Assembly: GCA_913057645.1 (NCBI GenBank)
Contig: CAJXOU010000002.1
Location: 32,952 to 96,951 of the forward strand
Origin: an uncultured Rhodobiaceae bacterium
GTDB lineage: Bacteria > Pseudomonadota > Alphaproteobacteria > Parvibaculales > Parvibaculaceae
Direction: 5' to 3'
Length of the DNA: 64,000 bases
Shown: one piece after another, positions 1 to 64,000 of the stretch
Layout: every line of letters starts with the position of its first letter
Numbering within the stretch: position 1 is the stretch's first letter
Made by a program: the position numbers and the translations under genes
Notes under the pieces: model-generated
Told to the model about the DNA's origin: nothing
The model's input: only the letters and a program-made list of their open reading frames with translations
Database searches by the model: none

Positions 1-829
1 TGCGATCCCTCGTCTGGTCGACGTGGATCCGGACAATTGGAATTTAACGGCAGAGGGCGTTCAGGCGGCTCTTTCGGACAAGACCCGCGCCGTTATCGTG
101 GTGCACGGATTCGGTCATCCTGCCGATATGGATCCAATCCTCGAATTGGCGCGCGTGCATGACATCAAGGTGATCGAGGACGCCGCCGAGAGCATCGGCA
201 GTCGCTACAAGGGGCGGCTTTGCGGGACGATGGGAGACGTTGGGTCGTTCTCGCTCTATGCCAACAAATTGATCACCACAGGAGAGGGCGGTTGTATCAC
301 CACCAACGATGACGAGATTGCAAGGAAAGCGAGAGGCTACATCAACCTCTATTTCGGTCGCGAGGAGCGATTTTCTCACGAGGGGCTTGGTTACAACTTT
401 CGCATGACCAACGTTCAGGCGGCGCTTGGTTGCGCGCAGCTGGAGCAAATCGACTACTTTGCCGCGCGCAAGAAGCAAATCGGCGGCTGGTATCGGGATG
501 CGCTGGCTGGGTGTGATACAGTAGATTTCCAGGCGACGGTGGGGCCAGTCGATCATGTCTATTGGATGTATTGCGTCGTTTTGCGCAGCCATGTCGAAAT
601 GACTGCGATGTCGGCCATGGCGTATCTAGGTGAACGCGGTATCGGAACGCGAAACCTGTTCAAAGGGTTGCACACGCAGGTCCCCCTTCAGCCTTATCTG
701 GTCCACACTGATAAACATTTCTCGGTAACCGAGCGACTTTACGGTCGGGGCTTTTATGTGCCTTCGGCCGTGACGCTTACCAAGGATAATGTGATGACTG
801 TAGTGGACGTGTTGAACGAACTGCGTTGA
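1..829 (+). CDS. DegT/DnrJ/EryC1/StrS-family PLP aminotransferase (5' truncated by window edge)
   Basis: Open frame continues to position 2 (AIPRLVDVDPDNWNL...); motifs FSLYANKLITTGEGGCITTND and LGYNFRMTNVQAALGCAQLEQID typical of perosamine-synthetase-like sugar aminotransferases. Confidence 0.93.
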   Translation, partial: AIPRLVDVDPDNWNLTAEGVQAALSDKTRAVIVVHGFGHPADMDPILELARVHDIKVIEDAAESIGSRYKGRLCGTMGDVGSFSLYANKLITTGEGGCITTNDDEIARKARGYINLYFGREERFSHEGLGYNFRMTNVQAALGCAQLEQIDYFAARKKQIGGWYRDALAGCDTVDFQATVGPVDHVYWMYCVVLRSHVEMTAMSAMAYLGERGIGTRNLFKGLHTQVPLQPYLVHTDKHFSVTERLYGRGFYVPSAVTLTKDNVMTVVDVLNELR

Positions 830-2007
830 TGGCTGCAGTTCTTTTCTACAAGCGGCTCATCACGCTGGGCGGAGCCGAGGTGCTGTTGGGACAGCACTAC
901 GCGTATCTGAAAGCGTGCGGCGAGGACGTGACCGTGATCTGCTTTGAAGAAGCAGATCTGGAGCGAATTGAGATTGCGCCTGGCGATCTGAAGGTTGTGC
1001 CTGGTCGAGGGACGGCCGCGCAGGTGCGACAGCTTGCCCGGATATTGGCGGTGCAGCGGGGGGCGAGCATGTTCTGTCATTCAGGGCATATCGAATTTGG
1101 AGTAGCCGCCCGTCTTGCAGCAGTGCGTTATGCGGTCTTCCTGCACCAGCCGACGACGATGTCATTCAACGAATCCGACAAGTTCGCACTGCGCTATTGG
1201 CCTCGCTACAGGGCCTTTGCGAGACGTAATTCGATGTTTGATCGACTTTGCAAACAGCGAAACGAAATGTCGATATTTCAGCATATCTACGTCAATGCGC
1301 GCTCCTGTGTTTCTCAGATGGTGCTAAGGCGGGCCGATGCGCTCTTCGTACTTTCTAAATATGCTGTGCGCGAAAAGGCCGAGATCTTCGGGCTGAAGAC
1401 CATCTGCCTTGCCGGAGCGATCACGCCTGAACGGGTGTCGGCACTGACGAGCAAACCCGAAGTGCGCTCAGTGTTCGAACCCATCGAACTGGTCTCGGTA
1501 TCGCGTATCGACGAGAACAAGCGCATTGAGACCCTTCTTCATGCCGTGGCCGCGCTCAAGGCGCGCGGTCGCACGGTGCGGCTGCGACTGGGGGGCAAGG
1601 GGCGCGCGACCGACGCGCTCAAGGGCTTGGCGATCGAGCGCGACGTGGCCGATTGCGTAGAGTTTCTGGGCTTCGTGCCGGAAGCCGACATTCCGGCGCT
1701 CTACGAGAGCATGGATCTCTTCGTCACGATCGACTGGGCCGATTATCGCATCACCACCTACGAGGTGCTGGCCGAAAACCGTCGCGTGATTGTGTCGGAT
1801 GATACAGATGCCGATCCGGATCTTTTGGGCTCGGGCTATTTCTTTGTCTCTGCACCCGATGGGGAGGCGCTGGCTGACACGATTGAACGTGCACTCAACA
1901 CGCCGGTGGTCTGGGACCGGGTGCGGCTGGCGAAGTATCTTTTGAATTTTACCTGGCCAGTTTACTTCGACCAAATAGGCAAGGCGCTGAAGGCCCATGC
2001 TGCGTGA
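826..2007 (+). CDS. Glycosyltransferase, GT4/GT1-type (GT-B fold)
   Basis: LVSVSRIDENKRIETLLHAVAAL, LRLGGKGRATDALKGLA, TTYEVLAENRRVIVSDD; 4-bp overlap with upstream gene. Confidence 0.85.
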   Translation: MMAAVLFYKRLITLGGAEVLLGQHYAYLKACGEDVTVICFEEADLERIEIAPGDLKVVPGRGTAAQVRQLARILAVQRGASMFCHSGHIEFGVAARLAAVRYAVFLHQPTTMSFNESDKFALRYWPRYRAFARRNSMFDRLCKQRNEMSIFQHIYVNARSCVSQMVLRRADALFVLSKYAVREKAEIFGLKTICLAGAITPERVSALTSKPEVRSVFEPIELVSVSRIDENKRIETLLHAVAALKARGRTVRLRLGGKGRATDALKGLAIERDVADCVEFLGFVPEADIPALYESMDLFVTIDWADYRITTYEVLAENRRVIVSDDTDADPDLLGSGYFFVSAPDGEALADTIERALNTPVVWDRVRLAKYLLNFTWPVYFDQIGKALKAHAA

Positions 2008-3313
2008 ACGCATAGCGAAACGGCTCATGCGCAGACGCCTGCTGGCACTTGACCGACTGACCATGATGTATGAGGGCGCTACGGACCCTAACATAATTAT
2101 GCGCCTGCAGACGGAGCTCTTCAACATCCATTGGGGCCGCGCTTGGGGTACGGTGCCGTTCTACGCCGAATGGCGCGCCGAACACAGCTTGCCCGAGCGC
2201 ATCGGACATATCGACGAACTCGCCGATTTCCCTGTCCTGACCAAAGCGGTGCTGTCGCAGCGGATGAAAATCGTCAGCCGCACACCCGGAATCGAGCGAT
2301 ACACACTGACAGGCGGTACCTCGGGCATCTCGACCGCCTTTCCGATGAGCGGCGATGACGCCCGCGCGTCTTGGAGGAATACCCATCTGGGTCGGCGCTG
2401 GAACGGAATCGAACCAGGTGACCGGTTGTTCATGATCTGGGGCCATTCGCATCTGTTCAGCGCGACGGGCGCCTGGCGCAAGCAGCTCGTGCGGCAAGCC
2501 AAGGACTGGGCTGCCAATATCGACCGCGCGTCTGCCTACAATCTATCAGGTCGGAAACTTGACGCGATCGAGGCGCGTATCCGCGCCGCGCGCCCGGTCT
2601 ATGTGATCGGTTACGGATCATGCCTAGCGCAGCTTTGTCACCACTTGCGTGATGCCGGCTACGATCTGCACGACGCGGGTGTACAGCGTGTGGTCAACAC
2701 CTCCGAGACGATGTCGCCGGGGGATGCGACGCTGGTGAAGGCGGTCTTCGGTTGTCCAGTGATCAACGAATACGGCATGGCCGAGGCAGGAGTCATCGGC
2801 TACTCGCGCGGCGCGCTCTATCCCGTCTCGGTATTCTGGAACGATTTTGCTCTGCGGCTTCACGATCGCCGCATACTGCTGACTACGCTGGGCGACCGCT
2901 GCTTCCCGCTGATCAACTACGATACCGAGGACTTGAGCGACGATGCGATGCCCGCGGCGGGTTCGCTGCTCGAATTCCAAAGCCTGCTGGGCAAGGCACG
3001 TGACGTTTTCACCCTGTGCGACATCGACGGGTGTCGCCACGACGTCTCGGTGGTACTTTTTGACCATGTGCTCAAACAGATTCCGCAGCTGCGCTCGCTG
3101 CACTACGCGCTAAGAAAGGATGGTGGGGTACGGATTGACTACTTCGCCGATGGCGCGGTGCTTAACACCACCTACCTGCAAGCCCGCCTCGCCGAGGGGC
3201 TCGCACAGGAGGGCATCCGCATCGACCCCGACAAGATCGAATTCAACCCTATCGATACGCCGCTGCAAACCATGGCGGGGAAGCGTGTGACCCTGAAGAG
3301 AGAGCAGACATGA
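1997..3313 (+). CDS. Phenylacetate-CoA ligase-like (CapK/PaaK) adenylate-forming enzyme
   Basis: YTLTGGTSGISTAFPMS (P-loop like), NEYGMAEAGVIGYS, LINYDTEDLSDD motifs. Confidence 0.85.
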   Translation: MLRERIAKRLMRRRLLALDRLTMMYEGATDPNIIMRLQTELFNIHWGRAWGTVPFYAEWRAEHSLPERIGHIDELADFPVLTKAVLSQRMKIVSRTPGIERYTLTGGTSGISTAFPMSGDDARASWRNTHLGRRWNGIEPGDRLFMIWGHSHLFSATGAWRKQLVRQAKDWAANIDRASAYNLSGRKLDAIEARIRAARPVYVIGYGSCLAQLCHHLRDAGYDLHDAGVQRVVNTSETMSPGDATLVKAVFGCPVINEYGMAEAGVIGYSRGALYPVSVFWNDFALRLHDRRILLTTLGDRCFPLINYDTEDLSDDAMPAAGSLLEFQSLLGKARDVFTLCDIDGCRHDVSVVLFDHVLKQIPQLRSLHYALRKDGGVRIDYFADGAVLNTTYLQARLAEGLAQEGIRIDPDKIEFNPIDTPLQTMAGKRVTLKREQT

Positions 3314-4536
3314 GTAACGAGCCTGCTCTGCCACGCGCCGCTGATTTCCCGCGCGAAGTGACGACCGCTGAGGATCCTCGTCTGCTCGTCTTCGTGGGTA
3401 ATCCCACACAGTACCATTCACCGATCTTCCGCAAGCTTTCGGAGGTGCTGGGGGGGCGGATGCAGGTAATGTATGGCGACGACATCGGCGCGCGGCCCTT
3501 CTTCAATCCCGAGGTCAGCGCCGTGATCGAATGGGATATTTCGGTTCTGGGCGGCTTTCCCTACAAGATATTTCCCAATCGTGCCTCATCCAACAGCAAG
3601 GGATTCTGGTCGCGCAACAACCCGGGGCTGATCGGGCATGTCATGCGTAGCCCGGCCAGCCATGTGCTTCTGCACGGCTACGATACGCTGTCGTCGTGGT
3701 ACGTCTATTTCGCCGCGCTTGTGTCGGGCAAGAAGATCGTCTGGCGAGGCGAGACCGTCGCGAAACCCGGCGGGGGCTCCGGTTGGCGTGAATGGCTCAA
3801 GCGGGCGGTTCTGCCTCTCTATTTCCGTGGTGTGTCGACGGTACTTTGGTCCTGCCTCAACAACCGCGATTACCTGGCCGATCATCTGGGGCGGCAGCGC
3901 CACAAGTTCGTGCGCTTTCCTTGCGCGGTCGACAATGACTTCTTTCGCGCGCACCGGCTCGATGATAATGCCCGCGCCGCGGCGCGGGCCGCCCGCGGTA
4001 TTCCGGCCGACCACATGGTGATCGTCACCTGTTCGCGCCTGACCGCGCGCAAACGCACCCATCTGATCGTCGACGCGATGGCGAAGATGTCTGTCGAAAC
4101 GGTCACGCTGTTGATCATCGGTGACGGGCCCGAGCGATCGGCGCTTGAGGCGCGGGCTCGGGAATTGGGTGTCTCGCTGGTCGTGACGGGCTTTGTCGGA
4201 CAGGTTGAGGTCGCCGAGCTGCTGTCACTGTCGGACGTCTTCGTGCTGCTGTCCGTCTACGACGCCTCGCCGAAGGCGCTGAATGAGGCGATGAACTTCC
4301 CTCTGGCCATGATTGCGTCGACCGGCGTGGGCACCGCACGGGATCTTGTGCGTCCAGGTGTGAATGGCCACCTGTTCGAGACCGGGCAGGACGACGCGCT
4401 GGCCCACTGGCTCGATGACTGGGCAAACGACCCTGTCGTACGAGGCGCCATGGCCGCAAAGAACGACGACGTCCTGAAGGACTACACGATCGAGGAAGGC
4501 GTGGCCAATCTCGTGACGGCAATGGGCGATGGCTGA
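3310..4536 (+). CDS. Glycosyltransferase family 4-type
   Basis: VTCSRLTARKRTHLIVDAMAKM, LLIIGDGPERSALEARARELG, SPKALNEAMNFPLAMIAS. Confidence 0.88.
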   Translation: MSNEPALPRAADFPREVTTAEDPRLLVFVGNPTQYHSPIFRKLSEVLGGRMQVMYGDDIGARPFFNPEVSAVIEWDISVLGGFPYKIFPNRASSNSKGFWSRNNPGLIGHVMRSPASHVLLHGYDTLSSWYVYFAALVSGKKIVWRGETVAKPGGGSGWREWLKRAVLPLYFRGVSTVLWSCLNNRDYLADHLGRQRHKFVRFPCAVDNDFFRAHRLDDNARAAARAARGIPADHMVIVTCSRLTARKRTHLIVDAMAKMSVETVTLLIIGDGPERSALEARARELGVSLVVTGFVGQVEVAELLSLSDVFVLLSVYDASPKALNEAMNFPLAMIASTGVGTARDLVRPGVNGHLFETGQDDALAHWLDDWANDPVVRGAMAAKNDDVLKDYTIEEGVANLVTAMGDG

Positions 4537-5800
4537 CATCCGCGCAACGCGAATCTTCGAAAGTCCCACCGATGCCGCATATTTCTTCGGCTACTTCAAC
4601 ACGCCGCAGGTGTCGGCAGATGGAACCCGGCTCCTGGCCTTGCGCGTGTCTCGTTTCGACCGTGTGCCGGAGCCTGACGATGTGGCCGAGGTTGGCTGGT
4701 TCGAGATCGGGACGGCCGCTCCTGTCTTCCACAAGATCGGCGAGTCCACGGCGTTCAACTGGCAGCAGGGCGCAATGCTGCAGTTCCTTGGACCCGATTT
4801 CGACACGCGTGTGATCTGGAATCATTTCGACGGCAGCGCCTACAGGGCGCGCATCCTTGACTTGCGCAGCGGGGAGCATCGCGACGTGCCGGCGATCTAT
4901 AGCCCTTTTCCTGACGGCAAGGCCGCGGTGACGGTGGATTTCGAACGCCACGCCTGGTGCCGGCGCGGCTACAGCTATGGCAATGTCATGAAACCGGAAA
5001 AGAACGTCCCCGTGGTGTCCGGCGATGCGATCTGGAAGGTGGATCTGGAGACTGGCCGGAGCAGGCCCATCGTGCAGCTTTCCGACATGATGCGGCTTTG
5101 TCCCCATTCCTCCATGGACGGCGCCACGCATTACCTTGAACACACCACGGTCAACCCGTCAGGATCGCATTTCGTGTTCCTGCACCGCTGGCGGCACGAC
5201 AACGGAATCCATTCGCGCCTGCTGGCGGCCAATTCCGACGGCGGTGATGTCCGCATCCTCAACGACAGCGGCCGGATGAGCCACTTCTGCTGGGCCTCGG
5301 ACACCGTGCTGCTGGGATATGGCGGCAGGGCGAACGCGGTGAACGCGCTGCGCCGTAACCGCGCGCTTCTGAAGATGATCTTCAGACCGTTAATGCCATT
5401 CTACAAACGGATGGTGAAGGACAGCTCGGGGCTCGCAAAATCGTTGACCGGCGACGCTTACTATCTATTCGACGTCGAAAACCCCGGGCAGTTGAGGTTG
5501 GTGGCGCCCTCGATGCGGGCCGAGGACGGCCATCCCGCCATGCTGCCCGGCGGGCGGCATTTCGTCACCGATACCTATGCCCGCGCCGCGCATGGCCAGC
5601 GCCCGAGGCTGTTCGTCGTCGATCTCGAGACCGACACGCACCAGGTACTGGACGAGTTGGGCTCGATCTCCGCCTATGATGAAACGCCTGTCCGCTGCGA
5701 CCTGCATCCGCGGGTTTCGCCCTCGGGTGATATTGTCAGCATCGATACCATGGATGGCGGCTGGCGCCGGGTTTACGCTTACCGACTGGAGCGAGCCTGA
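4529..5800 (+). CDS. Beta-propeller protein resembling oligogalacturonate lyase (PL22) / TolB-like repeats
   Basis: NPSGSHFVFLHRW, DGHPAMLPGGRHFVTDTY, VRCDLHPRVSPSGDIVSIDTMDGGWRRVYAYRL resemble PL22-type motifs. Confidence 0.6.
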   Translation: MADIRATRIFESPTDAAYFFGYFNTPQVSADGTRLLALRVSRFDRVPEPDDVAEVGWFEIGTAAPVFHKIGESTAFNWQQGAMLQFLGPDFDTRVIWNHFDGSAYRARILDLRSGEHRDVPAIYSPFPDGKAAVTVDFERHAWCRRGYSYGNVMKPEKNVPVVSGDAIWKVDLETGRSRPIVQLSDMMRLCPHSSMDGATHYLEHTTVNPSGSHFVFLHRWRHDNGIHSRLLAANSDGGDVRILNDSGRMSHFCWASDTVLLGYGGRANAVNALRRNRALLKMIFRPLMPFYKRMVKDSSGLAKSLTGDAYYLFDVENPGQLRLVAPSMRAEDGHPAMLPGGRHFVTDTYARAAHGQRPRLFVVDLETDTHQVLDELGSISAYDETPVRCDLHPRVSPSGDIVSIDTMDGGWRRVYAYRLERA

Positions 5801-6483
5801 TGTGGGACAAGATTATGTGTGCGTTGATCGAAGCCTTCTTGCGGCCCATCGACGGGGGCTTGGGCGAGGCATTGCGCTATCGCTACTACCGGCGTCGGTT
5901 CGCCTCGTGTGGTCGCAATGTTCGCATTGGTATCAACGTCAAATTGTCAGGGCTCGATTTCATCTCGGTTGGAGACGACGTCTGGATCGACGACAATTGC
6001 ATCCTGATTGCTGGTGTCCCCGACAGCTTTGGCGACCGTGAGGTCAAGTACCGTGACAATCCTGATTACGGCGCCGCCGACGGGCAGCTGCGGCTAGGCT
6101 CCAACATCCATCTCGCTCCGAGCTGTATCCTGAACGCTTTTGGTGGCGGGATTGAAATTGGTGACCATTGCGGCCTGTCTTCAGGCGTAAGAATCTACTC
6201 AATGTCCAACCACTATCGTAGCTTTGAGAACCCGGCCCGCATCACATATTCCAATCCGATGACCAAGGGACTGCCGGTTGTTCTGAGCGTCTGCCCCGTG
6301 AAACTAGGGCGCAACTGCTTTGTTACGTTGGGCGCTACCGTGCTAGGCGGCACGATCGGCGAGAATTCCTATGTTGCGCCCGGCGCGCTGGTCATAGGAC
6401 GCTTCCCAGCGAACACGATTCTGAGCGGCACGCCTGCGCGCCCTGCCGGGTCACGATTTTCCTCTGGCCCAGAGGAGGTCTGA
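5800..6483 (+). CDS. Acyltransferase, left-handed beta-helix (hexapeptide repeat) family
   Basis: Hexapeptide pattern ISVGDDVWIDDNCILIAG, VTLGATVLGGTIGENSYVAPGALVIGRFPANTILSGTPAR. Confidence 0.9.
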   Translation: MWDKIMCALIEAFLRPIDGGLGEALRYRYYRRRFASCGRNVRIGINVKLSGLDFISVGDDVWIDDNCILIAGVPDSFGDREVKYRDNPDYGAADGQLRLGSNIHLAPSCILNAFGGGIEIGDHCGLSSGVRIYSMSNHYRSFENPARITYSNPMTKGLPVVLSVCPVKLGRNCFVTLGATVLGGTIGENSYVAPGALVIGRFPANTILSGTPARPAGSRFSSGPEEV

Positions 6484-6484
6484 T

Positions 6485-7510
6485 ATGCCACGCATCCTGG
6501 CCGTCACGGCTGGTTCTTCAGGCAAGCACAGTCCTGTCACGTCTGCGCTTCGCGAACTTTATGGCGCAGAAATACTGCCCGGAAAAGCGTGCTCCGAGAG
6601 CGGTGCAGACCGGATCTGGCGCAAGCTGGGGCTGGCCGAGCGCATCGGCACCCATGCCACCAATATCCGCATGCTCAACCGTGCGATCCTCGACCGCGCC
6701 GGGACATTCGATATCCTGTTCGTGGTCAAGGGCAATTTTGTCACCGCCGACACGCTGCGGCGGCTCAAGGCGCGCGGCGACGCGCCCCGCATCATCGGCT
6801 GGTCCTGCGACGATGTTTACCTGCCCCACAACAGCTCCGTTGTGTTGCGAGAAGCGGCGCCTTCCTACGACATTTTCTACACTGCCAAGTCGCTGAACAT
6901 CTCGCAGGGGGAGTTGGCGAAGATGGGGTTTCGCGATGCGCGTTTTCTGCATCAGGGTTTCGATTGCGAGATGCACCGTCCCCTGCCCGATCCAGATTCA
7001 CGCTTTGCCGGCCTCATTACTTTCGTCGGTTTCGGTGAGGAGGATCGTTTCAACAAGATGAACTACCTGGCACGGAACGGGATCGAGGTGCATGTCTGGG
7101 GCAACGGCTGGACTCGCGCCATGCGCGCAAGGGCCGATCAGCGATTGCACATCCATGCCCGTCCACTGTTTGGGGACGATTATGCCGACGCCCTGAGCAA
7201 TTCGGCGATCAACCTGTGCTTTCTGCGCAAGCTCAACCGTGATTTACACACATCGCGCTCCTTCGAAATCCCGGCCTGCGGTGGCTTTATGGTTGCCGAG
7301 CGTACCGATGAGCATCGCGCCTATTTCGAAGAGGACGCGGAGGCTGTCTATTTTGACGATACGAGGGAGCTTCTGGACAAGGTGCAGTATTACCTCCGCC
7401 ATCCGGAACAACGGGTAAGCATTGCGGCGGCCGGACGGCAGAGATGTCTCGACAGCGACTATTCCTATCACCGGTTGGCGCGTGACATGATCGAGGGCCG
7501 CGTGTCGTGA
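6485..7510 (+). CDS. CgeB-like glycosyltransferase
   Basis: LHTSRSFEIPACGGFMVAERTDEHRAYFEEDAEAVYFDD, YYLRHPEQRVSIAAAGRQRC. Confidence 0.82.
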   Translation: MPRILAVTAGSSGKHSPVTSALRELYGAEILPGKACSESGADRIWRKLGLAERIGTHATNIRMLNRAILDRAGTFDILFVVKGNFVTADTLRRLKARGDAPRIIGWSCDDVYLPHNSSVVLREAAPSYDIFYTAKSLNISQGELAKMGFRDARFLHQGFDCEMHRPLPDPDSRFAGLITFVGFGEEDRFNKMNYLARNGIEVHVWGNGWTRAMRARADQRLHIHARPLFGDDYADALSNSAINLCFLRKLNRDLHTSRSFEIPACGGFMVAERTDEHRAYFEEDAEAVYFDDTRELLDKVQYYLRHPEQRVSIAAAGRQRCLDSDYSYHRLARDMIEGRVS

Positions 7511-8790
7511 AATTCCGCAGTATCCTTAGGCAGTCGGCGGCCTCGCTGCTGGCGTCGAACGGGGTCTACGTCTACACCTTCCTGTGCACCGTTCTTCTGA
7601 TGCGGATGCTGCTGCCGGAAGATTTCGGCGCCGTGGCGTTGGCGGTGGCGCTAGTGGGTCTCATCGAGATACTCACCACATTTTCATTCAATACTGTGCT
7701 GATACAGCAACGCGAGCAGGCGTCTCTGGTGCGGTCGGTATTCCAGGGCGCGCTGGCGGTGATCTTGTTAAAAGTGCTTCTGGGGGCGGTGTTCTTTGTG
7801 GTCCTGCAGTCCGAGTACGGTCCGCAGATATGGCATCTGTTCGGACTGCTCATGGCCAGCAAGATGTTCGCCAGCGTTGGTCCGCTGCTGGTCGCCCGAC
7901 TTGAAAAGCGCGGCGATTTCTTGCGTGCCGCGCTGGTTACCGGGGGTGCCAACATGGTGGCGGTGACGGTGGCGGTGGTCGCTGTGTACGCCGGGTCGGG
8001 CACCTATGGGCTGGTGTTGCGCGAGGTGCTGCCGCCGGTGCTGATCGTTGCCGCGATGGTGGCGTTCCAGCCCGAATTGCTGCCGCGCGATCTGCGTCGA
8101 CTGCACCGCCGGCAGCTGCGCGTGGTGGCGGCGGCCTCGACGCGGCTCTATTTCCAGCGTGGAGCCGAATTGGCTTACATGCGCGTGCCGCTACTAATGG
8201 TCGAAAGCCTGTTCGGTTCGGCGGCGCTAGGTCTGTTTTCGCAGGCAACGTATCTGGTGACGCTAGTCAATCGTGTCACTGCCATCGTCAATGCCCATAT
8301 CGCCACCGTGTTTTTCAACCGCAATCGGCGTGATGCGCACGAAACGCATACGGGATTCATCTGGTTGTTCGCAGCTAACGTAGTCGTGGCACTTCCGTTG
8401 ACTTTGCTCTTGTGGCTGTTCTCAGAGCAGATCGTGCTGTTGCTGTGGGGTGAGAGCTGGCTGAACGCTGTGCCCTATGTACAGTTGATGGCGGCGATGA
8501 CGCTGTTACTGCCGATCTTCACGTTGTTGAAATCCCGCCTTCTGGGCCTGCGTCGGAACCATGCGATCACAGCCGTCTACGCCACCGGGCTGGTCTTCCT
8601 GGTGCTGGGGCTATGGACTGTCCACGCGCTCGCCGAGCCGGCCAGTTGGGCGGCAGGGCTGACTGCCGCGGCCTATGCGTTGATGGTGGTGCTGTGTGGA
8701 GTGGTCCTGTGGAGCATCCGTCATGCCGCCGGGTTGCATGGCGCGGCCCAACTGCGCGCTGTTCGACAGAACGAGACGAGAGGCCGATGA
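7507..8790 (+). CDS. Oligosaccharide flippase family protein (Wzx-like polysaccharide transporter)
   Basis: Multi-TM protein; N-terminal MRMLLPEDFGAVALAVALVGLIEI characteristic of MATE/PST flippases; overlaps upstream stop. Confidence 0.9.
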   Translation: MKFRSILRQSAASLLASNGVYVYTFLCTVLLMRMLLPEDFGAVALAVALVGLIEILTTFSFNTVLIQQREQASLVRSVFQGALAVILLKVLLGAVFFVVLQSEYGPQIWHLFGLLMASKMFASVGPLLVARLEKRGDFLRAALVTGGANMVAVTVAVVAVYAGSGTYGLVLREVLPPVLIVAAMVAFQPELLPRDLRRLHRRQLRVVAAASTRLYFQRGAELAYMRVPLLMVESLFGSAALGLFSQATYLVTLVNRVTAIVNAHIATVFFNRNRRDAHETHTGFIWLFAANVVVALPLTLLLWLFSEQIVLLLWGESWLNAVPYVQLMAAMTLLLPIFTLLKSRLLGLRRNHAITAVYATGLVFLVLGLWTVHALAEPASWAAGLTAAAYALMVVLCGVVLWSIRHAAGLHGAAQLRAVRQNETRGR

Positions 8791-9340
8791 TCACTTCGCG
8801 CAGCCCAAGGATGAGCGTCGTCGTTGGCGCGAGTCCGCGCCTCCACCACGAAGATTTCCTGCTTGATCTCGCCCATGACGTGCGTAGCCACGACACTTAG
8901 TCTGCGCGCCGATTCAAGAGCGTGCCGCGCGGGCGGATTATATTGATCCGCAAGCCGACGCAGCTGGCACAGAAGGTGTGTGTCGTCGGGCGCGGTGCGG
9001 GCTGCCGGAATGGAATGCGGTGGTATTGAACGCGCTGATGCCTATCATGACGCTGGAAGACCTGGTCTGGGGGCTCAACGGCGACAGCTACCTGACAGGA
9101 CGGCGGATCAAGGCCCTCGGCGAGCTTTATGTTCGCGACCGCGCCGCCACCTGGAGGGGACGTGACGTAAGGCTAAGCCGACGACTACGGGCTGCCCATG
9201 GGCGTTTGCTATTCGGTGTGTGACTTTCTAGATTCCGAGGGTGGCCCTCGTTGGAGAGGTGGAGACCGGACTGGGCCGGGCTTTCTTCCGCATGTGGGTG
9301 GTTGTCGCATTGGGATAGCCGCCGGCATCCGCTAATTCGA
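8787..9340 (+). pseudogene. Decayed paralog of the glycosyltransferase at 10678-11859
   Basis: ATG at 8787 (ATGA overlap with flippase stop); in-frame MITSRSPRMSVVVGASPRLHHEDF...DT*SARRFKSVPRGRIILIRKPTQLAQKV, then shifted frame PEWNAVVLNALMPIMTLEDLVWGLNGDSYLTGRRIKALGELYVRDRAA; collinear with the intact gene (VRYFKSVPSGAITFVPKPAQIVQKV ... ADLVWGFNGDSQLCGQRIKARGGIYVVDRA). In-frame TAG at 8898-8900 plus frameshift. 3' limit approximate. Confidence 0.85.
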
Positions 9341-9418
9341 ACTGAAGTAAGGCTCATATTTTGGGCAGCTCAAGGATCAGATCGTCCTCGACGGGATCGT
9401 TATGCAGGGACTGGCACC

Positions 9419-10156
9419 ATGACAGACGCAGATACCGGCATCTCCCATGAAACAGAATTCTACCGCCGCCAATATGAGGGTGGCATCGTCTCGCTCGAGC
9501 TAGACCCCGCCACGAAAGTCGCGAAGTTCCAGGAGTCGCTCTCGCCGGGCAAGCGGTATGGGCTGGTTAACGAGATCTTCGAGGGACAGGTGCGTCCCGA
9601 TGACGTGATCGTCGAATTGGGATCGGGCCAGGCCGACTGCCTCGTGCTGATGATCGACCGTTACAAGCTGACCAACGTCACCGCGGTGGATGTTGGCTTC
9701 GCTGAGGACATGCAGAACGGCCCGCTGCGGATGATTAATCGCAACCTCAACCAGAAATGGGATTTAGATGATGGTTCGATTGATTATCTGATCGCGCTGA
9801 TGGTGTTTGAGCATCTATTCGACCCCTTCCATTGCTTCGAAGAAGTCAAACGCGTGCTCAAGCCGCGGGGTGTAGCCTGCGTGAACCTGCCGATCGTCTC
9901 GTCGTTGAAGAATCGTATCAGGCTGCTGTTCGGGCAGATTCCCGTCACCAGTTCCGGTGTCGATGTCTGGTTCCGCGACGCCAATTGGGACGGCAACCAC
10001 CTGCATTATTTCACCGTGCCGCTTCTGAAGCGGCTGGCCGACCGCTGCGGTCTGGCCATGTGCGACTATCGCGGCGTGGGTCGGTTCCACCAGATCAAGG
10101 GCCGCTTCCCCAACTTGCTTGCGGGCGAGCTCAGCTTCACTCTGCGGCACAAATGA
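9419..10156 (+). CDS. Class I SAM-dependent methyltransferase
   Basis: VIVELGSGQADCLVLMIDRY, DDGSIDYLIALMVFEHLFDPFHCFEEVKRVLKPRGVACVNLP; start set at internal ATG (MTDADTG). Confidence 0.88.
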   Translation: MTDADTGISHETEFYRRQYEGGIVSLELDPATKVAKFQESLSPGKRYGLVNEIFEGQVRPDDVIVELGSGQADCLVLMIDRYKLTNVTAVDVGFAEDMQNGPLRMINRNLNQKWDLDDGSIDYLIALMVFEHLFDPFHCFEEVKRVLKPRGVACVNLPIVSSLKNRIRLLFGQIPVTSSGVDVWFRDANWDGNHLHYFTVPLLKRLADRCGLAMCDYRGVGRFHQIKGRFPNLLAGELSFTLRHK

Positions 10157-10677
10157 AAGTGCGTTGTGCGTGACCCTCATATCCGAACCGCATCGTTGCG
10201 GGCGTGAGATCGAAATGGTAGCCGGTGCCGTCCGCTCGGTCTGAGTATACTCAGTCGGGAGGTGTGTCGACGTTCTCCAGCGTGTCTTCGCTGTGTATCG
10301 CGATGTGATGCATTGTACATCGTCGGCCAACGGCACCACCGCGCATGAAGTGGCACTGCATGCGTTCGGCGTGGAGTGGGGTCATAAGGCCGTTATCCCC
10401 TTGCTCACCATCATGTTCGGCGCTGGTGTGTTGGGTCTGGATGCGGTGGTACCCGTGTGGTGGACGTGAACTCTCGACAATCGGAGCATCACCGAGAAAG
10501 CACCCGGACCGTGCTTGCCGAACCCATGCGCGTTGCGATCGTGGCGAATAGCTCCATACCCAACACGCTTGCTCAACTCGAAGCCAATGACTATCAATCC
10601 ACGGACACTCGTCACGAACATGGGGGATCAAGGGCAGGTCTACGTTGGAGTTTCATTCGTGAAAAGATACGCAAGCT

Positions 10678-11859
10678 ATGAATGCTGACCGCAAGCTGAA
10701 GCTAAATATAGTAGTGGGCGGCCGGTTTCACTCCGAGCAGCTTTATGAAGCGGTCAGTGCAGACGGTCATGATGCGCATATCTATGCCAGTTCGCCGGTC
10801 AGATATTTCAAGTCCGTTCCGAGCGGGGCCATTACCTTCGTCCCCAAGCCCGCGCAAATCGTTCAGAAGGTATCGGGACTCCGGATGCCCCGATGGAGTT
10901 CGGAATATTCCTCGATTGCCTTCGACGCGATCGTCTCGCGTATCATGCGCCCCGCGGACCTAGTATGGGGATTCAATGGCGATAGCCAATTGTGTGGACA
11001 GCGGATCAAGGCTCGCGGCGGGATCTATGTCGTGGACCGCGCTTGCCCCCATTTCCTGGCGCAGGAGATTCTGTTGATGCAGGAAAGCTCCGCGACGGGC
11101 TATCCCTATGCTCCGCAGACCCGGCGGGTGCGGGAGCGATTTCTGAGAGAATATGAGATTGCGGATCTTGTTGTTGTGCCGTCGGCGTACTCCGCATCCA
11201 GCTTTCCGGTGCATGGGATAACAGCGGATCGCATCGCGATCGCGCCGCTCGACGCCAATGCGCCGCTGGGGGCCGGGCAAGATGCTCCGCGTATTTCTTT
11301 TCCCGGCTGCGCCGAAGGGGACATCCTGGTTGGCCTTGTCGGAGGTTCTTTTCTACGCAAGGGTATTTTGTATCTCTTGCGTGCTGTCAAATTGCTGAAC
11401 CGTCGCGATATCCGCATCGTTATGCGTGCAACGGAGAGCAATGTTATGCAGCATGCTGAGGCACGGATGCTGTGCGAACAATTGGGTGTCGTCTTTGTAC
11501 CTTATCTGAAGGATATCAACAGTTTTTATCGCTCTCTCGACATGTTTGTCCTGCCCTCGGTAGATGAGGGGTTCGGCATGGTGCTCTACGAGGCACTACG
11601 CAACGGGATACCGACAATCGCCTCCAGTCATGTCGGGGCAATAGACGGGATGGAGTCCGGGAGGGATTTTATCAAGGTCCCGGCTCGAAGCGCCGCGCAC
11701 CTTGCCGACGCGATCGGACGTCTGGCAAGCAATCCGAGCCTGCGGGATCGAATAGGTGCGAATGGACAGGCCTTCCACAAATCGCGGATGGCGCATGGCG
11801 GCCAGTACCAGAACGCCGTGTCCGATATTCTTGCGATACTCGCAAAAGGTGGAGACTGA
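10678..11859 (+). CDS. Glycosyltransferase family 4-type
   Basis: LVGLVGGSFLRKGILYLLRAVKLL, MFVLPSVDEGFGMVLYEALRNGIPTIAS. Confidence 0.9.
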   Translation: MNADRKLKLNIVVGGRFHSEQLYEAVSADGHDAHIYASSPVRYFKSVPSGAITFVPKPAQIVQKVSGLRMPRWSSEYSSIAFDAIVSRIMRPADLVWGFNGDSQLCGQRIKARGGIYVVDRACPHFLAQEILLMQESSATGYPYAPQTRRVRERFLREYEIADLVVVPSAYSASSFPVHGITADRIAIAPLDANAPLGAGQDAPRISFPGCAEGDILVGLVGGSFLRKGILYLLRAVKLLNRRDIRIVMRATESNVMQHAEARMLCEQLGVVFVPYLKDINSFYRSLDMFVLPSVDEGFGMVLYEALRNGIPTIASSHVGAIDGMESGRDFIKVPARSAAHLADAIGRLASNPSLRDRIGANGQAFHKSRMAHGGQYQNAVSDILAILAKGGD

Positions 11860-11862
11860 ACC

Positions 11863-13194
11863 GTGGTATTCTGGGCAGTCGTAAATGTCGCTATCAGCCT
11901 GATATTCGTGCTGTCAATCAAGGCACCCCTGATGCGGGCCTATTTGATCCTGAACTACGTGCTGATTGTAAACCCAACCTTCATGTGGACTTTCTTCGGT
12001 ATTGCGCATCCGAGGTTCATTCCCGGCCATGGCAGCTATGAAATCGCCCTGATCTACATGGCGCTTTTCAACCTCGTCCTCTGCTGTTCCTTCCTTGTGC
12101 TGATGCGTTTACTGCCCCGGTCGCGGTTTGCCCGCCGCCACGTGCTCGCACATCGCATAAACACGAGCGAGGATACGGGTCGGATGGTCTTTATCGCTGT
12201 CGGTCTCGTGGCACTCGGGGTGACGGGAAAACTGGTGCTCGACTCAATGGGTGCGTTGCGGATGCTGGATGCTGGCGGCACGGGGCCATTCCTGCAGGCA
12301 GTGAAAGTTCTGGCCGGATTCGATTTGCTCAGTATCGTGTTGCTGGGCGAGCTGCGCTTGTCGGCCAAGCGACGCCAGAAGCTTCTGAATTCCGTATTGG
12401 CGAGCGTTCTTCTGATTTCATTCATTCTCGCCGTCGCGAGTGGATCGCGCTCGCAATCCGTGACAGTGCTGTTGCTTGGCTTGCTGGCCTATCGCGATGT
12501 TGTTTTGCATTACCGGTTGGTTGTTGTTCCCGTTCTGGCACTTGTGATTCCAGTCGTTTTCATGCTGTTTCCGTTGCTCGGTCACTACCGAAACCACAAT
12601 TACGATCTGACGGAGGCGCTCTATCTTCTGGAAAAAACAAACCAGGACAGATATGAGATCATGCTCGATGTGGTGGCCACCCGCCTGAATTACCAAGAGA
12701 CCGTTGCGCGTGCGGTAGATGTTGTGCAGCACCAGGGGCCAATGGGTGGTGCGGTCTACTGGAACAACATTGTCGGCGTGATACCAAGGTTGATATGGGA
12801 GGGAAAGCCAAGCATCGACAACGACAGTCGGCAGATTGGGCATATGCTCGGCATCGTGACAGTGGATGATACGTCCACCTCTATTGGTTTACAGGTCGTG
12901 GGCGAGTCTTTCTTTGAGTACGGATGGTTGGGATTGTGGGTCGCTGTTTTCCAAGCGCTTATTTTCACAATGATCCACAAGAACTTGTATTGCCCGGGTA
13001 ACCGGGTAGGGATGACCGCATATATCTTTGTAAGTCTCTATATCTTGCAACGCGATGGCTATTTCGCGGTTGTTCCCGGCCTGATCTGGTTGCTCATCGG
13101 GTTCATTCTCTTTTTCGGGACATTCGCCGTGTTGATGCCCAGAAGACGCAAGCCCCCTTCCAATGAAACTTTGCCATATCGTTTCTCACATTGA
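11863..13194 (+). CDS. O-antigen/oligosaccharide repeat-unit polymerase-like (Wzy-type) multi-TM protein
   Basis: ~10+ hydrophobic segments; GTG start; embedded between glycosyltransferases; large loop with RLNYQETVARAVDVVQHQGPMGG. Confidence 0.72.
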   Translation: MVFWAVVNVAISLIFVLSIKAPLMRAYLILNYVLIVNPTFMWTFFGIAHPRFIPGHGSYEIALIYMALFNLVLCCSFLVLMRLLPRSRFARRHVLAHRINTSEDTGRMVFIAVGLVALGVTGKLVLDSMGALRMLDAGGTGPFLQAVKVLAGFDLLSIVLLGELRLSAKRRQKLLNSVLASVLLISFILAVASGSRSQSVTVLLLGLLAYRDVVLHYRLVVVPVLALVIPVVFMLFPLLGHYRNHNYDLTEALYLLEKTNQDRYEIMLDVVATRLNYQETVARAVDVVQHQGPMGGAVYWNNIVGVIPRLIWEGKPSIDNDSRQIGHMLGIVTVDDTSTSIGLQVVGESFFEYGWLGLWVAVFQALIFTMIHKNLYCPGNRVGMTAYIFVSLYILQRDGYFAVVPGLIWLLIGFILFFGTFAVLMPRRRKPPSNETLPYRFSH

Positions 13195-14302
13195 TGAAGA
13201 GGCCAGCGGGCCTTCGTATAGTGTACCGCGCCTTTGTAAGGCGGTTGCGGGAGTGGGTAACGCCGTCACGCTGGCGACACTTGATCGTGGTGCCGGGCGA
13301 CGCGATTTGGGCACAGTCGAGCACAAGGCATTCGTACAATCTGGTTTCCCAGTAAAACTTGGCCGTTCTGCGGAGATGCGGGATTGGCTGGCAGGCGCGC
13401 GCGACGAGGGGTTCGAGCTGATCCACAGTCACGGACTTTGGATGATGCCCAATATCTATCCCGCTGCTGTCGCTGCGCGCGCGAAGATCCCCCACGTGGT
13501 TGCGCCTCGCGGCACATTGGACCCGGCTGCGCTGGTCTATTCGCGGCACCTCAAACTTGCGGCATGGTATCTGGGTCAAAGGCGGGTCCTGCAACAGGCA
13601 GCCGCGTTGCATGCCACGAGCGAGGAAGAGGCCGGACAGTTCCGCGCGCTGGGATTCCGGCAGCCGATCATCCTGTTGCCAAATGGTATCGACATGCCCT
13701 CTGCCAACCGCCCGCCACGGCAGGCCCGGCGAACCTTGCTCTATCTGGGCCGGCTACACGCCAAGAAGGGACTCGATATGCTGCTCGGGGCCTGGGCGGA
13801 GCTGGAGGCAACATATCCCGATTGGGATCTGCGGATTGTGGGCCGGGGTACCGCCGAATTCGAGGCGAGTCTCGTCCGAGATATCGAGGCGTTGAAGCTA
13901 AGGCGCGTCCGGATTGACGGACCGCTATACGGCGAAGAGAAGCTACGAGCCTTGAAGGCTGCGGATCTTTTTGTTTTGCCGACGCGGGGCGAGAATTTCG
14001 GCATGGTCGTTGCGGAGGCATTTGCCGCGGGAACCCCGGTCTTGACGACGCGCGGCGCCCCTTGGTCCGGGATCAAAACACATCGCTGTGGTTGGTGGAC
14101 CGATCCTGTACCGGAAGCCATTGGCGCCGGTCTTTCGGATGCGCTTTCACTACCGTCTGATACGCTTGAGGAGATGGGCTTGCGTGGACGTGCTTGGATG
14201 ACGAGAAGCTACTCGTGGGACAATATCGGCATGCGAATGGCGGCGGCATATCTCTGGCTTTGCCATGGTGGATCACAGCCTCAAGATGTACTGCGGATGT
14301 AA
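13163..14302 (+). CDS. Glycosyltransferase family 4-type
   Basis: HSHGLWMMPNIYPAAVAARAKIPHVVAPRGTLDP, LYLGRLHAKKGLDMLLGAWAEL, LPTRGENFGMVVAEAFAAGTPVLTT; overlaps polymerase 3' end. Confidence 0.93.
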   Translation: MKLCHIVSHIDEEASGPSYSVPRLCKAVAGVGNAVTLATLDRGAGRRDLGTVEHKAFVQSGFPVKLGRSAEMRDWLAGARDEGFELIHSHGLWMMPNIYPAAVAARAKIPHVVAPRGTLDPAALVYSRHLKLAAWYLGQRRVLQQAAALHATSEEEAGQFRALGFRQPIILLPNGIDMPSANRPPRQARRTLLYLGRLHAKKGLDMLLGAWAELEATYPDWDLRIVGRGTAEFEASLVRDIEALKLRRVRIDGPLYGEEKLRALKAADLFVLPTRGENFGMVVAEAFAAGTPVLTTRGAPWSGIKTHRCGWWTDPVPEAIGAGLSDALSLPSDTLEEMGLRGRAWMTRSYSWDNIGMRMAAAYLWLCHGGSQPQDVLRM

Positions 14303-14332
14303 TGCAGAGATGATTGTATTCAGGGGGAGTGA

Positions 14333-15004
14333 ATGTTAGCGCGCGCCACCAAGGAATTGTTCTACACAGTGGCCGGACTGGTCATGGCGCTCAATGGGCA
14401 TATCTACAGGACTTTCCGAGCCGGAAGCGCGGTCAGGAAATCGAGTGTACGCTTGCATCTCGGACCCGGACAGAAGGCCTATCTCCCGGGTTGGACCAAC
14501 ATCGATGCCAACATGTTCACCAGTAAATGTGACATCTGGCTTGACTTGAGGAATCCCCTTCCGTTTCCGGACAACTCCGTCGACGCCATTTATTCACACC
14601 ACATGATCGAGAATCTTCCCGATATCGAGGCCTATTTCAGAGATACGTTTCGCGTGCTGAAACCGGGTGGCATATACCGGGCAGCGGGTCCGAACGGCGA
14701 TATGGCCATAGCAAAATTCATAGAAAATGATCACGACTGGTTTGGCGACTGGCCCGACAAATACGACAGCATCGGTGGCCGCTTTGCCAATTTCATCTTC
14801 TGTAGAAATGAACATCTTACAATTCTGACGGAGAGCTACCTCACGGAACTGGCGCAGCGGGCCGGCTTCAAACATGTCAAGCGCCTTCTGCCGGTGATGG
14901 AGACGGGGCACACGCATCTGTTCGAGGACTGCCTCGCGCATGAGCATGAACGCGACTACGACGCGCCGCATACGCTGGTACTTGAGCTGGAAAAAGCGAT
15001 CTGA
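14333..15004 (+). CDS. SAM-dependent methyltransferase-like protein
   Basis: LHLGPGQKAYLPGWTNIDAN, FPDNSVDAIYSHHMIENLPDIEAYFRDTFRVLKPGGIYR. Confidence 0.82.
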   Translation: MLARATKELFYTVAGLVMALNGHIYRTFRAGSAVRKSSVRLHLGPGQKAYLPGWTNIDANMFTSKCDIWLDLRNPLPFPDNSVDAIYSHHMIENLPDIEAYFRDTFRVLKPGGIYRAAGPNGDMAIAKFIENDHDWFGDWPDKYDSIGGRFANFIFCRNEHLTILTESYLTELAQRAGFKHVKRLLPVMETGHTHLFEDCLAHEHERDYDAPHTLVLELEKAI

Positions 15005-15012
15005 GGCGAATT

Positions 15013-15903
15013 GTGATTGTGGATCAAGGTTCTCTGCCACTGGCTGTCGTGATGATCTCGTACGACGAGGCACACAATATGCCTTCTGTGCTCGAGAACT
15101 TGCGCGGCTTCGCTTCGGAAGTGTTCCTCGTAGACAGTTACAGTGTCGACGATACGGTCGACATCGCGATCGCGAACGGGGTGCATGTCGTGCAGCGTCC
15201 GTTCCGCGGTTTCGGCGACCAATGGAACTTTGCTATGTCCGACCTGCCGATAACCGCGCCCTGGACCATGAAGCTCGACCCAGATGAACGGTTGACTCCT
15301 GCACTTAAGCGAGCCATCGCCTGCGCCATCGAACGGGATCGTAGCGATGTCTTCTCGTTCCCAAGGCGACTTTGGTTCATGGGCCGTCCCCTTTCCGTTC
15401 GACAGGATGTCGTTCGATTGTGGCGAACCGGAACCTGTCGATTCACGGACAGTTCGGTCAACGAGCACCCCTTGGTCGAGGGGCGTCATGAGCGGCTTGC
15501 AGCCGAACTTGAGCATCATGATAGCCCGACGCTGCATCACTGGTACGAGAAGCAAAATCGCTATAGCACGGCAGAGGCCAATGCTGCCTATGCGGGAAGA
15601 AAATTGCAGGCTCAGCAGCCAGACCTGTTCGGTAATGGGCTGCAGCGCCGAATGTGGCTCAAGGCCGTTTATCACCATGTACCGCTGCGCCACATGCTGA
15701 TGTGGCTTTATTGCCTGGTTTGGCTGGGTGCATGGCGAGGGGGGCGTGCGGGCTGGATTTGGGCGCGGATGCGAAGCGAGGTATTTCGCATGCGCGAGAT
15801 CAAGCGCCTCGAGATGACGTGGCAGGGGCGCGCCTATGATGTGCCTCCGCGCGTCAGGGGCGCGCCTCACCCGCGCGTGCCGCAGATCGACCCTGACAGC
15901 TAG
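15013..15903 (+). CDS. Glycosyltransferase family 2 (LPS-core/EPS type)
   Basis: LAVVMISYDEAHNMPSVLENLRGFASEVFLVDSYSVDDTVDIA; KLDPDERLTPAL. Confidence 0.9.
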   Translation: MIVDQGSLPLAVVMISYDEAHNMPSVLENLRGFASEVFLVDSYSVDDTVDIAIANGVHVVQRPFRGFGDQWNFAMSDLPITAPWTMKLDPDERLTPALKRAIACAIERDRSDVFSFPRRLWFMGRPLSVRQDVVRLWRTGTCRFTDSSVNEHPLVEGRHERLAAELEHHDSPTLHHWYEKQNRYSTAEANAAYAGRKLQAQQPDLFGNGLQRRMWLKAVYHHVPLRHMLMWLYCLVWLGAWRGGRAGWIWARMRSEVFRMREIKRLEMTWQGRAYDVPPRVRGAPHPRVPQIDPDS

Positions 15904-15916
15904 ATAAGGACGCAGT

Positions 15917-16708
15917 ATGGAACGGTTGCGTGGAGTGTTGCGTGGGGTATTGGGATGGGATTCCCGGGCCTATCGGTTCGGTGCAGAACTTCTGAATCTC
16001 GTAAGCTTGATAAGAATCGAGGGCCTCGCCACAACGCGTACCCTCTTGCATTTGAGATCGGCCTCTCCCGGCGGGTCCGCGCGGGCGATAAATTTTGCGA
16101 GGCTGGCCTACCCTTTTTTTATTCGTCCAGGTACCAAGGATGTCACCGTCGCAATTAACAATTTTGTGCGCGAAGAGTACGGTGCGGTAATCCACGTGTT
16201 GCAGCCCCGTTTGCTGGTCGATGGCGGCGCCTATATTGGCGACACTTCGGCTTATTTCCTTAGCCGCTATCCAAGTCTGCGCAGCATCGCGTTGGAACCC
16301 ATGGAAGATAACCTCAAGATCGCGCGCCGCAACCTCGCTTTATATGGCGATCGGGTTGAACTCTTATCCATGGCGCTGACTGCTGACGGTGCGCGAGTGC
16401 ATATGTCTGGTGTGGAGACCGGTGCGCGCGTTTCAGACAGTGGTTGCGTTGAAGTGCCCTCGACGACCATTGCACAAATCCTGTCAAGCTTGCCCGAAGG
16501 CCGGATTGATATTCTGAAGCTGGACATTGAAGGTGCCGAGGGACCGATTTTTGCCCAACAGCCGGAGGCTTGGCTCCCGTATGTTGATAGCATCATCGTT
16601 GAGACCCACGGACCTGCGATCACGACGACTGTCCTGGACGCGCTCGACCGCAACGGCTGGATTGCTGAACGCCACCGCAATCTATATTTCTGCTGCCCCA
16701 CTGTATGA
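15917..16708 (+). CDS. FkbM-family methyltransferase
   Basis: LLVDGGAYIGDTSAYFLSRYP, ALEPMEDNLKIARRNL, IDILKLDIEGAEGPIF. Confidence 0.92.
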   Translation: MERLRGVLRGVLGWDSRAYRFGAELLNLVSLIRIEGLATTRTLLHLRSASPGGSARAINFARLAYPFFIRPGTKDVTVAINNFVREEYGAVIHVLQPRLLVDGGAYIGDTSAYFLSRYPSLRSIALEPMEDNLKIARRNLALYGDRVELLSMALTADGARVHMSGVETGARVSDSGCVEVPSTTIAQILSSLPEGRIDILKLDIEGAEGPIFAQQPEAWLPYVDSIIVETHGPAITTTVLDALDRNGWIAERHRNLYFCCPTV

Positions 16709-16798
16709 GGCTGTACCCATGAGGAAAGTCTCGCGATCGCTACAATACAAAAATGACATGAAAGAAAAGGCGTCTCAGGTTTCTGTGCAAGAGCAGAG

Positions 16799-18925
16799 AT
16801 GAAACAACTCCTCCAGTCCCTGAAAGATGGCACCGTGACGCTTGTTGATGTGCCCGCGCCGCGCCTGGACGAGGGTCAGCTGCTTATCCGCACATCGACC
16901 AGTCTCGTTTCGGCCGGGACGGAACGGATGATGGTCGAGTTTGGCCAGGCCAACTGGTTCGAGCGCGCCCGCCAGCAGCCCGACAAGGTGCGCATGGTGC
17001 TCGACAAGGCGCGGACGGATGGGCTCGCCGCCACCTTCGAGGCCGTGCAGAGCAAGCTCGATCAGCCGCTGGCGCCCGGCTATTGCAATGTCGGGCGCGT
17101 GATCGAGGCGCGCACGCCTGGCTTCGCGGCCGGCGACCGCGTGGTCTCGAATGGTGCCCATGCCGAAATCGTCGCCGTGCCGAAAAATCTCTGTGCGCAT
17201 ATTCCTGATGCGGTCAGCGACGAGCAGGCCGCCTTCACGGTGCTGGCCGCGATCGGTTTGCAGGGCATCCGCCTTGCCAATCCGACGCTTGGCGAATGCG
17301 TGGTCGTGACCGGGCTCGGGCTGATCGGTTTGCTCACCGTGCAGATGCTGAAGGCGCAGGGCTGCCGGGTGCTCGGGATCGATTTCGACGCGGCGCGGCT
17401 GGCGCTGGCGCGGCAATTCGGGGCGGAGACCGTCAATCCCGGCGCCGGTGCGGATGTGCTGGCGGCCGCTCAGGCTTTCTCGCGCGGGCGCGGCGTCGAT
17501 GCGGTCATCATCACGGCTTCGACCAAAAGCGACGAACCGGTGCATCAGGCGGCGCAGATGTGCCGCCAGCGCGGCCGTATCGTGCTTGTGGGCGTCACGG
17601 GCCTGAAGCTGTCGCGCACCGATTTCTACCAAAAGGAGTTGAGCTTCCAGGTCAGCTGCTCCTACGGGCCGGGGCGCTACGATCCGGCTTATGAAGAGGA
17701 GGGTCACGATTATCCGGCTGGTTTCGTTCGCTGGACCGAGCAGCGCAATTTCGAGGCGGCACTCGATTTGATGGCGGCGGGCGCGCTCAACGTCGCGCCG
17801 CTGATCTCGCATCGCTTCGCGCTCGATGCGGCTCCCGATGCCTATGCGCTGCTGTCGTCCGGTGAGCCCTCGCTCGGCATCCTGCTGCAATATCCGGGTG
17901 CCGATGCGCTGGGAAATGAAGCGCCGCCCGCGCGCCCGATCGCGCTCGGCGCTGCTGCGGCATCGCCCGGCAAGGCCAGTGTCGTCTTTCTGGGGGCCGG
18001 CAATTATGCCGGGCGGGTGCTGATCCCCGCCTTCAAGGCGGGTGGTGCCCATTTGCAGACGGTGGTCAGCGCTGGTGGCGTCAGCGCGGTTCATTTTGGG
18101 CGCAAATACGGCTTTGCCGCTGCCGCCACCGACAGCGCCGCGGCGCTGGCCGATCCGGTCGTCGACACTGTGGTCATCGCCACGCGCCATGGTGCGCACG
18201 GGGCTCAGGTGCTGGCCGCGTTTGAGGCTGGCAAGCATGTCTTCTGCGAAAAGCCGCTTTGCCTGACACTGACCGAACTCGATGCGATCGAGGCCGAAGC
18301 CGCGGCGCGGCCTTCGCAATTGCTGATGCTCGGCTTCAATCGCCGCTTCGCGCCGCAGACCTCCCGAATCAAGGCGCTCCTCGACCCGATTGCCGAGCCC
18401 AAAAGCTTCATCATGACCGTCAATGCCGGCGCCATTCCGGCCGATCACTGGACGCAGGACCCGGCCGTCGGCGGCGGCCGCATCATCGGCGAGGCCTGCC
18501 ATTTCATCGATCTGTTGCGGCATCTGGCCGGGGTGCCGATCCTGCGCCATCACGCCGTGGCGCTCGGCCGGCATCCAGCGCTTGCGGTCTGGGAGGACAA
18601 GGCTACGATCACGCTCGAGTTTGCCGACGGTTCGCTCGGCACGATCCATTATCTCGCCAATGGCGACAAGGGCTTCCCCAAGGAACGGCTCGAGGTCTTC
18701 GCCGCCGGAAAGGTGCTGCAGCTCGACAATTTTCGGCGCCTGCGTGGATGGGGCTGGAAGGGCTTTTCGCGGATGAACCTCTGGAGACAGGACAAGGGAC
18801 AGAAAGCCTGTGCGCAGGCTTTTGTGACGGCGGTGCAACGGGGCGGGACCGCGCCCATCGCGGTCGACGAGATTTTCGAGGTCAGCCGGGTGACCATCGA
18901 GATCGCTTCGGAACTCGCGGGCTGA
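16799..18925 (+). CDS. Bi-domain oxidoreductase: zinc-type alcohol dehydrogenase fused to Gfo/Idh/MocA
   Basis: N-terminal MDR fold (VVVTGLGLIGLLTVQMLKAQGCRVLGIDFD) and C-terminal GFO/IDH (HVFCEKPLCLTLTELDAIEAEA, FNRRFAPQT). Confidence 0.95.
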   Translation: MKQLLQSLKDGTVTLVDVPAPRLDEGQLLIRTSTSLVSAGTERMMVEFGQANWFERARQQPDKVRMVLDKARTDGLAATFEAVQSKLDQPLAPGYCNVGRVIEARTPGFAAGDRVVSNGAHAEIVAVPKNLCAHIPDAVSDEQAAFTVLAAIGLQGIRLANPTLGECVVVTGLGLIGLLTVQMLKAQGCRVLGIDFDAARLALARQFGAETVNPGAGADVLAAAQAFSRGRGVDAVIITASTKSDEPVHQAAQMCRQRGRIVLVGVTGLKLSRTDFYQKELSFQVSCSYGPGRYDPAYEEEGHDYPAGFVRWTEQRNFEAALDLMAAGALNVAPLISHRFALDAAPDAYALLSSGEPSLGILLQYPGADALGNEAPPARPIALGAAAASPGKASVVFLGAGNYAGRVLIPAFKAGGAHLQTVVSAGGVSAVHFGRKYGFAAAATDSAAALADPVVDTVVIATRHGAHGAQVLAAFEAGKHVFCEKPLCLTLTELDAIEAEAAARPSQLLMLGFNRRFAPQTSRIKALLDPIAEPKSFIMTVNAGAIPADHWTQDPAVGGGRIIGEACHFIDLLRHLAGVPILRHHAVALGRHPALAVWEDKATITLEFADGSLGTIHYLANGDKGFPKERLEVFAAGKVLQLDNFRRLRGWGWKGFSRMNLWRQDKGQKACAQAFVTAVQRGGTAPIAVDEIFEVSRVTIEIASELAG

Positions 18926-18927
18926 GC

Positions 18928-20025
18928 ATGCTGATCGACATTATCGCCGGCGCGCGGCCCAATTTCATGAAGATCGCGCCGATTATTCATGCGCTGGAGG
19001 CGCGCAAGGCTGCAGGCGGCGAACTGCGTTACCGGCTGGTCCATACCGGTCAGCATTACGATGCGCGGATGTCCGGCGATTTCTTCACGCAGCTCGGCAT
19101 TCCGGATCCGCATGTTAACCTCGAGGCCGGTTCCGGCACCCAGGCCGAACAGACGGCCGGGATCATGGTGCGCTACGAGAAACTGCTTACCGACGCGCCG
19201 AGCGGACTTTGTCTGGTGGTCGGCGACGTCACCTCGACCATGGCCTGCGCCATCGCCGCGCAGAAGTTGCAGGTGCCGGTGGCGCATGTTGAGGCGGGCA
19301 TCCGGTCCGGCGACTGGACGATGCCCGAGGAAATCAACCGGATGGTGACCGATGCCATCAGCAACTGGTTCTTCACCACCAGCAACATCGCCAATGACAA
19401 TCTGCGGCGCGCAGGCATTGCCGATGAACGGATCTTCTTTGTCGGCAACACCATGATCGACACGCTGCTGGCCAATCTGCCGCGCCTGCAGGCGCCGGGT
19501 TTCTGGGGGCAAGCGGGCCTTGCGCCGGGCGGTTATTTCGTCGTGACGCTGCATCGGCCGGCCAATGTCGATAAGGGCGGGGCCTTCATCCGCCTCCTGG
19601 GCGCAATCGCCGAGGGCACGCGCGGGCTGCCGGTCATCTTCCCGGTGCATCCGCGCACCGCCAAGACCCTGCAGGCACTTGGCGACATTCCCGCCAGCAT
19701 CCGTCTGGTCGAACCGCAGCCCTATCTCGAGTTCAACTATCTCGTCCGACATGCCAAGGCCGTCATCACCGATTCCGGCGGCATCACCGAGGAAACCACG
19801 GTGCTCGGCGTTCCCTGCCTGACGCTTCGCGACACGACGGAACGACCCGAGACGGTCAGCATCGGCACCAATGAGCTGATCGGCACCGATCCGGCGCATC
19901 TCAAGCCCGCGCTCGACCGGCTCTTTGCCGGAGCGTGGAAGAAGGGCGGCATTCCCGAACTCTGGGACGGGCAGACGGCGGGACGCATCGTGCAGCATCT
20001 CGAGCGGCTGTTGCGGCCGGCGTGA
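18928..20025 (+). CDS. wecB: UDP-N-acetylglucosamine 2-epimerase (non-hydrolysing)
   Basis: IIAGARPNFMKIAPI, LVHTGQHYDARMSGDFF, HVEAGIRSGDWTMPEEINR, SGGITEETTVLGVPCLTLRDTTERPET. Confidence 0.96.
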   Translation: MLIDIIAGARPNFMKIAPIIHALEARKAAGGELRYRLVHTGQHYDARMSGDFFTQLGIPDPHVNLEAGSGTQAEQTAGIMVRYEKLLTDAPSGLCLVVGDVTSTMACAIAAQKLQVPVAHVEAGIRSGDWTMPEEINRMVTDAISNWFFTTSNIANDNLRRAGIADERIFFVGNTMIDTLLANLPRLQAPGFWGQAGLAPGGYFVVTLHRPANVDKGGAFIRLLGAIAEGTRGLPVIFPVHPRTAKTLQALGDIPASIRLVEPQPYLEFNYLVRHAKAVITDSGGITEETTVLGVPCLTLRDTTERPETVSIGTNELIGTDPAHLKPALDRLFAGAWKKGGIPELWDGQTAGRIVQHLERLLRPA

Positions 20026-21680
20026 GCGCCGCGCGGACCATCGGGCTCTACTGGCACACGCTGCGCCATTTGCGGCCGGTTCAGATCTATGGCCGGCTGT
20101 GGTTCCGCCTCTACCGGCCCCGACCCGATCTTGCACCGGCGCCGGGCTTGCGGTCGCCCTCGGGCGCCTGGCAGACGCCGGCGGCCCGCGCTCCGAGCCT
20201 TTCCGGGCCCGGTGAATTCCGCTTTCTCGGAGAGGCCGGCCGGCTTGCCGAGATCGGCTGGGACGGGCCGCAACGCGACAAGCTATGGCGCTACAACCAG
20301 CATTATTTCGACGACCTCCATGCGGCCGGTGAGCCGGACCGGACCGAATGGCACACCGCGCTGATCGCGGACTGGATCGCACAAAATCCGCCGGGCCGTG
20401 GCACTGGCTGGGAGCCCTATCCGACCTCGCTCCGGATCGTCAACTGGATCAAACGGGCGCAAGCCGGCCATGCGCTTTCGCCCGAGGCCGCACAGAGCCT
20501 TGCCGTGCAGGCGCGCTGGCTGTCGCGACGGCTCGAATATCACCTGCTCGGCAATCATCTCTTTTCGAACGCCAAGGCGCTGGTCTTTGCCGGGCTGTTC
20601 TTCGAGGGTGTGGAGGCCGGACAATGGCTGGCGACCGGCCTTGATATCCTGGTGCGCGAAGTGCCCGAGCAGATCCTGGCCGATGGGGGTCATTTCGAGT
20701 TGAGCCCGATGTATCATGCGCTGGCGCTCGAAGACCTCCTCGACCTTGTCAATCTGGCGCATCGCTACAGAATGGCGCTGACGCCGGCCATGGAGGCGGC
20801 GGTCGATGGCTGGTGCGCGCGGGTGCAGGAGATGCGCCGCTGGCTTCATGCGATGAGCCATCCCGACGGCGCGATTTCCTTTTTCAATGACGCAGCTTTC
20901 GACATTGCACCGGCCAATGCCGCGCTTGATGCCTATGCCGGGCGGCTCGGTTTCGAGGTGGTCAATGTTTCCCCGCCGACGCAATGGCTTGCCCAAAGCG
21001 GCTATGCGCGGCTGTCGCGCGGCGCCGCCATTGCACTGCTCGACATGGCGCCGGTTGGGCCCGACTATCTGCCGGGGCACGCCCATGCCGATACGTTGAG
21101 TTTCGAGCTCTCGCTGTTCGGTGAGCGGGTCCTCGTCAATTCCGGAACCTCCTGCTATGGCGAGAGCGCGGAACGTCTCCGGCAGCGCGGCACGGCGGCG
21201 CATAACACGGTCAAGATCGCCGGCCGCAATTCATCGGAAGTCTGGGGCGGTTTCCGCGTTGCGCGGCGGGCGCGGCTGCGCGACGCGGTTCTCTCGGCGG
21301 GCGATCCGCTGATTGCCCATGGCGCGCATGACGGCTATCGGCGTCTTCCCGGACGCCCCCTGCATCAGCGGCGCTGGCGCATGGATAAGGGTTCGTTGGC
21401 GATCAGCGACCGTATCGGCACGGCGGTGTTGCCGGCTGAAGCGCTGTTTCATTTCCATCCCGGTGTAACGCTCATGCCGGGCTCGACCAGTTCGGCCGGC
21501 GAGGGCGTGACGCCGAAGGGCAGGAAGTTTTCCTGGCGGGTCGGCCGCGGCGGTGCCCGTCTCGAGCCTTCGACCTGGCATCCGCGCTTCGGTGAAAGCC
21601 GTGCCAGTCAGTGTCTGGTCATCGATCTGCATGAAGGGCAGAGCGAGATCGTCTTTGCCTGGCATGAAGAGCGACCCTGA
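20022..21680 (+). CDS. Heparinase II/III family protein
   Basis: GTG start overlapping wecB stop; NQHYFDDLHA, RLEYHLLGNHLFSNAKAL, PGHAHADTLSFELSLFGERVLVNSGTSCY, AHNTV motifs. Confidence 0.93.
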   Translation: MSAARTIGLYWHTLRHLRPVQIYGRLWFRLYRPRPDLAPAPGLRSPSGAWQTPAARAPSLSGPGEFRFLGEAGRLAEIGWDGPQRDKLWRYNQHYFDDLHAAGEPDRTEWHTALIADWIAQNPPGRGTGWEPYPTSLRIVNWIKRAQAGHALSPEAAQSLAVQARWLSRRLEYHLLGNHLFSNAKALVFAGLFFEGVEAGQWLATGLDILVREVPEQILADGGHFELSPMYHALALEDLLDLVNLAHRYRMALTPAMEAAVDGWCARVQEMRRWLHAMSHPDGAISFFNDAAFDIAPANAALDAYAGRLGFEVVNVSPPTQWLAQSGYARLSRGAAIALLDMAPVGPDYLPGHAHADTLSFELSLFGERVLVNSGTSCYGESAERLRQRGTAAHNTVKIAGRNSSEVWGGFRVARRARLRDAVLSAGDPLIAHGAHDGYRRLPGRPLHQRRWRMDKGSLAISDRIGTAVLPAEALFHFHPGVTLMPGSTSSAGEGVTPKGRKFSWRVGRGGARLEPSTWHPRFGESRASQCLVIDLHEGQSEIVFAWHEERP

Positions 21681-21688
21681 GGCCCTGC

Positions 21689-22930
21689 ATGCATATTCTC
21701 TTTCTCAGCGACAATTTTCCGCCCGAGGTCAATGCGCCGGCCAGCCGCACTTTCGAGCATGCGCGGGAATGGGTGAAGGCCGGACACAAGGTGACGGTGA
21801 TCACCTGCGCGCCGAACTTTCCCAGGGGCGAAGTGTTCGATGGTTACCGGAACCGCCTCTGGCAGAGCGAGACGATGGCCGGCATCCAGGTGATCCGGGT
21901 CTGGAGTTTCATTACCGCCAATGAAGGCTTTCTGAAGCGGATCCTCGACTATCTGAGTTTCATGCTGTCGGCCTCCATCGCTGCGCTTTTCGTGCCGAGG
22001 GTCGACATCATCGTCGGCACGTCGCCGCAATTCTTCACGGCGGTCGCGGCTTTTCTTGTGTCCCTCGTCAAGCGCCGGCCCTGGGTCTTCGAGTTACGCG
22101 ACATCTGGCCGGAATCGATCCAGGCCGTCGGGGCGATGCGGCAATCGCGGCTGCTCGATCTTCTCGAAAGGCTAGAGCTCTTTCTCTACCGGCGCGCGAC
22201 GGCGATCGTCGCGGTCACGCATGCATTCCGCGACAATCTGATGGAGCGCGGTATTGATGGCGCGAAGATCCATGTCGTGACCAATGGTGTCGATACGAGC
22301 CGTTTCGTGCCGCGTGGCAAGGATATCGACCTGGTGGCGAAGCTCGGAATCGAGGGCAAGTTCGTCGCCGGATATATCGGGACGCATGGCATGGCGCATG
22401 CGCTGGAGACAATCCTCGAAGCAGCCGGGCGTCTTGGCGCGCGTCCCGACGGAGACAGGTTCCGCTTTCTATTTCTGGGTGGCGGCTCGGGCAAGGCGGC
22501 GCTGATGGCCGAAGCGCAGGCCAGGGGGCTCGCAAATGTGATCTTCATCGATACGGTGCCGAAGGATGACGTCGTGCGCTACTGGTCGCTTCTCGATGTT
22601 TCGATCATTCATCTGCAGCGGACCCCGCTTTTCGAGACGGTCATCCCGTCCAAGCTTTTCGAATGTATGGGGATGGGAATTCCCGTTCTTCACGGGGTGC
22701 GCGGCGAGTCGGCCCGGATTGTGATGGAGGAAAAGGTGGGAATCACCTTCGAGCCGGAAGATGCCGACGATCTATGCCGTGCTCTCGCGGCGCTTGCAGC
22801 CGACCCTGCCGCGCTTCAAGCCTTGCGTTCGAACGGTCCGGCCGCCGCGGTCAAATACGACCGCTGCGTTCTTGCCGGAACCATGCTGCGCATTCTCGAG
22901 CGAATGGCAAATGTCCGCGCGGCTGTCTAG
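21689..22930 (+). CDS. Glycosyltransferase family 4, WbuB-like
   Basis: MHILFLSDNFPPEVNAPASRTFEHAREWVKAGHKVTVITCAPNFPRGEVFDGYRN; ELRDIWPESIQAVGAM. Confidence 0.92.
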   Translation: MHILFLSDNFPPEVNAPASRTFEHAREWVKAGHKVTVITCAPNFPRGEVFDGYRNRLWQSETMAGIQVIRVWSFITANEGFLKRILDYLSFMLSASIAALFVPRVDIIVGTSPQFFTAVAAFLVSLVKRRPWVFELRDIWPESIQAVGAMRQSRLLDLLERLELFLYRRATAIVAVTHAFRDNLMERGIDGAKIHVVTNGVDTSRFVPRGKDIDLVAKLGIEGKFVAGYIGTHGMAHALETILEAAGRLGARPDGDRFRFLFLGGGSGKAALMAEAQARGLANVIFIDTVPKDDVVRYWSLLDVSIIHLQRTPLFETVIPSKLFECMGMGIPVLHGVRGESARIVMEEKVGITFEPEDADDLCRALAALAADPAALQALRSNGPAAAVKYDRCVLAGTMLRILERMANVRAAV

Positions 22931-24264
22931 CGCGCGCCAAATCCCGTCAGCATCGTCCGCACCGTCTTCAGCACGATCAGCAGGTCGAGCCAGGGCGAGA
23001 AATTCTTGATGTAGTAGAAGTCGTAATGGAGCTTGCTGAGGACCTGGTCCGGCGAAGCCACATGACCCTGCATCACCTGCGCCCAGCCCGAAATTCCCGG
23101 CCGCACGATATGGCGGTAGCGGTAGAAGGGCAGTTCCTGCTCGTACCATTCGGATAGCGGCGCGGCTTCCGGGCGTGGGCCGATCCAGCTCATCTCGCCG
23201 CGCAGGATATTGATCATCTGCGGCAGTTCGTCGAGCCGGGTGCGGCGCAGGATGCGGCCGAACCGCGTGATGCGCAGGTCGTCGTCCTGCGTGATCGCCT
23301 GCTCACGTGCCGACTGCGTGCTGTCGCGGGCCGTCGTCATGGTGCGGAACTTGTGGAGTGTGAAGATTTTGCCGCGATACCCCATGCGAGCCTGGCTGAA
23401 AAGCGCCGGGCCTTTCGATTCGAGGCGGATGATGGCAGCGATCGCCGCGAGGAGCGGCAGGGTGAGAAGGAGAACGAGGAGTGTACCCAGCCAGTCGATT
23501 GCCTGCTTGATCTTCAGATAGAGGTCGTCGGGGTTGAGCGCGCCCAGCGTGTTTTCGGAGAGATGCTCGATCTCGACGCGGCCGGTCAGCCTTTCCTGCA
23601 GCTGCTTGACATGGAAGACTGGCGTTCCGGCGATGGCCGTTTCGGCGATGAAACGCTCCCATTCCGGCGAAAAATCGCTGCGCAGATCGGCCACGACGGC
23701 GTTGAGACCGGGTGGCAGGGAATGGGTTTCGCTCAACCTTTCCCAGTGGACCGAACCGGTATCGGGCAGAGCGGCGACGCTGCCGCCCGGCACGATCCCG
23801 ATCCGGAACGTCCTGAGCCTCACCATGGCGATCGACAGGGCGGTAAACCAGATGACCGTCATCAGATAGCTCGAGCCGAAGAGATAGCGGCTGTAATCGA
23901 GGCGCAGGAAGACAAAGAGAACCAGCACGGCACCATAGGTCAGCGCGAAGACGGGCACCGCATAGGAAATGCCTTCGGTACCCGGATAGTCCCGAAGCCG
24001 CCGATAGAAGAAGAAACCCAGCGTCAATGCGAAGGTGGCGCCGACCATAGTGTTGGTCAGGGAGGATTGCGTCAGCGGCACATCGGCCAGATTGAAACGC
24101 AACACAAGCGGCAGCAGGACGGCAAAGAGAACGCCACCGAGCAACTGGATGCGGTTTCTGAAGACGGTGCGCCGCAGAAGCCCCACAAGCGTCCGGTCCC
24201 GTCGGTCGGTCTCGGTGCGCGCCGCCGCGTCGGTGCCGCCTATCATCTCGGCTCTGTCCGGCAT
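22927..24264 (-). CDS. Initiating sugar transferase (polyprenyl-phosphate hexose/HexNAc-1-P transferase family)
   Basis: C-terminal bacterial sugar transferase: LESKGPALFSQARMGYRGKIFTLHKFRTM, RTRLDELPQMINILRGEMSWIGPRP, RPGISGWAQV; N-terminal TMs. Confidence 0.93.
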   Translation of the reverse strand: MPDRAEMIGGTDAAARTETDRRDRTLVGLLRRTVFRNRIQLLGGVLFAVLLPLVLRFNLADVPLTQSSLTNTMVGATFALTLGFFFYRRLRDYPGTEGISYAVPVFALTYGAVLVLFVFLRLDYSRYLFGSSYLMTVIWFTALSIAMVRLRTFRIGIVPGGSVAALPDTGSVHWERLSETHSLPPGLNAVVADLRSDFSPEWERFIAETAIAGTPVFHVKQLQERLTGRVEIEHLSENTLGALNPDDLYLKIKQAIDWLGTLLVLLLTLPLLAAIAAIIRLESKGPALFSQARMGYRGKIFTLHKFRTMTTARDSTQSAREQAITQDDDLRITRFGRILRRTRLDELPQMINILRGEMSWIGPRPEAAPLSEWYEQELPFYRYRHIVRPGISGWAQVMQGHVASPDQVLSKLHYDFYYIKNFSPWLDLLIVLKTVRTMLTGFGAR

Positions 24265-24579
24265 GTCCCCCGTTCCCCGACCGCCGTTTGCTCTTTGAGA
24301 TTACGATCCATATCGCAATGCTTCATCCTAACGCGATGGTCCTCCGTAACAATGATTTACTATTGGATTGTGCCGACAGGCGGGCGCTATTTTGCCGCAG
24401 ACAGAAGATGGTGGCGAGACCCGCCGAGACCCTCTTGCCGTCTCATCAAGTCCACTAAAATGCGGAGTTCGACAACGCAAGACGTTGTGTTGCGATATCC
24501 GTCGTGGTGGCTGTTCGAGCGCTGGGACCGCGTCCGTGATGATCGTGTGACAACAGCGCCTTTTCGAGTATGGGCTGGT

Positions 24580-25896
24580 CTAAGGTTGCTGTGCTGGCCG
24601 TCCCACCGAGTGATAGGCAAACCCTGCCTGTGCCATCTCGTCGGGCGTGTAGATGTTGCGCAGGTCGATCATCAGCGGTGCCTTCAGCAGCGATTTCACC
24701 CGCTCGAGATCGAGAGCGCGGAATTCGTTCCATTCGGTCAGGATCACGACGCCATCGGCGCCTTGCATCGCCTGATAAGCGTCATTGGCCCATTCGACAC
24801 CATCCAGCAGCTTCGTCGCTTCCTTCATGCCTTCTGGGTCGAAGGCGCAGATGGTGGCGCCGGCTTGCTGCAGCGCCGGTAGAATGTCGAGGCTCGGTGC
24901 GTCGCGCATGTCATCGGTATTGGGCTTGAAGGCAACGCCGAGGACCGCGATGCGCCTGCCCGCAACCGCGCCACCGAAAGCCGCGACGATCTTTTTTGCC
25001 ATGCGCTTCTTGCGGCGGTCATTGGCGCCAACGACCGCCTCGACAATGCTGACCGGGGTTTCAAAGTCGTGGGCGGTCTGCAATAGCGCCTTCGTGTCTT
25101 TCGGAAAGCAGGATCCGCCGTAGCCTGGGCCGGCATGCAGGAATTTCTTGCCGATGCGACCGTCAAGCCCGATGCCGCGGGCGACATCTTGGACATTGGC
25201 GCCCGCTGCCTCGCAAAGATCGGCCATTTCGTTGATGAAGGTGATCTTCGTCGCCAGAAACGCGTTGGCCGCGTATTTGGTCAGTTCCGATGTGCGCCGG
25301 TCAGTGAAGACGACCGGCGTTTCGTTGAGGAAGAGCGGCCGGTAGATCCGGCGCATCACCTCGCGCGCGCGTTCCGCGCTCGCACCGACGACGATACGGT
25401 CGGGCCGCATGAAATCGTCGATCGCCGCGCCCTCGCGCAGGAATTCGGGGTTCGATGCGACATCGAAATCAAGATCCTTGCGGCGGGTGCGGATCAGCGC
25501 CTCGATCCGGTCGCCAGTGCCGACCGGCACGGTCGATTTGGTGACGATGACTGCGTAGTGATCGAGCGTATCGGCAATCTCTTCGGCGACGGCGAATACG
25601 TAAGTCAGGTCGGCATGACCATCGCCGCGGCGGCTCGGTGTGCCGACGGCGATGAAGACGGCGTCCGCGTCCTTCAGCGCCGGCGCGAGTTCGGTCGTGA
25701 AACTCAGCCGGCCCGATTCCGCGTTGCTCGCCACAAGCGCTTCAAGACCCGGTTCGAAGATCGGGATTTCGCCCCTGCGCAGGTGATCGATCTTGCCCGC
25801 CTCCTTGTCGACGCAGACGACGCTATGGCCGAATTCGGCAAAGCAGGTGCCTGAAACTAGGCCCACATAGCCGGTGCCGATCATCGCCACTTTCAT
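24580..25896 (-). CDS. ugd: UDP-glucose 6-dehydrogenase
   Basis: MKVAMIGTGYVGLVSGTCFAEFG, VGTPSRRGDGHADLTYV, GPGYGGSCFPKDTKAL. Confidence 0.96.
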   Translation of the reverse strand: MKVAMIGTGYVGLVSGTCFAEFGHSVVCVDKEAGKIDHLRRGEIPIFEPGLEALVASNAESGRLSFTTELAPALKDADAVFIAVGTPSRRGDGHADLTYVFAVAEEIADTLDHYAVIVTKSTVPVGTGDRIEALIRTRRKDLDFDVASNPEFLREGAAIDDFMRPDRIVVGASAERAREVMRRIYRPLFLNETPVVFTDRRTSELTKYAANAFLATKITFINEMADLCEAAGANVQDVARGIGLDGRIGKKFLHAGPGYGGSCFPKDTKALLQTAHDFETPVSIVEAVVGANDRRKKRMAKKIVAAFGGAVAGRRIAVLGVAFKPNTDDMRDAPSLDILPALQQAGATICAFDPEGMKEATKLLDGVEWANDAYQAMQGADGVVILTEWNEFRALDLERVKSLLKAPLMIDLRNIYTPDEMAQAGFAYHSVGRPAQQP

Positions 25897-25969
25897 CGTT
25901 CACTCCTTACTATCATCTGCCGGATGCCGCCCCGTCCTCAACCCGGCCGGACAGACACCATTTCGATAT

Positions 25970-26839
25970 CTATCTGCTTCTGACCAGCGCGCGCAAATAG
26001 CTGCCATAGCTGCTCTTGCCGAGGCCGCGGGCGGCCGCGAGCAATTGTTCGGCGCCGATATAGCCCATGCGGTAGGCGACCTCTTCCGGGCTGCCGATCT
26101 TCAGGTTCTGGCGCTCCTCGATGGTCTCGACGAATTGCGCGGCCTGCAGCAGCGACTGATGGGTGCCGGTATCGAGCCAGGTGAAGCCACGGCCCAGCAG
26201 CTCGACCGTCAATTCGCCGCGCTTCAGATACATCGCGTTCAGCGTCGTGATCTCGAGCTCGCCGCGCGTTGAGGGCCGGACTTCGGTCGCCATGTCGCAG
26301 ACATGGGAATCGTAGAAATAGAGCCCGGTCACCGCGTGGTTCGATTTCGGCTTTTCCGGCTTTTCTTCGATCGAGACCGCCTTGCCGGCATCGTCAAATT
26401 CGACAACGCCATAACGCTCCGGATCGCGGACCCAGTAGCCGAAAACCGTCGCGCCTTGGCCCGGCCGGGCGGCGCGCTGAAGGATCGCCGAAAGGCCGTT
26501 GCCGTAGAAGATATTGTCGCCCAGCACCAGCGCGCAGCGTCCGCCGCCGACGAAGTCACGACCGATGATGAAAGCCTGAGCAAGACCTTCGGGCTTGGGT
26601 TGCACGGCATAGGTGATCGAGATGCCCCATTGGCTGCCGTCCTCCAGCAGATGTTCGAAGGCGGTGGCATCCTGAGGTGTCGTGATCACCAGAATGTCGC
26701 GAATGCCGGCCAGCATCAGGGTCGTCAGTGGATAATAGACCATCGGCTTGTCATAGACCGGCAGCAACTGCTTCGACACGGCCCGGGTCACCGGATAAAG
26801 CCGCGTGCCGCTGCCACCCGCCAGAATGATGCCCTTCAT
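25970..26839 (-). CDS. rfbA: Glucose-1-phosphate thymidylyltransferase
   Basis: [38 protein letters not shown]; full-length. Confidence 0.97.
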
Positions 26840-26868
26840 ATGTCCCCTTGTCTTTTGCTGTCGAATGG

Positions 26869-27783
26869 TCAGTGGGTCGGCGCCAGGAGCCTGTCGAGCA
26901 CGTCATCGAGCGCCTCCGTCCATGGCCGCGGAACGATGCCGAAATCATTGGTTAGCTTCGTGCAGTCGAGGGCCGAATTGGCCGGACGTCGCGCCGGGGT
27001 CGGGTACGCCGATGTCGGGATGGGCCGCACGCGTGCTGCCGGCGCACCCTGCGCGGCTGCCCTTGCCATGATCGCGCGGGCGAACTCATACCAGCTGGTC
27101 ACGCCACTGTTGCAGAAATGCCAGGTACCGCGGGGGGGCGTTTTGCCGGACGCCTGCCTGTCGAGCGACAGACGGGCCAGCGTCAACAGAACTTGCGCGA
27201 TATCGATCGCCGCGGAGGGCGAACCCATCTGATCGTTGACCACGGTCAGCTCGTTCCGCTGGGCGGCAAGGCGCAGCATCGTCTTCACGAAATTGCTGCC
27301 GCAGGGGCTGAAGACCCAGGCCGTGCGCAGGATGATGTGGTTTTCCGTGGTGCGGCGGAGTGCCACTTCGCCCTCGGCCTTGCTCCGGCCATAGACGCCG
27401 AGCGGGGCCACTGGATCCTCTTCCCGCAAGGGGCGGTTGGCCGAACCGTCGAAGACATAATCGGTCGAGACATGAAGCAGCGGGATGTCGGCCCTGTTGC
27501 AGGCAACGCCCAACAGGCCCGGCGCATGGGCGTTGACCGCCTCAGCCAGTTCCGGTTCGCTTTCGGCGCGGTCGACCGCCGTATAGGCGGCCGCATTGAT
27601 CACGGCGTCGGGTTTCAGCGCTGCGATTGCCGCCTCGACCGCCACTCGATTGGTGATGTCGAGCTCGGCGCGCGTTGTTCCGATCGCCGCGAAGCCATGG
27701 GCGGCCGCCTCCGCGATGAGTTTTGTTCCGACCTGGCCGCCGGCCCCGGTCACCAGCAGTCGTCTTGTGTGCGGTTCGATCAT
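26869..27783 (-). CDS. rfbD: dTDP-4-dehydrorhamnose reductase
   Basis: [56 protein letters not shown]. Confidence 0.95.
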
Positions 27784-27789
27784 GTGTGT

Positions 27790-28854
27790 TCAATCCGCGT
27801 CGATCAGGCCGAGACGCTCGCCGCGATAGAGGCCAGAGCGAACGCGCTCCCACCAGTCTCGGTTCTGCAGATACCACTCGACGGTCTTGCGCAGCCCGCT
27901 TTCGAAATTCTCGCGCGGATGCCAGCCGAGGTCGCGGGCGATCTTCGAGGCATCGATCGCGTAGCGCGCATCATGGCCCGGGCGATCAGCGACCAGGGCG
28001 ATCAGCTTTTCATGCGGGCAATGTGGCGCGTCCGGCTGCAGCTCGTCAAGCAGGCGGCAGATCGTCCGCACGACATCGATATTGGTGCGTTCGGCATTGC
28101 CGCCGACATTGTAGCTTTCGCCGATGATCCCTCTTGTCGCAATGGTGATCAGCGCGTCGGCGTGATCGTCAACATGCAGCCAGTCGCGAATATGCAGACC
28201 GCTGCCATAGACCGGGAGCGGCTTTCCTTCCAGCGCGTTCAGGATGACGAGCGGGATCAGCTTTTCGGGGAACTGACAGGGGCCGTAATTGTTTGAGCAA
28301 TTGCTGACAACGGTCGGCAGACCGAAGGTTTCGCGCCAGGCGCGCACCAGATGATCCGATCCTGCCTTCGAGGCGGAATAGGGTGAGTTTGGCGCGTAGG
28401 AGCTTTCCTCGGTGAAGGCGCCCGTCGGCCCCAGAGAACCGAAGACCTCATCGGTCGAGATGTGATGAAAACGGAAGCGCGCCTTCGCCGCGCCCCCCAG
28501 ACCTTCCCACCAGGCGCGCGCGACTTCCAGCAGATTGGCGGTACCGACGACATTGGTTTCGATGAAGGCGGCCGGACCGTCGATCGAACGGTCGACATGG
28601 GTTTCGGCGGCCAGATGCATGATGATGTCGGGGCGGAAGTCTTCGATGGTCCGGCGCAGCGCCGACAGATCGCGGATGTCGGTCTGCGAGAAATGATAGC
28701 GGGCATTTTCCGACACGCGGGCCAGCGAATCGAGATTGCCCGCATAAGTCAGGCAATCGATGTTTAGCACTTCATGCTCGGTCTGACCGATCAGCCGGCG
28801 GATAACCGCCGAACCGATGAACCCCGCACCCCCAGTCACTGCAAAACGCATCAA
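27790..28854 (-). CDS. rfbB: dTDP-glucose 4,6-dehydratase
   Basis: [63 protein letters not shown]. Confidence 0.97.
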
Positions 28855-29462
28855 GCAATCCCCTTTGGTCTCTCGCCTGTTTCGGCCCCCGATCTGTCCG
28901 CTTCATAGACGAAAGGTGCGGTCATCTCGGCCAGGCGCGGAAGCCGGAGATCCTTTTCCGACAGTGTGGCCTTGTCCGGCGTGACAGGCCAGTCGATCTC
29001 GATGTCGGGATCGTTCCATATTATCCCCGTGTCGTGGGATTGAGAATAATACATATCAACTTTGTAAAATACACAAGTGTTCGGCACAAGCGTGCAGAAC
29101 CCGTGGGCAAACCCCTTTGGCACCAGAAGCTGCCGGCCGTCCTCGGCGTTCAACGTCACGGCCACATGCTGCCCGAAGGTTGGCGATCCGCGCCTGATAT
29201 CGACGGCAACGTCGAGGACCGCCCCGGTCAGGACGCGCACCAGCTTGGTTTGTGCAAAATCCGGCGCTTGGAAATGCAGCGCGCGGACGGTGCCGGACGC
29301 GGCTGAGAGCGATTCATTGTCCTGTATGAATTCGATGTCGATGCCGACTGCCGCCAAGGCGCGGCGGTTGAAGGTTTCCGAAAAGTAGCCGCGCGCATCG
29401 CCGAAACGGCGGGGCTTCAGGATTCGGACGCCGGGGATGGCGGTCTCTTCGATGTCGATCAT
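28851..29462 (-). CDS. rfbC: dTDP-4-dehydrorhamnose 3,5-epimerase
   Basis: [65 protein letters not shown]; start at internal MIDIEE. Confidence 0.95.
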
Positions 29463-29659
29463 TGGGCGGTCCATGCTGGCCATAGGGCGGGATCGGATCG
29501 TATCGCCATGGTGTCCGCAGGACAAACCGCCCAACCGACCCTCTTGCGCTGATTGATTCTGGTTTGCGCAAGCGGACAAAAAAGCCTGATTCCGGTAACT
29601 TCGGAATCAATTTGGGTTCCACTCAGGTCGTTGGGGCTATCGGGGCGGCACCGAAACCG

Positions 29660-29945
29660 AAAGCGGCCCTGATTACGGGCGTCACGGGGTATGGCTGGCG
29701 CGCCCGCAGCGCGACAAGGGCTTATATCGTCCATGGGACGAAGCGCCTCTCATCAGCGTTCAATACGCAACGTATCGACGATCTCCACGAGGCCCGCGTG
29801 TCACGCATGCGCGTCTTGGTTGCACTACGGCGAGCTGACCGATGCGGCCAATCTGACCCGGCTCGTGCAGGAAACGCAGCCCGACGATATCTATAATTTT
29901 GCCGCCCAGTCCCATGTGCAGGTGAGCCTCAAGACGCCTGAATAT
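29660..29945 (+). pseudogene. GDP-mannose 4,6-dehydratase relic (frameshifted, C-terminally truncated)
   Basis: AALITGVTG ... [24 protein letters not shown] in one frame, [44 protein letters not shown] in another; the Q-D-G-x-Y-L segment is disrupted and nothing homologous follows ~29945. Confidence 0.85.
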
Positions 29946-30124
29946 CCTCAAGTCATCCATATGTTCGGGATGGAGAGGAAGCCCCTGATTCTACCAGGCA
30001 CGACCTTCGAAATTTGACCAAATTGTCCTGCCAGAGCATCTGTTTCTCCATCGGCGCCCATGGTAAAAGCCCTGTAAATTCCTCTGAAGACCCATCTTCC
30101 AATCCCCCGGACAATCCAGCCTTG

Positions 30125-31222
30125 ATGCAAGCAATGCCGCTCCAAAGTGCCAGTTTTCCAGGCCGCGCGCCGATTGCCCTGATTACCGGCATTACGGGTC
30201 AGGATGGCGGGTATCTTGCTGCCTTCCTACTTGAGAGGGGCTATATAGTCCACGGGCTCTCGCGTGACGTGTCGCGGCTTGATCGCGGTCGGTTTGCCCA
30301 TATTGTCGATCTCAACCGGCGGCTTCATCTGCATAGCTGCGATATGATCGACGCTGCTGGTCTTTCGCGGCTTCTGGAAACCGTGCGGGCCGAAGAGATC
30401 TACAATCTGGCGGCGCAAACTCACATACAAACCAGTTTCGACGACCCGGCTTATACGACCGATGTCAACGCGACGGGAGCCGTGCGCCTGTTGAACGCCC
30501 TGGTGAAGCTCGACCTCACGCACCGTACGCGCTTTTATCAGGCCTCAAGCTCGGAGATGTTCGGCGATGCGAAGGGGAAAATCCAGAACGAGGACACGCC
30601 GCTTCATCCGCTCAGCCCCTATGCGGTTGCGAAGCATGCGGCCTTCGAGGCGACCGTCAATTTCCGCGAGGCCTTCGGCGTTCACGCCTCCAATGGCATT
30701 CTCTTCAATCATGAAAGCCCTTGGAGAGGGACCAACTTTGTGACCCGGAAAATTGCACGTGCTGTTGCGATGCGTCATGCCGGAGATACAACCCCGCTAA
30801 AGCTTGGCAATCTTGATACGCGCCGGGATTGGGGCCATGCCCGGGACTATGTCGAGGGCATGTGGCTGATGTTGCAGCGAGATGAGCCCGACGACTATGT
30901 TCTGGCGACGGGTGAGCATCACTCAGTCCGCGAGTTTGTCGAACTGGCTTTTTCTGAGACCGGACGCGATATCGTCTGGCGTGGCGAGGGGATCGAAGAG
31001 ATCGGCTTCGATGCAAGCACAGGGGAAACGCTTGTTGAGGTTGATCCAGCATTCTTTCGCCCAACCGATATCAGCATTACGATAGGCGATGCGTCGAAAG
31101 CGCAACGCGTGCTGGGCTGGCGGCGCCGCACAAGCTTCCCTGAGCTTGTGAGCGAGATGGTTGTCGCCGATATTGATCGTCTTGAGCGGATGAGGGGGTC
31201 AGCGACGGGGTCCGCTGACTGA
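30125..31222 (+). CDS. gmd: GDP-mannose 4,6-dehydratase
   Basis: ALITGITGQDGGYLAAFLLERGYIVHGLSRD, YQASSSEMFGDAKGKIQNEDTPLHPLSPYAVAKHAAF, NGILFNHESPWRGTNFVTRKI; start taken at MQAMPL. Confidence 0.88.
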   Translation: MQAMPLQSASFPGRAPIALITGITGQDGGYLAAFLLERGYIVHGLSRDVSRLDRGRFAHIVDLNRRLHLHSCDMIDAAGLSRLLETVRAEEIYNLAAQTHIQTSFDDPAYTTDVNATGAVRLLNALVKLDLTHRTRFYQASSSEMFGDAKGKIQNEDTPLHPLSPYAVAKHAAFEATVNFREAFGVHASNGILFNHESPWRGTNFVTRKIARAVAMRHAGDTTPLKLGNLDTRRDWGHARDYVEGMWLMLQRDEPDDYVLATGEHHSVREFVELAFSETGRDIVWRGEGIEEIGFDASTGETLVEVDPAFFRPTDISITIGDASKAQRVLGWRRRTSFPELVSEMVVADIDRLERMRGSATGSAD

Positions 31223-31242
31223 CTTTTCCTGCCTATTTACGC

Positions 31243-32148
31243 TCATTTTTTGCGATGCTCAGCTTCTGCTAACTTTTCCAGTAGCGGACGGAATTTAGGC
31301 GCGATGTCGGGGCGGTCGAGCGCAAGCGCTACATTCGCGGTGAGATAACCGATTTTGTCACCGCAATCGTAAGTTGTTCCTTCGAAGCGGTACGAGAAGA
31401 AATCCTGCTCTGCGAGCAGCGCGATCATCGCATCAGTCAGCTGTATTTCGCCGCCGGCGCCCGGCTTCTGCGTTTCGAGTTTTTTGAATATTTCGGGCTG
31501 CAGGATATAGCGGCCGGAGATGATGAGGTCCGATGGGGCTTCCTCGATCTTCGGCTTTTCCACCATGCCCGTGATCCGGTGTGTCTCGTGGCCGAGATCT
31601 TCCGCGAGAGCCAGCACGCCGTAGCGGTTCACATGCTCGTGCGGCACTTCTTCCACCGCGATCACATTGCCGCCGTGTCTGTCATAGACATCCATCATCT
31701 GCGCAAAGCAGCCGCGTTTCCCGTGGATCAGCATGTCGGGAAGGGCGAGCGCAAAGGGCTCGTCGCCCACAATATCCCGCGCGCACCAGACGGCATGGCC
31801 GAGGCCCAGCGGCTCCTGCTGGCGGACAAAGCTCGCCGCACCCGCTGTGGGGCGGCCTGCGCGCATCATCTCGACTTCTGCGGTTTTCCCCCGCGCCTTC
31901 AATGTCGCCTCGAGCTCATAGGCGAGATCGAAGTGATCCTCGATGGCGCCCTTTCCCCGGCCAGTCACGAAGACAAAATGCTCAATGCCGGCCTCGATCG
32001 CTTCTTCGACCGCGTATTGAATGACCGGCTTGTCGACGACGGTCAGCATTTCCTTCGGAATGACCTTGGTGGCTGGCAGGAAACGGGTGCCGAGGCCGGC
32101 AACGGGAAAAACGGCTTTCCGGACTTTCTTGGTGGATGCGGTATTCAT
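31243..32148 (-). CDS. galU: UTP--glucose-1-phosphate uridylyltransferase
   Basis: KAVFPVAGLGTRFLPATKVIPKEMLTVVDKPVIQYAVEEAIEAGIEHFVFVTGRGK. Confidence 0.97.
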   Translation of the reverse strand: MNTASTKKVRKAVFPVAGLGTRFLPATKVIPKEMLTVVDKPVIQYAVEEAIEAGIEHFVFVTGRGKGAIEDHFDLAYELEATLKARGKTAEVEMMRAGRPTAGAASFVRQQEPLGLGHAVWCARDIVGDEPFALALPDMLIHGKRGCFAQMMDVYDRHGGNVIAVEEVPHEHVNRYGVLALAEDLGHETHRITGMVEKPKIEEAPSDLIISGRYILQPEIFKKLETQKPGAGGEIQLTDAMIALLAEQDFFSYRFEGTTYDCGDKIGYLTANVALALDRPDIAPKFRPLLEKLAEAEHRKK

Positions 32149-32415
32149 GAGATTGATGTGCTCTTGGCAAGACATGTCGGCAACGCGTGACGAAGGGTCA
32201 GGTTTCGCATTTATCTCCCATTGCAGCAAGACGAGGCCCCGACCGATCCAGGGATTCTTCCGGCATTGCGCTTGCCCCTGGGCGTCTCAAAACTCGCCGG
32301 AAACCGGGCCCGATTAACCCAAATCCGGACTGCGGGGTGAAAACCCCCGAGCGTTCCTCTAGTATCAACCGCTTGAGGGCGGCGTTAGACGGTAAAGGGA
32401 TTCAGGGCGAAGTAC

Positions 32416-33849
32416 ATGATCTATCCGGTCATCCTTTCGGGCGGTGTGGGGTCGCGACTCTGGCCGACTTCCCGGGCTCTCTATCCCAAGCAGTTGCTGC
32501 CGCTCGTGTCGGAACGCACCATGCTGCTCGAGACCGCGCTTCGGGTGTCGGGCGGAAAGCGGTTCGCCGATCCCATCATCGTGTCCAATGACGAGCACCG
32601 CTTCATCATCGCCCAGCAAATGCGCGATGCCGGAATTGCCCCCTTGGCCCATATCCTGGAACCGCAAGGCCGCAATACCGCACCCGCGGCGGCCGCTGCT
32701 GCCGCCTTTGTCCAGGCCCATGATCCCAAGGGCGTTCTCCTTGTTCTTCCCGCCGATCACCACATTGCAAACATCGATGCGTTCCGCGATGCGGTTTCCC
32801 GGGGGGCTGTTCTCGCAGAAGCGGGCAAGCTGGTGACCTTTGGCATTCTTCCGTCGGGCCCCGAGACCGGATACGGATACGTGAAGCGCGGCACAGAACT
32901 CGAAGGCGGCGATGCCTTTGCTGTAGAGCGCTTTGTCGAAAAGCCCGATCTCGAAACTGCGCAAGCCTATCTCGCCGAAGGCGGCTATGACTGGAATGCG
33001 GGGATATTCATGTTCCGGGCGGATGTAATTTTGGCGGAGATGCATGCCTATTGTCCGGAAATCGCGGCCTGTGCGAGCGAAGCGGTTGCGAAGGGCGCGC
33101 GCGATCTCGATTTTCTGCGACTCGACCCGGAGGCCTTTGCGGCCTGTCCGTCGGATTCCATCGACTATGCGGTCATGGAGCATGTCTCAAGTGCGGTTGT
33201 GGTCCCGGTCGATATGGGCTGGAGCGACATCGGCTCGTGGTCGGCACTCTGGGAGATCGGTGAGAAGGACGCGCAGGGCAATGTCTTTGCGGGTGATATT
33301 CTCGCAGAGGACACGCGCAATTGTTTCGTGCGGGCCGAGGCCGGGTTGGTTGCGACGGTTGGGCTCGAGAACCTCATCATCGTGGAGACAGGTGACGCGC
33401 TTCTCGTGGCTGCGCGGGATCGTGTCCAGGATGTGAAAAAGGTCGTTGAGCGCCTCGCCGCGGCGGGTCGAACGGAACACCAGGCGCATAACCGCGTTTA
33501 TCGTCCGTGGGGTTTTTACGAAAGCCTCGACTCCGGCGAGCGGCATCAGGTGAAACATCTGATGGTCCATCCCGGCGCGGCGCTATCGCTGCAAATGCAT
33601 CATCACCGCGCGGAACATTGGGTGGTCGTCAAGGGACGCGCGGAAGTGACCGTCGGGGATACCGTCACGACGCTGGAAGAAAACCAGTCCACCTATATCC
33701 CGATCGGCACGAGGCACCGGCTCGCCAATCCCGGCGAGGAGCCCTTGAGCATCATCGAGGTGCAATCCGGTTCCTATCTCGGTGAGGATGACATCGTGCG
33801 CTACGATGACGTGTATGGGCGCGACGTGAAAAAGCCGGCTGCCGAGTAG
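32416..33849 (+). CDS. manC: Mannose-1-phosphate guanylyltransferase/mannose-6-phosphate isomerase
   Basis: VILSGGVGSRLWPTSRALYPKQLLPL, FVEKPDLETAQAYL, C-terminal cupin RPWGFYESLDSGERHQVKHLMVHPGAALSLQMHHHRAEHW. Confidence 0.97.
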   Translation: MIYPVILSGGVGSRLWPTSRALYPKQLLPLVSERTMLLETALRVSGGKRFADPIIVSNDEHRFIIAQQMRDAGIAPLAHILEPQGRNTAPAAAAAAAFVQAHDPKGVLLVLPADHHIANIDAFRDAVSRGAVLAEAGKLVTFGILPSGPETGYGYVKRGTELEGGDAFAVERFVEKPDLETAQAYLAEGGYDWNAGIFMFRADVILAEMHAYCPEIAACASEAVAKGARDLDFLRLDPEAFAACPSDSIDYAVMEHVSSAVVVPVDMGWSDIGSWSALWEIGEKDAQGNVFAGDILAEDTRNCFVRAEAGLVATVGLENLIIVETGDALLVAARDRVQDVKKVVERLAAAGRTEHQAHNRVYRPWGFYESLDSGERHQVKHLMVHPGAALSLQMHHHRAEHWVVVKGRAEVTVGDTVTTLEENQSTYIPIGTRHRLANPGEEPLSIIEVQSGSYLGEDDIVRYDDVYGRDVKKPAAE

Positions 33850-33921
33850 CAGCCCTCGCATATGCGATCATGGGACGCCGGCGTTAATCCGCGGGCAGTA
33901 AATCGGTACTAGATTTCCTCA

Positions 33922-34293
33922 ATGCATAGTCTCCCGCTTCCCCATATCCGGTCTGTTATGATCGCCGCCGCAGCGGTTCTTTACGCTGGCATTTTGATCG
34001 GTTCGCTGTCGACAACCATCGGGCCGCCAAGTCTTTTCCCCTATTCGGACAAGGTGATGCATATGGCAGCCTGGGGGCTTGTCGCCGCGATCGCCGCGAC
34101 CCTTTCCCGGACCGTCTGGATATGGTTGGCGGTGGCGGCGGGCTTGTTCGCAAGCAGTGCCGGTGTGGAATGGGCGCAGAGCTTCATTCCCGGGCGATCC
34201 GCCTCCTGGCAAGACCTCATCGCCAATGCGACCGGTATTGCCGTGGCGGGGGGCTTTTGTGCCCTTTGGGCTAGAGCAAGGATCAAGATCTAG
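33922..34293 (+). CDS. VanZ-like small membrane protein
   Basis: FPYSDKVMHMAAWGLVAAIAA, GVEWAQSFIPGRSASWQDLIANATGIAVAGGF. Confidence 0.8.
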   Translation: MHSLPLPHIRSVMIAAAAVLYAGILIGSLSTTIGPPSLFPYSDKVMHMAAWGLVAAIAATLSRTVWIWLAVAAGLFASSAGVEWAQSFIPGRSASWQDLIANATGIAVAGGFCALWARARIKI

Positions 34294-34552
34294 TCTGCTT
34301 GGCGTTCAATGCCGCTCTGGCCGGAGAGGTCGCTTGTCGCCGACCCTGTACCGGCGAGGGCTGAAATTGATAAGGCCAGCGTCCTGTCCGTGAGGTTTCA
34401 GTATAGGGGGATGACGATCCCGTTCATCGGACCATCGACCGTCCTTGCCGTGATGGCGATCCTGTTCGCATGGTTCTGACATCGTCCTTGCTCAACTGGG
34501 CGCTTTGGTCTTGGCCACTGCGACTCAAAGGATATCGACGGGTATATGGCCC

Positions 34553-35362
34553 TTATTCAGCCGGCTGCTGTTCGAGAGAGTGGGTGAGGACACCGGCATC
34601 GCGGACAGGAAGTCGGCTCTCGGATTTTTCCGAGAGCCGCTTCAACTTGCCCTGATAGAGCGTGCTCAGGATTTCGGCGTAATGGCGGTCGGTCTTGTCT
34701 CTCAGATTCGGCTTTTCTGCCACCAGGCGCGCGAGAATGCGCTTGTTGTTTTCATAGAGAGCCAAGAGTTCGTCGCCATCCCGGGTCCCCTCAATCGCGC
34801 GGCGCAGGGCCGAGCAGCACAGGATGGGACTGGCCGTGACGGATACCGCCTCGCCGTTCGCCCCGCGCAGGATCCAGGGACGCACGGCCGGACGCTGGCG
34901 GTTGAAGTGGGCAGAACAAGACACCGCCGGGGTCTCCGGCTTTGCCTGCGCGTCGTAGAGCGTCAGGCCGAAAGGAGCGCCCAGCGTGGCGAGCGCGCGT
35001 TTCGTGGCGTCCGTCTCTGCCGCCTTCAGGGCATGACCATGTGCCTCGCCCAAATGTGTGCCCTGAGCATGGCCAGCGCCGCTTCCCTCCCGGACAAAAG
35101 TCTCGTCCTTGGTGCGGACGCACAACCGCACCCGGGCGGTGTAGGTGCAGGCCGGTTTTCCGTCGTGTCGGCCCTGCCAAACGCATTGGGCCGTCAATGT
35201 GATCCGGTCCCATCGCTCCGCCCCGAAAATCCGGTTTGCCTCCTGGATCACATACCAGCCTTCCAGATAGGACAGGGTGGTGCCGTTTTCCTCGCGCGAC
35301 CTGATCGCCTCGGCAGGCGGGGCGGTTTCGAGAGATTTCTTCTGTCTTGCCGTCAGGGTCAT
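34553..35362 (-). CDS. Rad52/Rad22-family single-strand annealing protein
   Basis: SREENGTTLSYLEGWYVIQEANRIFGAERWD, EGSGAGHAQGTHLGEAHGHALKAAETDATKRALATLGAPFGLTLYD; RBS (GAAGGAGA) before internal ATG. Confidence 0.88.
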   Translation of the reverse strand: MTLTARQKKSLETAPPAEAIRSREENGTTLSYLEGWYVIQEANRIFGAERWDRITLTAQCVWQGRHDGKPACTYTARVRLCVRTKDETFVREGSGAGHAQGTHLGEAHGHALKAAETDATKRALATLGAPFGLTLYDAQAKPETPAVSCSAHFNRQRPAVRPWILRGANGEAVSVTASPILCCSALRRAIEGTRDGDELLALYENNKRILARLVAEKPNLRDKTDRHYAEILSTLYQGKLKRLSEKSESRLPVRDAGVLTHSLEQQPAE

Positions 35363-35382
35363 GTCTGTCTCCTTCTCCCGTC

Positions 35383-35946
35383 TCAAGCGATCCGGATGCT
35401 GATCGAGGGTTTCGGCGCGCCGAGACTTGCCCCATCCACCGCCCGACCCGCCTTCAGCGCATCGCCCAGCGCCGCGCGGTCGAGCTTCGGCGGCTGCGCT
35501 TTCCAGTACGCATCGGGAATCCGCTCCTCGTCCTCGATCACAACCGCAGGCGGCGAGGTTCTCAGCGAGACGGTGAAATCGGGCTCGGTGATGCGCCTGA
35601 TCTCGGCGCGGGACATCACATCCGTGACCAGCCGCCGCTTGCGCTCGGCCCGGTCCTGGAAGCGCTCCAGCCGGGTTCTGAGGTCGCTCAAGCGCGCTTT
35701 CAGCCCGGCGATCAGCCCCAGATCCTCCTCGCGGGAGCGCAGAAGGGCGGCCAGCGCCTCTGTGAGCTCCGTCTCGCCCTCAAGCGTGTCGGCCAGGGTC
35801 TCGTCGTCGAGATCGGGAAACTCCGCCTCGAGCCGCTCGCGCAGATAGCCGTGCGCGTGAAAGGCCGCGGCGATCCGCGGCGGCAGTTTCGGGGTCTCCA
35901 CCTCGGGAACAGCCGGGTGTGCAGCGTCGTCGAATTCTGGCATCAT
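35383..35946 (-). CDS. Siphovirus Gp157-like protein
   Basis: Coiled-coil middle, then DFTVSLRTSPPAVVIEDEERIPDAYWKAQPPKLDRAALGDALKAGRAVDGASLGAPKPSISIRIA typical of Sipho_Gp157; AGAGG RBS before MMPEFDD. Confidence 0.82.
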   Translation of the reverse strand: MMPEFDDAAHPAVPEVETPKLPPRIAAAFHAHGYLRERLEAEFPDLDDETLADTLEGETELTEALAALLRSREEDLGLIAGLKARLSDLRTRLERFQDRAERKRRLVTDVMSRAEIRRITEPDFTVSLRTSPPAVVIEDEERIPDAYWKAQPPKLDRAALGDALKAGRAVDGASLGAPKPSISIRIA

Positions 35947-36043
35947 AACTGACCTCTTTTCGTTCATAGGCGACCTAAATCGTGCCATCCCGTGCCCTGA
36001 AGTCAACCAAAACAAGTCAATATATGATAGTTCTCGGTCTATT

Positions 36044-36289
36044 ATGATTTATTCCGCTCAGATTCGGGCCGCCCGGGGCCTTCTCGACTGGAGCCGCGAA
36101 GAACTCGCTGCGGCCGCCGGGCTCGGGCTGTCGACGGTCCAGCGCATGGAAAAGGGTGACGGACCGGCCCGGGGACATGCGGGCAATGTCTGGTCCCTGC
36201 AGGCCGCGCTTGAGGCGGCCGGGGTCGTTCTTCTGCCTGCGGATGAAACGGCCGGCCCGGGCGTACGGCTCAAATTGCCCTCTGAGTGA
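36044..36289 (+). CDS. Small HTH (XRE-like) transcriptional regulator
   Basis: IRAARGLLDWSREELAAAAGLGLSTVQRMEKGDGPARGHAGNVWSLQAALEAAGV. Confidence 0.88.
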   Translation: MIYSAQIRAARGLLDWSREELAAAAGLGLSTVQRMEKGDGPARGHAGNVWSLQAALEAAGVVLLPADETAGPGVRLKLPSE

Positions 36290-36339
36290 GGGCGCGCGCG
36301 AACCTGTCCCCGATATCCCCGTTCTTCGTCCCTCCACCA

Positions 36340-36380
36340 AGAAAGAACTCCCTGGTTGTGGTTCGTTGTTGGGCAGGGAA
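36340..36380. repeat. Partial member of a CCCTG/GCAGGGAA inverted-repeat family
   Basis: aactccctggttgtggttcgttgttgggcagggaatta; shares GCAGGGAA core with the 41727-41916 cluster. Confidence 0.5.
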
Positions 36381-36545
36381 TTACGGGGATAAGCCGGGCC
36401 GCGTTCTTATGCCGGCGACTTCGGGGCGGCTTGGAGCGGTGTTCTGGGTTCTGCGGCGATGGCGGGCCAGTGGACAAGACGCACCGGTGAAGGGGATGTC
36501 TCGACGAAGCCCCCATTACGTCTGCCGCCGCTTCGTCCGGCGGCT

Positions 36546-36770
36546 CTAGCGTTTGGGCTTGCGGACCGGGTCCAGGAGGAGCGCAGGGGCAACACCCAGC
36601 GCCTTGGCGAGTTTCGCCAGAATGGTGACCGTCGGATTGCGCGTTCCCCGCTCGATGCCGCTCACATAGGTCCGGTGGAGGCCGCTTTCGAAGGCGAGGT
36701 CCTCCTGCGACCAGTCAAGGTCGCGCCTTAATCTCTGGACGTTGAGTCCCACCTGCCGCCTGATATCCAT
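36546..36770 (-). CDS. XRE-family HTH regulator
   Basis: VGLNVQRLRRDLDWSQEDLAFESGLHRTYVSGIERGTRNPTVTILAKLAKALGV. Confidence 0.95.
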   Translation of the reverse strand: MDIRRQVGLNVQRLRRDLDWSQEDLAFESGLHRTYVSGIERGTRNPTVTILAKLAKALGVAPALLLDPVRKPKR

Positions 36771-36790
36771 GGCGCTATCAGGCGGTTATG

Positions 36791-36818
36791 CATCCTATAA
36801 GTCTACATCCTATGAGTC
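36791..36818. promoter_or_regulatory. Two tandem near-identical direct repeats (candidate operator)
   Basis: CATCCTATAAGTC (36791) and CATCCTATGAGTC (36806), 15-bp period, immediately upstream of the minus-strand XRE gene. Confidence 0.5.
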
Positions 36819-36936
36819 ACATTTTGCTTGACCCTGCCCGGCGCATTTCTTTCCATCGGGCGGGCGACAAACCACTGGACTTGCGGCCCACACGAAGCCT
36901 CACTGCACAAAGCTTCAGTGCGACGGTGCAAACATC

Positions 36937-37161
36937 ATGGATGACGATCAAAAGGAACTTCTCGGCCGGTTGTTCGGTGTGGCCTGTGATGTGCTCGAAC
37001 GGGCGCATGAGACCGCGGCCGCCGGACAAGCGCGCGATGTCGATGCCAAGCAGGCGGCGCTGTGCGCCCGCGATCTTGGCAAGGCTGCGGACCGTCTGGG
37101 CGCGCTGGCCGAGACCATGCGTCTTGTTGCCGAAGACAGACCCCGCCGGGAGAAGGCGTGA
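36937..37161 (+). CDS. Small hypothetical protein
   Basis: 74 aa ORF, stop 2 bp before the next start, amphipathic helical composition. Confidence 0.55.
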   Translation: MDDDQKELLGRLFGVACDVLERAHETAAAGQARDVDAKQAALCARDLGKAADRLGALAETMRLVAEDRPRREKA

Positions 37162-37162
37162 C

Positions 37163-37600
37163 ATGGCCCGCATCGCGCCCTCGACCCCGATCTATCAGCG
37201 CGGCCAATCCCGGACCTCCGCCCAGCGCCGCCCGCGATTGCGCGACAGGGCGCATCTCGAGCGCATCGCGCGAATGCCTTGCGCGGTCCCGGGCTGCCGG
37301 TCGGGCCGGATCCAGGTGGCACATATTCGCTTCGCCTGCGCCATTGAGGGCGCCGCGATTGTCGGCAAGGCGGAGAAGCCCGACGACTGGCGCGTTCTGC
37401 CGCTCTGCGTTTTCCATCACATGGAGGGCCCGGAAGCGCAGCACCGCATGAACGAAGCTCTTTTCTGGGCGCGGCACGGCATCAACCCTTACGCCCTGGC
37501 GCGCGCACTTTACAACCTCTCCGGCGATTCCGAGGCGATGCAGCTCCTGCTTGCCCGCGCGCCGGTGATTTTCCCTGACCGCGCTACTTACGAAATCTGA
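37163..37600 (+). CDS. DUF968/HNH-like phage-type putative nuclease
   Basis: CAVPGCRSGRIQVAHIR ... DDWRVLPLCVFHHMEGPEAQHRMNEALFWARHGINP: Cys/His pattern of DUF968/HNH-like proteins; start at MARIAPS. Confidence 0.68.
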   Translation: MARIAPSTPIYQRGQSRTSAQRRPRLRDRAHLERIARMPCAVPGCRSGRIQVAHIRFACAIEGAAIVGKAEKPDDWRVLPLCVFHHMEGPEAQHRMNEALFWARHGINPYALARALYNLSGDSEAMQLLLARAPVIFPDRATYEI

Positions 37601-37766
37601 GCCCGCCATGACACGAGCGGCAACCCGGCAAATGCGGACCATCGATGTAGACGGATCGTCGACAGCCGATAAGTCACAAGGATGCCGAACGGTCCCATCG
37701 GGGCCTTCGTATCGAGCGACCTGTGCCTGACACGGGATCGAAAAACCACCAGCCCAAGGAGGTGTC

Positions 37767-38381
37767 ATGCATTCCCTGCGAAATCTCTGTCTCGTTGCCA
37801 TTTTCGTCAACACCGCGGCAGCGGCCGCGGCGCTCGACCGCGACCTTGTGGAGCGCTGCGCGAAGGAGCCCGAGCTCAGGGATCAGCTCTACTGCATCGA
37901 GCGCGGAGACAAGGACTACGACAATGAGGACGCAACCGATGAGGGAGACTGGCTGCGGAAATCTTCTGTATCGCCCATCGATGACAGCCGGAATGTCGCG
38001 CTTCATGTCCTCGCGGATACGCCCTTCGAGGGCTGGATCGACGAAAAATCGGGAGCGCTTTTTCTCAGATGCAGCGAAAACGAAACAGACGCCTATATCT
38101 ATACGGGGCTGCCCGCGCAGCCCGAACGCGGGAATTACAACCGCGTCACGGTGACCCTGCGCTACGACAAGGAAGACGCGCGCACCATTGTCATGAATGA
38201 AAGCACCGATAATCAGGCCCTGTTCTTCCGGCAGCCCATCGCCGAAATAAAACGGATGATGGAGCACGAGGAAATGCTGTTCCGCTTCACGCCTCACAAT
38301 GCGCCGCCCACGACAACGCGTTTCCAGCTGCATGGCCTTGAGAAGGCCATCAAGCCCCTGCGCGAAGCCTGCCACTGGTAG
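37767..38381 (+). CDS. Exported VasI/TagO-like protein (type VI secretion-associated family resemblance)
   Basis: N-terminal signal peptide; W..KSSVSPIDDSRNVALHV...ALFLRCSENETDAYIYTGL...MNESTDNQALFFRQPIAEIKRM...FRFTPHNAPPTTTRFQLHGLEKAIKPLREACHW; strong RBS aaggaggtg. Confidence 0.65.
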   Translation: MHSLRNLCLVAIFVNTAAAAAALDRDLVERCAKEPELRDQLYCIERGDKDYDNEDATDEGDWLRKSSVSPIDDSRNVALHVLADTPFEGWIDEKSGALFLRCSENETDAYIYTGLPAQPERGNYNRVTVTLRYDKEDARTIVMNESTDNQALFFRQPIAEIKRMMEHEEMLFRFTPHNAPPTTTRFQLHGLEKAIKPLREACHW

Positions 38382-38556
38382 CGCGTTTCATCCAATCCGG
38401 TTTCATCTCTTCTTCCGGGAAAGACTTTCTCCATTGCTAGCCGTCAGGCTTGTCTGTGTACGATCGAGAGTGGCGAACGGGGTGGTGTTGTGCGTTTCTC
38501 GCGCACGTCCGCCGGTCTTTGGTCCGATGCGTCTCAACGGATAAAGGAGAGGGTCG

Positions 38557-39129
38557 ATGTCAATCGGCAATTTGAATACGGCACCGGAGGAGATGAAGGC
38601 CGGACGGACCGAGCAGCGCCGTCCGGAGGCGACGGTCCGCCGGTTGCGGGCGGGAAACGAAGACATCACGATCGGCGAGAACAGCATCCTCGAGGGGTCT
38701 TTCGACACCCAGGGCGCCATGTTCGTGGATGGCGCGGCGGTGAACGCCGATTTGCGCGCGGCTCATCTTTCCATCGGCACGACGGGTCGTGTGGAGGGGC
38801 AGGCCACGGTTCTGCGCGCCGAAATCGCGGGCAGCTTCGATGGCATGCTCGAATGCGCCGGCGAGATCATCCTGCGCTCCTCGAGCCGTATCGCCGGCGA
38901 GATCAAATGCGCCAAGCTCGTTACCCATCGCGGCGCGATCATCGCCGCCCAGGTCCGCATCGTGGATGACGAGCGCCCGGAGGACGAGCAGGGCCGGGCC
39001 GCGCTTTCGGCCTTCGCGCCGGCCGCGGGCGGCCTGCTCAACCGCCGCAAGCTCAGGAGAGCGGTGCCGGTGGGATATGGTGTCCTTCTGGCGTTGGGCG
39101 CGATGGGCATCGTGTCGTTCCTGTCGTGA
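38557..39129 (+). CDS. Bactofilin (polymer-forming cytoskeletal protein) with C-terminal TM segment
   Basis: ITIGENSILEGSFDTQGAMFVDGAAVNADLRAAHLSIGTTGRVEGQATVLRAEIAGSFDGMLECAGEIILRSSSRIAGEIKCAKLVTHRGAII; C-terminal AVPVGYGVLLALGAMGIVSFLS. Confidence 0.92.
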   Translation: MSIGNLNTAPEEMKAGRTEQRRPEATVRRLRAGNEDITIGENSILEGSFDTQGAMFVDGAAVNADLRAAHLSIGTTGRVEGQATVLRAEIAGSFDGMLECAGEIILRSSSRIAGEIKCAKLVTHRGAIIAAQVRIVDDERPEDEQGRAALSAFAPAAGGLLNRRKLRRAVPVGYGVLLALGAMGIVSFLS

Positions 39130-39139
39130 TCCCGTACGT

Positions 39140-39601
39140 CTAGGAGTTCGGGTCCGCGCCATCTGAAGACTTGTCGGGTGAAGCTTGACGAGCCGCGGCG
39201 GGGGCGCAGTTGTCGAACCATTCTTCGTAGGTCGCGGCGCTGGGTGGAAAATGGGCGATGGCGACCTCCTGTTCCGCGGGGCCATTCATGGCGGCCTCCG
39301 CGGCACTCTGGATGCGCACGAGGTCCTTCAGGGCGAGGCGGCTGCCCTCCATGGCGTTTTGAATCTGTTTGTGAATCGCGACCTCGATTTTCGTTTTCCA
39401 TTTTCGCTCGCCGTCAATGCGCACCGGAACCTTCTCGTTCAGTATCCGGAACACCAGCTCGGCGATCGAGGGCTTCTTCCTGTGCCGGCGGCCGCCTTCC
39501 GGATTGCCGCTTTGCCCTTTCTTGAAGCGGGTGTGGCGGGGCGGATTGCCGTATCCCACCTTCTCCGTCTGGTTTGCGGGCTTGTCGTCTTTCGTGGACA
39601 T
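39140..39601 (-). CDS. DUF5681 domain protein
   Basis: VGYGNPPRHTRFKKGQSGNPEGGRRHRKKPSIAELV. Confidence 0.9.
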   Translation of the reverse strand: MSTKDDKPANQTEKVGYGNPPRHTRFKKGQSGNPEGGRRHRKKPSIAELVFRILNEKVPVRIDGERKWKTKIEVAIHKQIQNAMEGSRLALKDLVRIQSAAEAAMNGPAEQEVAIAHFPPSAATYEEWFDNCAPAAARQASPDKSSDGADPNS

Positions 39602-39644
39602 GGACTTTCTCCTTTCGGGTCTCGGAACAAGGGGGAATGTGCGG

Positions 39645-40946
39645 CTATTCGGCGCGCTCGCGGGCAAGCTCCTGGCGGAATATGCCGGTATCCTCGAAAA
39701 ACGGCTCCTGGCCGGTTTCGGCGACCCAGCGCGCGAGAATGACATCGGCATAATGCGGATCGATTTCGGCGAGCAAGGCCTGCCGGCCCGCGCGCTCGGC
39801 GGCGATCAGCGTCGTGCCGCTGCCGCCGAAGGGGTCGAGAATATTGTCGCCGCGATTGGAGCAGTCGCGGATGGCGTCGAGGACCAGGGCCACCGGTTTC
39901 ACGGTGGGATGGGTTTCCAGCGCCTCGGCGCGGTCGCGATGAAACCCGGCGTATCCGGGATAGTCCCAGACATTGGTTCGATTGCGGCCATGCTGGCCCA
40001 GCGCGACATTGTTGACATGCGCGGCGGTCCCCTGCTTGAAGAGCGGGATCATTTCGTGCTGCGAGCGATAGAGCGAGCCCATGCCGGCATTGGTCTTGCG
40101 CCAGATCGCGATGTTCTTCAACTCGGTGAAGACGGCCATGCCCGCCTCGACCACCTCGCGGATGTGACGCCAGTCCATGCAGACATAATGCAGCGCGCCA
40201 TCCATGGCGACGGCCGCCATGCGCTCGAAGACGGTGGTCAGGAAGGCGACATAGGCCTCGCGGTCCATTTCGCCCGAGGCCATGGCGAAGTCGGGATGAT
40301 GATGCCGGCCGAGACCTGAAACATTGCCGGGCACGCGCACATTATAGGGCGGGTCGGTGAACGACATGCGGACCTGCCGGCCATCCACCAATTGCGTCAT
40401 GACGGCCTCGTCGCGCGCATCGCCGCATATCAGGCGATGCGATCCCACCTGCCAGACATCGCCCGGCCGGTTAACCGCGATGACGTCGCCGGGGTCGGGA
40501 AGGCTTTCCGTGGCGGCGGGCTCGGGGTCTATCATCAGCCGGTCGAGCTCGGGCGTTTCGAAACCGGTGATGGTGAGATCGATGTCGTGCGGTTGCTGCA
40601 GTTCGATGATCTCGTCGAACTCCAGCTTGAGATTGCGCTCGTCCCAGACCGCATCCTCGGCGATGCGATTGTCGGCCAGACGATAGGCGCGCAGCTGTGC
40701 CGGCGTCAGGTCCGCCGCGCAGATCACCGGCACGCGGTTGAGACCGGCCTGCTTTGCCGCCTCCAGCCGCGCCGCCCCGCAGACCACCTCATTGTTGGCG
40801 GAGATGATGATCGGGTTGCGAAAGCCGAACTGACGGATGCTTTCGAGGAGCTTCGCGATCTGCTTGCGGGAATGAGTCCGGGTCGCGCGCGCGGGAAGCG
40901 TCAACTCGCCGGGCGCGCGATACTCGATGATGGTCTCGGGCTCCAT
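39645..40946 (-). CDS. ParB-like nuclease domain + DNA (N4/N6) methyltransferase
   Basis: ParB region (SIRQFGFRNPIIISANNEVVCGAARLEAAKQAGLNRVPVI), catalytic TDPPYNV and SAM motif LDPFGGSGTTLIAAERAGR. Confidence 0.95.
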   Translation of the reverse strand: MEPETIIEYRAPGELTLPARATRTHSRKQIAKLLESIRQFGFRNPIIISANNEVVCGAARLEAAKQAGLNRVPVICAADLTPAQLRAYRLADNRIAEDAVWDERNLKLEFDEIIELQQPHDIDLTITGFETPELDRLMIDPEPAATESLPDPGDVIAVNRPGDVWQVGSHRLICGDARDEAVMTQLVDGRQVRMSFTDPPYNVRVPGNVSGLGRHHHPDFAMASGEMDREAYVAFLTTVFERMAAVAMDGALHYVCMDWRHIREVVEAGMAVFTELKNIAIWRKTNAGMGSLYRSQHEMIPLFKQGTAAHVNNVALGQHGRNRTNVWDYPGYAGFHRDRAEALETHPTVKPVALVLDAIRDCSNRGDNILDPFGGSGTTLIAAERAGRQALLAEIDPHYADVILARWVAETGQEPFFEDTGIFRQELARERAE

Positions 40947-41047
40947 GATGTCCCCCTGTCTGGTTTTCGCCGCCCGTCATGGACGGCGCTCGATACAGGG
41001 GAACATTGGCAAACCGGTTTTTGTTCATCGCCGGCTGTGAGCAGAAA

Positions 41048-41494
41048 TTATTCTTTCTTCCGCATTTTATTGATGTGGCGCCACGCCGTCGCTCGGCTGA
41101 CGGCGTCATTCAATCGCTCGACGACCAGTTCGGCGACGCTGTTGGTACTGAGAGCGGGGGACTTTGCGAGAATCTCCTTCGCGATCGGAAGGATCCGGGC
41201 TGCATTTTTTTCGCCCACCGCTTTGTTGGCCCGTCGGCTGCGATCCGATGCTTCGATCTGCTTCTCGCCGTATTGGACGACCAGCGAGTCTTCAAGGCCC
41301 GTGACGATGGCGCTCGCACCGCTTACCCTGAGATGGGTTCGAGGATCCGCCGGGTCCGCCGTGAATATTTCCGACTTGATGATCGCCGCTTGCTCCGGTC
41401 CGGAAAATTTCGCTCGTACTTTCCTTTCCAGGTTTTGCATCTTGGCGCGCGTTTCTTCAGGAGTGAAGTTCGGATGCATATTGGGTTCTGACAT
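41048..41494 (-). CDS. Hypothetical protein
   Basis: 148 aa ORF; C-terminal VAELVVERLNDAVSRATAWRHINKMRKKE looks like a helix-turn-helix. Confidence 0.6.
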   Translation of the reverse strand: MSEPNMHPNFTPEETRAKMQNLERKVRAKFSGPEQAAIIKSEIFTADPADPRTHLRVSGASAIVTGLEDSLVVQYGEKQIEASDRSRRANKAVGEKNAARILPIAKEILAKSPALSTNSVAELVVERLNDAVSRATAWRHINKMRKKE

Positions 41495-41726
41495 AGCTCA
41501 AGCCTCCTTAAACTGGCTTCTTTTGTGTCTTCTCCATTTCAATTTGCTCCGTGGTCCCCTCTTTATTCCAAACCATGCAGAATCGGGTCAAGGGACGAGA
41601 GCTGACTCACGCCGGATTCGCTATCACGAGCCGAAAGAAGGTCAATCAGTTGCGGTATGGACCCGCCTGACCGGTGTCATGCGCGCGCGATGCGTTCCGT
41701 GTGATGGAACGACGGCGTTGTGTTGC

Positions 41727-41916
41727 TCCCTGCGCAGGGATGGCGATTCCCTGCTCGGGTGTCAGATTTTCCCTGTTTGATGATTCAAATTCCCTGCTCG
41801 CGTTCGCCGGATACCATGCAGGAATCCGCACGGATGCACCGTTTCCCGGCCATCTTCGCGGCCCCGCGGGCTTCATTTTGTTCAAATTTCCCTGCACATT
41901 CCCTGCTGGCAGGGAA
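41727..41916. repeat. Cluster of TTCCCTGC/GCAGGGAA motifs in both orientations
   Basis: TCCCTGCGCAGGGA perfect palindrome at 41727-41740; TTCCCTG(C) at 41747, 41769, 41790, 41888, 41899; TTCCCTGC-TG-GCAGGGAA at 41899-41916. Confidence 0.8.
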
Positions 41917-41932
41917 ATCGCGGGTAGGCGTC

Positions 41933-42700
41933 ATGAAAATCGCGGAGCGATGGTTCGAGCGGAAGGATATGGGCGATGGCGTCACGCTCCTGTGGGAGCC
42001 GCATATCCATCCCTTCATCCGCTGCAACATCTGGCATGTCGCCGGACGCGACCGCGATCTGCTGATCGATACCGGCACCGGCGTCGCCTCGCTCAAGACG
42101 GAAATCGCGCGGCTTACGGACAAGCCGCTCACCGCGCTTGCCACGCATATCCATTACGATCATGTCGGCTCGCTGCATGAATTCGGCACGCGCCTCATGC
42201 ATCCCATCGAGGCGCCGGGTATGGAGGATTACCGCGAATTCGCGACGCTGAGCGTTTCAGGGTTTCCGCGCGAGCTGCGCGATGCTCTGGCGGGATACGG
42301 GCTGGCGGACGGGGAGCCTTTGCTCATCGATGCGCTGCCGCATGAGGGCTACGACATCGAGAGCTACGCCGTGCGCTCCGTCGCGGCCACCGGGACGGTG
42401 GGCGAGGGCGATACGATCGATCTGGGCGACCGGCATTTCTCGGTCTTTCATCTACCCGGTCATTCGCCGGGCTCGATCGGCCTGTTCGAGGCGTCCACCC
42501 GCACGCTTTTCTCGGGCGATGCGATCTATGACGGGCCGCTGCTCGACGAGCTGCCTGGTTCCGACATCGCGGTCTATTGCGAGACGATCAGGCGGCTGCG
42601 CGCTCTTGATGTCGATGTCGTTCACGGCGGCCACGATCCGAGCTTCGGACGCGAGCGGATGATCGAGATCTGCGACGCCTATCTCGCGCGTCGCGGCTGA
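41933..42700 (+). CDS. MBL-fold metallo-hydrolase
   Basis: LIDTGTGVAS, ATHIHYDHVGSLHEF, HLPGHSPGSIGLFEASTRTLFSGDAIYDG. Confidence 0.95.
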   Translation: MKIAERWFERKDMGDGVTLLWEPHIHPFIRCNIWHVAGRDRDLLIDTGTGVASLKTEIARLTDKPLTALATHIHYDHVGSLHEFGTRLMHPIEAPGMEDYREFATLSVSGFPRELRDALAGYGLADGEPLLIDALPHEGYDIESYAVRSVAATGTVGEGDTIDLGDRHFSVFHLPGHSPGSIGLFEASTRTLFSGDAIYDGPLLDELPGSDIAVYCETIRRLRALDVDVVHGGHDPSFGRERMIEICDAYLARRG

Positions 42701-42703
42701 GGT

Positions 42704-43585
42704 TCAAGCGGCCGTCGCGGTGTGCGCCGGTTCCTCGCCATGCGCCTCCTTCCATTCGGCCACCAGCTCGCGATTGTCGTGCTGCCAGGGATGGAAGCTG
42801 GGCTTGAACCAGTCCAGATAGGCGGGAATCGATTTCCGCAAGGGCCCGGGATTGATCCACAGATAGTGGGCAAGCCGGCCCCAGGCACGCGGGCTCCATT
42901 GCATCCGCTCGACCGCCAGAAGATTGCGGATGTGCAGAAACAGATTGATGTTGAAGAAGATCGTCGCCATCAGCAAAGAGCGCACGCGCAGGAAGTAGAA
43001 GGTCCCGGGTCTGGTGACAGCCTTCAGCACATCGAAGGCGACCGCCTTGTGTTCCGTCTCTTCCACCGCATGCCACATCCAGAGTTCGTATTCTTCCGGC
43101 GATGCGTGTTCCGCGAAGGTCTCGCGCTCGCGCAGAAGGTGATCGGCGAGGACCGCCGTGAAATGCTCCAGGGCTACCGTCTGGCCGAGCTGCGCCTTTT
43201 TCGGCATCAGGACCCGCGCGAGTTTCTGCATGCGGGCCGAACGGCGTTCGAGCTTCCACATCGGGTAGCCCTGCGCGGCGATGCGGTCGTTATAGGCCTG
43301 GTGCTCGCGGGAATGGATCGCCTCCTGGCCCAGAAACTCCCGGATTTCGCCTTGCAGCTTCGGGTCGGTGATCTTGTGCTTCTGGTAACGCACCGTGTCG
43401 CAGAAGAAGCGCTCGCCGACGGGGAACATCGCCGAGAGGGCGTTGAAATAGGCGGTCACCACGGGATCGCCATTGTACCAGTGGCGGCGTTCACCCGCCC
43501 GGAACCGGCGGTTGCGCGTGGCGAAGACCAGTTCGCTCCCGCTCTGGCTGGATACGTCGTGGTCGGCTTCCTTGGCGGCGGACAT
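42704..43585 (-). CDS. Predicted metal-dependent hydrolase (PF10118-type)
   Basis: RHWYNGDPVVTAYFNALSAMFPVGERFFCDTVR, FLGQEAIHSREHQAYN, HAVEETEHKAVAFDV. Confidence 0.92.
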   Translation of the reverse strand: MSAAKEADHDVSSQSGSELVFATRNRRFRAGERRHWYNGDPVVTAYFNALSAMFPVGERFFCDTVRYQKHKITDPKLQGEIREFLGQEAIHSREHQAYNDRIAAQGYPMWKLERRSARMQKLARVLMPKKAQLGQTVALEHFTAVLADHLLRERETFAEHASPEEYELWMWHAVEETEHKAVAFDVLKAVTRPGTFYFLRVRSLLMATIFFNINLFLHIRNLLAVERMQWSPRAWGRLAHYLWINPGPLRKSIPAYLDWFKPSFHPWQHDNRELVAEWKEAHGEEPAHTATAA

Positions 43586-43767
43586 GGGGCACTCCTTTTC
43601 CCTGCGGCTTCCCCCTACATTTTTGTCAGTTGAGCCCCATCTTCAATGGCAGACCACAAAATCTCACAATTCAACGCCGGAACCCGGGCTTTCGGTCCGT
43701 ATCTATACTTTCCGGCGGACACAGGGTCCCAGAGCACCGGGATTATGAACAGAGGCGAGCCGCGCTC

Positions 43768-44064
43768 ATGAAAATAAAGGTGGGGCGATACCGTATCCCC
43801 GTGCCGAAAAGCCGGACGGGCCGCATCGGCGTCGGCGTCGTGCTCGTCGTTCTGGGATGCATTCCGGGACCGCCGGGCCCCGCCGCCATTCCGGTCGGGC
43901 TTACCATTCTCACTCTCGATCATCCGCGCGGCCGTCGCTGGCGTCGCATCGTCGTCGTTCGGGCCGGTCGTCGCTGGCAGACGATACAGGCCAAACGAGA
44001 GATGCGCCGCGCGATGAAGCGCGACGCATCTCTCGTCAAGCCGGACATGGAAGCCGAAGGGTGA
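43768..44064 (+). CDS. Small membrane protein, basic C-terminus
   Basis: 98 aa; TM segment IGVGVVLVVLGCIPGPPGPAAIPVGLTIL followed by Arg-rich region. Confidence 0.7.
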   Translation: MKIKVGRYRIPVPKSRTGRIGVGVVLVVLGCIPGPPGPAAIPVGLTILTLDHPRGRRWRRIVVVRAGRRWQTIQAKREMRRAMKRDASLVKPDMEAEG

Positions 44065-44067
44065 GCC

Positions 44068-45633
44068 TCAGCAGGCGCCACGGCGCAGCAGCACGGCGGG
44101 CAAGGTCTTGAACATGATCGCGATGTCCTGCCAGAGCGACCAGTTCTTCACATACCAGGCGTCGAGCTCCACACGGCGCATATAGGTCGTGTCGTTGCGG
44201 CCGCTCACCTGCCAGAGACCGGTGATGCCGGGCTTGGCGGAGAGGTAGTATTCCGCGTCCTCGCCATAGCGAAGCACTTCCGCGTAGGTCACGGGGCGGG
44301 GACCGACCAGGCTCATCTCGCCACGGATCACGTTGATGAGCTGCGGCAGCTCGTCGAGACTGGTCTTGCGCAGGAAGGCGCCGACCGCCGTCACGCGCGG
44401 ATCGTTGCGCAGCTTCTGGTCGCGCGCCCATTCGGCCGCGGCCTGCGGATTGTTTTCCAGCACGTCCTTCAGGATCGCCTCGCTGTCGACATGCATCGTG
44501 CGGAACTTGCGGCAGAGGAACTCGCGGCCCTTCTCGCCGACGCGGCGATGGGCGAAGAAGGCGGCACCGCCGTCAAGGCGGATAAGCGCGGAAACGGCCC
44601 AGAAGAAGGGCATGAGGGCGAACAGGGCAGCGCTTGCTACCACGAGGTCGAAGCTGCGCTTCATGATGCGCGCCATCGGCCGGTTCAGATTGTCGGCCAG
44701 CGTCAGCATCACGAGGTCGTGGCTGAAGAAATTGCCGGCCTCGAGCGCCATCACGCCGATGCCCTTCACGGGCGGCACGATAGAGAAGGCGATGCGGGCG
44801 CGGTGCAGCGCACGCAGGATGTGGTCGAGGCTCGCCATTTCCTCGGGCGAGGGCGCGAGGACCACGAAGCGCGCGCCGTGGCGCTCGCAGGCGAGCTTCA
44901 GGGCTGCCGAAAGCTGGCCGCCCGCCTGATAGAGAAGGCTGTTCGGATTGGACGCATTGCGCTCGGAGGCGAGGTCGGCCAGGTCGATCGCACCGGCGAC
45001 TTCGTAGCCCAGATAGGGTTCGTCCTCGAGCACCTGGGCGGCTTCGTCGGTGTTCTCTTTCGAGCCGATCAGGAGAACGGGTGCGGTCCAGCTTCCGTAC
45101 CGCTTCAGGACATGTCTCATCGCGATACGGGTGACGGGCACGAACGCCAGCGCCCAGATCCATGCCTGGAGCATCCAGAGACGGGAGAAATAGTCCTTGG
45201 TGAGGTACTGGAGGAAGCCGTCGACAAGCGCGACGAGGGCGATGCCCTTCACGATTTCCTTGGTCTCGGCCCAGAACGGCGTGCGCTTCGAATAGTGGCC
45301 CTTCGCCGCCCACCAGAGGACCGGCAGCATCAGCAGGAAACCGATACGGACAAGGCGGCTCGTCAGTTCGCCGGCTTCAAGTGCTGCAAATTCCGTGTTG
45401 AGAACCTGCACATTGATGCCGAAAGCGATGGAACCCGCGATGATCTGCGCCAGCGCCAGTGCGCCAAGGTCGCCAACCAGCAGCATGAAGCGGTCGGCGA
45501 GGGGCGTCAGCCGCGTGCCGGCGCCGGTTTCCTCCCGGTAGCTGCTTTCGAAGCCTTCAACGGGGGGAACGGCGACGGGGGTCGACGCGCCGAAGGTCTG
45601 AATGTGCTTTTCGATTGCGGTCACGGTACTCAC
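44068..45633 (-). CDS. Exopolysaccharide polyprenyl glycosylphosphotransferase (WbaP/ExoY-like)
   Basis: AFFAHRRVGEKGREFLCRKFRTMHVDSEAIL, RKTSLDELPQLINVIRGEMSLVGPRPVTYAEV, KPGITGLWQVSGRND. Confidence 0.96.
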   Translation of the reverse strand: MSTVTAIEKHIQTFGASTPVAVPPVEGFESSYREETGAGTRLTPLADRFMLLVGDLGALALAQIIAGSIAFGINVQVLNTEFAALEAGELTSRLVRIGFLLMLPVLWWAAKGHYSKRTPFWAETKEIVKGIALVALVDGFLQYLTKDYFSRLWMLQAWIWALAFVPVTRIAMRHVLKRYGSWTAPVLLIGSKENTDEAAQVLEDEPYLGYEVAGAIDLADLASERNASNPNSLLYQAGGQLSAALKLACERHGARFVVLAPSPEEMASLDHILRALHRARIAFSIVPPVKGIGVMALEAGNFFSHDLVMLTLADNLNRPMARIMKRSFDLVVASAALFALMPFFWAVSALIRLDGGAAFFAHRRVGEKGREFLCRKFRTMHVDSEAILKDVLENNPQAAAEWARDQKLRNDPRVTAVGAFLRKTSLDELPQLINVIRGEMSLVGPRPVTYAEVLRYGEDAEYYLSAKPGITGLWQVSGRNDTTYMRRVELDAWYVKNWSLWQDIAIMFKTLPAVLLRRGAC

Positions 45634-45776
45634 ACCAATTTGTATCCGAATGCGACAGTTGGTCTGTGAGGTCGCAAGTTGTGCGCCAGCCGGTTTCGTC
45701 CCGTTTTGGGCGCGTGAACAGGGTAAACGCCGTCTTAAAATCCGGAGGTATTCAGTGTGGCCGCAGCCGTATCATC

Positions 45777-46442
45777 TCATCCGAAGAGACCGCGAATATC
45801 CGCGCGCACGATTTCGCCGAGCGCGGCGAATATCCGCATGTTCGCCCGCAGGCGCCGGTCGAAGCGCGGTGCATCCAGCCGCCGCGTGCCGCGCACGGGA
45901 ATCTGCCGGAAGCTCGTACCTCTGCGAAGCGAGTTGATTGCGAGTTCCGTGCCGATGGAGTTCGTGTGATCGAAGCCCCTGTTTTCCGCGGCGAGCCTCA
46001 GGTCGTAGCCTTTCATGCCGCAGAGAATGTCGCGTGCGCCGAATCTGAGACGCACGTAAAGCCCCATCACGATTTCCGCGAAGCGCTGCTTGTGCGGGCG
46101 AACGCCGAGAACGAGCGGCATGCCTTCGTCGGCGAGCAGTGACTTGAAGCTCGCGACGAGGGCGGGATCGTGTTCGCCGTCGGCATCCATCGTGATGGCG
46201 TAGGCGAAGCCCCGTGCGAGGGCTTCCTCGAAAGCGCGGTTCAGCGTGCCGTCATAGCCGAGATTGGTCTCGTTGCGGATGACAATGGCGCCTGCTCTTG
46301 CGGCTTCTGCGCCGGTCTCGTCGGGCGAGGCGTCGTCCACCACGATCACCTCGGCGTGTTCACGTGCGGCCCTCACGATACTTCCGATGGTTGCCGCCTC
46401 GCGGAACGCGGGGATCAGGATCGCTATGCGAGATCGGTCCAC
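45777..46442 (-). CDS. Glycosyltransferase family 2 (dolichol-P-mannose synthase-like)
   Basis: IAILIPAFREAATIGSIVRAAREHAEVIVVDDASPDETGAEAARAGA; ITMDADGEHDP. Confidence 0.93.
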   Translation of the reverse strand: MDRSRIAILIPAFREAATIGSIVRAAREHAEVIVVDDASPDETGAEAARAGAIVIRNETNLGYDGTLNRAFEEALARGFAYAITMDADGEHDPALVASFKSLLADEGMPLVLGVRPHKQRFAEIVMGLYVRLRFGARDILCGMKGYDLRLAAENRGFDHTNSIGTELAINSLRRGTSFRQIPVRGTRRLDAPRFDRRLRANMRIFAALGEIVRADIRGLFG

Positions 46443-47500
46443 AGTAATTCCTTCCCGGCCTCTTTCGCCGAAGCGAGGCGCTTTCCGAGCACCTTCGACA
46501 GCGCGTCCGGCGACACTGCTCCCTCGGGGCAGGGACGGAGCGCTTCGAGATGATCCTGCGACAGCACCGTTCCGGCATCGAGCGCGGTCTTGAGGCGGAG
46601 CGCGCGCCGCTGAATTATCACCGTCTCCATCTCGTTCTTCTCGATCCGCTTCACGCCGTCACCGAGTGCAGCTTCGAGTTCGCGTGTCGCATCGACCATC
46701 GCGCGCCACGTCACCGGATTGAGAGCAAAGGAATGGTCCGGGCCTTCGCGGGAATTGTCGTCCGTGAAGTGCTTTTCGATCACGCGCGCGCCGAGTGCCA
46801 CCGCGCCGAGTACAGCGGAGTGCCCGGGGGTGTGATCCGAGAAACCGAGCACCATGCCCGGCCAGCGCGCTGCGAATGTCTGCAGCACGTGCAGGTTCAC
46901 ATATTTGAAGTTCTCGGGACTGCCCGTGTAGTTCGTGTTGCACTGCATGAGGCAGAGCTGGCGGTTGTGACGCAGAACGAGATCGGCCGCGGCCTCGACT
47001 TCCGCCATCGTTGCGGCACCGGTTGCGAGCAGGACGGGCTTTCCGGTCTTCGCGATGTGTTCGACTTCCTCGTGAAAGGTGATGTCGCCCGAGCCGATCT
47101 TGTATGCAGGAACGATGTCGCGGAACATGTCCACGGCCTCGATGTCATAAGGCGTGGTCATGAAATGAATGTCCGCCTTGCGGCAGGTTTCGACCAGTTC
47201 ATCCGTCCAGTCGCGGCGCGTATGATACTGGTCGTAGACCTCGACGACCGACTTCTTCCATTTCGCCTGATGCGAGACCTGCCCCTTCGGCCCTTCGAAT
47301 CCGACCTTGCTCACGATCCTGTCTGCAATGAAGTGCTGGAACTTGGCGCAGTCCGCGCCTGCTTCCTTCGACTTCCAGATCAGGTCCTTCGCGCGTTCGA
47401 GATTGCCGTCATGATTGGCGGCGATGTCGGCGATGAAATAGCTGGGTGCGTCGAGCGCGATTTCATGCGTTCCGATGCGGAGCGAGCTGTCGTAGGTCAT
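46424..47500 (-). CDS. N-acetylneuraminate synthase-family (NeuB/SpsE-like) condensing enzyme
   Basis: YFIADIAANHDGNLERAKDLIWKSKEAGADCAKFQHF, KIGSGDITFHEEVEHIAKTGKPVLLATGAATMAEV, GFSDHTPGHSAVLGAVALGARVIEKHFTDD; SAF-like C-terminus. Confidence 0.95.
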   Translation of the reverse strand: MTYDSSLRIGTHEIALDAPSYFIADIAANHDGNLERAKDLIWKSKEAGADCAKFQHFIADRIVSKVGFEGPKGQVSHQAKWKKSVVEVYDQYHTRRDWTDELVETCRKADIHFMTTPYDIEAVDMFRDIVPAYKIGSGDITFHEEVEHIAKTGKPVLLATGAATMAEVEAAADLVLRHNRQLCLMQCNTNYTGSPENFKYVNLHVLQTFAARWPGMVLGFSDHTPGHSAVLGAVALGARVIEKHFTDDNSREGPDHSFALNPVTWRAMVDATRELEAALGDGVKRIEKNEMETVIIQRRALRLKTALDAGTVLSQDHLEALRPCPEGAVSPDALSKVLGKRLASAKEAGKELLWTDLA

Positions 47501-48365
47501 GGGCCGATATCTCGTTGTAGCGGTGAAGAACGGATGCAACCACTTCGGGAAGTTCAGGCAGCCTGCGCCCGAGAAGCGTTTCTGCGCGGGTGACGTCGAG
47601 GCCGAGGCAATGGGCACGCGTCGTGGCGAGACCGCGAACGGAGCCGGATGTTGCGGCGGTGAGCTTCCGCTCAAGCTGCCGGGCGATTTCGCGCACGAAG
47701 TCTTCCTTCGTATATACCTCGCCCGCGGCGAGGTTGTAGAGGCCGGACATCTCTGCCTCCGCCATGTCGAAGGCGGCGCGCGCGAAGCTTCCGACATCGA
47801 TGGAAGAGGACCACGCATCGGCGAAGAGCTGGGCGGGCCGATCGTTCAGGGCGACATCGATTGCCCATTCGGCAAGCGTCTGCTTCTCCCAGCCGCGAAT
47901 GCCGACAATGCTGGTACGGAGCACGAGTGCGTTCGCCGCCGTCAGGGCGAAAGCCTCTCCCGCAAATTTCGTTCGAGCATATTCGTTGACGAGGGAGACG
48001 GGCGTCATCTCATCATGCGCCTCTCTGCCACCTTCGGTGAAATACTGGTCCGTCGAGACATGTATGAGTTTGCCGCCGCTTTCGCGCGCCCAGGCGGCGA
48101 GAAAGGCGAGGGGACGTGCGTTCGTGCTCCAGGCATCGAGAGGATTGCGCTCGCAGGCTTCGATGTCCGTGAGGGCGGCGCAGTTGAAGACCATGTCGGG
48201 GTTCTCGGCGGCAAGTACCTCCTGCAGTGCCTGCTCATCGGCAATGTCGAGCGTAATCTCCGCGTTTCGCCGGGCCGCTTCCCGCAATGCGTGACCCCGC
48301 AGCCGCGCTTCTTCCGCGACCGCCCGGCCAAGCAATCCGGTGCTGCCCAACAGAAGAAGCTTCAT
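47463..48365 (-). CDS. RmlD-like sugar-nucleotide reductase (NAD(P)-binding)
   Basis: MKLLLLGSTGLLGRAVAEEARLRG, VFNCAALTDIEACERNP, HVSTDQYFTEGG, YARTKFAGE. Confidence 0.9.
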   Translation of the reverse strand: MKLLLLGSTGLLGRAVAEEARLRGHALREAARRNAEITLDIADEQALQEVLAAENPDMVFNCAALTDIEACERNPLDAWSTNARPLAFLAAWARESGGKLIHVSTDQYFTEGGREAHDEMTPVSLVNEYARTKFAGEAFALTAANALVLRTSIVGIRGWEKQTLAEWAIDVALNDRPAQLFADAWSSSIDVGSFARAAFDMAEAEMSGLYNLAAGEVYTKEDFVREIARQLERKLTAATSGSVRGLATTRAHCLGLDVTRAETLLGRRLPELPEVVASVLHRYNEISAHDLRQLAPHRNA

Positions 48366-49412
48366 TCAGCCGTGCCTTTCGAACTGGAGAAGCATATGCA
48401 CTTCGGAAGACAGATGCCGCCGGTCCAGTGCTTCCTGCATGGCGTCTATCGCAGGCTTCATCATACCTGTCCAGAGCTCGGCGGCGCCCGCTGTCTTGTC
48501 TGAAGCGGACAGCCGGACGAGAATGCTGCGGTAGAGATCCATCACGTCGCCACCGAACCACCATTCCGCTACCCGGTTCATTCCGAATTCGCGGCAGGTC
48601 CAGTCTAGCGAGGATTCCGAATAGAGGTGCGTATGTCCACCGGAGAGATGCCGCTGCATCACGTCCTGGAAGGCCGCTTCTATGAAGACGCTCGGGCTGA
48701 AAAGCGGCACGGAGATGTAGAGATAGGAAACGGCCTCGTTGTCCTTAAGGGCGGCGAGAAGTTCGCGCGGCTGCTGCAGGTGCTCCAGCACGCCGATCAG
48801 TGAGACGACTTTCGCATCCACTTCGCCCGCGAGCGAAACCGTATCGCCAAGGGCATGGGTGCGGACGACCGCTTCCCCCGCCATCTCGTTTGCGAGGCTC
48901 GCCTGCGTTTCCGAAACCTCGAAACCGCGAATATCGGTGAGCCCGGTGGCGCGGAGCGCGGAAACGAAATAGCCGGAGCCCGCGCCGAAGTCGGCATAGG
49001 AAAGCGCGTTGGGGTCTTCTCCCTTTGCGGCGAGCGCATCGACGAGAAAGCGCGCCTTCGGCAGATAGATGTCCTCTGTGCGCCTTCGATAGGCTTCGCG
49101 GTCGGCGGAGCTGTAGTCGCGCGCATAGGCCGCCCCGCCCGCCTCGACATAGAGTTCGGAACAGAAGGCGTCGCTGTCCTCGAATGCGCCATTCAGATGG
49201 CCGCAGCGGGGACAGACGAGATAGTCGATGCCGAGCTTCGAGAAGCTGACCTCGCTTACAGGGCCGTCGCAGGCCTTGCAGCGCAGGCGCCTCGGCTGTT
49301 CAGCGTAAAGCGCCGCCAGTCCGATCTGGCGCTGCAGAAGCGCCGCGTTCTCGTCGAAGAAATGCGATTTGTGAGAGAGCAGAGGTGCGCTCGGCTTGCC
49401 GTATTTCTGCAT
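48366..49412 (-). CDS. Class I SAM methyltransferase with N-terminal zinc-ribbon
   Basis: RCKACDGPVSEVSFSKLGIDYLVCPRCG; SYADFGAGSGYFVSALRATGL, VVSLIGVLEHLQQPRELLAALKD. Confidence 0.88.
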   Translation of the reverse strand: MQKYGKPSAPLLSHKSHFFDENAALLQRQIGLAALYAEQPRRLRCKACDGPVSEVSFSKLGIDYLVCPRCGHLNGAFEDSDAFCSELYVEAGGAAYARDYSSADREAYRRRTEDIYLPKARFLVDALAAKGEDPNALSYADFGAGSGYFVSALRATGLTDIRGFEVSETQASLANEMAGEAVVRTHALGDTVSLAGEVDAKVVSLIGVLEHLQQPRELLAALKDNEAVSYLYISVPLFSPSVFIEAAFQDVMQRHLSGGHTHLYSESSLDWTCREFGMNRVAEWWFGGDVMDLYRSILVRLSASDKTAGAAELWTGMMKPAIDAMQEALDRRHLSSEVHMLLQFERHG

Positions 49413-49438
49413 GATGGACCTCCCCTGCGAAGCCTTTG

Positions 49439-50155
49439 TCAGCGCTGAAGCCGCATGGCATTCAGCTCCTGAAGATGCTTGTTCTCCTCGCAGACCTTCA
49501 GCGTTTCCGTCCAGGAGGGAATGCCGTCGCCGAGCAAAGGAAAGAGCGCACGGCAGAATTCGAGGTCTTCGGGATAGTCGAGCGTCCAGCGCAGCTTGCC
49601 GAGGTCTTCGCTCGGGCCCTCCAGCGAGACACGGCTGATCTCCGGTGCACGGCGCAGCCAGGGCGTCACGTGTTCGCGGTCGTAGGGCTCGCGCGCTTCC
49701 TTCCAGTCGCGCTCCATCGCTGTCCAGGTGAAGGCTTCGCAGTCAAGCCCGTGCGGATAGCGGTGGACGAAATTGTTGGCGGCATAGTCGACGGAAACGT
49801 CGCCGGCAACGGCCGAGAGCACCTCGCCGCAGAGGCCGGGATCGATCAGCGGGCAATCGCTCGTCACCCGCATGATGATATCCGCGCCGAGATCGCGCGC
49901 GGCGGTGTAGTAGCGGTCGAGCACATCATGCTCCGAGCCACGCGCCACTGTGGCGCCACACGCCTCGGCTTCCCGTGCAACGGGTTCCTGCTCCGGGCCT
50001 TCCGGCACGGCGCAACAGACGATGTCGATGCCGGGAATGGCGGCACAGCGCGTCAGCACATGCCACAGCACGGTCCTGCCCGCCACCTCCTCCAGCACCT
50101 TGCCGGGCAGGCGTGTCGAGGTCATGCGCGCCTGAACGATGACGACGTTTGTCAT
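49439..50155 (-). CDS. Cytidylyltransferase-domain protein (SpsF-like)
   Basis: NVVIVQARMTSTRLPGKVLEEVAGRTVLWHVLTRC, VLDRYYTAARDLGADIIMRVTSDCPLIDP. Confidence 0.93.
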   Translation of the reverse strand: MTNVVIVQARMTSTRLPGKVLEEVAGRTVLWHVLTRCAAIPGIDIVCCAVPEGPEQEPVAREAEACGATVARGSEHDVLDRYYTAARDLGADIIMRVTSDCPLIDPGLCGEVLSAVAGDVSVDYAANNFVHRYPHGLDCEAFTWTAMERDWKEAREPYDREHVTPWLRRAPEISRVSLEGPSEDLGKLRWTLDYPEDLEFCRALFPLLGDGIPSWTETLKVCEENKHLQELNAMRLQR

Positions 50156-50180
50156 GTCCGTTACCGCCTTGCGGGGACGC

Positions 50181-51215
<1,035 letters not shown>

Positions 51216-51305
51216 TCATCGCACCATAACCCTAACGGGCCCTTAACCATGATAACGCCGGATCGCTGATTCGCGGGGCTGTTGCGGTCTTTTGGGAAGG
51301 CCCGT

Positions 51306-52874
51306 TCAGGCGGTGGCGCGGGAGGCGTCCGGCAGGGCGACGATCCGCCCGGCGGGGAAGGTCAGCGTGATCGTGGTGCCCCGGCCCGGCTCGCTTTCGA
51401 TGTCGAGCGTGCCGCCATGATGTTCCATCAGGCAGAGCGAGAGCGGCAGGCCGAGCCCGGTGCCCTCGTATTTCCTCGACAGGTCGGAATCGATCTGCCC
51501 GAAGCGCTCCAGCGCCAGCGGAATGTCCTGCTTCGCGATGCCGATACCCGTATCGGCGACCCGCAGCACGAACCCCTCGGGCCCGGCCGCCGCCTCGACC
51601 GTCACCTGGCCGCCGTCGGGCGTGAACTTGACCGCGTTCGAGAGGAGGTTGAGCAGCACCTGCCGCACGCGGCGGTGGTCGGCGCGGATATGGGGCAGGG
51701 GGGAGGCGAATCCCGTGCGGATCTCGATCTTCTGCGTGGTGGCCTGCGCCTCGATCATTCTGATCGCGTCAGCCGCCACCTCCTCGATGTCGACATCTTC
51801 CTCGTGGATATGGAGTTCGCCCGCATCGGCGCGCGTGAAGTCCAGCACATCGTTGATGAGAGCGAGCAGATGCTTTCCGCTTCGGTAGATGTCCTGCGAA
51901 TAGTCCTTGTAGCGCGGGTTTCCGAGTGGGCCGAAGGTTTCCGCCGTCATGATTTCGGAAAACCCCAGAATGGCGTTCAGCGGTGTGCGCAGTTCGTGGC
52001 TCATGGTGGCGAGGAACTGCGACTTCGCGTGGTTGGCGGCGGAAGCGGTCTTGAGCGCGACCATGAGGTCGGCCGATGTCGCTTCGAGCTTCTTCTTCGT
52101 TTCCTCGAGTTCGAGGACATGCGCGCGCAGCCGCCTGGCTTCCTTGACCGTCCGATCCGCGAGATGGCGGTCGACCGCGATGCCGGCATAGGCGAGGACA
52201 ACGATCAGAAGCGTCACGGCGGCGACGGCGATGGCGAGCGCAAGGGAATCGACGGCGTTGCCCGCGATCTCGACGCTCGGATCGCCTGCAATGGACATGG
52301 CCGCCATGCCGGTGAAATGCAGGCCGCAGATCGCGATCGTTGCGAGTATCCAGCAGACGTGAATGCGCCACCGGCCCTTCAGCGAGAAGGCCGCCTCGGA
52401 GGCCGCGGCGGCGAAAAGCGTGCCGATCACGATGGAAGCGGCGATGAAATCCCGGTCCCAGGTGATGTATCCGTGCACGCTGATGGCCGACATGCCGACA
52501 TAGTGCATCGCGCCGATGGCGAGGCCGATGATGGCGCCGCCGATGCCCGCCGGACGGAATCGCGTGGAGACCGCAAAGCCGATGCTCGCAAAGACGATGG
52601 CGATGACGAAGGAAAGGAAGGTGATGCCCGGATCGTAGCTGACGGGCGTTTCCGGCTGGAAGGCCAGCATGGCGATGAAGTGCGTCGCCCAGATGCCGCA
52701 ACCTGCAACGGTTCCCGCGCCCAGAATCCAGATCGAGCGCCGTTGTTCGCCCTCTTCCGTGGAACGCAGGAGAAGATGGGTCGCAGAAAACGTCGCAAAC
52801 ATGCAGATGAATCCCGCCAGAACGACGAGACGCAGATCATGTTCGACGGTGATGCAGTTGTAGACCGTCAGCAT
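51306..52874 (-). CDS. MHYT-domain sensor histidine kinase
   Basis: MHYT motifs WATHFIAM, AMHYVGM, GLHFTGM; HisKA SQFLATMSHELRTPLNAILGFSEIM; HATPase ADTGIGIAKQDIPLALERFGQ, GTGLGLPLS. Confidence 0.96.
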   Translation of the reverse strand: MLTVYNCITVEHDLRLVVLAGFICMFATFSATHLLLRSTEEGEQRRSIWILGAGTVAGCGIWATHFIAMLAFQPETPVSYDPGITFLSFVIAIVFASIGFAVSTRFRPAGIGGAIIGLAIGAMHYVGMSAISVHGYITWDRDFIAASIVIGTLFAAAASEAAFSLKGRWRIHVCWILATIAICGLHFTGMAAMSIAGDPSVEIAGNAVDSLALAIAVAAVTLLIVVLAYAGIAVDRHLADRTVKEARRLRAHVLELEETKKKLEATSADLMVALKTASAANHAKSQFLATMSHELRTPLNAILGFSEIMTAETFGPLGNPRYKDYSQDIYRSGKHLLALINDVLDFTRADAGELHIHEEDVDIEEVAADAIRMIEAQATTQKIEIRTGFASPLPHIRADHRRVRQVLLNLLSNAVKFTPDGGQVTVEAAAGPEGFVLRVADTGIGIAKQDIPLALERFGQIDSDLSRKYEGTGLGLPLSLCLMEHHGGTLDIESEPGRGTTITLTFPAGRIVALPDASRATA

Positions 52875-53016
52875 GCGAAGAATGAAGCATGCCCGCGCTT
52901 AAACCTTCATTAAGGGAAACTGATACGGCGCTTTTTCCCGGGATATCCGGCACCGTTTCAGGTGAGCCAGCGGTCCGTCCGCGTCTCATTGTGGCATCCG
53001 CCGGGCTTCGTGTGCG

Positions 53017-54708
53017 TCAGCTTTCATTCGGCTGCTGCGCGAGCCTGTCGAGAAAGCGGTAGAGCGCGATGCCGGCGAGGATCGCCACCACGCCCGTGAC
53101 GACCGTCCCGTCGATGTTCACGGGAACGAAGGGGTCGGCGGAAACGAGCTTCGCCTTGCCGTGGATCATCTCGTACTGGCGGTCCTTGAACGGCCAGACG
53201 GCGAGCAGCGATCCGCAGAGAACGCCGATCACGGTGAGCATGGTGCGGCGGTAGAAGCGCTCGAGCAGCCATGAGATGGCGCGCGAAAAGATCAGCGCAC
53301 CGGTCACGACGCCGCCTGCAAGCGGCAGCAGGAACGACATGTCGACGCGGCCCAGCGCATCGATGGCGTCGGTGTACTTGCCGAGAATGAGGAGCACGAA
53401 GGAGCCTGAAATGCCGGGCACCAGCATGGCGGCGATGGCTGCCATGCCGCAGAGAAAGACGAACCAGGCGGCGTCCGGGGTGTCGACCGGGACGAGGATG
53501 GCGGCCAGCAGCCCCAGGCAGGTGCCGAACGCGATCCAGGCGATGCCCCTCGCGCCGCCGGTTTCGACATGGCCGATGAGGCCCACGATGGAGGCCGCGA
53601 TGAGGCCGAAGAAGAAGCCGAACGTCATTTCAGGGAAGCTCGCCACGAGCAGGGAGAGCGGAATGACGCGGCTGAAGATGATGAGCGAGAGCAGCGCCCC
53701 CACCCCGATCGGCAGGATGAAGAGGAGATCGACATGGCGCGCGGCGGCCGTGAAGTCGAGCCGTCTCAGATTGCCGAGCAATTCCCGGTCGAAATGCGCA
53801 ATGGCGGAGATCAGGCGTTTGTAGACGCCGAGGATCAGCGCCATCGTCCCGCCGCTGACGCCGGGCACCAGATCGGCGGCACCGATGCACATGCCGCGCA
53901 GCGTCTGCTTCGCCGGATGATAGTTTTCCCGGCCCTCGACGCTCAGCCGCGCCGTCAGTCCCTCCCAGCGGGCCAGCAGACCGTCGACCGGCAGATGCGC
54001 CAGACGGTAGAGCCGGTAGACGACAGGCGTTCCCGTTGCGAGCGCCAGCGTGGCGAGCGCGGCGACACCGCCGCCGGCGATGATGTCCGTCGTCCATTCG
54101 GTGCCGGTGGCGATGCGGGGCAGGGCGAGCAGCACGGTGAAGGCCAGCGCGGCAAGGCCGAGACGGAGGCCAAAGCCCATCCAGAGCAGCACCGTCAGGG
54201 AGCCGGTCAGCACCGCATGGCCCGCCGGGAAGGGAGACAACGGGTTCAGGCCCGCCTCCGACCAGGGCAGGACGGCGGATATGGCATGGTGGCCGGGCAG
54301 CGAAGCCGCGGGCGAGGGCCGAAGAATGTCCGGCGCGGCGAGTTGCAGGGCGAACAGCGCCACCGAAACAACGAGCACGCTCAGCCCCAGGGCCATGTCG
54401 TGGCGGAAGCCTTGCCCCCTTTCGTGGCCGAGGCGAACGAGGAAAGCCGCCAGGAGGGTCAGCGCCAGAAAGGCGGCAAATCGAGGCTCGCATCCGATTG
54501 CCCAGATGGCCGCCGCGGCGTCGCTTTGCGGGATGGTGCCGTTCAGCAGGCGGAAGATGGCGCGATCCGCCGCCTCCCAGATCCGCGCGAGCGGCGCAAC
54601 ATGCCACGAGGCGGCAAGGGCCAGCGCGGCGCCGAGCCAGAGCGCAAGCGGGCCGGGACGCCAGGCCGCCGACATCGGGAACATGCCGGGTTCCCCTTGC
54701 CTTTCCAT
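53017..54708 (-). CDS. PAP2-like domain fused to DUF368 (polyprenyl-phosphate transporter family)
   Basis: N-term PAP2-like PFPAGHAVLTGSL ... LPRIATGTEWTTDIIAGG; C-term DUF368 LRGMCIGAADLVPGVSGGTMALILGVYKRLI, FFFGLIAAS, LVPGISGSFVLLILGKYTDAI; RBS before internal ATG at 54708. Confidence 0.88.
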   Translation of the reverse strand: MERQGEPGMFPMSAAWRPGPLALWLGAALALAASWHVAPLARIWEAADRAIFRLLNGTIPQSDAAAAIWAIGCEPRFAAFLALTLLAAFLVRLGHERGQGFRHDMALGLSVLVVSVALFALQLAAPDILRPSPAASLPGHHAISAVLPWSEAGLNPLSPFPAGHAVLTGSLTVLLWMGFGLRLGLAALAFTVLLALPRIATGTEWTTDIIAGGGVAALATLALATGTPVVYRLYRLAHLPVDGLLARWEGLTARLSVEGRENYHPAKQTLRGMCIGAADLVPGVSGGTMALILGVYKRLISAIAHFDRELLGNLRRLDFTAAARHVDLLFILPIGVGALLSLIIFSRVIPLSLLVASFPEMTFGFFFGLIAASIVGLIGHVETGGARGIAWIAFGTCLGLLAAILVPVDTPDAAWFVFLCGMAAIAAMLVPGISGSFVLLILGKYTDAIDALGRVDMSFLLPLAGGVVTGALIFSRAISWLLERFYRRTMLTVIGVLCGSLLAVWPFKDRQYEMIHGKAKLVSADPFVPVNIDGTVVTGVVAILAGIALYRFLDRLAQQPNES

Positions 54709-54950
54709 CGATGTCTCCAGCCGCTGCCGTCCCTCGGGAATCGCATCGGAGTCTAGGGTTTGCACGGCGGGAATGACACCGGAATTCGCCTCGCGGATCG
54801 CGGCGCGCCGACATCTCGCCGCATTTCACCGTCAGAGTCGGTTGGTCGAGCAGCGATTAACCGACACAGCAAAAGGGCGGATGTGCCATCTGCGAATTTG
54901 AAGAAGGGCGTGATAGCGTCTCGCCCATGATGTCATCCGGAGAGCATTCG

Positions 54951-56225
54951 ATGTCCGCCTTCCGTCCGTCCCGCCCCGTCCGGGCGCGGCGCCTTGCCTT
55001 GCCTGCTTTCGTTCTTCTGGCGCTCGCCGTCACCGGCTGTGCGGCGGATGCGGCGCCCGAGACAACGCTGCCGCTTCCCTCGCCGGTGACCGAGAACGCC
55101 GCCTTTGCCGACTGGCTCACCGCCTTTCGGGCGGATGCGCTCAAGGCCGGCATCGCCGGCGAGACCTTCGACCGCTCGCTGGCGGGTGTGCGGATCGACC
55201 GCGACGTCATCGAGGCGAACGAAAGCCAGCCGGAGTTCACGAAACCCGTCTGGGAATATCTCGAAGGCGCCCTTTCCGACACGCGCGTCGCTAAAGGCAA
55301 GGCGCTGCTCGCGGAGAACGAGGCGCTGCTCGGCCGGATCGAGGAGCGCTACGGCGTCGACCGCCATGTGCTGGTCGCGATCTGGGGGCTCGAATCCAAC
55401 TACGGCTCCTTTCAGGGCACGATGAGCGTCGTGCGTTCGCTCGCCACCCTCGGCTTCGAGGGGCGGCGGACCGAATATGGCCGCACCCAGCTCATCGCGG
55501 CCTTGCAGATCATCCAGCATGGCGACATCGCGCCGGCGAGCATGACCGGCTCCTGGGCGGGCGCGATGGGCCAGACGCAGTTCATTCCCACGACCTACAA
55601 TGTCCATGCCGTCGATTTCGACGGCGACGGACGGCGCGACATCTGGAACTCCCACGCCGATGCGCTCGCGTCGGCCGCGCATTATCTTTCCCGGTCCGGC
55701 TGGAAGACCGGCGCGACCTGGGGCTACGAGGTCAAGCTGCCGCAGGGCTTCGACTATGCGAGCGCCGACATGTCGGTCTCGAAGACGGTCGGCGAATGGT
55801 CCGCCGCGCGGATCGCCCGCATCGACGGACGGCCCTTTCCGCAAGGCGAGGCGGACGAAAAGGCGTCGATCTTCCTGCCCGCCGGTCATCGCGGCCCCGC
55901 CTTCCTCGTCATGGGCAATTTCCGCACCGTGCTCGCCTACAACGCCTCCACCTCCTATTCGCTGGCGGTGAACCTGCTCGCCGACCGGTTCAGGGGCCGG
56001 GGCGAGATTGCCGGCACATGGCCGCGCGGCGACCGGCCGCTCGGGCGGCAGGAGCGCCACGACCTGCAGCGGCTTCTCACGGAGAACGGCTACGACACGG
56101 GCGGCGTCGACGGGATCATCGGTTACAACACGCGCAAGGCGATCCGGGCGTTTCAGCAGGACGCCGAACTGCCGGCGGATGGCTATCCGACGCCCGGTCT
56201 GCTGGAAAAACTGCGCCGCCGCTGA
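54951..56225 (+). CDS. Lytic murein transglycosylase (MltB family), lipoprotein, C-terminal peptidoglycan-binding domain
   Basis: Lipobox LAVTGCA; IWGLESNYGSFQGTMSVVRSLATLGFEGRR, GSWAGAMGQTQFIPTTY; C-term LQRLLTENGYDTGGVDGIIGYNTRKAIRAFQ. Confidence 0.95.
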   Translation: MSAFRPSRPVRARRLALPAFVLLALAVTGCAADAAPETTLPLPSPVTENAAFADWLTAFRADALKAGIAGETFDRSLAGVRIDRDVIEANESQPEFTKPVWEYLEGALSDTRVAKGKALLAENEALLGRIEERYGVDRHVLVAIWGLESNYGSFQGTMSVVRSLATLGFEGRRTEYGRTQLIAALQIIQHGDIAPASMTGSWAGAMGQTQFIPTTYNVHAVDFDGDGRRDIWNSHADALASAAHYLSRSGWKTGATWGYEVKLPQGFDYASADMSVSKTVGEWSAARIARIDGRPFPQGEADEKASIFLPAGHRGPAFLVMGNFRTVLAYNASTSYSLAVNLLADRFRGRGEIAGTWPRGDRPLGRQERHDLQRLLTENGYDTGGVDGIIGYNTRKAIRAFQQDAELPADGYPTPGLLEKLRRR

Positions 56226-56399
56226 GCGGATGACTGCCTCTTTTCGCGGCGTTCGCCTGCGGGAGTGGCGAAAATCCGGTCAGCATCCGGCTTTTTCGGG
56301 AGCGAAAACCGGAAACCATGCGTTTCGCATCATGGCATCGCTTTTGCTGACCCTCTAAGCTCATAAAGCGAAAGAAACGCGACATTGTCAGGAGACTCG

Positions 56400-57818
56400 A
56401 TGGCGCAGGCCATCTTCGATGAAATGGGCGCACCGGGCGGCGAGATCCGCCAGGCTTACAAGACCTTGCAGGCATGGCTCGGCGAGACGCCGCCTGAAAT
56501 ACTGACGCTCAGGCGCGAGGAGGCCGAAACCTTCTTCCGCCGCATCGGCATCACCTTCGCCGTCTATGGCGAGGGTGGCGATCCGGAACGCATCATCCCC
56601 TTCGACATCATTCCCCGCATTCTCGAAGCCGCCGAGTGGCGACAGATATCCGACGGGCTCATCCAGCGTGTCCGGGCGCTCAACGCCTTCATCGCCGATG
56701 TCTATGGCGCTCAGGAAATCCTCAAGGCCGGTATCGTGCCGCGCGACCAGGTGATCCTGAACGACACCTACCGCTACCAGATGCAGGGCGTATCCGTTCC
56801 CCACAACGTCTTCACGCATATCGCGGGCATCGACATGGTGCGTGTCGGGCCGGAAGAATTCTATGTGCTGGAAGACAATTGCCGCACGCCCTCCGGCGTC
56901 TCCTACATGCTGGAGAACCGCGAGATCACGATGCGGCTCTTCCCCGATCTCTTCTCGCGCTACAACGTGGCGCCGGTCGACCATTATTGCGACGAACTGA
57001 TGCGCACGCTCACCTCCGTCGCGCCGCGCAATTGCCCGGGCGAGCCGACCGTCGTCGTGCTCACGCCCGGCATCTACAACAGCGCCTATTACGAGCATTC
57101 CTTCCTCGCCGACCAGATGGGCGTCGAACTCGTCGAGGGGCCGGACCTCTATGTCATGGACGACATCGTCTATATGCGCACGACCCAGGGGCCGAAGCGT
57201 GTCGACGTGATCTATCGCCGCGTCGACGACGAATTTCTCGATCCGCTGAGTTTCCGTCCGGATTCGGCACTTGGCGTCGCGGGTCTGATGAGCGCCTACA
57301 GGGCCGGCAATGTGAACCTCACCAACGCCGTCGGCGCCGGCATCGCCGACGACAAGGCGATCTACACCTATGTCCCCGACATGGTGAAGTTCTATCTCGG
57401 CGAAACGCCGATCCTGAAGAACGTGCCGACATGGCGCTGCAGCGAGAAGGCCGACGCGCAATATGTGCTGGAGCGGTTGCCGGAACTCGTCGTGAAGGAA
57501 GTCCACGGCTCGGGCGGCTACGGCATGCTGGTCGGCCCCATGGCCACGAAAGAGGAAATCGAGGCTTTCGGCGCCCGCGTGAAGGCGGCGCCGGAGAAGT
57601 ACATCGCGCAACCGACGCTTGCGCTGTCCACTTGTCCGACCTTCGTCAACGAAGGCGTCGCCCCGCGCCATGTCGATCTCCGGCCTTTCATCCTCTCGGG
57701 CAAGGACATCAAGGTCGTGCCGGGCGGCCTCACCCGCGTCGCCATGCGCGAGGGGTCTCTCGTCGTCAATTCGAGCCAGGGCGGCGGCACAAAGGACACC
57801 TGGGTTTTGAAGGACTGA
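56400..57818 (+). CDS. Circularly permuted ATP-grasp protein (DUF404/407 type)
   Basis: FRRIGITFAVYGEGGDPERIIPFDIIPRIL, LEDNCRTPSGVSYMLENRE, VKEVHGSGGYGMLVGP, LRPFILSG; RBS caggaga. Confidence 0.95.
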   Translation: MAQAIFDEMGAPGGEIRQAYKTLQAWLGETPPEILTLRREEAETFFRRIGITFAVYGEGGDPERIIPFDIIPRILEAAEWRQISDGLIQRVRALNAFIADVYGAQEILKAGIVPRDQVILNDTYRYQMQGVSVPHNVFTHIAGIDMVRVGPEEFYVLEDNCRTPSGVSYMLENREITMRLFPDLFSRYNVAPVDHYCDELMRTLTSVAPRNCPGEPTVVVLTPGIYNSAYYEHSFLADQMGVELVEGPDLYVMDDIVYMRTTQGPKRVDVIYRRVDDEFLDPLSFRPDSALGVAGLMSAYRAGNVNLTNAVGAGIADDKAIYTYVPDMVKFYLGETPILKNVPTWRCSEKADAQYVLERLPELVVKEVHGSGGYGMLVGPMATKEEIEAFGARVKAAPEKYIAQPTLALSTCPTFVNEGVAPRHVDLRPFILSGKDIKVVPGGLTRVAMREGSLVVNSSQGGGTKDTWVLKD

Positions 57819-57824
57819 CGGCCC

Positions 57825-58772
57825 ATGATGCTCGCCCGCACCGCCGACAGCCTCTACTGGATCGCCCGCTACATGGAACGGGCGGAAAATCTCGCGCGAA
57901 CGCTGCGCGTCACGGACCGTCTTTCCCTCATGCCCTCGATCGCCGATGCGGACGGATCGGAATGGCATTCGACGGTCGTCGTCTCGGGCAGCGAAAGCGG
58001 CTTCTACGAAAAGCACGAGGAAGCGACGCCCGAGAACGTCATTTCCTATCTCGCCTTCGATCCGGAAAACCCGTCCAGCATCCGCAGCTGCATCGAGACG
58101 GCGCGGCGCAACGCGCGGGCCGTGCGCACCGCGCTCACGACCGAGCAATGGGAATGTCTCAACTCCGCCTGGCTCGAACTGCCCGGGTGGAACGAAGCCC
58201 GCGTGCGCGGCAGCGGACTGCACCGCTTTCTCGACTGGGTGAAGGACTGCTCGCTGCTCTTCACCGGCGGCACCGTCGCCACCATGCTCCGGCGCGACAG
58301 CTATTATTTCACGCGGCTCGGCACCTTCATCGAGCGCAACGACAACACGGCCCGCATTCTCGACGTGAAGTATCACGTGCTCCTGCCGGAACACGCCGAA
58401 GTGGGCGGCGGCATCGACTACTACCAGTGGGCGTCGATCCTGCGCGCGGTTTCGGGCTATCGCAGCTACAACGCCGTCTACCGCGAGGGCCTCAAGCCCT
58501 GGCTGATTGCCGAGTTCCTCATCATGCGCGAGGAGATGCCGCGCTCCCTCATCAGTTGCTCGGCCGAGATCAAGGAGTGCCTCGACAAGCTGGGCGAGGA
58601 ATACGGTCAGCGGCACGAATGCCACCGGATCGCGGGGCAGCTCTATTCGCGGCTTCGCTTCGGCAAGGTCGAGGATGTCTTCCGGCAGGGCCTGCACGAG
58701 TTCCTGTGCGACCATATCGAGCAGAACGACAGGCTCGGAATGGAAATCAGCCGCAGCTACCTTTTGGGGTAG
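57825..58772 (+). CDS. Alpha-E domain protein (DUF403)
   Basis: MLARTADSLYWIARYMERAENLARTLRVTDRL, YYFTRLGTFIERNDNTARILDVKYH. Confidence 0.96.
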   Translation: MMLARTADSLYWIARYMERAENLARTLRVTDRLSLMPSIADADGSEWHSTVVVSGSESGFYEKHEEATPENVISYLAFDPENPSSIRSCIETARRNARAVRTALTTEQWECLNSAWLELPGWNEARVRGSGLHRFLDWVKDCSLLFTGGTVATMLRRDSYYFTRLGTFIERNDNTARILDVKYHVLLPEHAEVGGGIDYYQWASILRAVSGYRSYNAVYREGLKPWLIAEFLIMREEMPRSLISCSAEIKECLDKLGEEYGQRHECHRIAGQLYSRLRFGKVEDVFRQGLHEFLCDHIEQNDRLGMEISRSYLLG

Positions 58773-58781
58773 AGTGTCCCC

Positions 58782-59600
58782 ATGCGAATCCAGATCCGCC
58801 AGCAGACAACCTATCGCTACGACACGCCTGCGAATTATTCGATGCAGGTGCTGCGCGTGCGCCCGCTCGACAGCGACGGCCAGAAGGTCCTTTCGTGGAG
58901 CCTCGACGTGCCCTCCTTCGCCACCGTCATGGAAGGGGAGGATGCCTATGCCAATTTCGTCCAGACCCTCTATATCTCCCGGCTTCACAGCGAGATCACG
59001 CTCACGATTTCCGGCGAGGTGGAGACGGTCGACACCGGCGGCGTCGTCAGCGGTGCGGCGGAGCCGTTTCCGCCGGTCTTCTTTCTGCGCCAGACCGATC
59101 TCACCGCGCCCGACGAGGCGATCCGGGCGCTGGCGGAGACGGCCGCCGCCGCGTCGGATGGAACCGCGCTCGACCTTGCTCACCGTCTCATGGAAGCGGT
59201 CCGCGGCACGGTCGACTACCGGATCGGCGAGACGCATGCCGAAACCACCGCCGCGCAGGCGCTTGCCCAGGGCTCCGGCGTCTGCCAGGACCATGCCCAT
59301 CTCTTCATCTCGGCGGCGCGCCATGCCGGCCTGCCGGCCCGCTATGTGAGCGGCTATCTCTGGGATGAGGGCGACACCGAATATGAGGCTAGTCATGCAT
59401 GGGCCGAGACCTATATTGATGGTCTCGGCTGGGTCGGATTCGACGTCGCCAACCGCATCTGCCCGACGGATGCCCATGTCCGCGTCGCCTGCGGCCTCGA
59501 CTATCTCGAGGCGGCGCCGGTCCGGGGTCTTCGGCGCGGCGGCGGCGAGGAGACGATGGAAGTCCGGCTCAAGGTCGATGGCGCTGCGATCCAGCAGTGA
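58782..59600 (+). CDS. Transglutaminase-like family protein
   Basis: MRIQIRQQTTYRYDTPANYSMQVLRVRP, AQGSGVCQDHAHLFISAARHAGLPARYVSGYL, ASHAWAETYIDGLGWVGFD. Confidence 0.95.
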   Translation: MRIQIRQQTTYRYDTPANYSMQVLRVRPLDSDGQKVLSWSLDVPSFATVMEGEDAYANFVQTLYISRLHSEITLTISGEVETVDTGGVVSGAAEPFPPVFFLRQTDLTAPDEAIRALAETAAAASDGTALDLAHRLMEAVRGTVDYRIGETHAETTAAQALAQGSGVCQDHAHLFISAARHAGLPARYVSGYLWDEGDTEYEASHAWAETYIDGLGWVGFDVANRICPTDAHVRVACGLDYLEAAPVRGLRRGGGEETMEVRLKVDGAAIQQ

Positions 59601-59657
59601 AGCGGCGGTGAACATGGCTACCGGGTTCGGTGGACCCGGCGATATCTGGAGAATTCG

Positions 59658-60401
59658 ATGACCTATTGCGTCGCGCTTCGGCTTGAAGCCGGCCTCGTCA
59701 TGCTGGCGGACACACGGACCAATGCCGGCGTCGACAATATTTCCACCTTCCGCAAGCTTTCCGTGATCGAGCATCCGGGCGACCGGGTGATCGGCCTCAT
59801 GACGGCGGGCAATCTCGCCGTCAGCCAGGCCGCGATCAACATGGCGACGGAGCAGGGGGTGCGGGTGCGCGGCTCGGACGAACTCGAGACGCTGCACACG
59901 GTTCCCACCATGGTGCGCGCCGCGCAGCTCATGGGCGAGGCGGTGCGCGAGGTCTATCGCCTCGACGGTCCCTCGCTCGAGGCGCAGTCGGGCGAGTTCA
60001 GCGTCTCGATCCTGATGGGCGGACAGGTCGGCAATGGCGAGCTGCGCCTCTTCCAGATCTATTCGGCCGGCAACTACATCGAGGCGACCGAAGACACGCC
60101 CTATCTCCAGATCGGCGAGCACAAATACGGCAAGCCGATCATCGACCGGGCGCTCACCTACGAGACGCCGCTCGACGACGGCCTCAAGCTCGCGCTGATC
60201 TCGATGGATTCGACCATGCGCTCCAACCTGTCGGTTGGCATGCCGATCGACCTCATGGTCTACCGCCGCGCCGCGCTCAAGGTCGCGCTCCAGCGCCGCA
60301 TCAAGGACGACGACGACTATTTCCTGGGCCTCCGGCGGTCCTGGTCGGATGCGCTCACCCAGGCCTATCGCACGATCCCGGGTCCCGGCTGGGAGTTCTG
60401 A
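59658..60401 (+). CDS. Anbu-type bacterial proteasome-like peptidase
   Basis: MTYCVALRLEAGLVMLADTRTNAGVDNISTFRKL, YLQIGEHKYGKPIIDRAL; operon context. Confidence 0.94.
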   Translation: MTYCVALRLEAGLVMLADTRTNAGVDNISTFRKLSVIEHPGDRVIGLMTAGNLAVSQAAINMATEQGVRVRGSDELETLHTVPTMVRAAQLMGEAVREVYRLDGPSLEAQSGEFSVSILMGGQVGNGELRLFQIYSAGNYIEATEDTPYLQIGEHKYGKPIIDRALTYETPLDDGLKLALISMDSTMRSNLSVGMPIDLMVYRRAALKVALQRRIKDDDDYFLGLRRSWSDALTQAYRTIPGPGWEF

Positions 60402-60487
60402 GCCTCTCCGCCGGACCGGAGTAATCCCCGGTTCCGGTCCCGTGCTCCAGACTGTCCGTCCCTTCATTCGGACACGGAGCACCCGTT

Positions 60488-61807
60488 ATGTCGCATATCG
60501 CCCGATCCATCGCCTTTCCGGCCTCCGGCGCGGCCGCATGGCCCGTTGGCGCGCCGCCGCCCTGGCGCGGCGGCAAGCCCCTCTCCGGCGCCGTCCCGCC
60601 CTGGTGGCAGCCGGGCGCCGTTCTCGCCCTCGATTTCGCCAATGAGCGCTACATGCGTCTCGGCGCGTCGGTGCCGCTCGCGTCGGTGCTGGCGACCGCG
60701 CGCGCGGGCGAGGCGCGCTGCATTCGCGACGGCGTGGAACATGTCTTCGCCGCCCACGAGCCCGTGGTCGTCGCGGGGCATGGCGCCGAGATCTGGGGCG
60801 CCCTCACCAATACGGCGCTCCACAGCCGCGCCCTCGACGATCCCTACTGGACGGCGGCGAACCTCGCCGTCGCCCCGAATGCCGCGCCGGGCCCCGATGG
60901 CGCGCTCTCGATGGAGAAGCTCACGGCGGATGGCAGCGCCGCGCTCCACACGCTCGACGCGGCGCCGCAGGCCTTCGCGGCGGGCACGGCTTACGTCTTC
61001 CAGGCCGTCGTCGCGGCGGCGGAGCGAAGCCGCATCGGCCTGCGCTTCGGCACCGCCGCCTTTCCGGCGGCCGGGCGCCATGCCTGGTTCGACCTCGCCT
61101 CGGGCATGGTCGGCGGCGCGGAGCCCGGCGTGGCGGCGGGCATCTCGCCGCTCGGCGGCGGCTTCTTCCTTGTCTGGATTTCCCGCGCGGCGACGGCCTC
61201 CGCGGCGGACGGGTTCGGCTTCTACCTCACCGAAGGCGGCGCCCCCGCCGAGGCCTTCGCCGGCGACGGCGTCTCGGGCCTCCACGTCACCGCCGCGCTG
61301 CTCGCCGCCGCCGCGATGCCGCTTCCGCCGGTGCCGACGGGGGCCGCTTCCGCCACCCGTCCCGCCTGCGACTGCTCCATCCCGGACTTCGCGGCCTTCG
61401 CCTCGGCGGCCGGCCTCGATGCCGGTTTCGCCGGCCGCTGCGTGATCGACCTCACGCGCCTCTCCGACAGCACGGGGCGCGTCATTTGGTCGTTCGGCGT
61501 TGATAGCAGCAATCGAGTCTCCTGCTTCATCGCCAACAATGATCGCGTGTTTTTGCGACTGCGAGTCGGTGGTTCAAACCTTGTCGATATTAGTACCGGC
61601 GCACTTGCCGCGACCGGAGAGACGCAGATTGATTTTCAGGTGAAGAACGGCGCGTTCACGCTTTCTGCAACTGGAGTCGCAGACGCGGTGCCGAACACCG
61701 GCACTTTCTCACTCCCCGCACTTTCAACGGCATATGTAGGATTGGATTTCTCGGGTGCCTACCTGAATGGAGCGATGAAATATCTGAGCCTGAGATCAGT
61801 AGGGTAG
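60488..61807 (+). CDS. Phage tail/head-fibre-like protein, chimeric composition
   Basis: ALTNTALHSRALDDPYWTAANLAVAPNAAPGPDGALSMEKLTADGSAALHTLDAAPQAFAAGTAYVFQAVVAAAERSRIGLRFG resembles carbohydrate-binding regions of phage fibres; 3' segment has lower GC. Confidence 0.6.
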   Translation: MSHIARSIAFPASGAAAWPVGAPPPWRGGKPLSGAVPPWWQPGAVLALDFANERYMRLGASVPLASVLATARAGEARCIRDGVEHVFAAHEPVVVAGHGAEIWGALTNTALHSRALDDPYWTAANLAVAPNAAPGPDGALSMEKLTADGSAALHTLDAAPQAFAAGTAYVFQAVVAAAERSRIGLRFGTAAFPAAGRHAWFDLASGMVGGAEPGVAAGISPLGGGFFLVWISRAATASAADGFGFYLTEGGAPAEAFAGDGVSGLHVTAALLAAAAMPLPPVPTGAASATRPACDCSIPDFAAFASAAGLDAGFAGRCVIDLTRLSDSTGRVIWSFGVDSSNRVSCFIANNDRVFLRLRVGGSNLVDISTGALAATGETQIDFQVKNGAFTLSATGVADAVPNTGTFSLPALSTAYVGLDFSGAYLNGAMKYLSLRSVG

Positions 61808-61814
61808 TAGACAA

Positions 61815-61848
61815 GCGGTGATCGTCGTTGTGTGACGATCATTGCCGC
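61815..61848. terminator. Hairpin between convergent genes (possible bidirectional terminator)
   Basis: gcggTGATCGTC-gttgtgt-GACGATCAttgccgc: 8-bp perfect inner stem extended by GCGG/CCGC; no long T-tract. Confidence 0.5.
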
Positions 61849-61850
61849 TC

Positions 61851-62219
61851 TCACCCCATAGCCTTCGTGAAGGTCGCAAGGTCGAAATAGTCCCGCCACA
61901 CCTTGATCTTGCCGCCTTCGATCTCGAAGACGCCGCAGCAGGGCAGTGCGACCTGCTTGCCGCCGACCTTCATCCGGTCGACGCGTTCGGCGAAGACGAG
62001 ATTGCCTGCGGAGGCGATGTTCACGAGCTCCCAGTTCACCTCCGACCAGCCGTTGACGAAGCCGCCGATGAAGCCGGTGAGTGCCTCGCGGCCCTTCACG
62101 GGCTCGAGCATCATGTTGTGATAGACGCCGTCTTCCGCGAAGAAGGCGACGATCCCGGCGACGTCGAGACGCGGCCAGGCGTCGATGAAGTCGCGGACGA
62201 TCCGTTCGTTGCCGCTCAT
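61851..62219 (-). CDS. SnoaL-like / limonene-1,2-epoxide hydrolase-like protein
   Basis: IVRDFIDAWPRLDVAGIVAFFAEDGVYHNMMLEPVKGREALTGFIGGF, VFEIEGGKIKVWRDYFDLATF; start at MSGNER. Confidence 0.88.
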   Translation of the reverse strand: MSGNERIVRDFIDAWPRLDVAGIVAFFAEDGVYHNMMLEPVKGREALTGFIGGFVNGWSEVNWELVNIASAGNLVFAERVDRMKVGGKQVALPCCGVFEIEGGKIKVWRDYFDLATFTKAMG

Positions 62220-62298
62220 TGTTTCCTCCCCAAGTGGCGGGGGCGGCGCTTGCGGCACCGCCCCTCATTTTCATTGTCCGGTTCGCGCGCCGGCATTC

Positions 62299-63930
62299 TC
62301 AGTAGTCGCCGAAGCGCTTGCCTTCCGCGACGATCTTTTCCAGCAGTGCGGCGGGCTTGAAGTCGTCGCCCATCTTCGCCTGGAATTCCTTCATCTTGGC
62401 GAGCACCTTGTCCGCACCCACCGTGTCGCCGTAGAACATCGGGCCGCCGCGATAGACCGGGAAGCCGTAGCCGTTGATCCAGACGATGTCGATGTCGGAG
62501 GAGCGGATGGCTTTGCCTTCCTCGAGGATCTTCGCGCCCTCGTTGATCATCGGATAGATGCAGCGCTCCAGGATCTCGTCATCCGAGATCGTGCGGCGGT
62601 TGATGCCCTTCTCGGCGGCATAGTCGAGGATCATCTTCTCGACGACCGGCGAGGGCTTTGCGTTGCGGTTCTCGTCATAGTCGTAATAGCCCGCGCCCGT
62701 CTTCTGGCCGCGGCGGTCCATCTCGCAGAGCCGGTCGCGGAGCGTCTCGCCCTTCGACTTCTCCTTCGACCAGCCGATATCGAGGCCGGCGAGGTCGGAC
62801 ATGGCGAAGGGGCCCATCGGCAGGCCGAAATCGTAGAGCACGCGGTCGACGTCCCAGGGCATCGCGCCTTCCATGATCAGCTTCTGCGCCTCGCGCTGGC
62901 GCTGCGCGAGGATGCGGTTGCCGACGAAGCCCGGGCAGACGCCGACAAGCGCGGCGATCTTGCCGATCTTCTTGGCGATCTGCATCGAGGTTGCGATGAC
63001 TTCGTTCGAGGTCTTGTCCGCGCGCACGACTTCCAGCAGCCGCATGACGTTGGCGGGTGAGAAGAAGTGAAGGCCGATCACGGCTTCCGGCCGCTTCACC
63101 GCGGTGGCGATCTCGTCGATGTTGAGCGCGGAGGTGTTCGTCGCGAGGATCGCGCCCTGCTTGACGATCTTGTCGAGCTTGCCGAACACGTCCTTCTTGA
63201 TGTCCATGTTCTCGAACACGGCCTCGATCACGAGGTCGCAATCGGCGAGGTCGTTCATGTCGAGCGAACCCGTCAGCAGGCCCATCCGCTTCTCGACCTC
63301 TTCCATCGGGAAGCGGCCCTTCTTCGCGGAGTTCTCGTAGTTCCTGCGGATCGTCGCGATGCCCCGGTCGAGCGCGTCCTGTTTCGTCTCCACGATGGTG
63401 ACGGGGAAGCCCGTATTCAGGAAGTTCATGGCGATGCCGCCGCCCATCGTGCCGGCGCCGATGATGCCGACCTTCTTCACCGGGATGATCGGCGTGTCGG
63501 CCGGCACGTCCGGCAGCTTCCAGACCTGGCGCTCGGCGAAGAAGACATGGCGCTGCGCGGCGGACTGCGTGCCCGTCACGAGTTCGCGGAAGAGCTTCTG
63601 CTCGACCTTGATGCCTTCCTCGAAGGGCAGGTTCACCGCCGCCTCGATGCACTGGATGTTGTATTCGGGCGCGAGGAAGCCGCGGAACTTGCGCGCATTG
63701 GCTTTCCGGAAGTTCTCGAAGATCTCCGGCTTGCCGCGCGCCGCTTCCACCTTGTCGTTCATCTCGCGGACTTTTTTCAGCGGGCGGTTTTCGGCGACCA
63801 CTTTCTTGGCGAAAGCAATGGCGCCCTCGCGCAGCTTGCCTTCTTCGGCCAGCTCATCGACGAGGCCCATTTCAAGGCACTTTCTCGCTGGCCCCTGCTG
63901 GCCGCAGTACGCCATCTGCTCGCAGGCCGC
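62299..63930 (-). CDS. 3-hydroxyacyl-CoA dehydrogenase / enoyl-CoA hydratase (FadB/FadJ-like), truncated by contig end
   Basis: KKVGIIGAGTMGGGIAMNFLNTGFPVTIVE, LATNTSALNIDEIATAVKRPEAVIGLHFFSPANVMRLLEVV, VGVCPGFVGNRIL; 5' end missing. Confidence 0.95.
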   Translation of the reverse strand, partial: AACEQMAYCGQQGPARKCLEMGLVDELAEEGKLREGAIAFAKKVVAENRPLKKVREMNDKVEAARGKPEIFENFRKANARKFRGFLAPEYNIQCIEAAVNLPFEEGIKVEQKLFRELVTGTQSAAQRHVFFAERQVWKLPDVPADTPIIPVKKVGIIGAGTMGGGIAMNFLNTGFPVTIVETKQDALDRGIATIRRNYENSAKKGRFPMEEVEKRMGLLTGSLDMNDLADCDLVIEAVFENMDIKKDVFGKLDKIVKQGAILATNTSALNIDEIATAVKRPEAVIGLHFFSPANVMRLLEVVRADKTSNEVIATSMQIAKKIGKIAALVGVCPGFVGNRILAQRQREAQKLIMEGAMPWDVDRVLYDFGLPMGPFAMSDLAGLDIGWSKEKSKGETLRDRLCEMDRRGQKTGAGYYDYDENRNAKPSPVVEKMILDYAAEKGINRRTISDDEILERCIYPMINEGAKILEEGKAIRSSDIDIVWINGYGFPVYRGGPMFYGDTVGADKVLAKMKEFQAKMGDDFKPAALLEKIVAEGKRFGDY

Positions 63931-64000
63931 CCCCTATACACATCTCACGCTTCCGACGTCTCGCCCTCTGGCACACACCGCCGCTCACGTAGCGCTACTT
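63931..64000. other. Apparent Illumina Nextera adapter read-through (assembly artefact)
   Basis: TATACACATCTcACGCTtCCGACGt at 63935-63959 vs adapter TATACACATCTGACGCTGCCGACGA (22/25 identical), followed by an index-like 8-mer and noisy sequence. Confidence 0.88.

Follow-up and report, generated by a model that had tools for sequence, protein, structure and literature searches.

One gene in the 64,000-nucleotide stretch of DNA analysed here (the window, from an uncultured Rhodobiaceae bacterium) encodes a protein that is probably a DUF368-type undecaprenyl-phosphate (Und-P) flippase in which a non-catalytic PAP2 domain has been retained and which derives from a PAP2-DUF368 ancestor that was itself probably both Und-PP phosphatase and Und-P flippase. 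The fused architecture as such is already known; what is new is its evolutionary history. According to the scenario that we favour, the ancestor arose once in Parvibaculum, and in the lineage of the window the DUF368 half has been strongly constrained, while the PAP2 half has lost its nucleophile (H204E) and been remodelled but is still present as a folded membrane module. The latter probably serves a non-catalytic role, such as flippase support, positioning, gating, or the docking of a separate phosphatase like BacA, and Und-PP hydrolysis could be supplied by BacA or by two other PAP2 proteins. The sequences themselves show the fusion, its single origin, the losses of residues, the shift in rate and the remaining purifying selection; that the protein flips Und-P, that it has no phosphatase activity and that the PAP2 half plays a supporting part are inferred from them. 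Considering the fact that the genome encodes BacA (L046) as well as two other PAP2 proteins, one with canonical motifs (L048) and one with a PAGH motif (L049), the phosphatase supply need not come from the fused domain.

The coordinates of the fused gene, its domains and its neighbours are given in Table 1. The gene starts at the ATG at 54708, with a GGAG six bases upstream (54715-54718), stops at 53017, and has a GC content at third positions (0.86) like that of the adjacent genes. The identical fused frame was found in 15 other Parvibaculum genomes, which excludes a frameshift or an assembly artefact. The original prediction of one reading frame joining a PAP2-type N-terminal domain to a DUF368 domain was confirmed by the frame itself, by Pfam and by AlphaFold2/Foldseek. 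The PAP2 profile (PF01569) was recovered reproducibly, with an E-value of 7.9e-5 for the whole protein and 3.4e-5 for the N-terminal half, yet under the Pfam gathering score. The AlphaFold2 (AF2) model of the protein (alignment of 44 relatives; mean pLDDT 87, pTM 0.80) ranked LpxE (6ebu) and a B. subtilis structure (5jki) at the top in Foldseek, with probability 1.00 and a TMt of 0.52 and 0.44, respectively, although the E-values were no better than 0.03-0.05; a PDB sequence search gave no relevant match. Both profile and predicted structure identify the N-terminal half as PAP2, in a divergent form.

Table 1. Position of the fused gene, its domains and motifs, and associated genes (coordinates refer to the window unless a locus is given)
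Feature	Coordinates	Strand	Remarks
PAP2-DUF368 fusion gene	53017..54708	(-)	563 aa, single intact ORF
N-terminal PAP2-fold domain, residues 16-228	54025..54663	(-)	Pfam PF01569 and AF2/Foldseek; probably catalytically dead
Motif C1, residues 123-130	54319..54342	(-)	L123 replaces K/R; R130 kept
Motif C2, PAGH, residues 161-164	54217..54228	(-)	usually PGDH in the family
Motif C3, PRIATGTEWTTD, residues 197-208	54085..54120	(-)	nucleophile His replaced by E204 (54097-54099); R198 and D208 kept
Linker helix, residues 229-255	53944..54024	(-)	joins PAP2 and DUF368 domains; AF2 secondary structure
DUF368 (VCA0040-like) domain, residues 275-516	53161..53886	(-)	Pfam PF04018, E 5.9e-71
MHYT-sensor histidine kinase	51306..52874	(-)	co-directional, 142 bp downstream of the fusion gene; conserved neighbour
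SLT_2/MltB-type lytic transglycosylase	54927..56225	(+)	divergent; conserved neighbour of the fusion gene
Free-standing PAP2 genes	L041:3297-4094; L039:6532-7311; L042:4887-5654		in tandem with the b paralogue

The deviations from the PAP2 motifs had been read exactly in the original prediction: a PAGH at C2, in which Ala162 takes the position of the Ser and His164 is kept, a Glu for the nucleophilic His of PAP2 phosphatases within PRIATGTEWTTD, and a missing Lys at C1, where L123 stands seven residues before R130. To weigh these changes we used the mutagenesis of E. coli PgpB (PMC7413402) as a yardstick. Loss of the nucleophile in PgpB (H207A) gave one of only two out of 24 variants that never complemented, with no detectable activity on either of the two substrates, G162D was likewise inactive, S161A was left with 0.14%, variants lacking either C2 His or C3 Arg kept around a quarter of the C55-PP activity, and loss of the C1 Lys (K97A) left the enzyme fully active (PMC7413402). 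The missing C1 Lys was dropped as an indication of inactivity, since the family has Arg at this position anyway and K97A is active. The suspicion that the N-terminal domain is non-catalytic is strengthened by the combination of H204E with these data. Of the 16 orthologues of the fused gene (the 'a' copies), five (in genomes G016, G017, G001, G022 and G012) keep the C3 nucleophile His, the C3 Asp, the C3 Arg, the C1 Arg and the C2 His. The other eleven lack at least one of these core residues: five, which constitute the clade of the window, share a Glu at the nucleophile position, and in the remaining six the C2 His, the C3 Arg or both are gone. Given the PgpB pattern, the H204E clade is the one group for which inactivity can be asserted with some confidence; in the six others the PAP2 domain may perhaps just be weakened. 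Even where the nucleophile is kept, Gly stands at the C2 Ser position and Asp at the C2 Gly position, although Asp at the latter is native in other C55-PP phosphatases (PMC7413402). As the C2 Ser is missing from every Parvibaculum copy, the 'intact' ones, and likewise the ancestor, are no more than presumed to be active.

By parsimony over the whole tree the C2 His changed four times or more, the C3 Arg three times or more and the nucleophile once, and the H204E clade was recovered by the DUF368 half alone as well (93/98). On the stem of this clade the PAP2 half shows 1.24 changes per site against 0.11 for the DUF368 half, a strong and domain-specific shift to a rate around ten times that of DUF368, in a PAP2 tree that has long branches and some unsure row placements. 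This sharp acceleration would suit a PAP2 half without any function beyond membrane insertion and decaying towards loss, and so would the facts that 50 of the 75 columns without variation among the copies that have this core have changed in the clade and that the dN/dS between its more distant members is around 0.5. We nevertheless regard such a passenger as unlikely, considering that none of the 16 orthologues has a truncation, frameshift or large deletion of the N-terminal half, that 25 family-wide invariant residues of the domain are still kept in the clade, and that for the PAP2 half dN/dS amounts to 0.27 between the window and its nearest relative (bootstrap 0.17-0.44) and 0.10 (0.07-0.16) in another pair within the clade, both already without the active site. 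The former value indicates that the domain is constrained and not freely decaying, although a value below 1 from two sequences may owe something to the need for membrane insertion alone. The overall pattern suggests a pseudoenzyme domain that is kept for non-catalytic use.

A genuinely bifunctional protein, whose PAP2 half would remove a phosphate from Und-PP outside and pass Und-P to the fused DUF368 half, would be compatible with the domain order, the substrates and the conserved cores of the five orthologues named above, but for the window protein it is very unlikely: both the Glu at the nucleophile and the Ala at the C2 Ser correspond to losses that leave PgpB with none or around 0.1% of its activity. 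The notion of lipid-carrier recycling in one polypeptide, put forward in the original prediction, is probably wrong here, as the window species has no phosphatase nucleophile left; orthologues in which the nucleophile persists together with its partners may still work in this way. We find it barely credible that the chemistry has changed instead, with E204 as a new nucleophile or with a different phosphorylated lipid as the substrate. All five members of the clade have this residue, and R198 is kept, but three of the five also lack the C2 His, the C1 Arg or the C3 Asp, and we know of no Glu nucleophile in the PAP2 superfamily. As to the pocket itself, PgpB H207A binds free phosphate tightly via Arg and Ser residues (PMC7413402), and a Glu at the nucleophile site could instead neutralise these Arg residues and thereby keep the pocket closed. 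Conserved ligand binding by the old pocket is argued against by the loss of the C1 Arg or the C2 His in sister species.

In favour of the flippase reading, the DUF368 half is complete and of the VCA0040 type. It scored 239 bits against PF04018 (cut-off 26) and covers positions 1-240 of the 246 of the profile; the conserved signatures GAADLVPGVSGGT and PGISGSF are both intact, and of 45 positions that are near-invariant among 57 outside sequences 39 are kept, the six exceptions being mostly conservative. Its dN/dS is 0.12. The NCBIfam equivalogs for polyprenyl-phosphate transporters gave 208 and 100 bits, below the curated cut-off of 400 bits, and the window protein is thus of the same family without being the equivalog. 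Judging from this conservation the protein most likely flips Und-P through its DUF368 half.

The fused gene was found in 16 of 27 Parvibaculum genomes, that of the window included, and had no match in ten genomes belonging to the same family and 24 more from the class. Of 289 alphaproteobacterial genomes searched with Pfam, one contained DUF368, namely that of the window; across the phylum 41 of 399 did, and, as judged by frame length and inspection, none besides the window's carries it as a fusion. Among the sampled Proteobacteria the fusion therefore appears peculiar to Parvibaculum. A 576-aa frame in G662 was rejected as a second proteobacterial fusion, as its upstream part looks like a GC-rich open frame ahead of the DUF368 Met and shows, by eye, no resemblance to PAP2. 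Matches on plasmids covered DUF368 halves alone, and no fusions were found there. In the DUF368 tree every fused copy falls within one clade (support 100), and on these sequences the PAP2-DUF368 ancestor arose once in Parvibaculum. Matches in Flavobacteriaceae were ruled out as independent fusions, being two adjacent free-standing DUF368 genes. These are different genes that overlap head to tail (e.g. L008:5968-6909 and 6896-7912, and other loci of this family), adjoin tetratricopeptide-like and aroE-like genes, and possibly specify a two-subunit flippase. The window's own genome further encodes a Phospholipase-D-like protein fused to a DedA/VTT domain (L052:1375-3351).

The 'a' orthologues share one locus, in which the lytic transglycosylase, the fused gene and the MHYT histidine kinase are followed by PseB/NeuA-like sugar genes, although in several genomes a neighbour is absent or extra genes are inserted. 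The nearness to glycan clusters that had been pointed out earlier is real but not specific, as the transglycosylase and histidine-kinase neighbours are kept across most of the genus. One of these clusters (44071-51182) is of the pseudaminic/sialic-acid type, with a Bac_transf phosphoglycosyl transferase, NeuB, a cytidylyltransferase and a PseB-like dehydratase; the second region (3310-33846) includes several glycosyltransferases, a heparinase II/III-like protein, a UDP-sugar dehydrogenase and a ManC-like protein. Some relatives have a pair of glycosidase-like genes, resembling GH4 and GH42 by eye, inserted between fused gene and transglycosylase (L064:4686-8067 and L058:9432-12832); the locus of the window has no such pair.

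Seven genomes contain a second fused paralogue (b), with 41-44% identity to the window protein, which in the locus examined lies directly downstream of a gene that we take, from its sequence, to be uvrB. In three of the seven, b is in tandem with a free-standing PAP2 gene of the same subfamily that has an intact active-site core. All b and free-standing PAP2 copies keep the C3 nucleophile His, the C3 Asp, the C3 Arg, the C1 Arg and the C2 His. The changes in b concern DUF368 positions that are near-invariant both in the 57 outside sequences and throughout the 'a' copies: all seven have S373A, M428A, G435A, F437L and K508Q, four are altered at G286, and the signature Asp279 is replaced by Gln in the b copies inspected for it. 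Of the 45 conserved positions 29-33 are kept in b versus 38-40 in 'a', and the DUF368 stem of the b paralogues measures 0.77 against 0.16. In the AF2 model of b (pLDDT 73, shallow alignment) the quality of the DUF368 half is too low for damage to be assessed. By these residue patterns it is the phosphatase half that tends to be lost in 'a' and the flippase half that is altered in b. This is a tendency and not a rule, since G001, G012 and G022 keep an intact 'a' and the window genome shows no b. An altered 'a' and a b with altered DUF368 coexist in G009, G010, G011 and G021. Compensation of the PAP2 loss by b was rejected as a general rule, because the window genome and six others with an altered PAP2 show no b. 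That the fused phosphatase-flippase was duplicated and the copies then split the work, with 'a' as flippase, b as phosphatase and the dead halves as structural or regulatory partners, is a tentative idea that we are inclined to doubt; if true, evolution itself would have taken apart two consecutive steps of carrier-lipid recycling.

A dead phosphatase half with a mirror-image paralogue was not found described in the literature searched, which consisted mostly of non-subscription papers. Whether Und-PP dephosphorylation is physically coupled to Und-P flipping could be tested with natural variants of this gene family, since it has orthologues with both sites apparently present, orthologues with a dead phosphatase and paralogues with an altered flippase. 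Fusions of this kind should not be annotated as bifunctional on domain names alone. Sit et al. 2022 (PMC9876793) list two-domain proteins of both orders from elsewhere, PAP2-DUF368 and DUF368-PAP2, and the window protein, a single chain with PAP2 N-terminal, belongs to the former; these proteins share with it the two families in one chain and the proposed pathway, and in the main text, which gives the architectures only, nothing was found on active-site state, history or paralogues. Like the VCA0040/DUF368 Und-P translocases (PF04018), the window protein has a complete DUF368 domain with the conserved signatures, and its best NCBIfam match is the VIBCH equivalog (the 208 bits given above, under the 400-bit cut-off); unlike these it is fused to PAP2, and the free-standing DUF368 proteins compared are around 25-40% identical to it. 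PA4011 of P. aeruginosa likewise joins a flippase-family domain to PAP2, although with DedA instead of DUF368 and in reversed order, and its deletion gave a partial phenotype only (PMC12893004). The C55-PP phosphatases PgpB, YbjG and BcrC have the same PAP2 fold and motif spacing but not the Glu at the nucleophile His or the Ala at the C2 Ser. Catalytic residues have also been lost in PLPP7/NET39, an inactive mammalian PAP2 relative (PMC7564803), which differs from the window protein in being eukaryotic and in lacking a transporter fusion.
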